This document shows positions 1-37,317 of a stretch of 37,317 nucleotides of DNA, one piece after another (the first letter of the stretch is position 1; each line of letters begins with the position of its first letter). The notes under the pieces were generated by a model. The model saw nothing but the letters and a program-made list of their open reading frames with translations, was not told where the DNA came from and did not search any database. The stretch is from Bacteroidota bacterium (GTDB taxonomy: Bacteria; Verrucomicrobiota; Verrucomicrobiia; Methylacidiphilales; UBA1321). The stretch is from positions 1-37,317 of the forward strand of contig CAJCII010000123.1 in the NCBI GenBank assembly GCA_903970335.1. The letters are read 5' to 3'. Both the position numbers and the translations under genes were made by a program.

Positions 1-1009
1 GCGAATACTTGATCGCATTGGTGATCAGGTTGGTAATCACATAATCCATACGCTGAAGGTCGATACTAACTTCCGGCAGGTCAGGAGCGATTTCCGTCTT
101 GATCTCGATTTGCGAGGCGCGGGCAATTTCCCGCATCTCCCACGACGTATTGCCGCCGCGCGAGCGGGGCAGCACGTGATCGATGTTGCCTTCACTGGGG
201 CGCAGGTTCGCGCCGGTGTATTGGCACTGGCCACCATCCCGCGCCCAGATGGCCCGGGCACTGAACTTGGGTCGACGCTTGGGGACCTTGGCAAAACGGC
301 TGAGGACGATGACTGCTGGAACGCGGATCGGGCCGCTGGGCGTGCGAACGGCATAGTCGTTCTCCCGCACAGGCAGCTTGATCCACTCGGCCCAGCGAGC
401 GGGCACCATGTTCTCGCCATCGATGTCGAGGGCTGTGGCCACGTCGGTGGCCATCTGCACGAACGCCTGTTGGGGCGTGCGCACATTGATCGCCTGCCAG
501 TTGCGGTTGAGCACCAGTACAATCGGTCGGTTGAGTATGTCGTCCATAGTTCTCCTGTGTCTGTGGTCCGCCTCGTCGACAAAGATATCGACGTAGTGGT
601 TGCCGCTGCCGACCGTGCCGAGCTGCGCTTCCGCCATAGGCTTGAGATGCGCAAAAGGCTGCTCCGCCCAGAGCGGGTCGTCGAAGAGATCGTGCTCGAC
701 GTGCTGCTTGCTGTGGCGACCCATACCGAACGAGATCGTGCGGACAACTTCGTCCATGATCTCGGCGATCTTGGGACGAATTTCCGCGCCGGTCTTGTTG
801 GTGCGGATCGCGAGGTTGCCGCAGGCAATATCAAAGCCCACGCCCGAGATGGAAACGAGATCGCGATACGCGATGACGCCACCAATAGGATGGGCATAGC
901 CCTTGTGGCCATCGGCACAGAGGACAGCACGCGCCCCGCCGACCGCCATACAGCGGTGGATTTGCTGCACCGTCGCCTCATCATGCTGACCAAAAATACG
1001 AACGCTCAT
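1..1009 (-). CDS. Chimeric ORF: RtcB N-terminus / HNH endonuclease / histidine-kinase fragment (partial)
   Basis: One open minus-strand frame of 336 codons starts at an ATG at 1009, behind a strong Shine-Dalgarno (AAGGAG, 5 bases upstream), and runs off the left edge. Residues 1-146 resemble RtcB RNA ligase: DGHKGYAHPIGG (33-44), GVGFDIACGN (56-65, holding Asp and Cys Mn ligands) and GTVGSGNHYVD (131-141). The C-terminal two thirds of RtcB, with the guanylylated histidine, are absent. Residues 155-291 resemble a classical HNH nuclease, with an RRPKFSARAIWARDGG segment, one Cys (262), DHVLPRSRGG (277-286) and a final TSWE. It breaks just before the last conserved Asn/Cys segment. That part begins with its own ATG at 547, preceded by AGGAGAACT. 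Residues 292-336 resemble a histidine-kinase ATPase domain ending in the N box NLITNAIKYS (327-336). The parts are clear; whether the junctions are real is not. It may be a deletion scar, a real fusion or an assembly join. Confidence 0.75.
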   Translation of the reverse strand, partial: MSVRIFGQHDEATVQQIHRCMAVGGARAVLCADGHKGYAHPIGGVIAYRDLVSISGVGFDIACGNLAIRTNKTGAEIRPKIAEIMDEVVRTISFGMGRHSKQHVEHDLFDDPLWAEQPFAHLKPMAEAQLGTVGSGNHYVDIFVDEADHRHRRTMDDILNRPIVLVLNRNWQAINVRTPQQAFVQMATDVATALDIDGENMVPARWAEWIKLPVRENDYAVRTPSGPIRVPAVIVLSRFAKVPKRRPKFSARAIWARDGGQCQYTGANLRPSEGNIDHVLPRSRGGNTSWEMREIARASQIEIKTEIAPDLPEVSIDLQRMDYVITNLITNAIKYS

Positions 1010-1022
1010 AGTTACTCCTTAT

Positions 1023-1057
1023 ATTGTAGCGACGGTTTTTGACCGTCGCAGTGGTTA
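1023..1057. repeat. Short palindromic intergenic repeat, copy 1
   Basis: A perfect 8-bp inverted repeat, GCGACGGT (1029-1036) and ACCGTCGC (1042-1049), closes a 5-base loop. It sits just upstream of the Shine-Dalgarno of the minus-strand RtcB-like frame. The surrounding 35 bases match 37177-37211, upstream of thiG, at about 27 of 35 positions in the same orientation by eye. It looks like a REP-type element. A role in the leader of the downstream gene is possible but not shown. Confidence 0.6.
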
Positions 1058-1107
1058 AATTGATTTCCGCGGTTGTTTCAGCCAACTCAAGTGGCTAGCC
1101 TTGAGCC

Positions 1108-1602
1108 GTGGTGACCATCGCTCGAACAAAGCCGGGCATCTTGTTTCGGACAGGTATTGCCTTGGCAATTCTTTTTGCTTTGTCCGGCTGTTATAATTTG
1201 GATACCGACGAATTCACGAAGACGAAACCGTCGCTCCAGGATTTGGTCGGCACTTATCTCCTGACTGATTATAGCGCCACGAGCCTGCGGGAAAGATCCG
1301 GCGATCTTCCGAATGAAATATCCATCAAACTCTCCCCGGACGGCAGTTGCAGCCTGTTGAACATTCCAGATAGTTGGGGAGAAAATCATACCCCAGTTAA
1401 GTTTGTCTCGCGAATCGGCAAATGGGAGTTGGTCCAAAATCAGAATTATTGGATCGTAGCCTTGGAAGACTTGAATCCTGCAGGCTCATGGCCCGAGACG
1501 CCAACCCAGCTCAACATTATCGGAGAAAAGCCTCCTTATATTTTGTGGATTACCCTGGGCGATGCGGACGAGGGTCACGTTTTAGGATTTTCCAAACGGT
1601 GA
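1108..1602 (+). CDS. Small putative lipoprotein, unknown function
   Basis: This 164-residue protein has a positively charged N-terminus, a hydrophobic stretch and a lipobox LSGC with the cysteine at about residue 28. That predicts export and lipid anchoring after Lgt processing; an lgt gene lies at 33710. The mature part has a segment LVGTYLLTDYS followed by LSPDGSC and IGKWELV, a pattern of small β-rich domains in which a residue-coverage value and a printed quantity alternate. I do not recognise a named family. The start is one of two adjacent GTG codons (1108 or 1111) with no strong Shine-Dalgarno, so it is uncertain. Base composition is visibly less GC-rich than the housekeeping genes to the right, consistent with an accessory region next to the RtcB/HNH frame and the tRNA-like gene. 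Confidence 0.65.
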   Translation: MVTIARTKPGILFRTGIALAILFALSGCYNLDTDEFTKTKPSLQDLVGTYLLTDYSATSLRERSGDLPNEISIKLSPDGSCSLLNIPDSWGENHTPVKFVSRIGKWELVQNQNYWIVALEDLNPAGSWPETPTQLNIIGEKPPYILWITLGDADEGHVLGFSKR

Positions 1603-1618
1603 ATCTTAATTGTCAAAA

Positions 1619-1693
1619 TGGTTCCCGAGCATGGTTCCGCCCCATGGTCTCCTGATTCAAAGTCAGGCATCCTACTGGCTAGACGACTCGGGA
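1619..1693 (-). tRNA. tRNA-Gln(UUG)-like gene with atypical D and T loops
   Basis: The minus strand folds as a cloverleaf: a perfect 7-bp acceptor stem TCCCGAG/CTCGGGA, a D arm starting GTCT, an anticodon arm CCTGA-CTTTGAA-TCAGG with anticodon TTG (read as UUG, Gln), a 4-base variable loop AGAC, a perfect T stem CATGG/CCATG, discriminator A and an encoded CCA. The acceptor matches the usual bacterial tRNA-Gln type. Two conserved parts are abnormal. The T loop reads GGCGGAA instead of TTCRANY, and the D loop has CAG where GG (18-19) is expected. Together these remove the normal D-loop/T-loop contacts. It may be a decayed gene, a mobile-element tRNA or a non-translational tRNA mimic. Its closeness to an RtcB-type RNA ligase frame makes the last option worth testing. 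Confidence 0.6.
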
Positions 1694-2060
1694 TTTGTGG
1701 ACTGAAGGTGGTGGGGCCGCAGGGAGTCGCACGCTGACCATGCTGATTATTGAGGGCGGCATAACAGACTGACAGCCTCAGTCAGGCGTAGAGCACGTCA
1801 GCCTGTTTTGCAGAGATCAGTAAGGCCGCAGCTGTTTTCGGGACAGTGTCCTCGTCTATGCCGGACGTGCTCCGTGAAAATTTACTGCCGTGCGCAGCAC
1901 CTCCGGCTTCTCAGCATGGGCAATGCCGTGTCGTAGCTAGTAGACTATGGCCGCGAAGTCCTGCGGACGACAGTAAGGCTCGTCGCAGGGTTGCTGCCAT
2001 TACGGCAGCGAAAAGGGAAAGGAGCGCCAAGCCTGGATCGATAGCCGGTCCGTCCTCAAA
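1694..2060. other. Gene-free region rich in inverted repeats
   Basis: I find no convincing protein gene here. The region holds several local foldbacks: GACTGA/TCAGTC (1768-1783), a nested stem GCCGGA/TCCGGC (1860-1865 with 1902-1907) enclosing GTGCT/AGCAC (1867-1871 with 1896-1900), and GCTGCC/GGCAGC (near 1992-2008). At 1709-1735 the minus strand reads like the 3' end of a second tRNA: a T-loop-like TGCGACT, then CGGCCCC, A and CCA. I could not find a matching 5' acceptor. A structured non-coding RNA or a decayed tRNA cluster are the options I can see. Confidence 0.4.
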
Positions 2061-2089
2061 ATAAAGAACCCCGCCGCAAGCAGCGGGGT
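2061..2089 (-). terminator. Probable intrinsic terminator downstream of leuS
   Basis: On the minus strand a GC-rich hairpin with stem ACCCCGC/GCGGGGT (2068-2089) is followed by TCTTTATTTT. It lies about 150 bases past the leuS stop and points the right way to end that transcript. Confidence 0.55.
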
Positions 2090-2140
2090 ATTGGGGAACA
2101 ATTTCAGATTACAACAAGAACGCCGCAAGCGGCGGGGAAT
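2066..2140. repeat. Two related GC-rich palindromic repeats
   Basis: Two copies of a unit beginning AAGAAC and containing GCCGCAAGC, then GCGGGG and ATTG, lie about 30 bases apart (near 2065-2094 and 2117-2144). The second has a perfect CGCCGC/GCGGCG stem with a two-base loop (2121-2134). They look like a mobile or amplified intergenic hairpin family, and the first copy also serves as the likely leuS terminator. Confidence 0.55.
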
Positions 2141-2166
2141 TGACCCGAACGAGATTAAAAAAAGCG

Positions 2167-2240
2167 TGTCATCCTGAGCGAAGGTGAGTCTTGGCATCAA
2201 TTTTAACCTCAAGGTTCACCCGAGCCGAAGTCGAAGAACC
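2167..2240. repeat. Intergenic repeat fragment of the CATCCTGAGCGAAG type
   Basis: The segment starts GTCATCCTGAGCGAAGG and ends GAGCCGAAGTCGAAGAACC. These are the two halves of an intergenic repeat that I recall from many unrelated bacterial genomes, here separated by about 35 bases. It abuts the leuS stop codon. Confidence 0.4.
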
Positions 2241-4726
2241 TACCCCACCACAAAATTCACCAGCTTGTCCGGCACAAAGACCGTCTTCCGCAGCGTCTTC
2301 CCCGTCGTCCACTCCGCATAAGCGGGCAACGCCTGCGCTGCTGCCACCACCACCTCCTGCCCCGCTCCCGGCGGCACCGTGATCAGCCCCCGCAGCTTCC
2401 CGTTGATCTGCATCGGCAACTCGATTTCCGTCTTGATCAGGTATCTCTCCTCCGCCACCGGCCACGGTTCGTAGGCCAGCGTCGTCGCGTGGCCCATCTG
2501 CTTCCACAGCTCCTCCGCCAGGTGCGGTGCAAAGGGCGAGAGCAGTAGCAGCAGCGTCTCGATCGCCTCGCGCGGACGCACCGCCTCCCGCGTCAAATCG
2601 TTCGTCAAAATCATCAGTGCCGAGATCGCCTTGTTGAACTGCAGCTTCTCGATGTCGTCCGTCACCTTCCGGATCGCCGCATGGACGCTCCGCAGCAACT
2701 CCGTCGACGCCTCCGCCTCCGTCGTCTTCCCCGGCGCGAAATGCCACTCCCCCTCCTGGTTCTCTTCCATGACCAGCCGCCACACGCGGCCCAAAAAACG
2801 GTACACCCCCTCCACCCCCGTCGTCGACCACGGCTTCATCTGCTCCAGCGGCCCCATGAACATCTCGAACAGCCGCAGCGAGTCCGCCCCGTATTCCACG
2901 ATCACGTCATCCGGATTCACCACGTTCCCCCACGCCTTCGACATCTTCCGGTTATCCTCGCCCAGGATGATCCCCTGGTTCACCAGCTTGTGGAACGGCT
3001 CCGACGTCGAAACCACGCCCAGGTCGAACAGCACCTTGTGCCAGAACCGCGCGTACAGCAGGTGCAGCACCGCGTGCTCCGCCCCGCCGATGTACAAATC
3101 GACCCCCTTGTTTCCCATCCAATATTTTTCCACCGCCGGATCGATCAAGGCGTCCGCATTCGTCGGATCGCAATACCGCAGGTAATACCAGCACGAGCCC
3201 GCCCACTGCGGCATCGTATTCGTCTCCCGCACCCGCCCGTCCCGCAGATGCAGCCACTCCGTCGCCTTCGCCAGCGGCGCGTGCCCCTCCGGACTCGGCT
3301 TGTAGTCCTCCAATTCGGGCAAAGTCAGCGGCAATTCGCTCTCGTCGATGACCTCATGCGTGTCGCCCCTCCACACCACCGGAAACGGCTCGCCCCAGTA
3401 CCGCTGCCGGGAGAACAGCCAGTCCCGCAGCTTGAACTGCACCCGCCTCGTCCCCAGCTTCTCCTCCTCCAGCCAGTCGATCATCTTTGCCTTCGCCGCC
3501 GCCGTCGGCAGTCCGTCCAGAAAACCCGAATGGACCGCATGTCCCTCGCCCGTGAACGGAGCCCAGGTCTTTTCCATCGCCCCCAGACCCGCCGCCGATT
3601 GTAGCGACTCCACCACCTCAATAATCGGCAAGCCGTATTTCACCGCAAATTCGTGGTCCCGCTCGTCATGCGCCGGCACCGCCATGATCGCCCCCGTCCC
3701 GTACCCCATCAGCACATAATCCGCGATCCACACCGGAATCGTCTCGTCGTTTACCGGATTGATCGCATATGCCCCGGTAAACACACCGCTTTTGCTCTTC
3801 GCCAGGTCGGTCCGTTCCAGATCGCTCTTGTTCGCCACCTCCGCCTTGTAGGCCTGCACCGCTGGGCGCTGCCCCGGCGTCGTGATCTTCTCCACCAGCG
3901 GATGCTCCGGCGACAGCACCATGTACGTCGCGCCGAACAGCGTGTCCGGTCGCGTCGTAAAAACCGTCATCGTCTCGTCTTCCCCCGCCACCTTGAACCG
4001 CACCTCCGCCCCCTCGCTCCGTCCGATCCAGTTCCGCTGCATCTCCTTCAGCGACTCCGGCCAGTCCAGCCCGTCCAGGTCCGCCAAAAGCCGCTCCGCA
4101 TACGCCGTAATCCGCAGCATCCATTGCCGCAACGGACGCCGCTCCACCGGATGGTTCCCCCGCTCCGAACGCGGCCCCTCCTCCGTCGGCAGCACCTCCT
4201 CGTTCGCCAGCACCGTCCCCAGCGCAGGACAATACCACACCGGCGCGTGCGACACATACGCCAGCCCCTTCTTGTAAAGCTGGATGAAAATCCACTGCGT
4301 CCACTTATAGTAGGCCGGGTCCGTCGTGTTCACCTCACGTGCCCAATCGTAGGAAAAACCCAGCCGCTCGATCTGCCCCCGGAACGTCGCAACATTCCGT
4401 GCCGTCGTCTCCCGCGGATGTGTCCCCGTCTGCACCGCATACTGCTCCGCGGGCAACCCGAACGCATCCCACCCCATCGGGTGCAGCACATTGAACCCCT
4501 TCATCCGCTTGTACCGCGACACAATGTCCGTCGCCGTGTACCCCTCCGGATGCCCCACGTGCAGCCCCGCGCCCGAGGGATACGGAAACATGTCCAGCGC
4601 ATAGTACTTCGGCTTCTCGCTCCCCGGCTCCCCCGGATTCGCCGCCCGGAACGTCTCCTGCTCGCGCCAATAGCGCTGCCAGTTTGGCTCGAAGGTCGCG
4701 AATGGGAATTGCTTGCGTACTTGCAT
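2240..4726 (-). CDS. leuS: Leucine--tRNA ligase
   Basis: The cytoplasmic class I aminoacyl-tRNA synthetase that charges tRNA-Leu. At 828 residues it has the usual bacterial length. The HIGH signature is HVGH (56-59), within [19 protein letters not shown]. The KMSKS loop is KMSK (594-597). The CP1 editing region between them carries the threonine-rich [10 protein letters not shown] segment, and the C-terminal anticodon-binding part ends LVNFVVG. The ATG at 4726 starts the conserved [15 protein letters not shown] block. It is divergent from rdgB with only 35 bases between the start codons, so the two promoters must lie in or overlap that gap or the opposing 5' ends. Downstream hairpins at 2061-2140 probably end the transcript. 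Certain identification. Confidence 0.98.
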
Positions 4727-4761
4727 GATGGAAGCTGTAAGTTAACGACACCACCCGCTCT

Positions 4762-5376
4762 ATGGAAAGGAAAACGCTCTGCCTCGCCACCCGCAACGCC
4801 CACAAGGTCCACGAAATCGCCGCCATCCTCGCCCCCTACTGGGACGTCAAGTGCTCCGCCGACTTCCCTGAAGTCGTCGAGGAAATCGAGGAAACCGGCG
4901 ACACCTTCCTCGCCAACGCCACCCTCAAGGCCGTCGCCACCTCCCACGCCATCTCCGCCTACGCCCTCGCCGACGACTCCGGCCTCGAAGTCGACGCCCT
5001 CGACGGTGCCCCCGGCGTCTTCTCCGCCCGCTACGGCGGCATCCCCTCCTCCGCGGAAAAAAACAACGCCCGCCTCCTCGAGGAACTCGCCCGCCTCGGC
5101 GCCCTTGCCCCCGGCCAACGCCGCGCCCGCTTCCGCTGCGTCCTCGTCCTCGCCAAGGCCGGCGAAGTCCTCGCCACCTTCGACGGCGCCTGCGAAGGCA
5201 CCCTCCTCCTCGCCCCCCAAGGCGCCAACGGCTTCGGCTACGACCCCCTCTTCGTCCCCGCCGGCTTCAAAAAAACCTTCGGCCAGCTCTCCGAAAAAAC
5301 CAAGAACACCCTCAGCCATCGCGGCCACGCCCTCCGAAAATTCCTCGCCTGGCTCAAGCTCAATCCCCCGCAATAA
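4762..5376 (+). CDS. rdgB: XTP/dITP diphosphatase (RdgB/HAM1 family)
   Basis: A house-cleaning enzyme that hydrolyses XTP, dITP and ITP to monophosphates and so keeps deaminated purines out of DNA and RNA. The 204-residue length fits the family. Visible signatures are the N-terminal nucleotide-binding ATRNAHKVHE (about 9-18), the ETGDTFLANATLKA segment, the LADDSGLEVDALDGAPG motif carrying the catalytic acidic pair, SARYGG, and the C-terminal GANGFGYDPLFVP and LSHRGHALRKF. The ATG at 4762 gives the conserved N-terminus. It is a single gene, divergent from leuS. Very C-rich third codon positions match its neighbours. Confidence 0.97.
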   Translation: MERKTLCLATRNAHKVHEIAAILAPYWDVKCSADFPEVVEEIEETGDTFLANATLKAVATSHAISAYALADDSGLEVDALDGAPGVFSARYGGIPSSAEKNNARLLEELARLGALAPGQRRARFRCVLVLAKAGEVLATFDGACEGTLLLAPQGANGFGYDPLFVPAGFKKTFGQLSEKTKNTLSHRGHALRKFLAWLKLNPPQ

Positions 5377-5385
5377 ATTCAGCCT

Positions 5386-5456
5386 TCAGCCTCCTTCCCA
5401 AGTTGTACCTGGGAACGTCTCCTGCCCCCGCGAAGTTCCACTTCGCGCTAATCTTC
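5386..5456. repeat. Double-hairpin intergenic repeat
   Basis: Downstream of rdgB lie two foldbacks in a row: TTCCCA/TGGGAA around AGTTGTACC (near 5396-5416) and CGCGAAGT/ACTTCGCG around TCC (near 5434-5452). The combination resembles a paired-hairpin repeat found between genes in many bacteria. It may act as an rdgB terminator, but there is no clear T-tract. Confidence 0.45.
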
Positions 5457-5570
5457 CCAGCCTCCCTCCCCCAAAAAATTCCGTAAATTTGGTCAATTTG
5501 GTGATTCCGTAACTCAGCCTTCCCCCAATCCTCCCAATCATATTAATCCTATCTAAAACGTCCCCTCCCC

Positions 5571-5608
5571 AATTCCGTAATTCCGTTAATTCCGTCAAAA
5601 CTTCGGCC
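5571..5608 (-). repeat. 38-bp interspersed repeat, copy 1
   Basis: On the minus strand this segment starts GGCCGAAGTTTTGACG and continues as three AATTCCGT-type (here ACGGAATT) units. It matches 11213-11250 on the plus strand with two differences. A partial relative is visible at about 5478-5515. Confidence 0.7.
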
Positions 5609-5616
5609 TTCCCCCC

Positions 5617-6177
5617 TCAATCCCCCGTATCCGCCACCACCGTATACTGGATCGTCTTCACCAGCTTGCCGTTGATATACACATCCAGCGACTGCTCCCC
5701 CATCGGGTCCCCCGGGTCGAACCCATTCTCGTCCACCATCACACCGCCCGGCACCGTCACCTCTTTTGTCTGCAACGTCTTCGACGGTATCAGATTCTCG
5801 AACCCGTCACCCGTCACCACCTTCGGCGCCGCCGAAAAATGAAACACCAGGTGGTACGTGTATGGCTCGTTATCCGGCGGCGTAATCTCCACCCCATAAC
5901 GAAACCCCGTGTCCTGGAGCCGCATCGGAATCGTCGTCGTTTCCTTCGTCAGGTGGTCCTTCCCCTCCAGGTCCGACTCCACCGTCCCGAACCGGATCTT
6001 GTACTCCGATGTCGCCGTCTCGTCCGTCCCGACGGTCTCCTCGCCCCCCCCTTTGCCCTGGTACAGCGCCACGTCCTTCACCACAAAATAGATCGCCAGC
6101 GCCGCCCAGCCGGCCACCGTCGCCGCCACCAGGAATGCTCCGACACCGATCAGTAACGTCGTCTTTTTCATCGCCAA
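5617..6177 (-). CDS. Conserved-looking membrane-anchored protein, unknown function
   Basis: A 186-residue protein. An N-terminal lysine pair and one long hydrophobic helix (about 8-32) predict a signal anchor with the rest outside the cytoplasmic membrane. The remainder is acidic and soluble, with a run of polar residues after the helix and then β-strand-like segments (YGVEITPPDN, YHLVFHF, GKLVKTIQYTVV). There are no cysteines and no catalytic pattern I recognise. An ATG at 6171 (giving MKKTTLL) is an equally good start. It begins 8 bases after the rph stop and reads the same way, so it is probably cotranscribed with rph. I do not assign a function. Confidence 0.6.
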   Translation of the reverse strand: MAMKKTTLLIGVGAFLVAATVAGWAALAIYFVVKDVALYQGKGGGEETVGTDETATSEYKIRFGTVESDLEGKDHLTKETTTIPMRLQDTGFRYGVEITPPDNEPYTYHLVFHFSAAPKVVTGDGFENLIPSKTLQTKEVTVPGGVMVDENGFDPGDPMGEQSLDVYINGKLVKTIQYTVVADTGD

Positions 6178-6185
6178 AACCTACT

Positions 6186-6938
6186 TTAGCCCAAAGCCGC
6201 TTTCTGCAAGCCCGAAAGTTTCTTGATCCCCTTCGTCGCCAGTTCCACCAGCGCCGCAAACTCCTGCGGCGAAAACGTGCTCTCCTCCCCGCTCGCCTGC
6301 ACCTCGATGAACTGCCCCTTCGCCGTCATCACCACATTCATGTCCGTCTGGGCGTCCTTGTCCTCCACGTAATCCAGGTCCAGCACCGGTGCCCCGTTCA
6401 CCACCCCCACGCTCACCGCCGCAAACGGCACCCGGATCGGTGATTTCGCCGTGTCCTTCAAAAATCCCCCCTCTCGCAGCTTCCGCACCGCCAGCTCCAG
6501 CGCCACATACGTCCCCGTGATCGCCGTCGTCCGCGTCCCCCCGTCTGCCGCCAGCACATCGCAATCGATACACAGCGTCCGCGTCCCCAGCGCCAGCAGG
6601 TCCACCGCCGCCCGCACGCTCCGCCCGATCAGCCGCTGAATCTCCGTGCTCCGCCCGTCGATCCGCCCCTTCGTGATGTCCCGTGGCTTCCGCCCCAGCG
6701 TCGAGTACGGCAGCATCGAATACTCCGCCGTAATCCAGCCCCCCTCCACCCGCTGCTCCTTCATCCAGCGCGGCACATTCTCCTCCACCGTCACCGCGCA
6801 GATCACCTGCGTCCGCCCGCAACTTGCCAGCACCGACCCCGCCGCATGTGGCGCGATCCCCGGTTGAAACGTAATCGTCCGCAACTCGTCCGCCCGCCGC
6901 CCATCGTGACGACGCATCGCTTTCGTGGAAATAGACAT
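6186..6938 (-). CDS. rph: Ribonuclease PH
   Basis: A phosphorolytic 3'-5' exoribonuclease that trims the 3' ends of tRNA precursors and acts in RNA turnover in the cytoplasm. The protein carries the family hallmarks RRHDGR near the N-terminus, PGIAPHAAGSVL, WITAEYSMLPYST, GRKPRDITKGRIDGRSTEIQRLIGRS with the phosphate-binding arginines, and CDVLAADGGTRTTAITG. I chose the ATG at 6938 (MSISTKAMRRHDGRR, about 250 residues), because the upstream extension is not like the family; an ATG at 6917 is also possible. It is followed within 8 bases by the small membrane protein gene. Certain identification, start less so. Confidence 0.96.
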   Translation of the reverse strand: MSISTKAMRRHDGRRADELRTITFQPGIAPHAAGSVLASCGRTQVICAVTVEENVPRWMKEQRVEGGWITAEYSMLPYSTLGRKPRDITKGRIDGRSTEIQRLIGRSVRAAVDLLALGTRTLCIDCDVLAADGGTRTTAITGTYVALELAVRKLREGGFLKDTAKSPIRVPFAAVSVGVVNGAPVLDLDYVEDKDAQTDMNVVMTAKGQFIEVQASGEESTFSPQEFAALVELATKGIKKLSGLQKAALG

Positions 6939-7062
6939 AGCCCATCGTACCTCGACCAAACCCTCCCGGCAACGACAAGCGTTTGTTCGGAGTCTCCTCC
7001 AGCTCTTTCGGCTAAATGCCCACTCTGACCTAAATTTATAAGCCATTTAGACCAGTTTAACC

Positions 7063-9114
7063 TCAAATCTTCGGCTCCCGCTTCCGCCCCGCCCCCCGGC
7101 CCGCCTTCGGGTAGGTCACCGGTTTGGCCCTCGGCTCGATCTTGGTCAGCCCGGCCTGCTGCTTCAGCTCCATGATCTGGTCCCGGAGGAGGGCGGCCTT
7201 CTCGTAGTGCATGGCGGCGGAGGCGGCCAGCATCTCGGTCTCCAGCTCCTGGAGGACCTGCATGATGTCCATGTCGGGCGTGGCCTCGCCCACCACCCCC
7301 GCCGCGATCTGCCGGCCCTTCATCAGGCTGCCCAGGCTCTCCTGCACCGCCCGCACCACCGAGCGCGGGGTGATCCCATGCTCCGTGTTGTAGGCCATCT
7401 GCTTTTCCCGCCGGGCCTTGCTGATGGCGATGAGGTTGCGGATGGAGTCGGTGATTTTATCGGCGTAGAGGATGACGAGGCCGTTGAGGTGGCGGGCGGC
7501 GCGGCCCGCGGTCTGGATCAGGGAGGTCTGGGAGCGGAGGAAGCCCTCCTTGTCGGCGTCGAGGACGGCGACGAGGGAGACCTCGGGGAGGTCGAGGCCC
7601 TCGCGGAGGAGGTTGATGCCGATGAGGACATCGACCTCGCCGGTGCGGAGGCTGCGGAGGATTTCGACGCGCTCGATGGTGTCGATTTCCGAGTGGATGT
7701 AGCGGACCTTGATGCCGAGGTCGCGGAGGTAATCGGCAAGGTCCTCGGCGGTGCGCTTGGTGAGGGTGGTGACGAGGACGCGCTGGCCCTGCTCGACGCG
7801 GAGACGGGCCTGAGCGAGGAGGTCGTCGACCTGACCCGTGAGGGGCTTGACGACGATTTCGGGGTCGAGGAGTCCGGTGGGGCGGATGATCTGCTCGGCA
7901 CTGATGCCGCCGGCCTGCTCGACTTCGTATTTGGATGGCGTGGCGGAGACGTAGAGGCGCGGGCCGGTGAGGGCATCGAACTCGTCGAACTTGAGCGGGC
8001 GGTTGTCGAGGGCGGAGGGAAGCCGGAAGCCATGCTCGACGAGGACCATTTTGCGGGAGCGGTCGCCTTCGTACATGCCGCCGATCTGGGGGATCGCGAC
8101 GTGGGACTCGTCGACGATGGTGAGGAAGTCGCTGGGAAAAAAGTCGATGAGCGTGTAGGGCCGCGAGCCGGGCGGGCGTCCGCTGGTATGGCGTGAGTAG
8201 TTCTCGATGCCGTTGCAGTAGCCCATCTCCTCCATCATTTCGAGGTCGAAGGTGGTGCGCATTTTGAGCCGCTGGGCCTCAAGGAGTTTGCCCTGCTTTT
8301 CCAGCTCGGCGACGCGTTCGTCGAGTTCCTTCCGGATGGTGCCCATGGCGATGCGCATCTTGTCGGCGGGGGTGACGTAGTGCCGCGCGGCGAAGAAGGT
8401 GATCTGGTCGAGCGTTTCCTGGTTCTCCCCGCTGATGGGATCGAAGCGGGTGACGCGGTCGACCTCGTCGCCGAAGAACTCGACGCGCACGGCGTCCTCG
8501 GTGTAGGCGGGGCAAAGCTCGACGGTGTCGCCGCGGACACGGAACTTGCCGCGGGTGAGCTGGAAGTCGTTGCGCTCGTACTGCATTTCAACGAGGCGGG
8601 CGAGGAAGGCCTCGCGGGTGAGGAACTGGCCCTTGGCGACGGGGCAAACCATATCTTTGTAGTCCTCGGGCGAACCCAAACCGTAGATGCAGGAGACGCT
8701 GGCGACGACGAGGACATCGCGGCGGGTGAGGAGGGCGGCGCTGGCGGCAAGGCGGAGGCGCTCGATTTCCTCGTTGATGCTGGAGTCCTTTTCGATGTAG
8801 GTATCGCTGCGCGGGATGTAGGCCTCGGGCTGATAGTAGTCGAAGTAGGAGACGAAATACTCGACGGCGTTTTCTGGGAAGAATTGCTTGAACTCGCTGT
8901 AGAGCTGCGCGGCGAGCGTTTTGTTATGGGAGAGAATGAGGGTGGGGCGGTCCAGCGCGGCGATGACGTTGGCCATGGTGTAGGTCTTGCCGGAACCGGT
9001 GACGCCGAGGAGCACGGAATGTTTTTCGCCGGAGCGCAGGCGTTTGAGCAATTTTTCGATGGCCTGCGGTTGGTCCCCCATGGGCGGGAAGGGGGAATGG
9101 AGCTTGAACGACAT
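7063..9114 (-). CDS. uvrB: UvrABC system protein B
   Basis: The DNA-damage verification helicase of nucleotide excision repair, working with UvrA and UvrC. At 683 residues it has the family length. Walker A is GVTGSGKT (37-44); the damage-probing β-hairpin lies in YYQPEAYIPRSDTYIEKDSSINEE; the Walker B region has DESH; helicase motif VI carries QTAGRAARHLNG; and the C-terminal UVR domain (LQELETEMLAASAAMHYEKAA) binds UvrC. The ATG at 9114 gives the family N-terminus FKLHSPFPPMGDQP. It is divergent from aguB, with a 114-base gap. The GC-rich, G-ending codon pattern differs slightly from leuS but matches the following genes. Confidence 0.98.
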   Translation of the reverse strand: MSFKLHSPFPPMGDQPQAIEKLLKRLRSGEKHSVLLGVTGSGKTYTMANVIAALDRPTLILSHNKTLAAQLYSEFKQFFPENAVEYFVSYFDYYQPEAYIPRSDTYIEKDSSINEEIERLRLAASAALLTRRDVLVVASVSCIYGLGSPEDYKDMVCPVAKGQFLTREAFLARLVEMQYERNDFQLTRGKFRVRGDTVELCPAYTEDAVRVEFFGDEVDRVTRFDPISGENQETLDQITFFAARHYVTPADKMRIAMGTIRKELDERVAELEKQGKLLEAQRLKMRTTFDLEMMEEMGYCNGIENYSRHTSGRPPGSRPYTLIDFFPSDFLTIVDESHVAIPQIGGMYEGDRSRKMVLVEHGFRLPSALDNRPLKFDEFDALTGPRLYVSATPSKYEVEQAGGISAEQIIRPTGLLDPEIVVKPLTGQVDDLLAQARLRVEQGQRVLVTTLTKRTAEDLADYLRDLGIKVRYIHSEIDTIERVEILRSLRTGEVDVLIGINLLREGLDLPEVSLVAVLDADKEGFLRSQTSLIQTAGRAARHLNGLVILYADKITDSIRNLIAISKARREKQMAYNTEHGITPRSVVRAVQESLGSLMKGRQIAAGVVGEATPDMDIMQVLQELETEMLAASAAMHYEKAALLRDQIMELKQQAGLTKIEPRAKPVTYPKAGRGAGRKREPKI

Positions 9115-9228
9115 CCGATGAATCTAAACCGGAAACGGGAGATGAAAAGCGTGGGGCGTTATTTCTGGCGAAGGTCTTTCGCGTCGGGCTTTGCCAAAAG
9201 AAAAATTGGTCCTAAGATAAATCTCACC

Positions 9229-10119
9229 ATGTCCGCATCCAAAAAAATCAAACTGGGCCTGCTCCAGACTTGGGCCGATGCCGATCCGGTTTCCAATCTG
9301 AAACGGACGCTGCAACTCGCCCATGCCGCGGCGGACCGGGGCGCGCAGATCATCTCGACGCAGGAGCTTTTTCGTTCCCAGTATTTTTGCCAGAGCGAGG
9401 ACCACGCCCATTTTGCCTTGGCCGAAGAAATTCCGGCGGGACCGAGCACCGAGGCTTTTTGCGAATTCGCCAAGGCGCGTGGGGTGGTGGTGGTCGCTTC
9501 GCTGTTCGAGCGGCGCATGGCGGGGGTCTATCACAACACGGCGGCGGTGATCGATGCCGACGGCACCTACCTCGGCAAGTACCGGAAGATGCACATTCCC
9601 GACGATCCGCTTTTCTACGAGAAGTTCTACTTCACGCCGGGCGATCTCGGTTTCCGCGCCTGGGACACCCGCTTCGGGCGGATCGGCGTGCTCATCTGCT
9701 GGGACCAGTGGTTTCCCGAGGCGGCACGGCTGACCTCGATGGCCGGGGCGCAGATTCTTTTTTACCCGACGGCGATCGGTTGGCATCCGAGCGAACGCGA
9801 GAAGTACGGCGAGGCGCACCACTCGTCGTGGGAGACGATCCAGCGGTCGCACGCGGTGGCGAATGGTTGTTACGTGGCGGTGACGAATCGCGTAGGACTG
9901 GAGCAACCCATCGGCGGGGACGGGATCAAGTTCTGGGGTCAAAGCTTCATCGCGAATACGTCGGGGCAGATTGTGGCAAAGGCCGGAGTAGAAAAGGAAG
10001 AGGTGCTGGTGCAGGAGATCGATCTCGCCACGGTGGATGTCACGCGCACGCACTGGCCGTTTCTGCGCGACCGGCGGATCGATGCCTATGGCGATTTGAC
10101 CAAGCGGCTGATCGATTGA
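9229..10119 (+). CDS. aguB: N-carbamoylputrescine amidase
   Basis: A nitrilase-superfamily hydrolase that converts N-carbamoylputrescine to putrescine, CO2 and ammonia, the last step of the agmatine route to putrescine. It has 296 residues. The catalytic triad is visible: Glu46 (STQELF), Lys120 (YRKMHIPDDP) and Cys157 (LICWDQWFPE). The segment PTAIGWHPSE and the HSSWETIQRSHAVANG block are typical of the AguB branch. The ATG at 9229 is followed by the lysine-rich SASKKIKLGLLQT. It lies 12 bases upstream of aguA, so the two form an operon that performs consecutive reactions. Strong identification. Confidence 0.96.
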   Translation: MSASKKIKLGLLQTWADADPVSNLKRTLQLAHAAADRGAQIISTQELFRSQYFCQSEDHAHFALAEEIPAGPSTEAFCEFAKARGVVVVASLFERRMAGVYHNTAAVIDADGTYLGKYRKMHIPDDPLFYEKFYFTPGDLGFRAWDTRFGRIGVLICWDQWFPEAARLTSMAGAQILFYPTAIGWHPSEREKYGEAHHSSWETIQRSHAVANGCYVAVTNRVGLEQPIGGDGIKFWGQSFIANTSGQIVAKAGVEKEEVLVQEIDLATVDVTRTHWPFLRDRRIDAYGDLTKRLID

Positions 10120-10131
10120 GATGTCCCGATC

Positions 10132-11196
10132 ATGAGCGCGATTATCAGCGACACAACCGTTACGCCCCGCTCGCTCGGTTTCCGGATGCCTGCGGAGTGG
10201 GCGCGACACGACGCCACCTGGCTGACGTGGCCGAGGCCCGAGGGCATTAGTTTTCCCGAGGCGTTCGACGCGATTCCGCCGCTGTGGGCCGGACTGGCGA
10301 AGCTGCTGGCCGAGGGCGAGCATGTCCACATCAACGTCTTTTCGCCCGAGCACGAAGTCGGAATCGTCGCCGCGTTGAAGAAGGCGGACGCTCCGCTCGG
10401 GACACGCATCCATCTACACCCGTTCCCCGCCTACGAGCCGTGGTGTCGCGATCACGGTCCCATCTTTGTGCGGAACGACCGGGAGGTGGCGGTGGTCGAC
10501 TGGCGTTACAACGCGTGGGGCGGGAAGTATCCGCCGTGCGATCTCGACGACGAGGTGCCGCAGCATGTCGCGCACCTTTTCGGGCTACGTCTTTTCTCGC
10601 CGCCGATGATTCTCGAGGGCGGTTCCATCGAAGTGAACGGCGAGGGGACGCTGGTCACAACCGAGGCGTGTCTGCTGAACAAGAATCGCAACCCGAACCT
10701 GAGCCGCGAGGAGATCGAGGCCTATCTGCGCGATTACCTGGGCGTGGAGCAGATTCTGTGGCTGGGCGAAGGGATCGTGGGCGACGATACGGACGGGCAC
10801 ATCGACGACCTCACGCGGTTCGTCGAGGCGACCACGCTGGTAACGATTGTCGAGGAGGATCCCGCCGACGAGAATTACGCCTTGCTGCAAGAGAACAGCG
10901 AACGGCTGGCGGCGATGCGCGATCCGCAGGGGCAGCCCTGGCGGGTGGTCGATCTGCCGACGCCTGGATATATCGAGAAGGATGGTCAGCGGTTGCCAGC
11001 GAGCTACGCGAATTTCTACATCGCCAACGAGGTGGTGGTGATGCCCGGGTTCGGTCATCCCAACGACGCGAAGGCGCGCGAGATTTTACAGGGCCTTTTT
11101 CCGACGCGGCGCGTGGTGCTCTGGCCCGCGCTGGATTTGATCTGGGGCCTCGGCGCGTTTCACTGCATCACGCAACAGCAGCCGGGGCTGAACTGA
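10132..11196 (+). CDS. aguA: Agmatine deiminase
   Basis: A guanidino-group-modifying enzyme that turns agmatine into N-carbamoylputrescine and ammonia, the substrate of the aguB product just upstream. The 354-residue protein starts with the conserved RMPAEWARHDATWLTWP. It has RDHGPIFV with the substrate acidic residue, LEGGSIEVNGEGTLVTT, the GDDTDGHIDDLTRFV motif with the catalytic Asp/His, and the C-terminal nucleophile Cys345 in GAFHCITQQQP. It follows aguB by 12 bases. The putrescine pathway here therefore probably starts from arginine via agmatine; no arginine decarboxylase gene lies in the window. Confidence 0.96.
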   Translation: MSAIISDTTVTPRSLGFRMPAEWARHDATWLTWPRPEGISFPEAFDAIPPLWAGLAKLLAEGEHVHINVFSPEHEVGIVAALKKADAPLGTRIHLHPFPAYEPWCRDHGPIFVRNDREVAVVDWRYNAWGGKYPPCDLDDEVPQHVAHLFGLRLFSPPMILEGGSIEVNGEGTLVTTEACLLNKNRNPNLSREEIEAYLRDYLGVEQILWLGEGIVGDDTDGHIDDLTRFVEATTLVTIVEEDPADENYALLQENSERLAAMRDPQGQPWRVVDLPTPGYIEKDGQRLPASYANFYIANEVVVMPGFGHPNDAKAREILQGLFPTRRVVLWPALDLIWGLGAFHCITQQQPGLN

Positions 11197-11212
11197 GAAC
11201 TGAGAACGGGCA

Positions 11213-11250
11213 GGCCGAAGTTTGGACGTAATTAACGGAATTACGGAATT
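11213..11250 (+). repeat. 38-bp interspersed repeat, copy 2
   Basis: Matches 5571-5608 in the opposite orientation with two differences. It lies just past the aguA stop, before GAAAACATCAAGACATG and a purine-rich stretch repeating GAGAACGGG (11202-11210 and 11310-11318). Confidence 0.7.
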
Positions 11251-11364
11251 TTTTCACAGGAAAACATCAAGACATGAAATCAGGATGGGAAGGCAGGAGG
11301 GTAGAACCGAGAACGGGGAGGAGTTCTTCCTTCTAAGTTTTGCGGTTATCGCTCTAACTTTTCC

Positions 11365-12624
11365 ATGCGCTGGCTGCTGACATCGTGGGGATCGCAGGGC
11401 GACCTGCATCCGTTCCTGGCGCTGGGGCGCGGGCTGGTGGTGCGCGGACATGGCGTGACGCTGGTGGGGCATCCTGAGTGGCGGGCGGAAACGGAGCGGG
11501 CGGGCCTGCGCTTCGTCTCGACCGGCGAGCCGTTGCGCGAGGACCTGATCCAGAAATATCCGGAGGTCCTGTCGATGAAGTGGGGCGGGCTGGTTTCCCT
11601 GCACACGCTGGTGCATCGGGCAATCGCGCCGGGCTTTGCGGGTGTCTTGGCGGCTTTGCGGGCCGAGGCGCCGCAGCACGATGCGATGCTGGCGCATCAC
11701 TTCACGTTTCCCGCGCCGATGGCGGCGGAATTGAGCGGGATTCCGTGGGGGACGATCAGCCTGGCTCCGGGGGTGGTGCCGTCGGCGTACGCATTGCCGG
11801 GCTCTCATTTTGGACGGACAAGAAGTGGCGTGTCCGGGCGAACCTGGAACCGGTTCGTCTGGTTCATGGGGCAACGAATCACACGCCGGGTGGTCGATCC
11901 GGTGGTGAATCGATTGCGTCGGGAGCAGGGCCTGAAGCCGATTCGCGATGCGGTTTTCGAGGCCCATTCATCCCTCCTGAATCTTCAACTCTACAGCGAG
12001 CATTTCGCGCCGCGTCCGCCGGACTGGAGCCGGGAAAAGCGGCTGACGGGTTTTTGCTTTTACGATCCGCCCGGAGCGACGCTACCACGGGAGGTGGAGA
12101 AATTTCTGGCGTCCGGGGAACCGCCGGTGCTGGTGACGCTGGGCTCGACGGCGGTGCAAATTCCGGGGCGGCTGTACGAAAGCGCGGCGGAGGCGCTGGA
12201 AGGACTGGGGTTGCGGGGCATCCTGCTGATCGGCCCGGAAAAGAATCGACCGGCGCATTTGCCGGAAACGATCCTGGCGACCGCCTACGCGCCGTACGGG
12301 CTCCTCATGCCGCGGGTGCGCGCCGTGGTGCATCAATGCGGGATCGGCACGCTGTCCCACACCTTGCGCGCGGGGGTGCCGTCGTTGGCCTGTCCGTTTG
12401 CTTTCGACCAGCCGAACAATGCGCGACGGATCGAGGCGCTCGGCGTGGCGGAGGTCACACTGCCGCAACGACGGTCGGCGCGGGAGCTCCGGCAGGCGCT
12501 GGAGAAGCTGCTGAGCGGTCGCGCCCCGGAAAAGGCGAAGCGGCTGGGCGAAGCGATCCGGGCCGAGGACGGCGTGGCGCGGGCGTGCGAGATTCTGGAG
12601 GAGACGTTCGCCGCCACCGGGTGA
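11365..12624 (+). CDS. Glycosyltransferase, GT1/UGT-like (MGT-type)
   Basis: A 419-residue GT-B fold glycosyltransferase of the nucleotide-sugar-dependent type that includes sterol, macrolide and rhamnolipid-like glycosyltransferases. The N-terminal acceptor domain starts with the glycine-rich TSWGSQGDLHPFLALGRGL and HGVTLVGHPEW. The C-terminal donor domain has VLVTLGSTAV, the APYGLLMPRVRAVVHQCGIGTLSHTLRAGVPSL signature split over about residues 311-345 and CPFAFDQPNNARRIEALGVA. No signal peptide is present, so it acts in the cytoplasm or at its membrane face. The acceptor cannot be deduced. It precedes a membrane-anchored phosphatase-fold protein by about 50 bases, suggesting cotranscription. 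The ATG at 11365 gives the family N-terminus; no clear Shine-Dalgarno. Confidence 0.88.
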   Translation: MRWLLTSWGSQGDLHPFLALGRGLVVRGHGVTLVGHPEWRAETERAGLRFVSTGEPLREDLIQKYPEVLSMKWGGLVSLHTLVHRAIAPGFAGVLAALRAEAPQHDAMLAHHFTFPAPMAAELSGIPWGTISLAPGVVPSAYALPGSHFGRTRSGVSGRTWNRFVWFMGQRITRRVVDPVVNRLRREQGLKPIRDAVFEAHSSLLNLQLYSEHFAPRPPDWSREKRLTGFCFYDPPGATLPREVEKFLASGEPPVLVTLGSTAVQIPGRLYESAAEALEGLGLRGILLIGPEKNRPAHLPETILATAYAPYGLLMPRVRAVVHQCGIGTLSHTLRAGVPSLACPFAFDQPNNARRIEALGVAEVTLPQRRSARELRQALEKLLSGRAPEKAKRLGEAIRAEDGVARACEILEETFAATG

Positions 12625-12672
12625 ACACTTACCCCTTTTCTTGCGAGGACATTTCCCGTTTACTTGCCGCAG

Positions 12673-14067
12673 ATGAAATGGCGCATCGTCCTGACGACAG
12701 TTTTCGTGCTCACCTTATTTGGGGGCTTTGCCTACCTCTATGTAAATACGTTTGTGCGGAAGCATCAGCCCTCGGTCATACTGTTCGTCGTCGATGGCCT
12801 CGACTTGAATACGCTGAACCTGGCGCGGCAGCAGATGGGGCCGCGTCCGCAGCATGGGACGGAGCCGGACGATCCGCTCATCGAGGACGCGCGGCGGCGG
12901 GCGGCCTACCGGAACCAGATGTTGAACCTGGACTCGTTTTGGAACATCGCCCTGCTCAGCATTCAGGAACCGGGCCAGCCCGTGCCGGACGAAGGGGCCG
13001 ACGCCACGGCCCTGGCCTGCGGTCAGCGGGTGGCGAACGGTTATGTCTCGGTCAATAGCAGCAACGAGGCGCTGCGGTCGCTGATCTACGTGGCCGAACA
13101 ATCGCATCGCGCCACCGGGTTGGTGACGACGAGTTCGCTGATGCAGCCGACTCCGGTCGCTTTTTACTCAACGATCAATGGCACGCCGGAACCGTATCGC
13201 AACGCCAACGATCTGCTTTACTCGGGCATCGATGTCGTGATGGGCGGCGGCGAGCAGTATTTTACCCCGGCCAACGTGGGGAACGAACTGGGGCGGACGG
13301 ATGGGCACAACCTGCTCGACGAGGCGCAGAAGAGTCACGGCTACGTCGTGCTGCGGACGCGGGACGAATTGAACAAGGTTTCGACCTGGGGAGCGGGCAA
13401 GTTGCTCGGAGTTTTCGCACCCGACCAGTTTTATTACTCGTCTCTCCAACCGGTCGATCGGCGGCAACCCTCGCTGGCCGAGATGACCCGCGTGGCCATC
13501 TCGCGGCTCAACAACAATATCAATCCCTATTTCCTCGTGGTGGAGCATGGCCTGGTGGCGCGCGCGGCGGAACAGAATTTCGGGAAGCTCGCGGTGAACG
13601 AAGTGGCCGAGGTGGACGAGGCGATCCAGTCGGCGGTGGAGTACGCGGGGTCGGATGCGTTGGTCCTGGTGACGAACAGTTACAGTCTGGGCGCGATCAG
13701 TCCGCTGCCGCCGACCGCGCCGGGAGACCTGGTCGCCGCGCCGGCGACGGTCGATGCCGAGGGCAGGCCGGTGAGGTTCGTGGCCATTCCGATGGCACCA
13801 CCCGCTCCGCCTGCGTGGCTGGCCGGCCCGGGAGGTCCGGCGGTCACTCGTGTGCAGGCGACGTGGATACACGAACACGACCTGAACGCCTGGGCAAACG
13901 GAAATACCTCTGTTTTACTGATGGCCGATCCTGCGCTCCGCTTCCAGACGCGAGCCTTGCCCCTGGCGGAACCGGCCTGGCTGGCCTCGCGCGGGGAAGG
14001 GTCGAGTCAGTTGCGGGGATTCCTGAACAACACCGACGTGTTCGATATCATCTCCGAGCAGTTTTAG
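12673..14067 (+). CDS. Membrane-anchored alkaline-phosphatase-fold protein, probably catalytically dead
   Basis: A 464-residue protein with an N-terminal transmembrane helix (about 5-27); the rest is predicted outside the cytoplasmic membrane. The layout follows the PhoA family: VILFVVDGLD (Asp41, first metal ligand), DEGADATALACGQ, VTTSSLMQPTPVAFYS, VVEHGLVARAAEQNF, LVTNSYSLGA and a late HEHDLNAW. Against the PhoA pattern, the nucleophile position DSA reads DEG (Glu107), the Asp/His before TP is Gln, the D-x-x-x-H pair after VE is lost, and the TADHETGG pair reads TNSYSLGA. Only Asp41, the Thr, the Glu and a late His survive. I infer a pseudoenzyme with a binding role. A TTG at 12664 is an alternative start. 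It sits 10 bases upstream of ksgA. Confidence 0.75.
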   Translation: MKWRIVLTTVFVLTLFGGFAYLYVNTFVRKHQPSVILFVVDGLDLNTLNLARQQMGPRPQHGTEPDDPLIEDARRRAAYRNQMLNLDSFWNIALLSIQEPGQPVPDEGADATALACGQRVANGYVSVNSSNEALRSLIYVAEQSHRATGLVTTSSLMQPTPVAFYSTINGTPEPYRNANDLLYSGIDVVMGGGEQYFTPANVGNELGRTDGHNLLDEAQKSHGYVVLRTRDELNKVSTWGAGKLLGVFAPDQFYYSSLQPVDRRQPSLAEMTRVAISRLNNNINPYFLVVEHGLVARAAEQNFGKLAVNEVAEVDEAIQSAVEYAGSDALVLVTNSYSLGAISPLPPTAPGDLVAAPATVDAEGRPVRFVAIPMAPPAPPAWLAGPGGPAVTRVQATWIHEHDLNAWANGNTSVLLMADPALRFQTRALPLAEPAWLASRGEGSSQLRGFLNNTDVFDIISEQF

Positions 14068-14077
14068 GAATGGTGAG

Positions 14078-14875
14078 ATGACCTTGACCGAAATTCGCGC
14101 GGCGCTCGATTCGCGCGGCCTGCGTCCCCTGAAGCAACTGGGGCAGAATTTTCTGCACGATCAGAACCTGGCCCGATGGATCGCGGAACGCGCGGTGGAG
14201 GGAGTCGAGTCGGGCGCCACGGTGGTCGAGATCGGGCCGGGACTTGGCGCGCTGACGGAGTCCCTGGTCGGTGGCGATCTGAAGGTGATCGCGTTGGAGA
14301 AAGACCGAGGCTTGTGCGTCTTTTTGCGGGAGCGTTTTACGGCGGAGATTGCCGGAGGGGGATTCGATTTGCGCGAGGGCGATGCGCTGGAAATCCTGCC
14401 CAGGCTGGAAGTCGCCCCGGTGGTGGTGTGCGGGAACCTGCCCTATTACATTTCCACGCCGCTGCTGATGGAGTGCCTGCGTTTGCCGGGCCGTCCGGCG
14501 CGGTTGCTTTTCCTCGTGCAGAGGGAGGTCGGGCAACGGCTGGCCGGACTGCCGGGCAGCAAGACCTACGGCGCGCTCTCGGTGCTGGTGCAGGCGGTCT
14601 GTGAGGTCACGCAGGTGCGCACGCTGCCGGGGTCGGTTTTTTATCCGCCGCCGGAGGTCGAGTCGGTGCTGGTCCGGCTCACGCCGCGACTCGAGCCGCT
14701 GGTCGCCGTGGAGGAGCGGGTCGATTTTCTCGCCGTGGTGCAGCGCGGCTTTTCGCAGCGGCGCAAGAAGCTTTCCAACTTGCTGCCGATTTCCGATGGA
14801 CGTCGCGCGGAAGAGTTGAGTCCCGCCGAGTGGGTCGAGCTTTGGCGGGGGATGAAGACGGAGCCTACTTCCTGA
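14078..14875 (+). CDS. rsmA: 16S rRNA (adenine1518-N6/adenine1519-N6)-dimethyltransferase
   Basis: KsgA/RsmA dimethylates two adjacent adenosines in the 3' end loop of 16S rRNA using S-adenosylmethionine, a late 30S assembly checkpoint. It has 265 residues. Signatures are KQLGQNFLHDQNLA near the N-terminus, the SAM motif I VVEIGPGLGALTE, the acidic ribose-binding VIALEKDRGL, and motif IV NLPYYIS (Asn120 starts it). The C-terminal domain has FYPPPEVESVLVRL. The ATG at 14078 is 10 bases past the phosphatase-like gene stop. The 3' end overlaps the convergent pilT by 11 bases, so the two transcripts must read through or stop within coding sequence. Confidence 0.96.
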   Translation: MTLTEIRAALDSRGLRPLKQLGQNFLHDQNLARWIAERAVEGVESGATVVEIGPGLGALTESLVGGDLKVIALEKDRGLCVFLRERFTAEIAGGGFDLREGDALEILPRLEVAPVVVCGNLPYYISTPLLMECLRLPGRPARLLFLVQREVGQRLAGLPGSKTYGALSVLVQAVCEVTQVRTLPGSVFYPPPEVESVLVRLTPRLEPLVAVEERVDFLAVVQRGFSQRRKKLSNLLPISDGRRAEELSPAEWVELWRGMKTEPTS

Positions 14876-16055
14876 TCGAAGGCCGGGCGGCGATGCGGGG
14901 CTTGGGCACTGGATCTCCGCCGTTGTTGGCGATGGCCGCCATGGCGGCTCCGCCTCCGCCTTCCTCCTCGTCATCTTCGTTGGCGAGCAGGGGAGCGAAA
15001 CGGGTCTTGTCGATGGCCTTCATGTAAGCTTCCTTGGCCGTGACCGTCTTGTGGCTGACGAGCGCCATGATGGCGTCGTCCATGAATTGCATGCCCTCGG
15101 ACTTGCCGCTGATGAGGACGTCGGTCAGCTTCTCGACCGCGCCCTCGCGGATGATGGAGGCGACCGCCGTGTTGGCGATGAGGATTTCGTTCACGGCCAC
15201 GCGGCCTTTGCCCCCCGCTTTCTTCATCAGGAGCTGCGCGACAATGCCGCGCAACGAGGCGGAGAGCATGGTGCGGACCTGCGGCTGCTGGCTGCTGGGA
15301 AAAACGTCGATCATGCGGTCGACCGTCTTGCGGGCGTTGTTGGTGTGGAGCGTGCCGAAAACGAGCATGCCCGTTTCCGCCGCAGTGAGAGCGAGGGAGA
15401 TCGTTTCCAGATCGCGCATTTCCCCGACGAGCACGACGTCGGCATCCTCGCGCATGGCGTTGCGCAGGCCGTCGGCGAAGCTCGGCGTGTCCTCGCCCAC
15501 CTCGCGCTGGGTGATGATGCTGAGCTTGTTGTTGTGGACGAATTCGATCGGCTCCTCGATCGTGATGATGTGGCGCGCGTAGCTGCTGTTGATGTAATCG
15601 ATGAGCGCGGCCAGGGTGGTCGATTTCCCCGAGCCGGTGGGGCCGGTGACGAGGACGAGGCCGCCCTTGATGTTGGCGAATCTTTTGATGACCTGCGGAA
15701 CTTTCAGCTCTTCCAGCGTGGCGATCTTGTTCGGGATAAGACGGAAGATGCCGCCGAGCCCGTGCAGATGGCGATGGAGGTTGCAGCGGAAGCGGGCATC
15801 TTCGCTTAGTTCGTAGGCCAGGTCGGCATCGCCGGTTTTCTGGAAGCCTTCCCAGCGTTTCGGTCCGGCGACTTCGCGGAGCATCTGCTCCATTTCCGCG
15901 TGGGTCAGCGGCTCGTTGCGGATGCGTTGGATGTCGCCGTGGAGACGCATCTTGGGCGGCTGGCCCTCCTGCATGTGAAGATCGGAAGCTTTGGTTTGGA
16001 CGATGATATCGAAATAATCATCGATCATGATGCGCTGATGGGCCACGGCGGACAT
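14865..16055 (-). CDS. pilT: Type IV pilus twitching motility ATPase PilT
   Basis: The hexameric cytoplasmic ATPase that powers retraction of type IV pili. It has 396 residues, slightly long because of an acidic, glycine- and proline-rich tail (about 355-396). The N-terminal PAS-like domain has KASDLHMQEGQPPKMRLHG. Walker A is GPTGSGKST (138-146); the Asp box TIEEPIEFVH, the His box GTLHTNNA and Walker B (DADVVLVGEMRD) are all intact. No other pilus gene is in the window, so it is an isolated copy. It converges on rsmA with an 11-base overlap. The paralogue PilU cannot be fully excluded. Confidence 0.93.
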   Translation of the reverse strand: MSAVAHQRIMIDDYFDIIVQTKASDLHMQEGQPPKMRLHGDIQRIRNEPLTHAEMEQMLREVAGPKRWEGFQKTGDADLAYELSEDARFRCNLHRHLHGLGGIFRLIPNKIATLEELKVPQVIKRFANIKGGLVLVTGPTGSGKSTTLAALIDYINSSYARHIITIEEPIEFVHNNKLSIITQREVGEDTPSFADGLRNAMREDADVVLVGEMRDLETISLALTAAETGMLVFGTLHTNNARKTVDRMIDVFPSSQQPQVRTMLSASLRGIVAQLLMKKAGGKGRVAVNEILIANTAVASIIREGAVEKLTDVLISGKSEGMQFMDDAIMALVSHKTVTAKEAYMKAIDKTRFAPLLANEDDEEEGGGGAAMAAIANNGGDPVPKPRIAARPSIRK

Positions 16056-16184
16056 TCTTAGACTCTAAACGCTTTCGCTGGTAATGCCGATGCTTTTTTG
16101 CGGAATCCCGCGGCCTCCGGTTGCCGAGTGGGACAAGAAAGTCGCCTTCACCCGATCCCGGACCGACCACAAAAACGACAAGGG

Positions 16185-16649
16185 CTAGCTCATGCGCGCG
16201 GCAAAATTTTCGTCGAGGGCGCGCAGCCGACGCGCGAGGTCGCGGGCCAGGTTGAGCAAGACGACGGAGTATTGTTCCGGGTAGCGCTTGAACAAATGGT
16301 AAAGTGTCGCGGCCTTGATCTCGATGGCCTTGACGTTCGACAAGGCCCGGACGGTGGCCGCTCGCGGCACGGGATCGATGACGCACATCTCGCCGAAGAA
16401 GGTGCGGCTGCGGAGCGTGGCGAGGATGACGGCGTTCGGGGTGTCGTGGTGCTTGATCACCTCGACATTGCCCTCGACGAGGATGAAAAAGGAGTGGCCC
16501 TCGTCGCCCTCCCGCACAATCACGTCGCTGAGATGGTAATCGTGGACGAAGCCCTCATCGGCGAGGAGGGTCAACGCCGTATGGTCGAGTCCCGCCAAGA
16601 CGGGCGTGGCCGAGAGGGCACTAAAGAGTTTCGGGTTCGATAAAATCAT
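16185..16649 (-). CDS. Stand-alone cyclic nucleotide-binding domain protein
   Basis: A 154-residue protein made of one CRP-type β-barrel with no DNA-binding helix-turn-helix after it. The phosphate-binding cassette reads FFGEMCVIDPVPRAATVRA (about 93-111), with the conserved FGE, the Arg and Ala-Thr positions; VREGDEGHSFFILVEGNVEVI is the barrel entry. A C-terminal helix pair (YSVVLLNLARDLARRLRALDENF) follows. It could sense cAMP or cGMP and act by protein contacts. It is upstream of pilT on the same strand (about 130 bases), so a link to pilus retraction is possible but not shown. Confidence 0.85.
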   Translation of the reverse strand: MILSNPKLFSALSATPVLAGLDHTALTLLADEGFVHDYHLSDVIVREGDEGHSFFILVEGNVEVIKHHDTPNAVILATLRSRTFFGEMCVIDPVPRAATVRALSNVKAIEIKAATLYHLFKRYPEQYSVVLLNLARDLARRLRALDENFAARMS

Positions 16650-16769
16650 GGGAGCCTTGGAGCAGATTTCGATCCGGTTGCCTTAGCTTACATAAACCTC
16701 CGGCCAAAAGCGAATCGGGAGCGATTCGCGCTTTCGATCCTACGGCAAAGTTACTACGTTAGAGCACAC

Positions 16770-18131
16770 ATGCTGAACTACATCTGGCTCGCGTTGATCG
16801 GACTGGCCGTGCTGATCGGCGGCCTGCTGCGCGGGAACATCGGCGAAGTGGGGCAAGGGGCGATCGACGCGGCGAACCTCGCGGTGACTATCGCCATTGG
16901 TCTGATCGGCATCATGACCCTGTGGCTCGGCCTGATGCGTCTGGCGGAAAAGGCGGGGCTGGTCAACCGGCTTGGGCTGCTGCTGAAGCCGATCATGGTC
17001 TGGCTTTTTCCCGAAGTGCCGCCGAATCATCCGGCGATGGGCGCGATTGTGCTCAACGTGGCCGCAAACATTCTGGGCCTGAACAACGCGGCCACCCCGC
17101 TGGGCCTGCGCGCGATGAACGAACTGGAGCAACTGAATCCGCGACCCGGCGTGGCGACGAACGCGATGTGCATGCTGCTGGCGATCAACACCAGCTCGAT
17201 CACGCTCATTCCGGTGACGGTCATCGGGCTGCTGGCGCTTTATCACGGGAAGAATCCGACCGCGATCATCGGCACCTCGATTGCGGCGACGGCGATCGCG
17301 CATATCGCGGCGATCGGGACCTGCAAGCTGCTCGAGAGAACGGGGTGGTCGCGCCGACCGCTGCTGGCGGATGGAGTGGCCGCGCCCATAAAAGCGACTC
17401 CCGCGCCCGACGCCGTGGCCACCGGAGGCGAGATCGAGGAGAAAGCGGAACTAACTGATGCCGCACTGCCCTGGGTGCCGCACGCGGGTCGCATCCTGGC
17501 CGCCGTGGCCGGGCTTTTTCTGGCGATGCTGCTGGTCACGGCGTTTCCGGAAATCATCGGGCAGGCTCCCTCGCCAGTCGAGGTGGGGTATTTGTACCCG
17601 CACCGGTTCATCGACGCGTTGTCGCTCCTGGCGATTCCATGCCTGATCGTTTTCTTCCCGCTCTATGCGGCGCTCCGGCGCATTCCGGTCTACGACGAAT
17701 TTGTCGAGGGGGGCAAGGAGGGCTTTCAGGTCGTGCTGCGCATCCTGCCTTACATCGTCGGAATGCTGGTGGCGGTCGGCATGTTCCGAGCGGCAGGCGG
17801 CCTCAATCTGATCACATGGTTCCTCAAGCCCGTCACCAGTTTTCTCCGCTTCCCGCCGGAACTGGTACCGATTGCGTTGATCCGTCCCTTCAGCGGCACG
17901 GCCTCGCTGGCGCTGCTCACGGAGCTGGTGAAGAACAACGGCCCGGACAGCCTGATCACGCTCACGGCGGCGACTTTCTACGGGTGCTCCGAAACGACCT
18001 TCTATGTGATTGCGGTCTATTTCGGCTCGGTGGGCATCCGGCAGACGCGGCACGCGATTCCCTCGGGGCTAGTCGCGGACATCATCGGGCCGATCGCGTC
18101 GGTAATTATTTGCCGGGCGGTGTTCGGCTAA
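16770..18131 (+). CDS. Fused SpmA/SpmB-type nucleoside-recognition (Gate) domain membrane protein
   Basis: A 453-residue inner-membrane protein of two Gate-domain halves joined by a charged linker (about 195-235). The first half (1-190) matches SpmA with MNELEQLNPRPGVATNAMC and LGLNNAATPLGLRA. The second half (about 236-453) matches SpmB with PVYDEFVEGGKEGF, IALIRPFSGTASLALLTEL and ATFYGCSETTFYVIAVYFGSVGI. In Bacillus the two separate proteins act in spore core dehydration. In Gram-negative bacteria the fused form is widespread and its role is unknown; transport of a nucleoside-like or other solute is likely. The ATG at 16770 follows no strong Shine-Dalgarno. The 3' end overlaps the convergent exbD gene by 4 bases. 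Confidence 0.9.
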   Translation: MLNYIWLALIGLAVLIGGLLRGNIGEVGQGAIDAANLAVTIAIGLIGIMTLWLGLMRLAEKAGLVNRLGLLLKPIMVWLFPEVPPNHPAMGAIVLNVAANILGLNNAATPLGLRAMNELEQLNPRPGVATNAMCMLLAINTSSITLIPVTVIGLLALYHGKNPTAIIGTSIAATAIAHIAAIGTCKLLERTGWSRRPLLADGVAAPIKATPAPDAVATGGEIEEKAELTDAALPWVPHAGRILAAVAGLFLAMLLVTAFPEIIGQAPSPVEVGYLYPHRFIDALSLLAIPCLIVFFPLYAALRRIPVYDEFVEGGKEGFQVVLRILPYIVGMLVAVGMFRAAGGLNLITWFLKPVTSFLRFPPELVPIALIRPFSGTASLALLTELVKNNGPDSLITLTAATFYGCSETTFYVIAVYFGSVGIRQTRHAIPSGLVADIIGPIASVIICRAVFG

Positions 18132-18538
18132 TCGGCCGGAGAACCGAAGGCGAGGTTTTTCACTCCGGCCCCGGCGCAGGCGTTGAGGACATCCATCACC
18201 CGGCTGTGCTTCGTGGTCCGCGAGGGGGTCACGACGATAGGACGCATCGAGTTGTCCTGCACGATTCCTTTCAGGCGAGCTATCGTTTCCGGTAAATTGC
18301 GGTCGGTCGGACCGTCCGTCGGCACCGTGTTAACGCTCACCTGCCCGTCGCCATCGATAACGATGGCCGCCGGAACGAGTGGGCCGGGTTGGGCCGGCCC
18401 TGGTAATTGCGACGTCAGCGCCGTCTCGTGTTTCTGCGCTCCGGCGGAAACCATGAAGAAGAGAAGCAGCACGAACAGGATGTCGAGCATCGGTGCGATC
18501 TGAAATCCGAATTCTCCGTTGCCTACGCTTCCAGACAT
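18128..18538 (-). CDS. ExbD/TolR-type biopolymer transport protein, copy A
   Basis: A 136-residue protein with a short cytoplasmic N-terminus, one transmembrane helix (about 18-36) bearing the essential aspartate in APMLDILFVLLLFF, and a periplasmic domain. It works with an ExbB/MotA-type channel, using proton flow to drive an outer-membrane or envelope process. It is a tandem paralogue of the next gene (18562-18972). Both ends are almost identical, while the periplasmic linker (about 45-100) has diverged. It is the last gene of a five-gene operon, 23 bases after its twin, and ends in a 4-base overlap with the convergent SpmA/SpmB-type gene. Confidence 0.93.
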   Translation of the reverse strand: MSGSVGNGEFGFQIAPMLDILFVLLLFFMVSAGAQKHETALTSQLPGPAQPGPLVPAAIVIDGDGQVSVNTVPTDGPTDRNLPETIARLKGIVQDNSMRPIVVTPSRTTKHSRVMDVLNACAGAGVKNLAFGSPAD

Positions 18539-18668
18539 AATCGATATTGATTCAAAGGTTCCTAATCGGCCGGAGAACCGAAGGCGAGGTTTTTCACTCC
18601 GGCCCCGGCGCAGGCGTTGAGGACATCCATCACCCGGCTGTGTTTCGTGGTCCGCGAGGGGGTCACGA
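18129..18668 (-). repeat. Direct repeat from ExbD gene duplication
   Basis: Bases 18129-18234 and 18563-18668 are the same over 106 positions except one. They encode the ExbD C-termini, including the stop codons. A second pair of nearly identical segments covers the two 5' ends. The middle of each copy has diverged. Confidence 0.9.
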
Positions 18669-18972
18669 TCACGGGTTGCATGGCGTTGGAGGCGATGATG
18701 CCCTTGAGGCGGGCCAAGGTCTGCGGCAGATTTTTATCGTCGGGATCGTCGGTCGGCGCGCTGTTGATATTGACCTGTCCGTCGCCATCGATCCCGATGG
18801 CCACGGGGACATCCTTGCCGGGCTGACCGTCGCCGGGCAATTCCGTGGTGAGCGCCGTCTCGTGTTTCTGCGCGCCAGCGGAAACCATGAAGAAAAGGAG
18901 CAGCACGAAGAGGATGTCGAGCATGGGTGCGATCTGAAATCCGAATTCTCCGTCGCCTACGCTTCCAGACAT
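18562..18972 (-). CDS. ExbD/TolR-type biopolymer transport protein, copy B
   Basis: A 136-residue twin of copy A with the same N-terminal helix carrying the Asp in APMLDILFVLLLFF and the same C-terminal NACAGAGVKNLAFGSPAD. The linker between them differs: it has IGIDGDGQVNINSAP and DDPDDKNLPQTLARLKGI, against VIDGDGQVSVNTVP and DGPTDRNLPETIARLKGI in copy A. Two similar copies in one operon suggest heteromeric ExbD assemblies with the single ExbB-like channel. It starts 9 bases past the stop of the third, more divergent ExbD. Confidence 0.93.
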   Translation of the reverse strand: MSGSVGDGEFGFQIAPMLDILFVLLLFFMVSAGAQKHETALTTELPGDGQPGKDVPVAIGIDGDGQVNINSAPTDDPDDKNLPQTLARLKGIIASNAMQPVIVTPSRTTKHSRVMDVLNACAGAGVKNLAFGSPAD

Positions 18973-18981
18973 GGTATTTCC

Positions 18982-19491
18982 TCAGTTTGATGCCGCACCG
19001 GCGGGTGCGGGCTTCTTGTTGTTCGAATCGCCGCCGCCCGTGAGCACGGCAAACGTGACGGTCGCGATGCCGGCCGAGGCGCAGGCATTCATGACGTCCG
19101 AGATATTACTATATTGCGCATCGCGGTCCGCGCGGATGACGACGTAGGCGGCGGGAGTCTCCTGATGCCGCGAGGCGAGAGTGCTTTGCATGGCATCGGC
19201 CGTGGCGTAAGGGATGCCGGACATCGAGTACTGCGCGACGTTGTTGATGCCGTCCCAGCCGACATTGATGACGATTTCGTTCTTCTTGTTGCCCTCGAGC
19301 TTCTTGGCGTTTTTCTCCTCGGCGAGGGTGAGATTTTTGTCCTTCTGCAAGACTTCGGTCGAGGTGATGGCCATGAAGAAAAGCATCAACACGAGCAACA
19401 CGTCGACCATGGGCGCGACCTGGAATTCCGGGTCGCCATCCTCGTCGATGCGCCTGCGTTTGCGCTGTCGCTTGATTGCGGATGTGGCCAT
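18982..19491 (-). CDS. ExbD/TolR-type biopolymer transport protein, copy C (divergent)
   Basis: A 169-residue member of the same family. It has a longer basic N-terminus (KRQRKRRRIDEDGDPEF), the transmembrane aspartate in APMVDVLLVLMLFFMAI and a periplasmic domain ending DVMNACASAGIATVTFAV, then a polar tail. It is only distantly alike to copies A and B, so it is an older paralogue. It is the first ExbD after the ExbB-like gene, with a 21-base gap, and is probably the core partner of that channel. Confidence 0.93.
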   Translation of the reverse strand: MATSAIKRQRKRRRIDEDGDPEFQVAPMVDVLLVLMLFFMAITSTEVLQKDKNLTLAEEKNAKKLEGNKKNEIVINVGWDGINNVAQYSMSGIPYATADAMQSTLASRHQETPAAYVVIRADRDAQYSNISDVMNACASAGIATVTFAVLTGGGDSNNKKPAPAGAASN

Positions 19492-19512
19492 GACGACGTT
19501 CTCCGAGACAGG

Positions 19513-20481
19513 CTAGGCGCCCCAGTCCAGCACGGTGCCGCAATTCGGGCAGGGCGATGCTCCGACGGCGATGGGAGCGTTGCAGGAGGGGCAATTCGTG
19601 GTGGCGTTGCGGGTGACTTTTTGGGAAACGCCGGAACGGGCCGCGCGCGTTTTGCTCGAGGAGTCGGTCGAGAAGTTCTCGCCGATGCGCACGCCGGAGA
19701 GCTGATCGTAGGGGATATCGTCGAGGAGCAGGTAGACCTGGCCCTCCGCAAAGAGAATCGCCCGCTGGGCCTGGGCGCGCAGGATGTAAAAGAAGATGAA
19801 GGCCGGAACCGCCACGACGAGACCCGACATGGTGGCGACGAGCACCTCGCCGATCTTGCCCGCGAGCAGGGAGGGATTGGCAATACCGTTATCGCCGAGG
19901 GTCTTGAAGGCGCCGATCATGCCCCAGACCGTGCCGGTCAACCCGATCATGGGCGAGACGACGCCGATGACGGAAAGGAAGGTGGTGTTCGTCTTGAGGT
20001 CGGTCGACTCGCGAATGGCGGTCTGCTCGATGGCGAATTCGACGGCGTCCTTGTTACGCCCGATGCGTTCCAGGCCCGCGGCGAGCACGGCGCTCAGGAA
20101 GCATCGGTTGCTCTTGCAGATGTTCCACGCTTCCTGGTAATTGCCCGCAGTAAAGGCCTCGCGCAGGCGCGCGATCAGCACCGGCGGGGCGAGCTTCTTC
20201 GCGCGGAGAATGACAAAGCCTTCCGCCGTGAACCAGACGAGGCAGACGGAGGCGATGGCCAGAACGATCATCACCGGCCCGCCCTGATAGAGGAAATGGG
20301 CGACATCGGTCGGCTGCGCGGATGTCGATGCAGTCGATCCATCGCTTGAGGTCCCGGATGCGGTGGCACCGGTCGAGGCCGCAGGCGTGGCGTCTTGGGC
20401 CGAAACGTGGCTGGCCAAAAGTGATCCGGCCAGGAAGACGAGGGCCAGCAAGGCGGTACGAAGGGAGGAGGCGAGTTGCAT
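19513..20481 (-). CDS. MotA/TolQ/ExbB-type proton channel with C-terminal zinc ribbon
   Basis: A 322-residue protein, counting from the ATG at 20481 (MQLASSLRTALLALVFLAG, a signal peptide ending near SHVSAQ). A Thr/Ser/Ala-rich spacer follows, then three helices: about 61-80, 175-200 and 220-245. The family core (GLTGTVWGMIGAFKTL, GKIGEVLVATMSGLVVAVPAFIFF) is intact. The tail ends in two CxxC pairs, CPSC and CPNC, eleven residues apart, which look like a zinc ribbon. That is unusual for the family. It pairs with the three ExbD genes downstream. A TPR protein gene lies upstream with a 46-base gap. Confidence 0.92.
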   Translation of the reverse strand: MQLASSLRTALLALVFLAGSLLASHVSAQDATPAASTGATASGTSSDGSTASTSAQPTDVAHFLYQGGPVMIVLAIASVCLVWFTAEGFVILRAKKLAPPVLIARLREAFTAGNYQEAWNICKSNRCFLSAVLAAGLERIGRNKDAVEFAIEQTAIRESTDLKTNTTFLSVIGVVSPMIGLTGTVWGMIGAFKTLGDNGIANPSLLAGKIGEVLVATMSGLVVAVPAFIFFYILRAQAQRAILFAEGQVYLLLDDIPYDQLSGVRIGENFSTDSSSKTRAARSGVSQKVTRNATTNCPSCNAPIAVGASPCPNCGTVLDWGA

Positions 20482-20527
20482 AAGGAATGTCGTTTTATCG
20501 GAGATTTCGGTTGATCGGAAGGAAAGT

Positions 20528-21301
20528 TTATTCGACGCCGAGGCCGGGATTGGCGTCACGGAGTTTTTTGGCCAATGCGTCGGCCTGGGCCGCACACGCG
20601 GTGTTTTGGTAAAACATGGTTTTCACGGTAAGGTAGGCCTCAAGCGCTTGCTCGTTTTTTTTCTGCGCCTCGAGGGCCTGGCCGTAAACCAAAAACGCAT
20701 TCGCATAAAGTCCCCCCTCGGTGGCGGAGGGCGCGATGTCCTTGTTTGCCTGGTCGATGACCGGCTGCACGGCGGCCAGCGCGACGTCGATCTTGCCCTG
20801 CTTCAGGCTCAGGCTGGCCAACCCCGCCACAGCCTGAAAGTGGTAGTTGCTACCCGGATAGAGCGTATCGATCTGGGTGTACATGGCCTGGGCGCGGTCC
20901 AACTGGTTTTGCGCCGCGTAGGAGTCGGCCAGTTGCACCATGGCCTGCACGACCCAGTCGGCGGGCAACCCGGCGTATTGTTTAACGAGAGGTTCCAGCG
21001 TCACCATCACCGTCGCGGGATTCGCGTCGGACAACTTCGTCGCGGCGTCGGGTGTGGCCATTTTAACCGTCTGGATGTCGCTCAGGTAATAGGGCAACTT
21101 GACCGCGCTGCCGTTGGAGGCGTGGCTGATTACCGTGACCTGTCCATTGTCCACGCCAAGGATTTGCCCCGTCAGGACGGTGCCGTCCTTCTTGATGATC
21201 TGGTCGTCCGCCACCACCTGGAGCGCAGGAAAAACCAGGGCCAAGGCCATCAAACCGCCCCACCGACATGAGCGGAGAAAGGATAAAACGTCTATTACCA
21301 T
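20528..21301 (-). CDS. Exported TPR-repeat protein of the ExbB/ExbD operon
   Basis: A 257-residue protein beginning at the ATG at 21301; a TTG at 21304 is in frame. A hydrophobic segment (about 16-31) ending near QVVA predicts a signal peptide. After it comes a small β domain (IIKKDGTVLTGQILGVDNGQVTV, split at GQ in other wording) that resembles those of verrucomicrobial secreted proteins. The rest consists of TPR helices, such as ADSYAAQNQLDRAQAMYTQI and GQALEAQKKNEQALEAYL. As the first gene of the operon it probably is the periplasmic partner of the proton-driven complex. Specific cargo unknown. Confidence 0.8.
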   Translation of the reverse strand: MVIDVLSFLRSCRWGGLMALALVFPALQVVADDQIIKKDGTVLTGQILGVDNGQVTVISHASNGSAVKLPYYLSDIQTVKMATPDAATKLSDANPATVMVTLEPLVKQYAGLPADWVVQAMVQLADSYAAQNQLDRAQAMYTQIDTLYPGSNYHFQAVAGLASLSLKQGKIDVALAAVQPVIDQANKDIAPSATEGGLYANAFLVYGQALEAQKKNEQALEAYLTVKTMFYQNTACAAQADALAKKLRDANPGLGVE

Positions 21302-21307
21302 CAACGA

Positions 21308-21338
21308 TATTTAGCACCATTTTGCTCTCACCCGTCAA
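21308..21338 (-). promoter_or_regulatory. Candidate promoter of the TPR-exbB-exbD operon
   Basis: The minus strand has TTGACG (21333-21338) and TAAATA (21308-21313) with a 19-base spacer, longer than ideal. A start about 7 bases on would be almost at the ATG, so a leaderless transcript would be implied. Weak evidence. Confidence 0.25.
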
Positions 21339-21566
21339 TTGAAAGGCAACCAATCGCGAAAAAAGTTGTCGATCACGGCTCAAAACGAGTTGGCTTCCGC
21401 CAGCGACCACGCGAAACCTCGGGCTTTTTCGTCCCGGAAGGCAGCAACCATCCCTCAAATCCGCTTTGCGTCCCTGCAACCCGTTCTTGGCTAATGTTAA
21501 GATAACTCCTACCCTTCGGCGTCGTTCGGAAACCCGACGCCAAGCCCTCCTCAACAAAAACGGCCT

Positions 21567-22658
21567 ATGATTTTCATAACTGGCGGCACCGGATTTGTCG
21601 GACGGGAAGTCGTGCGTGAGCTGCTTGCCCTCGGCTACCGGGTGCGCTTGCTGGTCCGCGACCCGCGCCGCGCAGGCCATTGGGCGGACCATCCGCACGT
21701 CGAAATCTTCACCGGCGATGTCCTGCGTCCCGAGACCCTCGCCTCGGCCATGACCGGCGTCGATGCGGTCATCCATCTCGTCGGCTTCATCGCGGAAACC
21801 TCCACGGTCACCTTCGAGCTTGGGCATGTCGAGGCCACCCGCCATCTCCTCTCCGCCGCCGCCGAGGCCCACGTCACCCGCTGGGTGCAGATGAGCGCGA
21901 TCGGCACGCGTCCCGCCGCCAACTCGCGTTACCACCTCACTAAATGGGAGGCCGAGGAACTGGTCCGGCAGAGCGGACTCGACTGGACGGTCTTCCGGCC
22001 CTCGCTCATCTACGGTTATGACGAACACGACCGCCTCCTCAACGCACTGCGCCTCGCCCTGAGCTGGGCCCCCTTCGGCGCCTTCCCTCTCCTCGATGGT
22101 GGCACAGCGTTCGTCCAGCCCGTTTCGGTGCGCGAAGTCGCCCGATGCTTCGCCCATGCCGTCTCGCGGGAAGCCACGCTGGGCCAGACCTATGATCTCG
22201 TCGGCCCCGTGCCGATCTCCTCGCGCGAGATGGTCCTCAAATTTGCCCACGCGCTTGGGAAGAAGGCGGTTTACGAGGAAGTTCCGATTCTGCTTCTCCT
22301 GCGCATGCTTCTTTGGCTCGCGGTGGTTCTGCTGCCGCTGCTCATTATCGCGGGTATTGCCCTGGACAAACTCACGCTCGCCCATGCCGAACTGACGCTC
22401 GGTCTCTGGGGCGTGCTCGCCCTCACCGCCTGGCGCTGGAAAAGCCTGATCCTTTTCAATTTCCCCGTTGCGCCGCTACGAATCGTCGCCGCAGCGCTCA
22501 ACTCCTTTGCTCCCCGCTGGCTCCAATGCAGCGAGCAACTGAAGATGGCCACCGAGGACAATATCGGCAATCCGCAGCCTGCGATGGAGGCTTTCGGCTA
22601 TACGCCGGAAAGTTTTGAGGATGGGTTGAGGCCGTTTTCGCAAAAGACACGATTATGA
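21567..22658 (+). CDS. NAD(P)-dependent SDR-type epimerase/reductase, complex I NDUFA9-like, with membrane segment
   Basis: A 363-residue atypical short-chain dehydrogenase. The Rossmann signature is ITGGTGFVGREVVREL (4-19), followed by VRLLVRDPRRAG, GDVLRPETLASAM, VIHLVGF and a YHLTKWEAEELV segment with the Tyr-x-x-x-Lys pair. After about residue 235 two hydrophobic helices (LLLLRMLLWLAVVLLPLLIIAG and LTLGLWGVLAL, each shortened here) suggest membrane association. Related proteins include the complex I NDUFA9 subunit, plant ferredoxin-linked proteins and NmrA-like regulators. The substrate is unknown. The 3' end overlaps a small ORF by ATGA, so the two are coupled. Confidence 0.85.
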   Translation: MIFITGGTGFVGREVVRELLALGYRVRLLVRDPRRAGHWADHPHVEIFTGDVLRPETLASAMTGVDAVIHLVGFIAETSTVTFELGHVEATRHLLSAAAEAHVTRWVQMSAIGTRPAANSRYHLTKWEAEELVRQSGLDWTVFRPSLIYGYDEHDRLLNALRLALSWAPFGAFPLLDGGTAFVQPVSVREVARCFAHAVSREATLGQTYDLVGPVPISSREMVLKFAHALGKKAVYEEVPILLLLRMLLWLAVVLLPLLIIAGIALDKLTLAHAELTLGLWGVLALTAWRWKSLILFNFPVAPLRIVAAALNSFAPRWLQCSEQLKMATEDNIGNPQPAMEAFGYTPESFEDGLRPFSQKTRL

Positions 22659-22813
22659 GCAAAACCCAAAAGACTAATTCCCGGCGTGGAAGCAATCTGG
22701 ATGCCTTTCTTAAAGATGAGAGAATCTATAGCGCGGTCGTCGCCCAGGCGGAAAAGGAACTCGCCTCGCCGAAACCTTCGACTAAACCTCTGAAAGCTTC
22801 CAAGAAGGCCTGA
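22655..22813 (+). CDS. Small coupled ORF, 52 residues
   Basis: The ATG overlaps the stop of the preceding gene as ATGA, a strong sign of translational coupling. The product starts MSKTQKTNSRRGSNLDAF, continues LKDERIYSAVVAQAEKEL and ends in a Lys/Pro/Ser-rich tail. The N-terminal part (a short polar lead, then a predicted amphipathic helix) is similar in style to small antitoxin-like proteins, yet no toxin gene is adjacent. It is too short for any firm family call. Its existence rests on coupling, sensible amino-acid composition and the lack of other use for the 156 bases before the next gene. Confidence 0.55.
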   Translation: MSKTQKTNSRRGSNLDAFLKDERIYSAVVAQAEKELASPKPSTKPLKASKKA

Positions 22814-22828
22814 GACCCGTCTCGCGCC

Positions 22829-23800
22829 TTATTTTGGAAATACCGCAAGTACCATGGGCATTCCGGCGGTACCGTAGCATCTGGTCAAAAGCCACGCCTT
22901 GTCTCCCTCAGCTTGAAGTTCAAAACGGCCGTACGTTTTCCGCTCGTAGCCATTCAGGGATATTCCCTGGCAGGCGACAGGCCCGCCGTCGAGATTGAGC
23001 GCCATCGTTAGCCCCAGAGGCGCATCAAGCAAGAAACGCGCGAGGCGATCAAGGGAGAAAAAGGCATCCGTCGTTGTCCCGATGATGATGCGCCCGGCTC
23101 CGTCCTGCCCGACAAAGCTTCTGTTCGCCAACCAGCGGCTGGGATGGGCCACCCCGCTTGTTCCGTCCCGCACGAGAAGCGGGTACGATACCATTGCGTT
23201 GTCGGCACCTTGAAACGCGGTTGTCCAATCCTCATGGGCCAAATTGCGAATGCCCGTGAACATGGGCGAGGCAACGAACGCACCGGCCTTGGCATCGTAA
23301 TCCTTCGGCCCGAGCAGGGTTCCATCGGTCAGGAATGGAGTGTCGGGTCCGCCGAAACGTGAAAAATAACTGCCGTTGACGACCAGCGCCGCACCAAGCT
23401 GCGCCATCCACCGATCAAGGTCCTTATCGCCGTCGGATCCGTTGCGGACGACGAAACGAAATTGTGCCGGATCGATACGGGCGAGATAAATGTGATCGAC
23501 TTCTTTGCCGTTTGCCAAGGCTGGCAGGTCTGCCACCTCAAAGCCGGGGCCGATGGTCTGCCAGGCAAACGTCCCCGGAGTAGCGGCAGGCGCGCGGGCC
23601 AAGGCCAGGCGCATTGACGTCGAGAGTCTCGGATTGTCGGCGCCGACAGGTAGCCAGTAAGAAATGCCATTTCGGATCACCGTATGGACGCCGTACGAGC
23701 CCCAAAACGTGTCTATCACCAAAAACAAGAGGATCAATAGTGACAGCGGAACGCCCAAAACAAGTTTGGTCCAGAATTTCACGGTTGAATTAAGTCGCAA
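22829..23800 (-). CDS. Phosphodiester glycosidase family (NAGPA-like) exported protein
   Basis: A 323-residue protein with an N-terminal membrane anchor (about 12-33). The remainder is a NAGPA/DUF2233 domain: a phosphodiester-linkage-cleaving family named after N-acetylglucosamine-1-phosphodiester α-N-acetylglucosaminidase. Visible marks are LVVNGSYFSRFGG, DGTLLGPK, DGAGRIIIGTTTDAFFSLDRLARFLL and the strictly conserved MALNLDGG near the end. It acts outside the cytoplasmic membrane, perhaps on glycopolymers. It converges on the SDR gene and its small ORF with a 15-base gap. The true substrate is unknown. Confidence 0.87.
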   Translation of the reverse strand: MRLNSTVKFWTKLVLGVPLSLLILLFLVIDTFWGSYGVHTVIRNGISYWLPVGADNPRLSTSMRLALARAPAATPGTFAWQTIGPGFEVADLPALANGKEVDHIYLARIDPAQFRFVVRNGSDGDKDLDRWMAQLGAALVVNGSYFSRFGGPDTPFLTDGTLLGPKDYDAKAGAFVASPMFTGIRNLAHEDWTTAFQGADNAMVSYPLLVRDGTSGVAHPSRWLANRSFVGQDGAGRIIIGTTTDAFFSLDRLARFLLDAPLGLTMALNLDGGPVACQGISLNGYERKTYGRFELQAEGDKAWLLTRCYGTAGMPMVLAVFPK

Positions 23801-23848
23801 GAACTTACCGACTTATTTCAAACAAAAAACCTTATCGATCAAGCGCTC

Positions 23849-24577
23849 CTAAAGCTGCTTCCCGGGGGACTTGTTCCAGTTCCCTTCCGCGACGAGCCCG
23901 ATGCTTTCCTTCGTCGCGTTGTCGGCGGTGCGCGGCGAGGTCCACGAGATGGTGGCGTACTTCGGTCCGTTGGCCGCAAATTCCTGCCCGTCCCGGCGGC
24001 TCTCGAAGTAGAGGTCGATGACCAGTGCGTTGCGCTCCTCCGCCGTATGCGCCGCCTCGCGCGCCGCTTCGCGCGAAATCACCGCCGACCCGGTGTCCAC
24101 GGCGAGGTACTTACCCAGCCCGGCAATCTCCACCACACTGCCGTAGGGAATGATGCTGGGGTCGACCGCGCAGTAGCCGTCATGCAGGTGGATTCCCGTG
24201 GAGCTGATGCCGTGCTCCGTATAGTAATCCCCTTCGCTCGCCCAGTAGGCGGTCAGCCGCGCCAGCCGTCCGCCGCGCATCGTTTCCGAGGTGGTCACGC
24301 TACACGAGACGTTCTGGCCCTCCCGAGCGGTCCGCTGCTTGGAAGAGACGACCGATAGGGTGGAGGTGCCCGAGGCTTTCGCCGATTGGGAGGCGACAAC
24401 CTCGACCGGTGCCGTTTTGGGCGCACTTGTCGCCGTCGTCGCTTTGGCGCTAATAGGCTTGGCCGGTTTGCTCGAGTCCTGGGGGGTCTGCGTCGTCACC
24501 GCAGACAGCCCCTTCGCCTGCACGGGCAATTCCATGCAGCCGATCACCAACCCCACGCTTAACAGATATCGTATCAT
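23849..24577 (-). CDS. 3D-domain protein (MltA/RlpA-like double-psi β-barrel), cell-wall related
   Basis: A 242-residue exported protein. The signal has a possible lipobox VIGC (Cys14) and also an AKG cleavage possibility at QAKG. A Thr/Ser/Ala-rich spacer (about 25-85) leads into the 3D domain, named for its three aspartates. Here they are in CAVDPSIIPYGSVVEI, LAVDTGSAV and VIDLYFESR. That domain is the catalytic barrel of MltA-like lytic transglycosylases and of Gram-positive muralytic proteins, so a role in peptidoglycan cleavage or binding is likely. The ATG at 24577 is followed by lysine-free MIRYLLSVG. A 336-base structured-looking intergenic stretch lies upstream. Confidence 0.83.
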   Translation of the reverse strand: MIRYLLSVGLVIGCMELPVQAKGLSAVTTQTPQDSSKPAKPISAKATTATSAPKTAPVEVVASQSAKASGTSTLSVVSSKQRTAREGQNVSCSVTTSETMRGGRLARLTAYWASEGDYYTEHGISSTGIHLHDGYCAVDPSIIPYGSVVEIAGLGKYLAVDTGSAVISREAAREAAHTAEERNALVIDLYFESRRDGQEFAANGPKYATISWTSPRTADNATKESIGLVAEGNWNKSPGKQL

Positions 24578-24913
24578 TTTCTTAAATTATTGTCCGCGAA
24601 CAAAATACACGCCTAAAGCCGAATGACTTTTCAGGAAGGGATAAGACGCTTGCCTACAAAGACGCTTTCGAGGAATGAAAGCTCCGGCCAGGTCCGATTC
24701 TGGGGAACCGGCTAAAATTAGCTGGCTGCCAAGAACATGTATCGCAACTCGCGCGATGAACCGGAAAGTAGCCAGCCTGATGACGAGCGCAAGACTTTTT
24801 TGCCAGTTCCCTTAAAATAGCGATTAAAGAAACTTATACACTTATCTCGTAAAATCGTCTAATTCCCCTGACGACAAGGCGATGCATCGTCTGGGAAGCT
24901 GAAAGTAGATCAA
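24578..24913. other. 336-base intergenic region with strong foldback potential
   Basis: No protein gene is visible. The segment 24678-24778 carries a set of nested stems: AGCTCCGG/CCGGCT around CCAG/CTGG (24679-24714) and TGGCT/AGCCA around ATCGC/GCGAT (24721-24776). A structured leader for the 3D-domain gene (minus strand) is a possibility. I compared it mentally with the c-di-AMP (ydaO), c-di-GMP-I, cobalamin and TPP consensus and found no full match. Confidence 0.35.
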
Positions 24914-25243
24914 TTAATCAATCAGCCGTATGTATGGACTCAACTGCGCCTTAAGTAAGTCGATCAGCTCCGGATCGTTGTAAGTGAAGTCGTCCGGGAT
25001 CCGCAGGCACATCAGCCGTTTTCCCGCCAGTTCCTCCGCAAAGCGCTCCTGAAGATAGTCCCGGTGCTTCCGCTCCATGACGAAAATCAGGTCCGCCCAG
25101 CCGAGCAAACCGGCATCGACCCGCCGCCGCGCCCCCGGCTCGGTTCCCGCCGACCGTGCCTCGTACCCTGGAAGAGCACGGCACAGGTCTTCCGCCGTCC
25201 GGCTCCGCCATTTGTTCCGGCTGCAAACGAACAATAGCTTGAT
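24914..25243 (-). CDS. Short low-molecular-weight protein-tyrosine-phosphatase-like protein
   Basis: About 109 residues of the short LMW-PTP type. The P-loop is VCSRNKWRSRTAEDL, with the C-x5-R-S pattern; further marks are SAGTEPGARRRVDAGLLGWADLIFVMERKH (given in parts: SAGTEPGA, GWADLIFVMERKH) and the C-terminal FTYNDPELIDLLKA. The general acid aspartate usual in DPYG is probably the Asp in DDFTYNDPE. The family begins M-K-L-L-F-V-C; here the codon at that place is ATC (25243), and no ATG or GTG is in frame between there and the pssA stop. ATT at 25276 or TTG at 25234 are other options. The frame starts in the pssA stop region, so it is likely coupled to pssA. Confidence 0.7.
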   Translation of the reverse strand: MKLLFVCSRNKWRSRTAEDLCRALPGYEARSAGTEPGARRRVDAGLLGWADLIFVMERKHRDYLQERFAEELAGKRLMCLRIPDDFTYNDPELIDLLKAQLSPYIRLID

Positions 25244-25269
25244 GGGATGTGCACCCGACCCGCCCGAGC

Positions 25270-26133
25270 TTATAATTCCTCCGGCGGGAGCGGTGCCTGC
25301 GGAACGTCCGTCCCGGAGTCTTCCTCCTCTTCTTCGATTTCCCGTCGCCACGCCCGCGAGAGGAACGGACGCAAGAAGCCGTAGAGCAGGTAGGAGACGA
25401 ACATCACCGCAGGCATCCAGTCGACATAAACGACATTGAGCACCAGCAAGACCACCACCCCGAGAAACTTGGGCGGCGAAAACTGCGTGCGCCAGTTCAG
25501 CCCCTTGAAGCTCGGGTACTCGAACTTGCTGAACATCATGAACGAGAGAAAGACCATCAATGCGGCCAGACCGTATTTCCCGTAGCCCACGGCCAGGTCC
25601 TGCTCGTGCTGATACTGGGAAAGCATCAGCAGCGTGAGCGAGGAAATCAGCCCCGCCGCCGCAGGAATCGGGAAGCCGGTGAAATTCCGCGTCCCATTGC
25701 CCAGGTTGTAGGTCGCCGCCACGTTGAATCGCGCCAGCCGCAACGCCCCGCAGAGCAAATAAAAGACCGCAAAGAGCCAGCCGATCCGGTGTGGAATATC
25801 GTAGAGCACGATATTGAAGACCAGCAGCGCCGGGGCCACGCCGAAGCTGACAATATCGGCCAGCGAATCGAACTCCCGTCCGAACGGACTTTCCTTGCCA
25901 CCAAGCCGCGCCAGACGGCCATCGAGCAAATCGAACACGCATGCGACCAAAATGCATTGCAGGCTGATAACATAATAATGACTCCAGTCCCGCCCGACCT
26001 TTTCGCGCTGAATCGAGCCCTCGAAAATTTTCAGCACGGCCAGAAAACCGAAGATCAGGTTTCCCGCCGTCATCAGGTTCGGGAGCAAAAAAATCTTCGA
26101 GATGTTTTCCGGACGATAATTCGATTCGGGCAT
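25270..26133 (-). CDS. pssA: CDP-diacylglycerol--serine O-phosphatidyltransferase
   Basis: An integral membrane enzyme that joins serine to CDP-diacylglycerol, giving phosphatidylserine. It has 287 residues with six to eight hydrophobic helices. The CDP-alcohol phosphatidyltransferase signature D-x2-D-G-x2-A-R-x8-G-x3-D-x3-D is complete: Asp68, Asp71, Gly72, Ala75, Arg76, Gly85, Asp89 and Asp93. The C-terminus is acidic (EEEEEDSGTD) and cytoplasmic. It follows psd by 17 bases, so substrate and product steps of phosphatidylethanolamine synthesis are in one operon. Confidence 0.95.
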   Translation of the reverse strand: MPESNYRPENISKIFLLPNLMTAGNLIFGFLAVLKIFEGSIQREKVGRDWSHYYVISLQCILVACVFDLLDGRLARLGGKESPFGREFDSLADIVSFGVAPALLVFNIVLYDIPHRIGWLFAVFYLLCGALRLARFNVAATYNLGNGTRNFTGFPIPAAAGLISSLTLLMLSQYQHEQDLAVGYGKYGLAALMVFLSFMMFSKFEYPSFKGLNWRTQFSPPKFLGVVVLLVLNVVYVDWMPAVMFVSYLLYGFLRPFLSRAWRREIEEEEEDSGTDVPQAPLPPEEL

Positions 26134-26150
26134 AGTCGTTTAACCTTCCC

Positions 26151-26825
26151 TCAACCGGGCCAGCGCGCGATCGGTGTACTTGCCCCGGCCACACGGTCGC
26201 CCGCCTTCACCAGCACGCTGCATTCCAATGGAACGAAAACCTCCGTGCGCGACCCAAACCGGATCATGCCGAAGCGAAAGCCCCGCGCCACGGCGTCCCC
26301 CTCCCCCGACCAGGCCACGATCCGACGCGCGACCAGCCCCGCGATCTGGCGCACCGCCACGGGTCCGCGCTCCGTCTCGATCCACCACGACCGGCACTCG
26401 TTGCGTGTGCTCGACTCCTTGTGCCGCACGTCCAGGAATTCCCCGGCTTTGTAGGTCGTGCGCTTGATCGTGCCCGCGACCGGAGCGCGGTTCACGTGGA
26501 CATCGAAGACAGAAAGAAAGACCGCGATCCGACGCATCCGCCCCAAGCCGAAATCGGGCTCGTCCATCTCGACCACATCCACGACGAGACCGTCCGCCGC
26601 CGAGACGATAATCCTTTCGTCTGCGGGCACCTCCCGCTCCGGGTCGCGGAAGAAATAGAGGACAAAGAGACCAAGCGCAAAAACGAGACCGACAACCAAG
26701 ATGAGAAGATCGTTCTCTAGTGCCGACAACCTTTCGGCCAAGGCCGCGAGGAGGCTGCCCGAGATGATACCGATCGCAAACAACGGAACCAAAAACCGCA
26801 TGGATTCTTTCCTGGCCGAAGGCAT
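26151..26825 (-). CDS. psd: Phosphatidylserine decarboxylase proenzyme, archaeal-type short form
   Basis: Converts phosphatidylserine to phosphatidylethanolamine. At 224 residues it belongs to the short Psd form with two N-terminal transmembrane helices (about 11-57). The self-cleavage site that creates the pyruvoyl group is Gly191-Ser192 in RFGSRTEVF. SAADGLVVDV, FLSVFDVHVNRAPVAGTI and NECRSWWI match the family. The in-frame ATG at 26801 (MRFLVPLF) is an alternative start. It is the first gene of the psd-pssA-phosphatase operon and is divergent from the flavin reductase gene. Confidence 0.94.
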   Translation of the reverse strand: MPSARKESMRFLVPLFAIGIISGSLLAALAERLSALENDLLILVVGLVFALGLFVLYFFRDPEREVPADERIIVSAADGLVVDVVEMDEPDFGLGRMRRIAVFLSVFDVHVNRAPVAGTIKRTTYKAGEFLDVRHKESSTRNECRSWWIETERGPVAVRQIAGLVARRIVAWSGEGDAVARGFRFGMIRFGSRTEVFVPLECSVLVKAGDRVAGASTPIARWPG

Positions 26826-26927
26826 GGCTCACGCTATCAACATCCCGCCGCCAAGGGAAAGCCTTTAGCCTGCGCGCTTCCAATTTGATGCTATCCTCAA
26901 ACCAACACCAATTCGTCAAATCATTCC

Positions 26928-28037
26928 ATGTCCACCCTCTTCTCGCCCCTCTCGCTCGGCCCCCTCACTCTCCCAAACCGCATCGTCATCGCGCCGATGT
27001 GCCAGTACTCCGCCCGGGACGGCTCTGCCACCGACTGGCACCTGATCCATCTCGGCCACCTCGCGCTCTCCGGAGCCGGACTCCTGATCATCGAGGCCAC
27101 GGCGGTGGAACCCGAGGGCCGCATCTCCCCAGACGACCTCGGCCTCTGGTCCGATGCGAACGAGACCGCCCTCGCCCGTGTGCTCACGGCAGTCCGCACT
27201 TACTCGAACATGCCCCTCGCCATCCAGCTCGCCCACGCGGGCCGCAAGGCCTCCACCCGCGTACCATGGCAGGGTGGCGACCACATCCCGGTCTCCGCTG
27301 GCGGCTGGCAGACGGTATCCGCCTCGGATCTCCCTTTCGATCCCGACGATAGTGCGCCTCTCGCGCTGGACGAAGCGGGCCTTCATCGCATCCGAGAGGC
27401 CTTCGTCGCCGCTGCCCGGCGCGCCGACCGTCTCAGCCTCGATGCCATTGAAATCCATGCGGCCCACGGCTATCTCCTGCACCAATTCCTCTCTCCGCTC
27501 TCCAATCGCCGTCAGGACAACTACGGCGGTTCCCTCGAAAATCGCCTCCGTTTCCCGCTGGAAGTCTTTGACGATGTCCGCCACGCCTTCCCCTCCCACA
27601 AACCGGTCGGCGTGCGCATCTCCGCGACCGATTGGGTCGAGGGCGGCTGGGAAGTCGAGCAAAGCATCGCCTTCGTCCGCGAACTCCAACGCCGTGGTGC
27701 CGCCTATATCCACGTCTCCTCCGGGGCCCTCTCCCCAAAACAAAAGATACCCCTTGGCCCCAACTACCAGGTTCCCCTAGCCGAAAAAATCAAGGCTGCC
27801 ACCGGGCTCACGACCATCGCCGTCGGTCTCGTCACAGAACCCGAACAGGCCGAGGCCATCGTCTCCACCGGCCAGGCCGACCTCGTCGCCTTCGCCCGCG
27901 CGATGCTCTACGATCCCCGCTGGCCCTGGCACGCCGCCGCCCGGCTCGGCGCGCAGGTCGATGCTCCGCCGCAATATCATCGCTGCCAGCCCCACGGCCT
28001 CAAAGAGATTTTCAAGCCGTTACCGCCACCGCGATAA
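26928..28037 (+). CDS. NADPH dehydrogenase, YqjM/NamA-type old yellow enzyme
   Basis: A 369-residue FMN-binding TIM-barrel ene-reductase that reduces activated C=C bonds with NADPH. The thermophilic-like/YqjM class is marked by IAPMCQYSA (Cys25, which tunes the flavin), TDWHLIHLG, LAHAGRKAS, the catalytic HAAHGYLLHQFLSPLSNRR region and RISATDWVEGG. It starts at the ATG at 26928. The physiological substrate is not known for such enzymes. Followed by bioA after 46 bases, on the same strand. Confidence 0.94.
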   Translation: MSTLFSPLSLGPLTLPNRIVIAPMCQYSARDGSATDWHLIHLGHLALSGAGLLIIEATAVEPEGRISPDDLGLWSDANETALARVLTAVRTYSNMPLAIQLAHAGRKASTRVPWQGGDHIPVSAGGWQTVSASDLPFDPDDSAPLALDEAGLHRIREAFVAAARRADRLSLDAIEIHAAHGYLLHQFLSPLSNRRQDNYGGSLENRLRFPLEVFDDVRHAFPSHKPVGVRISATDWVEGGWEVEQSIAFVRELQRRGAAYIHVSSGALSPKQKIPLGPNYQVPLAEKIKAATGLTTIAVGLVTEPEQAEAIVSTGQADLVAFARAMLYDPRWPWHAAARLGAQVDAPPQYHRCQPHGLKEIFKPLPPPR

Positions 28038-28083
28038 TTCCTTCTCAAGCCTGAGCAAGGGGCTACGATTTCGCCTTCGTCTC

Positions 28084-29481
28084 ATGACCTCCGCCGAACT
28101 CGACCGCCGCCACGTCTGGCATCCCTTCACCCAGATGCGGGATTGGAACGACCCCGCGCACGAGATGATCGTCCTCGTCGAAGGCTCCGGTGCTGTGTTG
28201 AAAGCGGAAGACGGGCGCGAGTACCTCGACGGCAACTCCTCGATCTGGACCAACCTCCACGGCCATCGTCACCCGGAAATCGACCGCGCCATTAAAGACC
28301 AAATCGACCGCATCGCGCACAGCTCCTTTCTCGGCTCGACCAACGATGTCGCCGTCCGCCTCGCGGCCAAGCTGATCGAGGCCACCCGACTCGCCGACCA
28401 CAAAGTCTTCTTCTCCGACGACGGTTCGACCGCCATCGAGGCCGCGCTCAAAATGGTCTACCAGGCCCGCCTCCAACGCGGGGAGACCGTCCGCCGGAAA
28501 TTCGTCTCCCTCGCCAGCGGCTACCACGGCGACACCATCGGCGCAATGAGTGCCGGTCACAGCCCCATTTTTCATGCCGCCTATCGACCACTCCTCTTCG
28601 AGACCGAGGAAGTGATGAGTCCCGCCTGCTACCGCTGCCCTCATAACCAGGCGAAGCCCCGGCGCGGCGTGGAGGCCCGGGCCGGACGGCAATGCCAGTG
28701 GGAATGCCTCGACGCCCTCACCACAAAACTCGACGCCCTCGGCGACCAAGCCACCGCCCTCGTCATGGAACCCGCCGTCCAAGGCTCCGCAGGCATGACT
28801 ATGCATCCTCCCGGCTACCTGGCCCAGGCCGCCGCCGCGTGCCGGGACCGGGGCGTCTGGCTTGTCCTCGACGAAGTCATGACCGGCTTTGGCCGCACCG
28901 GGTCGCTATTTGCCTGCCAAGGGGAAAACGTCGCCCCCGACCTCCTCGTCCTCGCCAAGGGCCTCACCGCCGGTTACCTCCCGGTCGCCGCCACCCTCGC
29001 CTCCCGCGACATCTTCGATGCCTTCCTCGGCGACTATTCCGAAATGAAGACCTTCTTCCACGGCCACAGTTACACCGGCAACGCCCTCGGGTGCGCCGCC
29101 GCTCTCGCCAACCTCAAAATCTTCGAAACCGGGCAAACGCTCGGCACCATCGCGAAATCGGCCCGAATCCTCGAACACGCCCTTGCCCGCTTCTGGGACC
29201 ACCCTAACGTCGGCGACGTCCGCCAAGAGGGCCTCGTTTGTGCCATCGAAATCGTCGAGGACTTCGACACCCGGAAATCCTTCCCCTTCGCCCAACGCCT
29301 TGGCCACCGCATCTGCCTCGAAGCCCGCCGGCACGGACTTCTCACCCGCCCCATTGGCGATGTCCTCATTCTCATGCCTCCCTACTGTGCCACCGAAGCC
29401 CAGCTCACCCACATGGCCGATGCCCTCTGGCTCGCCCTCTGCACGGTCCTGCCGCTGCCCAACTGTTCGACGCCCGGTTGA
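28084..29481 (+). CDS. bioA: Adenosylmethionine-8-amino-7-oxononanoate aminotransferase
   Basis: A PLP enzyme of biotin synthesis that transfers an amino group from S-adenosylmethionine to KAPA, giving DAPA. It has 465 residues. The N-terminus VWHPFTQMRDW is characteristic of BioA. SDDGSTAIEAALKM, GYHGDTIGAMS and LVLDEVMTGFGRTG are in place; the PLP lysine is Lys292 in LAKGLTAGYLP. I chose the ATG at 28084 (MTSAELDRRHVWHP). The other biotin genes are not in the window, so it is an orphan copy. Confidence 0.95.
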   Translation: MTSAELDRRHVWHPFTQMRDWNDPAHEMIVLVEGSGAVLKAEDGREYLDGNSSIWTNLHGHRHPEIDRAIKDQIDRIAHSSFLGSTNDVAVRLAAKLIEATRLADHKVFFSDDGSTAIEAALKMVYQARLQRGETVRRKFVSLASGYHGDTIGAMSAGHSPIFHAAYRPLLFETEEVMSPACYRCPHNQAKPRRGVEARAGRQCQWECLDALTTKLDALGDQATALVMEPAVQGSAGMTMHPPGYLAQAAAACRDRGVWLVLDEVMTGFGRTGSLFACQGENVAPDLLVLAKGLTAGYLPVAATLASRDIFDAFLGDYSEMKTFFHGHSYTGNALGCAAALANLKIFETGQTLGTIAKSARILEHALARFWDHPNVGDVRQEGLVCAIEIVEDFDTRKSFPFAQRLGHRICLEARRHGLLTRPIGDVLILMPPYCATEAQLTHMADALWLALCTVLPLPNCSTPG

Positions 29482-29523
29482 GACATCGAGCGTCCTTTTT
29501 GCGTTGGTAAGCAATGCGGTACA

Positions 29524-29542
29524 ATCTCTGCTATGGAGAGAT
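29524..29542. repeat. Hairpin upstream of the hybrid kinase
   Basis: A perfect ATCTCT/AGAGAT inverted repeat with a 7-base loop lies between bioA and the kinase gene. It could be an operator or part of a leader; there is no T-tract. Confidence 0.35.
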
Positions 29543-29613
29543 TAGAGCTTAGCTACCATTCGCCCACGGCAAAGACGTAGCGGCTTGGAAGTTTATCCTC
29601 GAAAGGAGGAAAG

Positions 29614-31929
29614 ATGCGGCCATTGTCTCGATGGTTTGGGGAGGTCTCGAACAAAGACCCGACGATCGACTCGTACCGAAGCATTTTTGAAAATGCGATC
29701 GAGGGAATTTTTCAAACCACGCCCTCGGGCCAATACATCAACGTCAACCCGGCCCTGGCCCAAATGTATGGCTACGATTCCACTGCGGAGTTAATCACCC
29801 GACTCACCCGCATCGACAATCAACTGTACGTCGATCCGACCCGCCGGGACGCCTTTGTCAGCGTAATGGCGGAGCATGGCTTTGTGCGGGGATTCGAATC
29901 GGAAATCTACCGCAAGGACGGCTCCACGATCTGGATCTCGGAAAACGCGCGCACCGTCTTCGATGCGAGCGGCAAGATCAGTTACTACGAGGGCATGGTG
30001 GTGGACATCACCGAGCGCAAGCGCCTGGAAGATGACGTCCGGCGCGTCAGCCGGCAGATGCAAGCGCTGCTCGAATCGGCCGGGGAAGGAATTTGCGGGA
30101 TGGACACCGAGGGCCGTTTCACTTTCATCAACCGGGCCGGGGCCGAAATGCTCGGCTATGCTCCCGACAAGCTGCTGGGCCGGAATATGCACGAACTCGT
30201 CCACCATCGTCACCCGGACGGCAGCCTTTATCCGATCGAGAAATGTCCGATCCTCCGCGCTTTTCAAATGAACCAACCCTGTCGCATCGACACCGAAGTC
30301 TTTTGGCGCTCCGACAACACCTCCTTTCCGGTCGAATACAGCTCCTATCCCATCGTCGAAAATGGCATCGCCACCGGTGCCGTCATCACCTTCGCCGACA
30401 TCACCGAACGGAAACGTTCCGAGGAGCAGATTGCCGAACAGGCGGCGCTGCTGGACAAGGCACAGGATGCCATCATGGTTTGCGCGCTCGACGGGGGAAT
30501 TCTCTTCTGGAACAAGGGAGCCGAATCGATCTACGGTTGGGCGCGGGAAGAAGCCGTCGGTCGGAAGGTTGGAGAACTCCTCTATCTCGACCCCACCCGA
30601 CTCGAGGAAATCAACGGTCTCGTCTTGCAACAGGGCGAGTGGTTTGGAGAAATCCAGCATTTCACCAGGGACCGCCGGGAATTGAGCGTCCAGGCCCGCT
30701 GCACCCTCGTGCGGGACAAGAACGGCAACCCCAAGTCGGTCCTCGCCATTAACACCAACATCACGGAAAAGAAAAAGATCGAGGCCCAGTTCATGCGGGC
30801 GCAGCGGATGGAAAGCATCGGCACGCTGGCGGGTGGCATCGCGCACGACTTGAACAACATTCTGGCGCCGATCATGATGTCGATCGAAGTGCTCAAATCG
30901 ACCGCTACCGATCCCCAGGCCAAGAGCATTCTCGAAACCATCGAACTTAGTTCCAAGCGCGGTGCCGACATCGTCCGCCAGGTCCTCTCGTTCGCGCGCG
31001 GAGTAAAAGGCGAGCGCATCGAAGTCCAGCCCCATCACCTGCTCAACGACATCAAAACGATCATCAAGGACACGTTCCCAAAAAACCTTCACCTGGACCT
31101 TTCCCTGCCCGAAGAGCCTTGGACGATCGTGGGCGACCCCACGCAACTCCATCAGGTTCTCCTGAATCTCTGCGTCAACGCCCGCGATGCGATGCCGAAC
31201 GGCGGCAATCTCACGCTCTCGGTGGAAAACGTCGTCGTGGACGAACAGTACGCCACCTTGCACCTCGAAGCCAAGGCGGGACGGTACGTGGCCATCAAAG
31301 TCTCCGATACCGGCACGGGCATTCCTCCCGGCCTGCTCGACAAAATCTTCGACCCATTCTTTACGACCAAGGAACACGGCGAAGGCACCGGCCTCGGCCT
31401 CTCGACTTCCATGGCCATCGTGAAAAGCCATGGCGGATTTATCAACGTTTACAGCGAAATTCGCCAGGGCACCGTCTTTACCGTCTATCTGCCTGCCCGG
31501 CAAATTTCCCTCGAAGCGCAGAAGCAAAAGTCGGGAAAAGTCGGCACGGCGCGGGGAAAAGGAGAGATGGTCCTGGTCGTCGACGACGAAACCTCCATCC
31601 TCGCTGTTACCCGGCAAACGCTTCAGGCCTTTGGCTACCGGGTTCTGACCGCCCATGACGGTGTGGACGCTTTGGTCGTTTACCTGGAGCACAAAGAAGA
31701 AATCGCCGTCGTCCTCACCGATATTTCCATGCCGGTCATGGATGGGACGGCCCTCACCCGCGCCCTCTTGAAAATTAATCCGACGGTCAAAATCATTGCC
31801 ACCAGCGGCCTCAATCCCCCCGGCTCGGTCACGGAAACAACCGAAGGAGGAGGAGAACGCTTCCTTATGAAACCCTATTCGGCAAAAAAATTGCTCAAGG
31901 CCATTCGCGCCATCCTGGATGAAAGCTGA
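29614..31929 (+). CDS. Hybrid sensor histidine kinase with three PAS domains and a receiver domain
   Basis: A soluble 771-residue hybrid kinase. Three PAS/PAC modules (about 20-133, 148-265 and 277-390) each end in an ITERK- or ITEKK-like linker. The HisKA domain has GIAHDLNN with phospho-acceptor His411. The ATPase domain shows the N box LNLCVNARDAMPNGG, G1 VSDTGTGIPPG, and G2 GEGTGLGLS. The C-terminal receiver has Asp703 in LTDISMP and a Lys in MKPYSAKK. No transmembrane helices, so it senses cytoplasmic signals. An excellent Shine-Dalgarno AGGAGGA precedes the ATG by 3 bases. A stand-alone receiver gene lies 1.3 kb downstream. Confidence 0.95.
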   Translation: MRPLSRWFGEVSNKDPTIDSYRSIFENAIEGIFQTTPSGQYINVNPALAQMYGYDSTAELITRLTRIDNQLYVDPTRRDAFVSVMAEHGFVRGFESEIYRKDGSTIWISENARTVFDASGKISYYEGMVVDITERKRLEDDVRRVSRQMQALLESAGEGICGMDTEGRFTFINRAGAEMLGYAPDKLLGRNMHELVHHRHPDGSLYPIEKCPILRAFQMNQPCRIDTEVFWRSDNTSFPVEYSSYPIVENGIATGAVITFADITERKRSEEQIAEQAALLDKAQDAIMVCALDGGILFWNKGAESIYGWAREEAVGRKVGELLYLDPTRLEEINGLVLQQGEWFGEIQHFTRDRRELSVQARCTLVRDKNGNPKSVLAINTNITEKKKIEAQFMRAQRMESIGTLAGGIAHDLNNILAPIMMSIEVLKSTATDPQAKSILETIELSSKRGADIVRQVLSFARGVKGERIEVQPHHLLNDIKTIIKDTFPKNLHLDLSLPEEPWTIVGDPTQLHQVLLNLCVNARDAMPNGGNLTLSVENVVVDEQYATLHLEAKAGRYVAIKVSDTGTGIPPGLLDKIFDPFFTTKEHGEGTGLGLSTSMAIVKSHGGFINVYSEIRQGTVFTVYLPARQISLEAQKQKSGKVGTARGKGEMVLVVDDETSILAVTRQTLQAFGYRVLTAHDGVDALVVYLEHKEEIAVVLTDISMPVMDGTALTRALLKINPTVKIIATSGLNPPGSVTETTEGGGERFLMKPYSAKKLLKAIRAILDES

Positions 31930-32340
31930 TCGGAGACGGGATTTTTTTATCTGAAACGACGGACCCAAGCCTGCCAAGGGCCAATCGGTTATGCTTTCCG
32001 CGATACGGTTACCCCCCAATGAGTCCGTGCCGTTAGCAGCATTTTGCATGAAATCCTACCAAACTCGTGCACTTTGTTTGGTTTCATCCGGCTTTTCCTA
32101 ATCTGGAAAACGATATAACTCCTTGTTGCTTAATAAGGAAATGTCTCGCCGACTTTCTTGGCATAACCGATGCCATCTTTATAGAAGGTCAGCTTCATCA
32201 TCAATGGAGGAAACCGCCCACTCTTCTTTCCTTAATCCATAAAAAAATCTCAAAAGGCGCAGGGAACGCATTTTTCCTCTGGGGCGTTCACCCCATAGCG
32301 CCCGGCCACCTTTGAACGTAAATTACCAATTAAAATAATC
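31930..32340. other. 411-base intergenic region
   Basis: No convincing gene. Past the kinase stop is a T-run (GGGATTTTTTTATC) without a strong stem. Near 32279-32304 is a GC-rich foldback (GGGGCG with CGCCC) before the next gene. The last 30 bases are AT-rich and may hold the promoter of the following secreted-protein gene. Confidence 0.4.
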
Positions 32341-33051
32341 ATGAAAATCTCCATTGATAATTTCTTTCGCATCTTTGCCCTTCTCGCGGTGGTCTCGGCA
32401 ACAGTAAACGTGGCCGCAGCCCAAACCACGACCACCGTGTCCGCCACTGGTATCGTGCGCGAGGTGACCGCCGAAAAGTTCTCGCTGCAAGAAGCGGCCT
32501 CAACCTCGCCGAACGATTATACGTGGTCGACAGACATGATTTATGTGGATGAATCCGGTAATGCGCTTTCCTCCAATACGCTGAGGGTAGGTCTTCCCGT
32601 CACGGTTTTTTATAGTTTTGATGGCGACAGGAGAGTTGTCAGCAAGGTCATTGTCAGGACCGCAGCCCCTGCCCCTGTTACCGAAAACGCGCCCGTCACC
32701 CAGCCAGTCATTCAGCCAGTCATCCAGCCAGTGACCCAGCTGGCACCTGCTAATTCCTCCCAGGGAGTCGTGTCTTCGTTCGGTCCTAATTCGATTTCCC
32801 TTAAATCGGACCTCTCGGCAACACCTTTGACCTACGACCTCGGCAAGACGACTACGTTTGTCGACGAAAATGGGCAACCCGTTTCCGTCGCTACCGTTAA
32901 ATCCGGCCTGCCGGTAACGGTTTATTATGAGCGCGACGGCGATTTGATCATGGCCACCCAGGTGGTCGTGACGAAGAGCATGAATCCGCCGGCATCGGCT
33001 ACCGCACATGTCCCTGCGACACCGCCCGCAACCGACCCGAATCCGAAGTAG
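32341..33051 (+). CDS. Secreted two-repeat protein, unknown function
   Basis: A 236-residue protein with a clear signal peptide (positive MKISIDNFFR, hydrophobic core, cleavage near VAAAQ). Two copies of a β-rich module follow: about 33-103 (SATGIVREVTAEKFSLQEA to VVSKVIVR) and about 137-215 (SSQGVVSSFGPNSISLKSD to MATQVVVT). They share the pattern of a G-V-V strand, a D-E-[SN]-G turn, LPVTV[FY]Y and a final VV strand. Between them is a Pro/Gln/Val-rich linker with the 4-residue unit QPVI repeated. The tail is Pro/Ala/Thr-rich. This resembles small OB-like or DUF5666-like modules, but I do not assign a family with confidence. Confidence 0.7.
   Translation: MKISIDNFFRIFALLAVVSATVNVAAAQTTTTVSATGIVREVTAEKFSLQEAASTSPNDYTWSTDMIYVDESGNALSSNTLRVGLPVTVFYSFDGDRRVVSKVIVRTAAPAPVTENAPVTQPVIQPVIQPVTQLAPANSSQGVVSSFGPNSISLKSDLSATPLTYDLGKTTTFVDENGQPVSVATVKSGLPVTVYYERDGDLIMATQVVVTKSMNPPASATAHVPATPPATDPNPK
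32701..32746 (+). repeat. 12-bp tandem repeat within a coding linker
   Basis: Three and a half copies of a 12-base unit (consensus CAGCCAGTCATT) encode the QPVI repeats between the two β modules. Copy number may vary between strains. Confidence 0.8.
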
Positions 33052-33267
33052 TCACGGCCATCTCGTCCCATCCTGGACGAGACTTTTGGTGCGTCGCTCG
33101 TGCCTGGCCAGATTGAAAGCTGCACCACGAAACACCCTCACGCCCCAGTCGCTTGCCCTTGGCTCGTTTCATGCTAACAAGGGAACGCAAATGCCTGCGG
33201 GCCGAATCAATATCGGGATGGAATAAAATTCCTGTTGTACTCGATCGAACACGGGAAGCAATTATCG

Positions 33268-33651
33268 ATGGACGCACAAAAAACGATCCTTGTCGTGGAC
33301 GACAACGCAGCCATGAGGCACTTGATCCCATTTGCCATTGCCGAAACCGGCTGTAAAATCGTCATAGCCCGGAATGGTGCCGAAGCCCTGCTCATTGCCA
33401 CTGCAGAGACCGTCCATCTCCTGATTACCGATCTTTTCATGGGTGACATGGACGGATACGATCTCGTGGAGGCCCTGCGCCGATCGACCGCCAATGCCAA
33501 TCTTCCCGCCATTGTTTTCACCGGCTATACTCACCCCGATTTGGACTCCGTGCAGCCGGACACCAAAATCATCCAAATGACCAAGCCCTTCAGTTTCAGC
33601 GAAATGAAACGCTCTATCGGCCTCCTGCTCAACCCGCAAGGCGAAGCCTAA
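33268..33651 (+). CDS. Single-domain response regulator (CheY-like)
   Basis: A 127-residue stand-alone receiver. The acidic pair is in VVDDNAAMR, the phospho-acceptor Asp is in LLITDLFMGDMDG, the Thr/Ser switch is in IVFTGYTH and the Lys is in MTKPFSF. No output domain. It may be the partner of the hybrid kinase upstream, which is on the same strand. I chose the ATG at 33268 (MDAQKTILVVDD); a TTG at 33235 would add 11 residues. The gap to the preceding gene is about 216 bases. Confidence 0.9.
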   Translation: MDAQKTILVVDDNAAMRHLIPFAIAETGCKIVIARNGAEALLIATAETVHLLITDLFMGDMDGYDLVEALRRSTANANLPAIVFTGYTHPDLDSVQPDTKIIQMTKPFSFSEMKRSIGLLLNPQGEA

Positions 33652-33709
33652 GCAACTAATGAATCTAGGGTTTCAACCCTGATGCCGCGTGGCTAGTCTC
33701 GCCTAGGTC

Positions 33710-34552
33710 ATGCCCCTCTTCGCCTACTTCATCGAGCGCCCCCACCCCTTCCTCTTCCGCCTTGGCGACAACTGGGGGATCCGCTACTACAGCCTCGCCT
33801 ACCTCACCGGCTTCTACGCCATTTACGTCGCGCTCCGCTGGCAGGCCGCGCGCGGCTGGAGCCTCCTCAAGGGCGACGCCATCTCCGACTACGTCGCCTG
33901 GGTTTCCATGGTCGGCGTCATCCTCGGCGGTCGACTCGGCTACTGTCTCCTCTACGCCCCACGCCAGACCTTCACCGATCCCACTTACTTCTTCACCGTC
34001 TGGAGAGGCGGCATGGCCAGCCACGGCGGCATCCTCGGAGTCATTCTCGTCATGGTCCTCTTCGCCCGCGCCCGCAAAATCCCTTTCTACAACCTGGCCG
34101 ACGCGACCGCCCTCTTCGTCCCCACCGCCCTCGGCCTCGGCCGCTGCGCCAACTTCCTCAACGGCGAACTCTGGGGCCGTCCCACCGGCGTCTGGTGGGG
34201 CGTCGTCTTCCCCGATGCGCCCTGGATCGACGGGGTCAACGTCCCCCGCTATCCCTCCCAGTTGATCGAGGCGCTCCTCGAAGGCCTCGTCCTCCAACTC
34301 GTCCTCCTCGCCGTGCGCTTCTCCACCAAACGGGAGGGAGCCGTCGCCCTCGCCTTCATGGCTGGCTATGCCGTGCTCCGCATCGTCGGCGAACAATTCC
34401 GCGAACCCGATCAGGACATCGGCTTTTGGTTCGGAAGCATCACCCAGGGCCAACTCCTCTCCGCCCTCATGCTTCTCACCACCCTCCTGCTCGCGCGGAG
34501 ACAGTTTATCTCGCGTCCCAGGGTCGATTCGGAGTTAAATCGAACTCCATGA
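33710..34552 (+). CDS. lgt: Phosphatidylglycerol--prolipoprotein diacylglyceryl transferase
   Basis: An inner-membrane enzyme that moves diacylglycerol onto the lipobox cysteine of prolipoproteins, the first step of lipoprotein maturation. It has 280 residues with about seven helices. Signatures are GIRYYSLAY, GGRLGY, the GGMASHGG His-Gly region, and the Lgt motif GRCANFLNGELWGRPT. The final helices contain GQLLSALMLL. The ATG at 33710 has no clear Shine-Dalgarno. The stop overlaps the next gene by ATGA, so they are coupled. Confidence 0.96.
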   Translation: MPLFAYFIERPHPFLFRLGDNWGIRYYSLAYLTGFYAIYVALRWQAARGWSLLKGDAISDYVAWVSMVGVILGGRLGYCLLYAPRQTFTDPTYFFTVWRGGMASHGGILGVILVMVLFARARKIPFYNLADATALFVPTALGLGRCANFLNGELWGRPTGVWWGVVFPDAPWIDGVNVPRYPSQLIEALLEGLVLQLVLLAVRFSTKREGAVALAFMAGYAVLRIVGEQFREPDQDIGFWFGSITQGQLLSALMLLTTLLLARRQFISRPRVDSELNRTP

Positions 34553-35232
34553 GCGCCCCCGTTTTCGCCCCCGCCGACTATCTCGATCTCAAGCAAACCG
34601 ACCATGCCGCGCTCTTCTACGGCGTAAACCAGGCATGGGAAATTCTCCCTGCCCTGGCGCAGTACCTGAAGGATCATCTCGTGGCCGCGAACTTCGGGGA
34701 GATCATCGGCGACCCGATCATCGGGGACGAGGTCTACATTGGCCGTGACACGGTCATCGAACCGGGCGCGTACATTAAAGGCCCCGCGTGGATCGGGGAG
34801 AATTGCCAAATCCGCCACGGGGCCTACCTCCGGGAAAACGTCGTCATCGGCTCAGGCTCGGTCATCGGCAACTCATGCGAGATCAAGAATAGCTTTCTTT
34901 GCAACGGCTGCCAGGTGCCGCATTTCAACTATGTGGGCGATTCGATTCTCGGGGCCAGGGTCCATCTTGCGGCGGGGGTGATCGTCTCCAATCTCAAACT
35001 TAATGGGGACGCGATTTCCGTGCGGTCGGGCGAGGAGACGGTCGCCACCGGCTTGCGAAAATTCGGCGCGTTGATCGGCGATGAAGCAGAGGTGGGGTGC
35101 AACGCCGTGCTCAATCCCGGTTCGATTCTGGGGAGACGTTCTCTTATTTATCCGGGCGTCGTTTGGCGCGGCATCCTGCCTGCGAATTCGATCGCCAAGG
35201 CTGTGGGCGTTGTCCATCCCCGTCACGGCTGA
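34549..35232 (+). CDS. Left-handed β-helix (hexapeptide-repeat) protein, UDP-GlcNAc-pyrophosphorylase-like
   Basis: A 227-residue protein whose residues 50-215 form hexapeptide repeats of the left-handed β-helix type (IIGDEVYIGRDTVIEPGAYI is one run). It is like the acyltransferase half of GlmU and the proteins annotated as UDP-N-acetylglucosamine diphosphorylases without an N-terminal nucleotidyltransferase domain. The N-terminal 50 residues (FYGVNQAWEILPALAQYLK) are helical. Acyl or acetyl transfer to a sugar or lipid precursor is likely but not proven. It overlaps lgt by 4 bases (ATGA), which suggests an envelope role. Confidence 0.8.
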   Translation: MSAPVFAPADYLDLKQTDHAALFYGVNQAWEILPALAQYLKDHLVAANFGEIIGDPIIGDEVYIGRDTVIEPGAYIKGPAWIGENCQIRHGAYLRENVVIGSGSVIGNSCEIKNSFLCNGCQVPHFNYVGDSILGARVHLAAGVIVSNLKLNGDAISVRSGEETVATGLRKFGALIGDEAEVGCNAVLNPGSILGRRSLIYPGVVWRGILPANSIAKAVGVVHPRHG

Positions 35233-35283
35233 TGGCGTGGTAAAGAAGCGAATCTTAGGTATCCAGCGGTACCGCTGGGTTCC

Positions 35284-35700
35284 TTAAGGCGCGTTCGTGC
35301 CTTGCGTGGCCGCCTCGGCTTGGGCCCGGGCTTTGTCGTCTTTGATCGCCTGCGCGAGCTTATCCTTGTCTACAATTTCCTTCTCGGCCTCTAACTTTTT
35401 TTCGTCGGTCGCGTCGGCTTTGGCCCGGGCCTCGGCCGCCGCTTTGGCTTTGACCGGATCGTAGGAGAATTTCTTCTGCAAATCGGGGGAAAGCTTTGCC
35501 AAGGGAATCAGTGCCCCGCCGTCCTTGTAAAAAACCGTGACCGCATCGTCCTCGATCTTAATGACTTTGACATCTTGATAAACCGTGCCGTCGGTCGTGG
35601 TCCAGTCCTCGGCATAAAGAGGTAACGCCAAAAAAACGAGTAATCCGACAAGTAAAGCTTTCACCCCGTCGAAGGTAGCACTCTTCAAAACGGGGATCAA
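35284..35700 (-). CDS. Small secreted protein with KDG-like β domain and Ala/Lys-rich coiled coil
   Basis: A 138-residue protein with a signal peptide (hydrophobic core about 12-28, cleavage near LYAED). Then comes a small β domain (DWTTTDGTVYQDVKVIKIE, then AVTVFYKDGGALIPLAKLSPDLQ, each part under 25 residues). The rest (about 85-138) is a charged, alanine-rich helix likely to form a coiled coil. The small domain resembles the N-terminal β domain of the TPR protein at 20528-21301 in position and in TDGT/KDGT wording. Function unknown. Confidence 0.65.
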   Translation of the reverse strand: MIPVLKSATFDGVKALLVGLLVFLALPLYAEDWTTTDGTVYQDVKVIKIEDDAVTVFYKDGGALIPLAKLSPDLQKKFSYDPVKAKAAAEARAKADATDEKKLEAEKEIVDKDKLAQAIKDDKARAQAEAATQGTNAP

Positions 35701-35767
35701 TCACGACATAAAAAATGTCCCAAGCACGATTATCACCAGGGGGCATTTCGCTCGGCGCATTCCAGAC

Positions 35768-36262
35768 TCAAACGATGTCGTCGCCGAAGAATGGCCCGGG
35801 CTGCTGGCCCTTCTTCTCGCGCAGCGCCTGGCGGATTTTCTCCAGTTCCTCGCTCCGGTCCTCGGTCTCTTCCCACACCTCCAGACTGACATAAATGGGG
35901 GCCTTGGCCTGGGTGGCCAGAACAATGCAATCGCTCGGACGGGCGTCGATCTCGATTACCTTCGAGTGGACCTCGTTTTGGGCCTTGAGGATAATCCGGG
36001 CAAAATAGGTATTACTGCGCAGGGCATTGACGACAATGCGCTCCACCTTGATGTCGAAAGCGGTGAAAATGAACCCGATCAACTCGTGCGTGAGGGGCCT
36101 CTCACTGTGTTCGCCCCGAATCGACATCGCGATGGCACGTCCGACGCTCGGCTCGACATGAATGACAAAACATTTCTCCTCATTGCCGATAAAAATGGCC
36201 AGGGTGTGCTGGTCCGTGGGAAAGACGCCAAATACCTCGACGCGTACCACATCCGTATTCAC
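35768..36262 (-). CDS. Bifunctional nuclease family protein (DUF151)
   Basis: A 164-residue protein of the bifunctional nuclease/DUF151 family, first described for a nuclease acting on RNA and DNA. Family marks are FVIHVEPSVGRAIAM, PLTHELIGFIFTAFDIKVERIVV (given in parts: PLTHELIG, DIKVERIVV), TYFARIIL and the strongly conserved EIDARPSDCIVLATQAKAPIYV region (DARPSD, APIYV). The C-terminal tail is charged and helical. It is 128 bases downstream of thiG on the same strand. The in vivo role in most bacteria is not known. Confidence 0.88.
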   Translation of the reverse strand: MNTDVVRVEVFGVFPTDQHTLAIFIGNEEKCFVIHVEPSVGRAIAMSIRGEHSERPLTHELIGFIFTAFDIKVERIVVNALRSNTYFARIILKAQNEVHSKVIEIDARPSDCIVLATQAKAPIYVSLEVWEETEDRSEELEKIRQALREKKGQQPGPFFGDDIV

Positions 36263-36390
36263 AACTTACCAGTACCACCCTACGGAACGAATGACAACGA
36301 CGGAAGGGCTTCCTCCTCCCAAATTTCGTTCAATGCGGTCCGAAAAATCGATCCGACAGGGATGCGTCTGACCTTTCGGCCCGGGAACGT

Positions 36391-37167
36391 CTACTGCAAA
36401 AAACCGGTCAGCGGGCTCGTCGGGTTTGCCGTCCGACTCGGCGCGCCGAGTCCGACTTCCCACGCCGTGCGGCCCGCTTCCACCGCCTGGCGAAAAGCGC
36501 GGGCCATGCGGACAGGATCGCTCGCCGCCGCCAGCGCGGTATTGACGAGGACGCCATCGGCCCCGAGTTCGAGCGCCGCCGCCGCGTGGGAGGGAGCGCC
36601 CAGGCCCGCATCGACAATGACCGGCACCGTCGCCTGCTCGATGATGATCTCGATCTGCCCCCGCGTCTCGAGACCGCGATTCGACCCGATGGGCGAACCG
36701 AGCGGCATGACCGTGGCCGTGCCGACTTCCTGCAATCTTTTGGCCAGAACCGGGTCGGCATTGATGTAAGGCAGAACGACGAAACCCTCCTTCACGAGGA
36801 TTTCCGCCGCAGCCAGGGTCTCGATCGGATCGGGCAGAAGGTAACGGGGATCGGGGTGAATCTCGAGCTTGACCCACTTCGGCAACCCGGCGGCGGCGGC
36901 GAGCCGGGCGAGGCGGACCGCTTCCCCGGCGTTCATCGCGCCGCTGGTGTTCGGCAGGATGAGGTATTTTTTCGGGTCGATGAAGTTGAGGATGTCGGCG
37001 TAGGGATCGTCCTTGCCGGTGAGGTCGGCGCGACGCAGGGCCACGGTGACGATTTCCGTGCCGCTGGCCTCGAGGCAGTCCGCCATCGCTTGGTTCGAGG
37101 AGAACTTGCCCGTGCCGACAAGGAGGCGTGAGCCGAAGGTGCGTCCCGCAATGGTAAGACCGATCAT
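36391..37167 (-). CDS. thiG: Thiazole synthase
   Basis: The TIM-barrel enzyme that builds the thiazole phosphate moiety of thiamine from deoxyxylulose phosphate, dehydroglycine and ThiS-thiocarboxylate. It has 258 residues. LLVGTGKF starts the barrel, [20 protein letters not shown] follows, the Schiff-base lysine is Lys100 in WVKLEIHPD, and the phosphate site reads [13 protein letters not shown] with [12 protein letters not shown] good Shine-Dalgarno AGGACC lies 4 bases before the ATG at 37167. No thiS or thiH is in view. No TPP riboswitch is visible in the 60 bases upstream. Confidence 0.97.
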
Positions 37168-37176
37168 GATGGTCCT

Positions 37177-37211
37177 ATTGTAGCGAGGGACTGAGACGGT
37201 CGCACTGATTT
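37177..37211. repeat. Short palindromic intergenic repeat, copy 2
   Basis: Shares ATTGTAGCGA and a following GA-C-GTCGCA-TG pattern with 1023-1057 (about 27 of 35 positions by eye). The inverted arms are imperfect here. Both copies lie just upstream of a minus-strand gene, in the same orientation. Confidence 0.55.
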
Positions 37212-37227
37212 CTTTTGGCAGCGCGTC

Positions 37228-37317
37228 TCAGACGAACTCCAGCTCCACTGGTGCGGGGATGAGTCCGGCGTGGTGGGCGCGGTCGAGGAATTCGCGGACG
37301 CCCTTTTTGCCCCGGTC
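37228..37317 (-). CDS. C-terminal 29 codons of a probable chorismate dehydratase (MqnA)
   Basis: A minus-strand frame open from the right edge ends in TGA at 37228-37230. Its last residues read FLDRAHHAGLIPAPVELEFV, which resembles the C-terminus of MqnA (menaquinone via futalosine), where a helix is followed by GLIP and a final L-x-F-hydrophobic. It is 60 bases upstream of thiG on the same strand. The fragment is too short for certainty. Confidence 0.45.
   Translation of the reverse strand, partial: DRGKKGVREFLDRAHHAGLIPAPVELEFV

Follow-up and report, generated by a model that had tools for sequence, protein, structure and literature searches.

A family of membrane-anchored, probably non-catalytic PhoA-type alkaline phosphatase relatives in Verrucomicrobia

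Results

The pAP locus and the anchored protein

The window, which here means the whole 37,317-nucleotide stretch of DNA that was analyzed, comes from a draft genome (2.88 Mb, 243 contigs). At its center of interest is an open reading frame for a pseudo-alkaline phosphatase (pAP). Its coordinates, strand, and neighbors were re-derived and agree with the original prediction for this DNA:

11365-12624, + strand, UDP-glycosyltransferase-like gene upstream of pAP (Pfam; synteny)
12673-14067, + strand, pAP, 464 amino acids (open reading frame; PF00245 at 149 bits; matches to alkaline phosphatases in the PDB)
14078-14875, + strand, rsmA, 10 bases downstream of pAP (Pfam RrnaAD; synteny)

Farther upstream on the same strand (8380-11196), an open reading frame with C-terminal carbon-nitrogen-hydrolase-like sequence (within 8380-10119) adjoins a PAD_porph/agmatine-deiminase-type gene (10132-11196). 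The two look like a polyamine gene pair for the conversion of agmatine to putrescine.

PF00245 is the sole Pfam match of the window protein (149 bits, E = 2.5e-43, against a Pfam cutoff of 24.4), and sequence comparison with solved alkaline phosphatases gives E = 7.8e-22. These matches put the resemblance far beyond chance and bear out the claim that the protein is an alkaline phosphatase relative. It belongs over the whole domain to the same family as the Vibrio alkaline phosphatase (3e2d), E. coli PhoA, and human TNAP, with which it has a C-terminal G-x-G-x(5)-G-F-x-(D/N)-N-T segment and a GGG motif in common. Related proteins of the same degenerate type, described below, matched PF00245 in 37 of 37 cases tested. 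The window protein scores 71.4 bits against the NCBIfam PhoA equivalog model NF007810, below its cutoff of 540; L025, an intact relative, scores 169. Since the profile alignment covers the whole alkaline phosphatase domain, pAP is predicted to keep the alkaline phosphatase fold. AlphaFold2, run on four sequences only, gave a mean pLDDT of 33.8.

The predicted membrane anchor is also present:

12685-12741, + strand, N-terminal signal anchor, residues 5-23, following MKWR and expected to lie N-in, C-out (hydropathy 1.95; no cleavage-like AxA motif; F16 invariant in 55 members)

This is the one hydrophobic segment of the window protein, as the best other 19-mer averages only 0.98. The same layout recurs in all 37 members scanned, each with one to four Lys/Arg residues followed by a hydrophobic segment of 19 residues (mean hydropathy 1.9-3.0); a cleavage-like motif is absent from them, bar one chance AxA. 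L025, the nearest intact relative, begins with a secreted-type leader rather than the anchor. Under the positive-inside rule, the pAP domain is expected on the periplasmic side of the membrane. Known PhoA-type enzymes are likewise periplasmic or extracellular.

Active-site positions

Eleven catalytic positions were located by aligning the protein with its relatives and with enzymes of known structure. They carry the numbering of E. coli PhoA:

12793-12795, + strand, D41, equivalent to D51 and kept in the window; D, E, N, or P across the pAP family (alignments)
12991-12993, + strand, E107, aligned with the Ser102 nucleophile (alignments)
13144-13152, + strand, Q158-P159-T160, in which D/H153 is lost (Q158) and T155 is kept (T160) (alignments)
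13183-13185, + strand, T171, aligned with the phosphate-binding R166; Arg never occurs here in the pAP family (alignments)
13543-13545, + strand, E291, equivalent to E322 and kept in the window; mostly D across the pAP family (alignments)
13558-13572, + strand, A296 and E300, replacing the Zn1 ligands D327 and H331 (alignments)
13678-13683, + strand, S336-Y337, replacing the Zn2 ligands D369-H370 (alignments)
13960-13962, + strand, P430, replacing the Zn1 ligand H412 (alignments, including HMMER to human TNAP)

All three Zn1 ligands are gone from the window protein (A296, E300, P430), and one Zn2 ligand of three is left (D41, the others being S336 and Y337). The direct Mg-site ligands D41, T160, and E291 are all present. 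The alignments reproduce the originally predicted replacement of the nucleophilic Ser by Glu, that of the Asp/His before Thr-Pro by Gln, the loss of the D-x-x-x-H pair, and the reading of the Asp-His of TADHETGG as Ser-Tyr. The phosphate-binding Arg, now T171, is a further loss. It had also been proposed that Asp41, a Thr, a Glu, and a late His remain. The first three are D41, T160, and E291, but the His does not correspond to the H412 ligand. H402 and H404 (in IHEHD) sit in an unconserved stretch that varies even within the genus, and when HMMER aligns the family profile with human TNAP, the catalytic His of TNAP falls on the P430 column, where none of 55 dereplicated members has His.

A degenerate family within the class

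Homologues are present in 58 of 98 genomes, comprising the window's own and its relatives, and they split into an intact and a degenerate set. The degenerate set forms one side of a branch with support of 100/99 (100/98 in a wider sample). It contains host families f1-f6, f8, and f9 of the window's order and f17, f21, f22, f26, f31, f33, f36, f41, f44, f55, and f63 from the rest of the class. Host families with several members each largely cluster together in the tree, which is the pattern expected for vertical descent. A profile search found a family-type match (at least 265 bits, counted from the profile listing) in 103 of 384 genomes of the class, and almost all of these matches start at the anchor. 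The best-scoring intact relatives, at about 297 bits to the family profile, are two further PhoA-type proteins from family f10 of the same class (L025 in G077 and L151 in G101), which are without the anchor. No match above 217 bits, and so no family-type match, occurs in the other classes of a 388-genome sample of the phylum; judged by score and coverage, the matches there look like ordinary relatives. The gene is absent from the genomes searched in genera g13 and g15 of f9, although absences in single genomes are weak because the host genomes are mostly draft MAGs. A search of the open-access literature found no paper that deals with this family or with any pseudo-alkaline phosphatase of the PhoA type.

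The residues divide the homologues in the same way. At most 5 of the 11 catalytic residues are kept in any of 73 family members read, whereas each of the 25 intact relatives has at least 10: every one retains the ten positions other than 153, which is H, D, or G. Among 55 dereplicated members, position 102 is Ser in 10 and position 166 is Arg in none, and the Zn1 columns D327, H331, and H412 are kept in 2, 2, and 0. A D/E-T/S-D/E version of the Mg triplet (D51, T155, E322) occurs in about one-third of the 73 members; in most congeners of the window's host the triplet is broken by N41 or by Q/T at 291, and f2, f4, and f6 lack it. The degeneracy is old and shared across the family, and the tree and residues together show a single loss of the nucleophile, the phosphate-binding Arg, and both Zn sites in an ancestor inside the Verrucomicrobia class. 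The proposed check, whether the substitutions are conserved among homologues, comes out positive for the absence of the catalytic set but not for the substituting residues. These vary, and A, E, S, Q, T, D, P, G, and N all occur at position 102.

Gene neighborhood and copy number

In f1, f2, f3, f4, f6, and f8 of the host order, rsmA lies 3' of pAP on the same strand, usually within 50 bases, and in f9 the two genes are convergent. A Ppx/GppA-type gene, usually together with an HD-domain gene, lies 5' of pAP in f2, f4, f6, and f8. A divergent gpmI gene is found upstream only in f17, f31, and f41 (L086, L122, L123, L124, L126, L134, L136, L142, L147, and L154); gpmI is itself an alkaline phosphatase superfamily member. 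The Ppx, HD, and gpmI identities were assigned by inspection of the sequences. Among the contexts read there is no class-wide functional operon: rsmA adjoins pAP only within the order, and the remaining loci have assorted housekeeping genes. Because no neighbor spans the class, the context indicates a stable chromosomal gene rather than a pathway.

The placement of pAP between a glycosyltransferase gene and rsmA is correct for the window, but the glycosyltransferase is upstream in only five of seven same-genus contexts read and in no other family, apart from a distant opposite-strand homologue in one f8 locus. A functional link to the glycosyltransferase was rejected on this distribution.

As an observation on the upstream genes themselves, the Ppx/GppA-type gene and separate HD-domain gene upstream of pAP/rsmA in L089, L090, L091, L095-L098, L102, L103, and L158 resemble a split exopolyphosphatase.

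Pseudoenzyme-enzyme pairs are a known mode of action, and six genomes (G009, G011, G012, G016, G075, and G091) carry an intact PhoA-type enzyme alongside pAP, so that pAP might be an allosteric or assembly subunit of such a paralogue. In 22 of 30 pAP-bearing genomes, however, near-complete ones included, pAP is the sole PF00245 protein, and the same is true of seven of seven genomes tested from the window's genus. Since pAP cannot merely be the partner of an intact PhoA in these genomes, regulation of such an enzyme was rejected as a general role, and the pairing explanation is very improbable.

Selection and conservation

The pAP gene is under purifying selection. Comparison of the window gene with its congeners gives dN/dS values of 0.10-0.24, and two close g3 genes give 0.04; the ratios are rough, as several dS values are near saturation. 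Missing catalytic residues in hosts that are mostly draft MAGs could also arise from a decaying pseudogene or a local annotation or assembly artifact. A pseudogene is contradicted by the open frames, free of internal stops, in the 103 family matches listed and by dN/dS values well below 1; with the fold residues and anchor conserved as well, explanations of this kind merit almost no credence. The proposal of a conserved pseudoenzyme finds strong support and reaches further than first suggested, to a monophyletic, vertically inherited, class-wide family under purifying selection.

Conservation is unevenly distributed over the domain. Mean entropy within the family is 2.52 bits at the former active-site positions versus 1.98 bits for the domain, a variability matched by 2.5% of random position sets. 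For the other residues invariant in intact enzymes, the mean entropy is 0.92 bits. The fold core has therefore been held and the pocket has not. The family conserves R146, Y165, R208, Y286, G326, and W382, all of which also occur in the intact proteins L025 and L151. These two differ from pAP in having all 11 catalytic residues, a secreted-type leader, no MKWR anchor, and no W239. The family's own conserved residues are F16 in the anchor, Y23, Y324, and W239. The two Trp positions are as follows:

13387-13389, + strand, W239, 87% conserved in the family; the intact relatives checked have no Trp here (alignments)
13816-13818, + strand, W382, 98% conserved in the family; common to the nearest intact relatives (alignments)

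A new catalytic cluster was considered and rejected, as the strongly conserved polar residues checked (R4, R146, R208, N302, D315, Y165, and Y286) are all also present in intact L025.

Some members at least might retain an altered activity, in which a remnant Mg-type site (D51, T155, and E/D322) and an acidic or otherwise substituted position 102 support other hydrolase or transferase chemistry. The retention of D41, T160, and E291 in the window protein and of similar triplets elsewhere in the family is consistent with this idea. A precedent exists in PbgA/YejM, whose inner-membrane-anchored periplasmic domain belongs to the alkaline phosphatase superfamily. It was described without typical catalytic residues (PMC7018646) and later reported to be a Mg-dependent phosphatase with a Thr nucleophile and bound metal (PMC7576196). 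The window protein lacks such a nucleophile and is not known to bind metal. Moreover, the family's triplet is broken in most of the window's genus and missing from whole host families, the Arg is gone throughout, the Zn sites are never complete, and the pocket positions are the variable ones. We consider residual catalysis unlikely, although some weak metal binding or chemistry may persist at D41/T160/E291 in the window protein and in the minority of members with a similar triplet.

The original prediction raised the possible binding of a phosphorylated glycan or lipid, and the old cleft might in principle still hold such a ligand or a nucleotide. The fold kept by profile, the anchored and probably periplasmic domain, and the glycosyltransferase gene upstream in the window would suit this role. 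The variability of the pocket relative to the rest of the domain argues against a kept phospho-ligand pocket; none of the 55 dereplicated members has the phosphate-binding Arg, and only part of one genus shows the glycosyltransferase association. Binding of this type is, in our judgment, somewhat less likely still than residual catalysis, and the claim is not upheld.

Discussion

The explanation that we consider probable is that pAP is a single-pass, inner-membrane-anchored, periplasmic pseudoenzyme of the PhoA-type family with a structural or regulatory role in the envelope. The tree, the residues, and the selection show that the nucleophile, the phosphate-binding Arg, and both Zn sites were lost once and that the descendants were kept as a single-copy housekeeping-like protein. 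The anchor would hold the alkaline-phosphatase-fold domain at the periplasmic face of the inner membrane. There pAP, most likely without phosphatase activity, would act by contacts with other proteins or with the membrane, serving some envelope process as scaffold or regulator, and the old pocket would have no part in this.

Compared with PhoA-type enzymes, the window protein is without the nucleophile, R166, and both Zn sites, and it has an uncleaved signal anchor. PbgA/YejM/LapC resembles pAP in being a membrane-anchored periplasmic domain of the same superfamily whose typical catalytic residues were described as missing (PMC7018646). That protein acts on LpxC proteolysis through LapB/FtsH. 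It has five transmembrane helices and a sulfatase-like domain (PMC7018646, PMC7576196), whereas pAP family members have one transmembrane segment and a PhoA-type domain, and the window protein lacks a nucleophile. The likeness is a loose analogy and pAP is not a member of that group. Because Mg-dependent activity was later reported for PbgA/YejM (PMC7576196), it also serves as a caution for our reading of pAP. A bolder version, which we advance only tentatively, is that pAP is an envelope protein found throughout its Verrucomicrobia class whose PhoA fold has permanently become a non-catalytic tethered scaffold or sensor. It would then be a PhoA-type equivalent of PbgA/YejM, in control of a conserved envelope process.

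Homology searches would label pAP proteins as alkaline phosphatases and lead to wrong inferences about phosphorus cycling from Verrucomicrobia genomes and metagenomes, when the proteins so annotated probably serve the cell envelope in some other way. Should the role prove non-catalytic, the family would be a clean case of a PhoA-type pseudoenzyme that is class-wide and has intact sister proteins for comparison, and it would point to an undescribed envelope function.

A second PhoA-type variant was encountered in the same class (L064 in G092:C15, L065 in G037:C32, L066 in G042:C40, and L068 in G015:C64). These proteins keep the Ser nucleophile, R166, E322, and all Asp ligands, have H331 replaced by N, H370 by S, and position 153 by E, and show no clear H412. 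This variant is possibly a His-poor enzyme that uses another metal.
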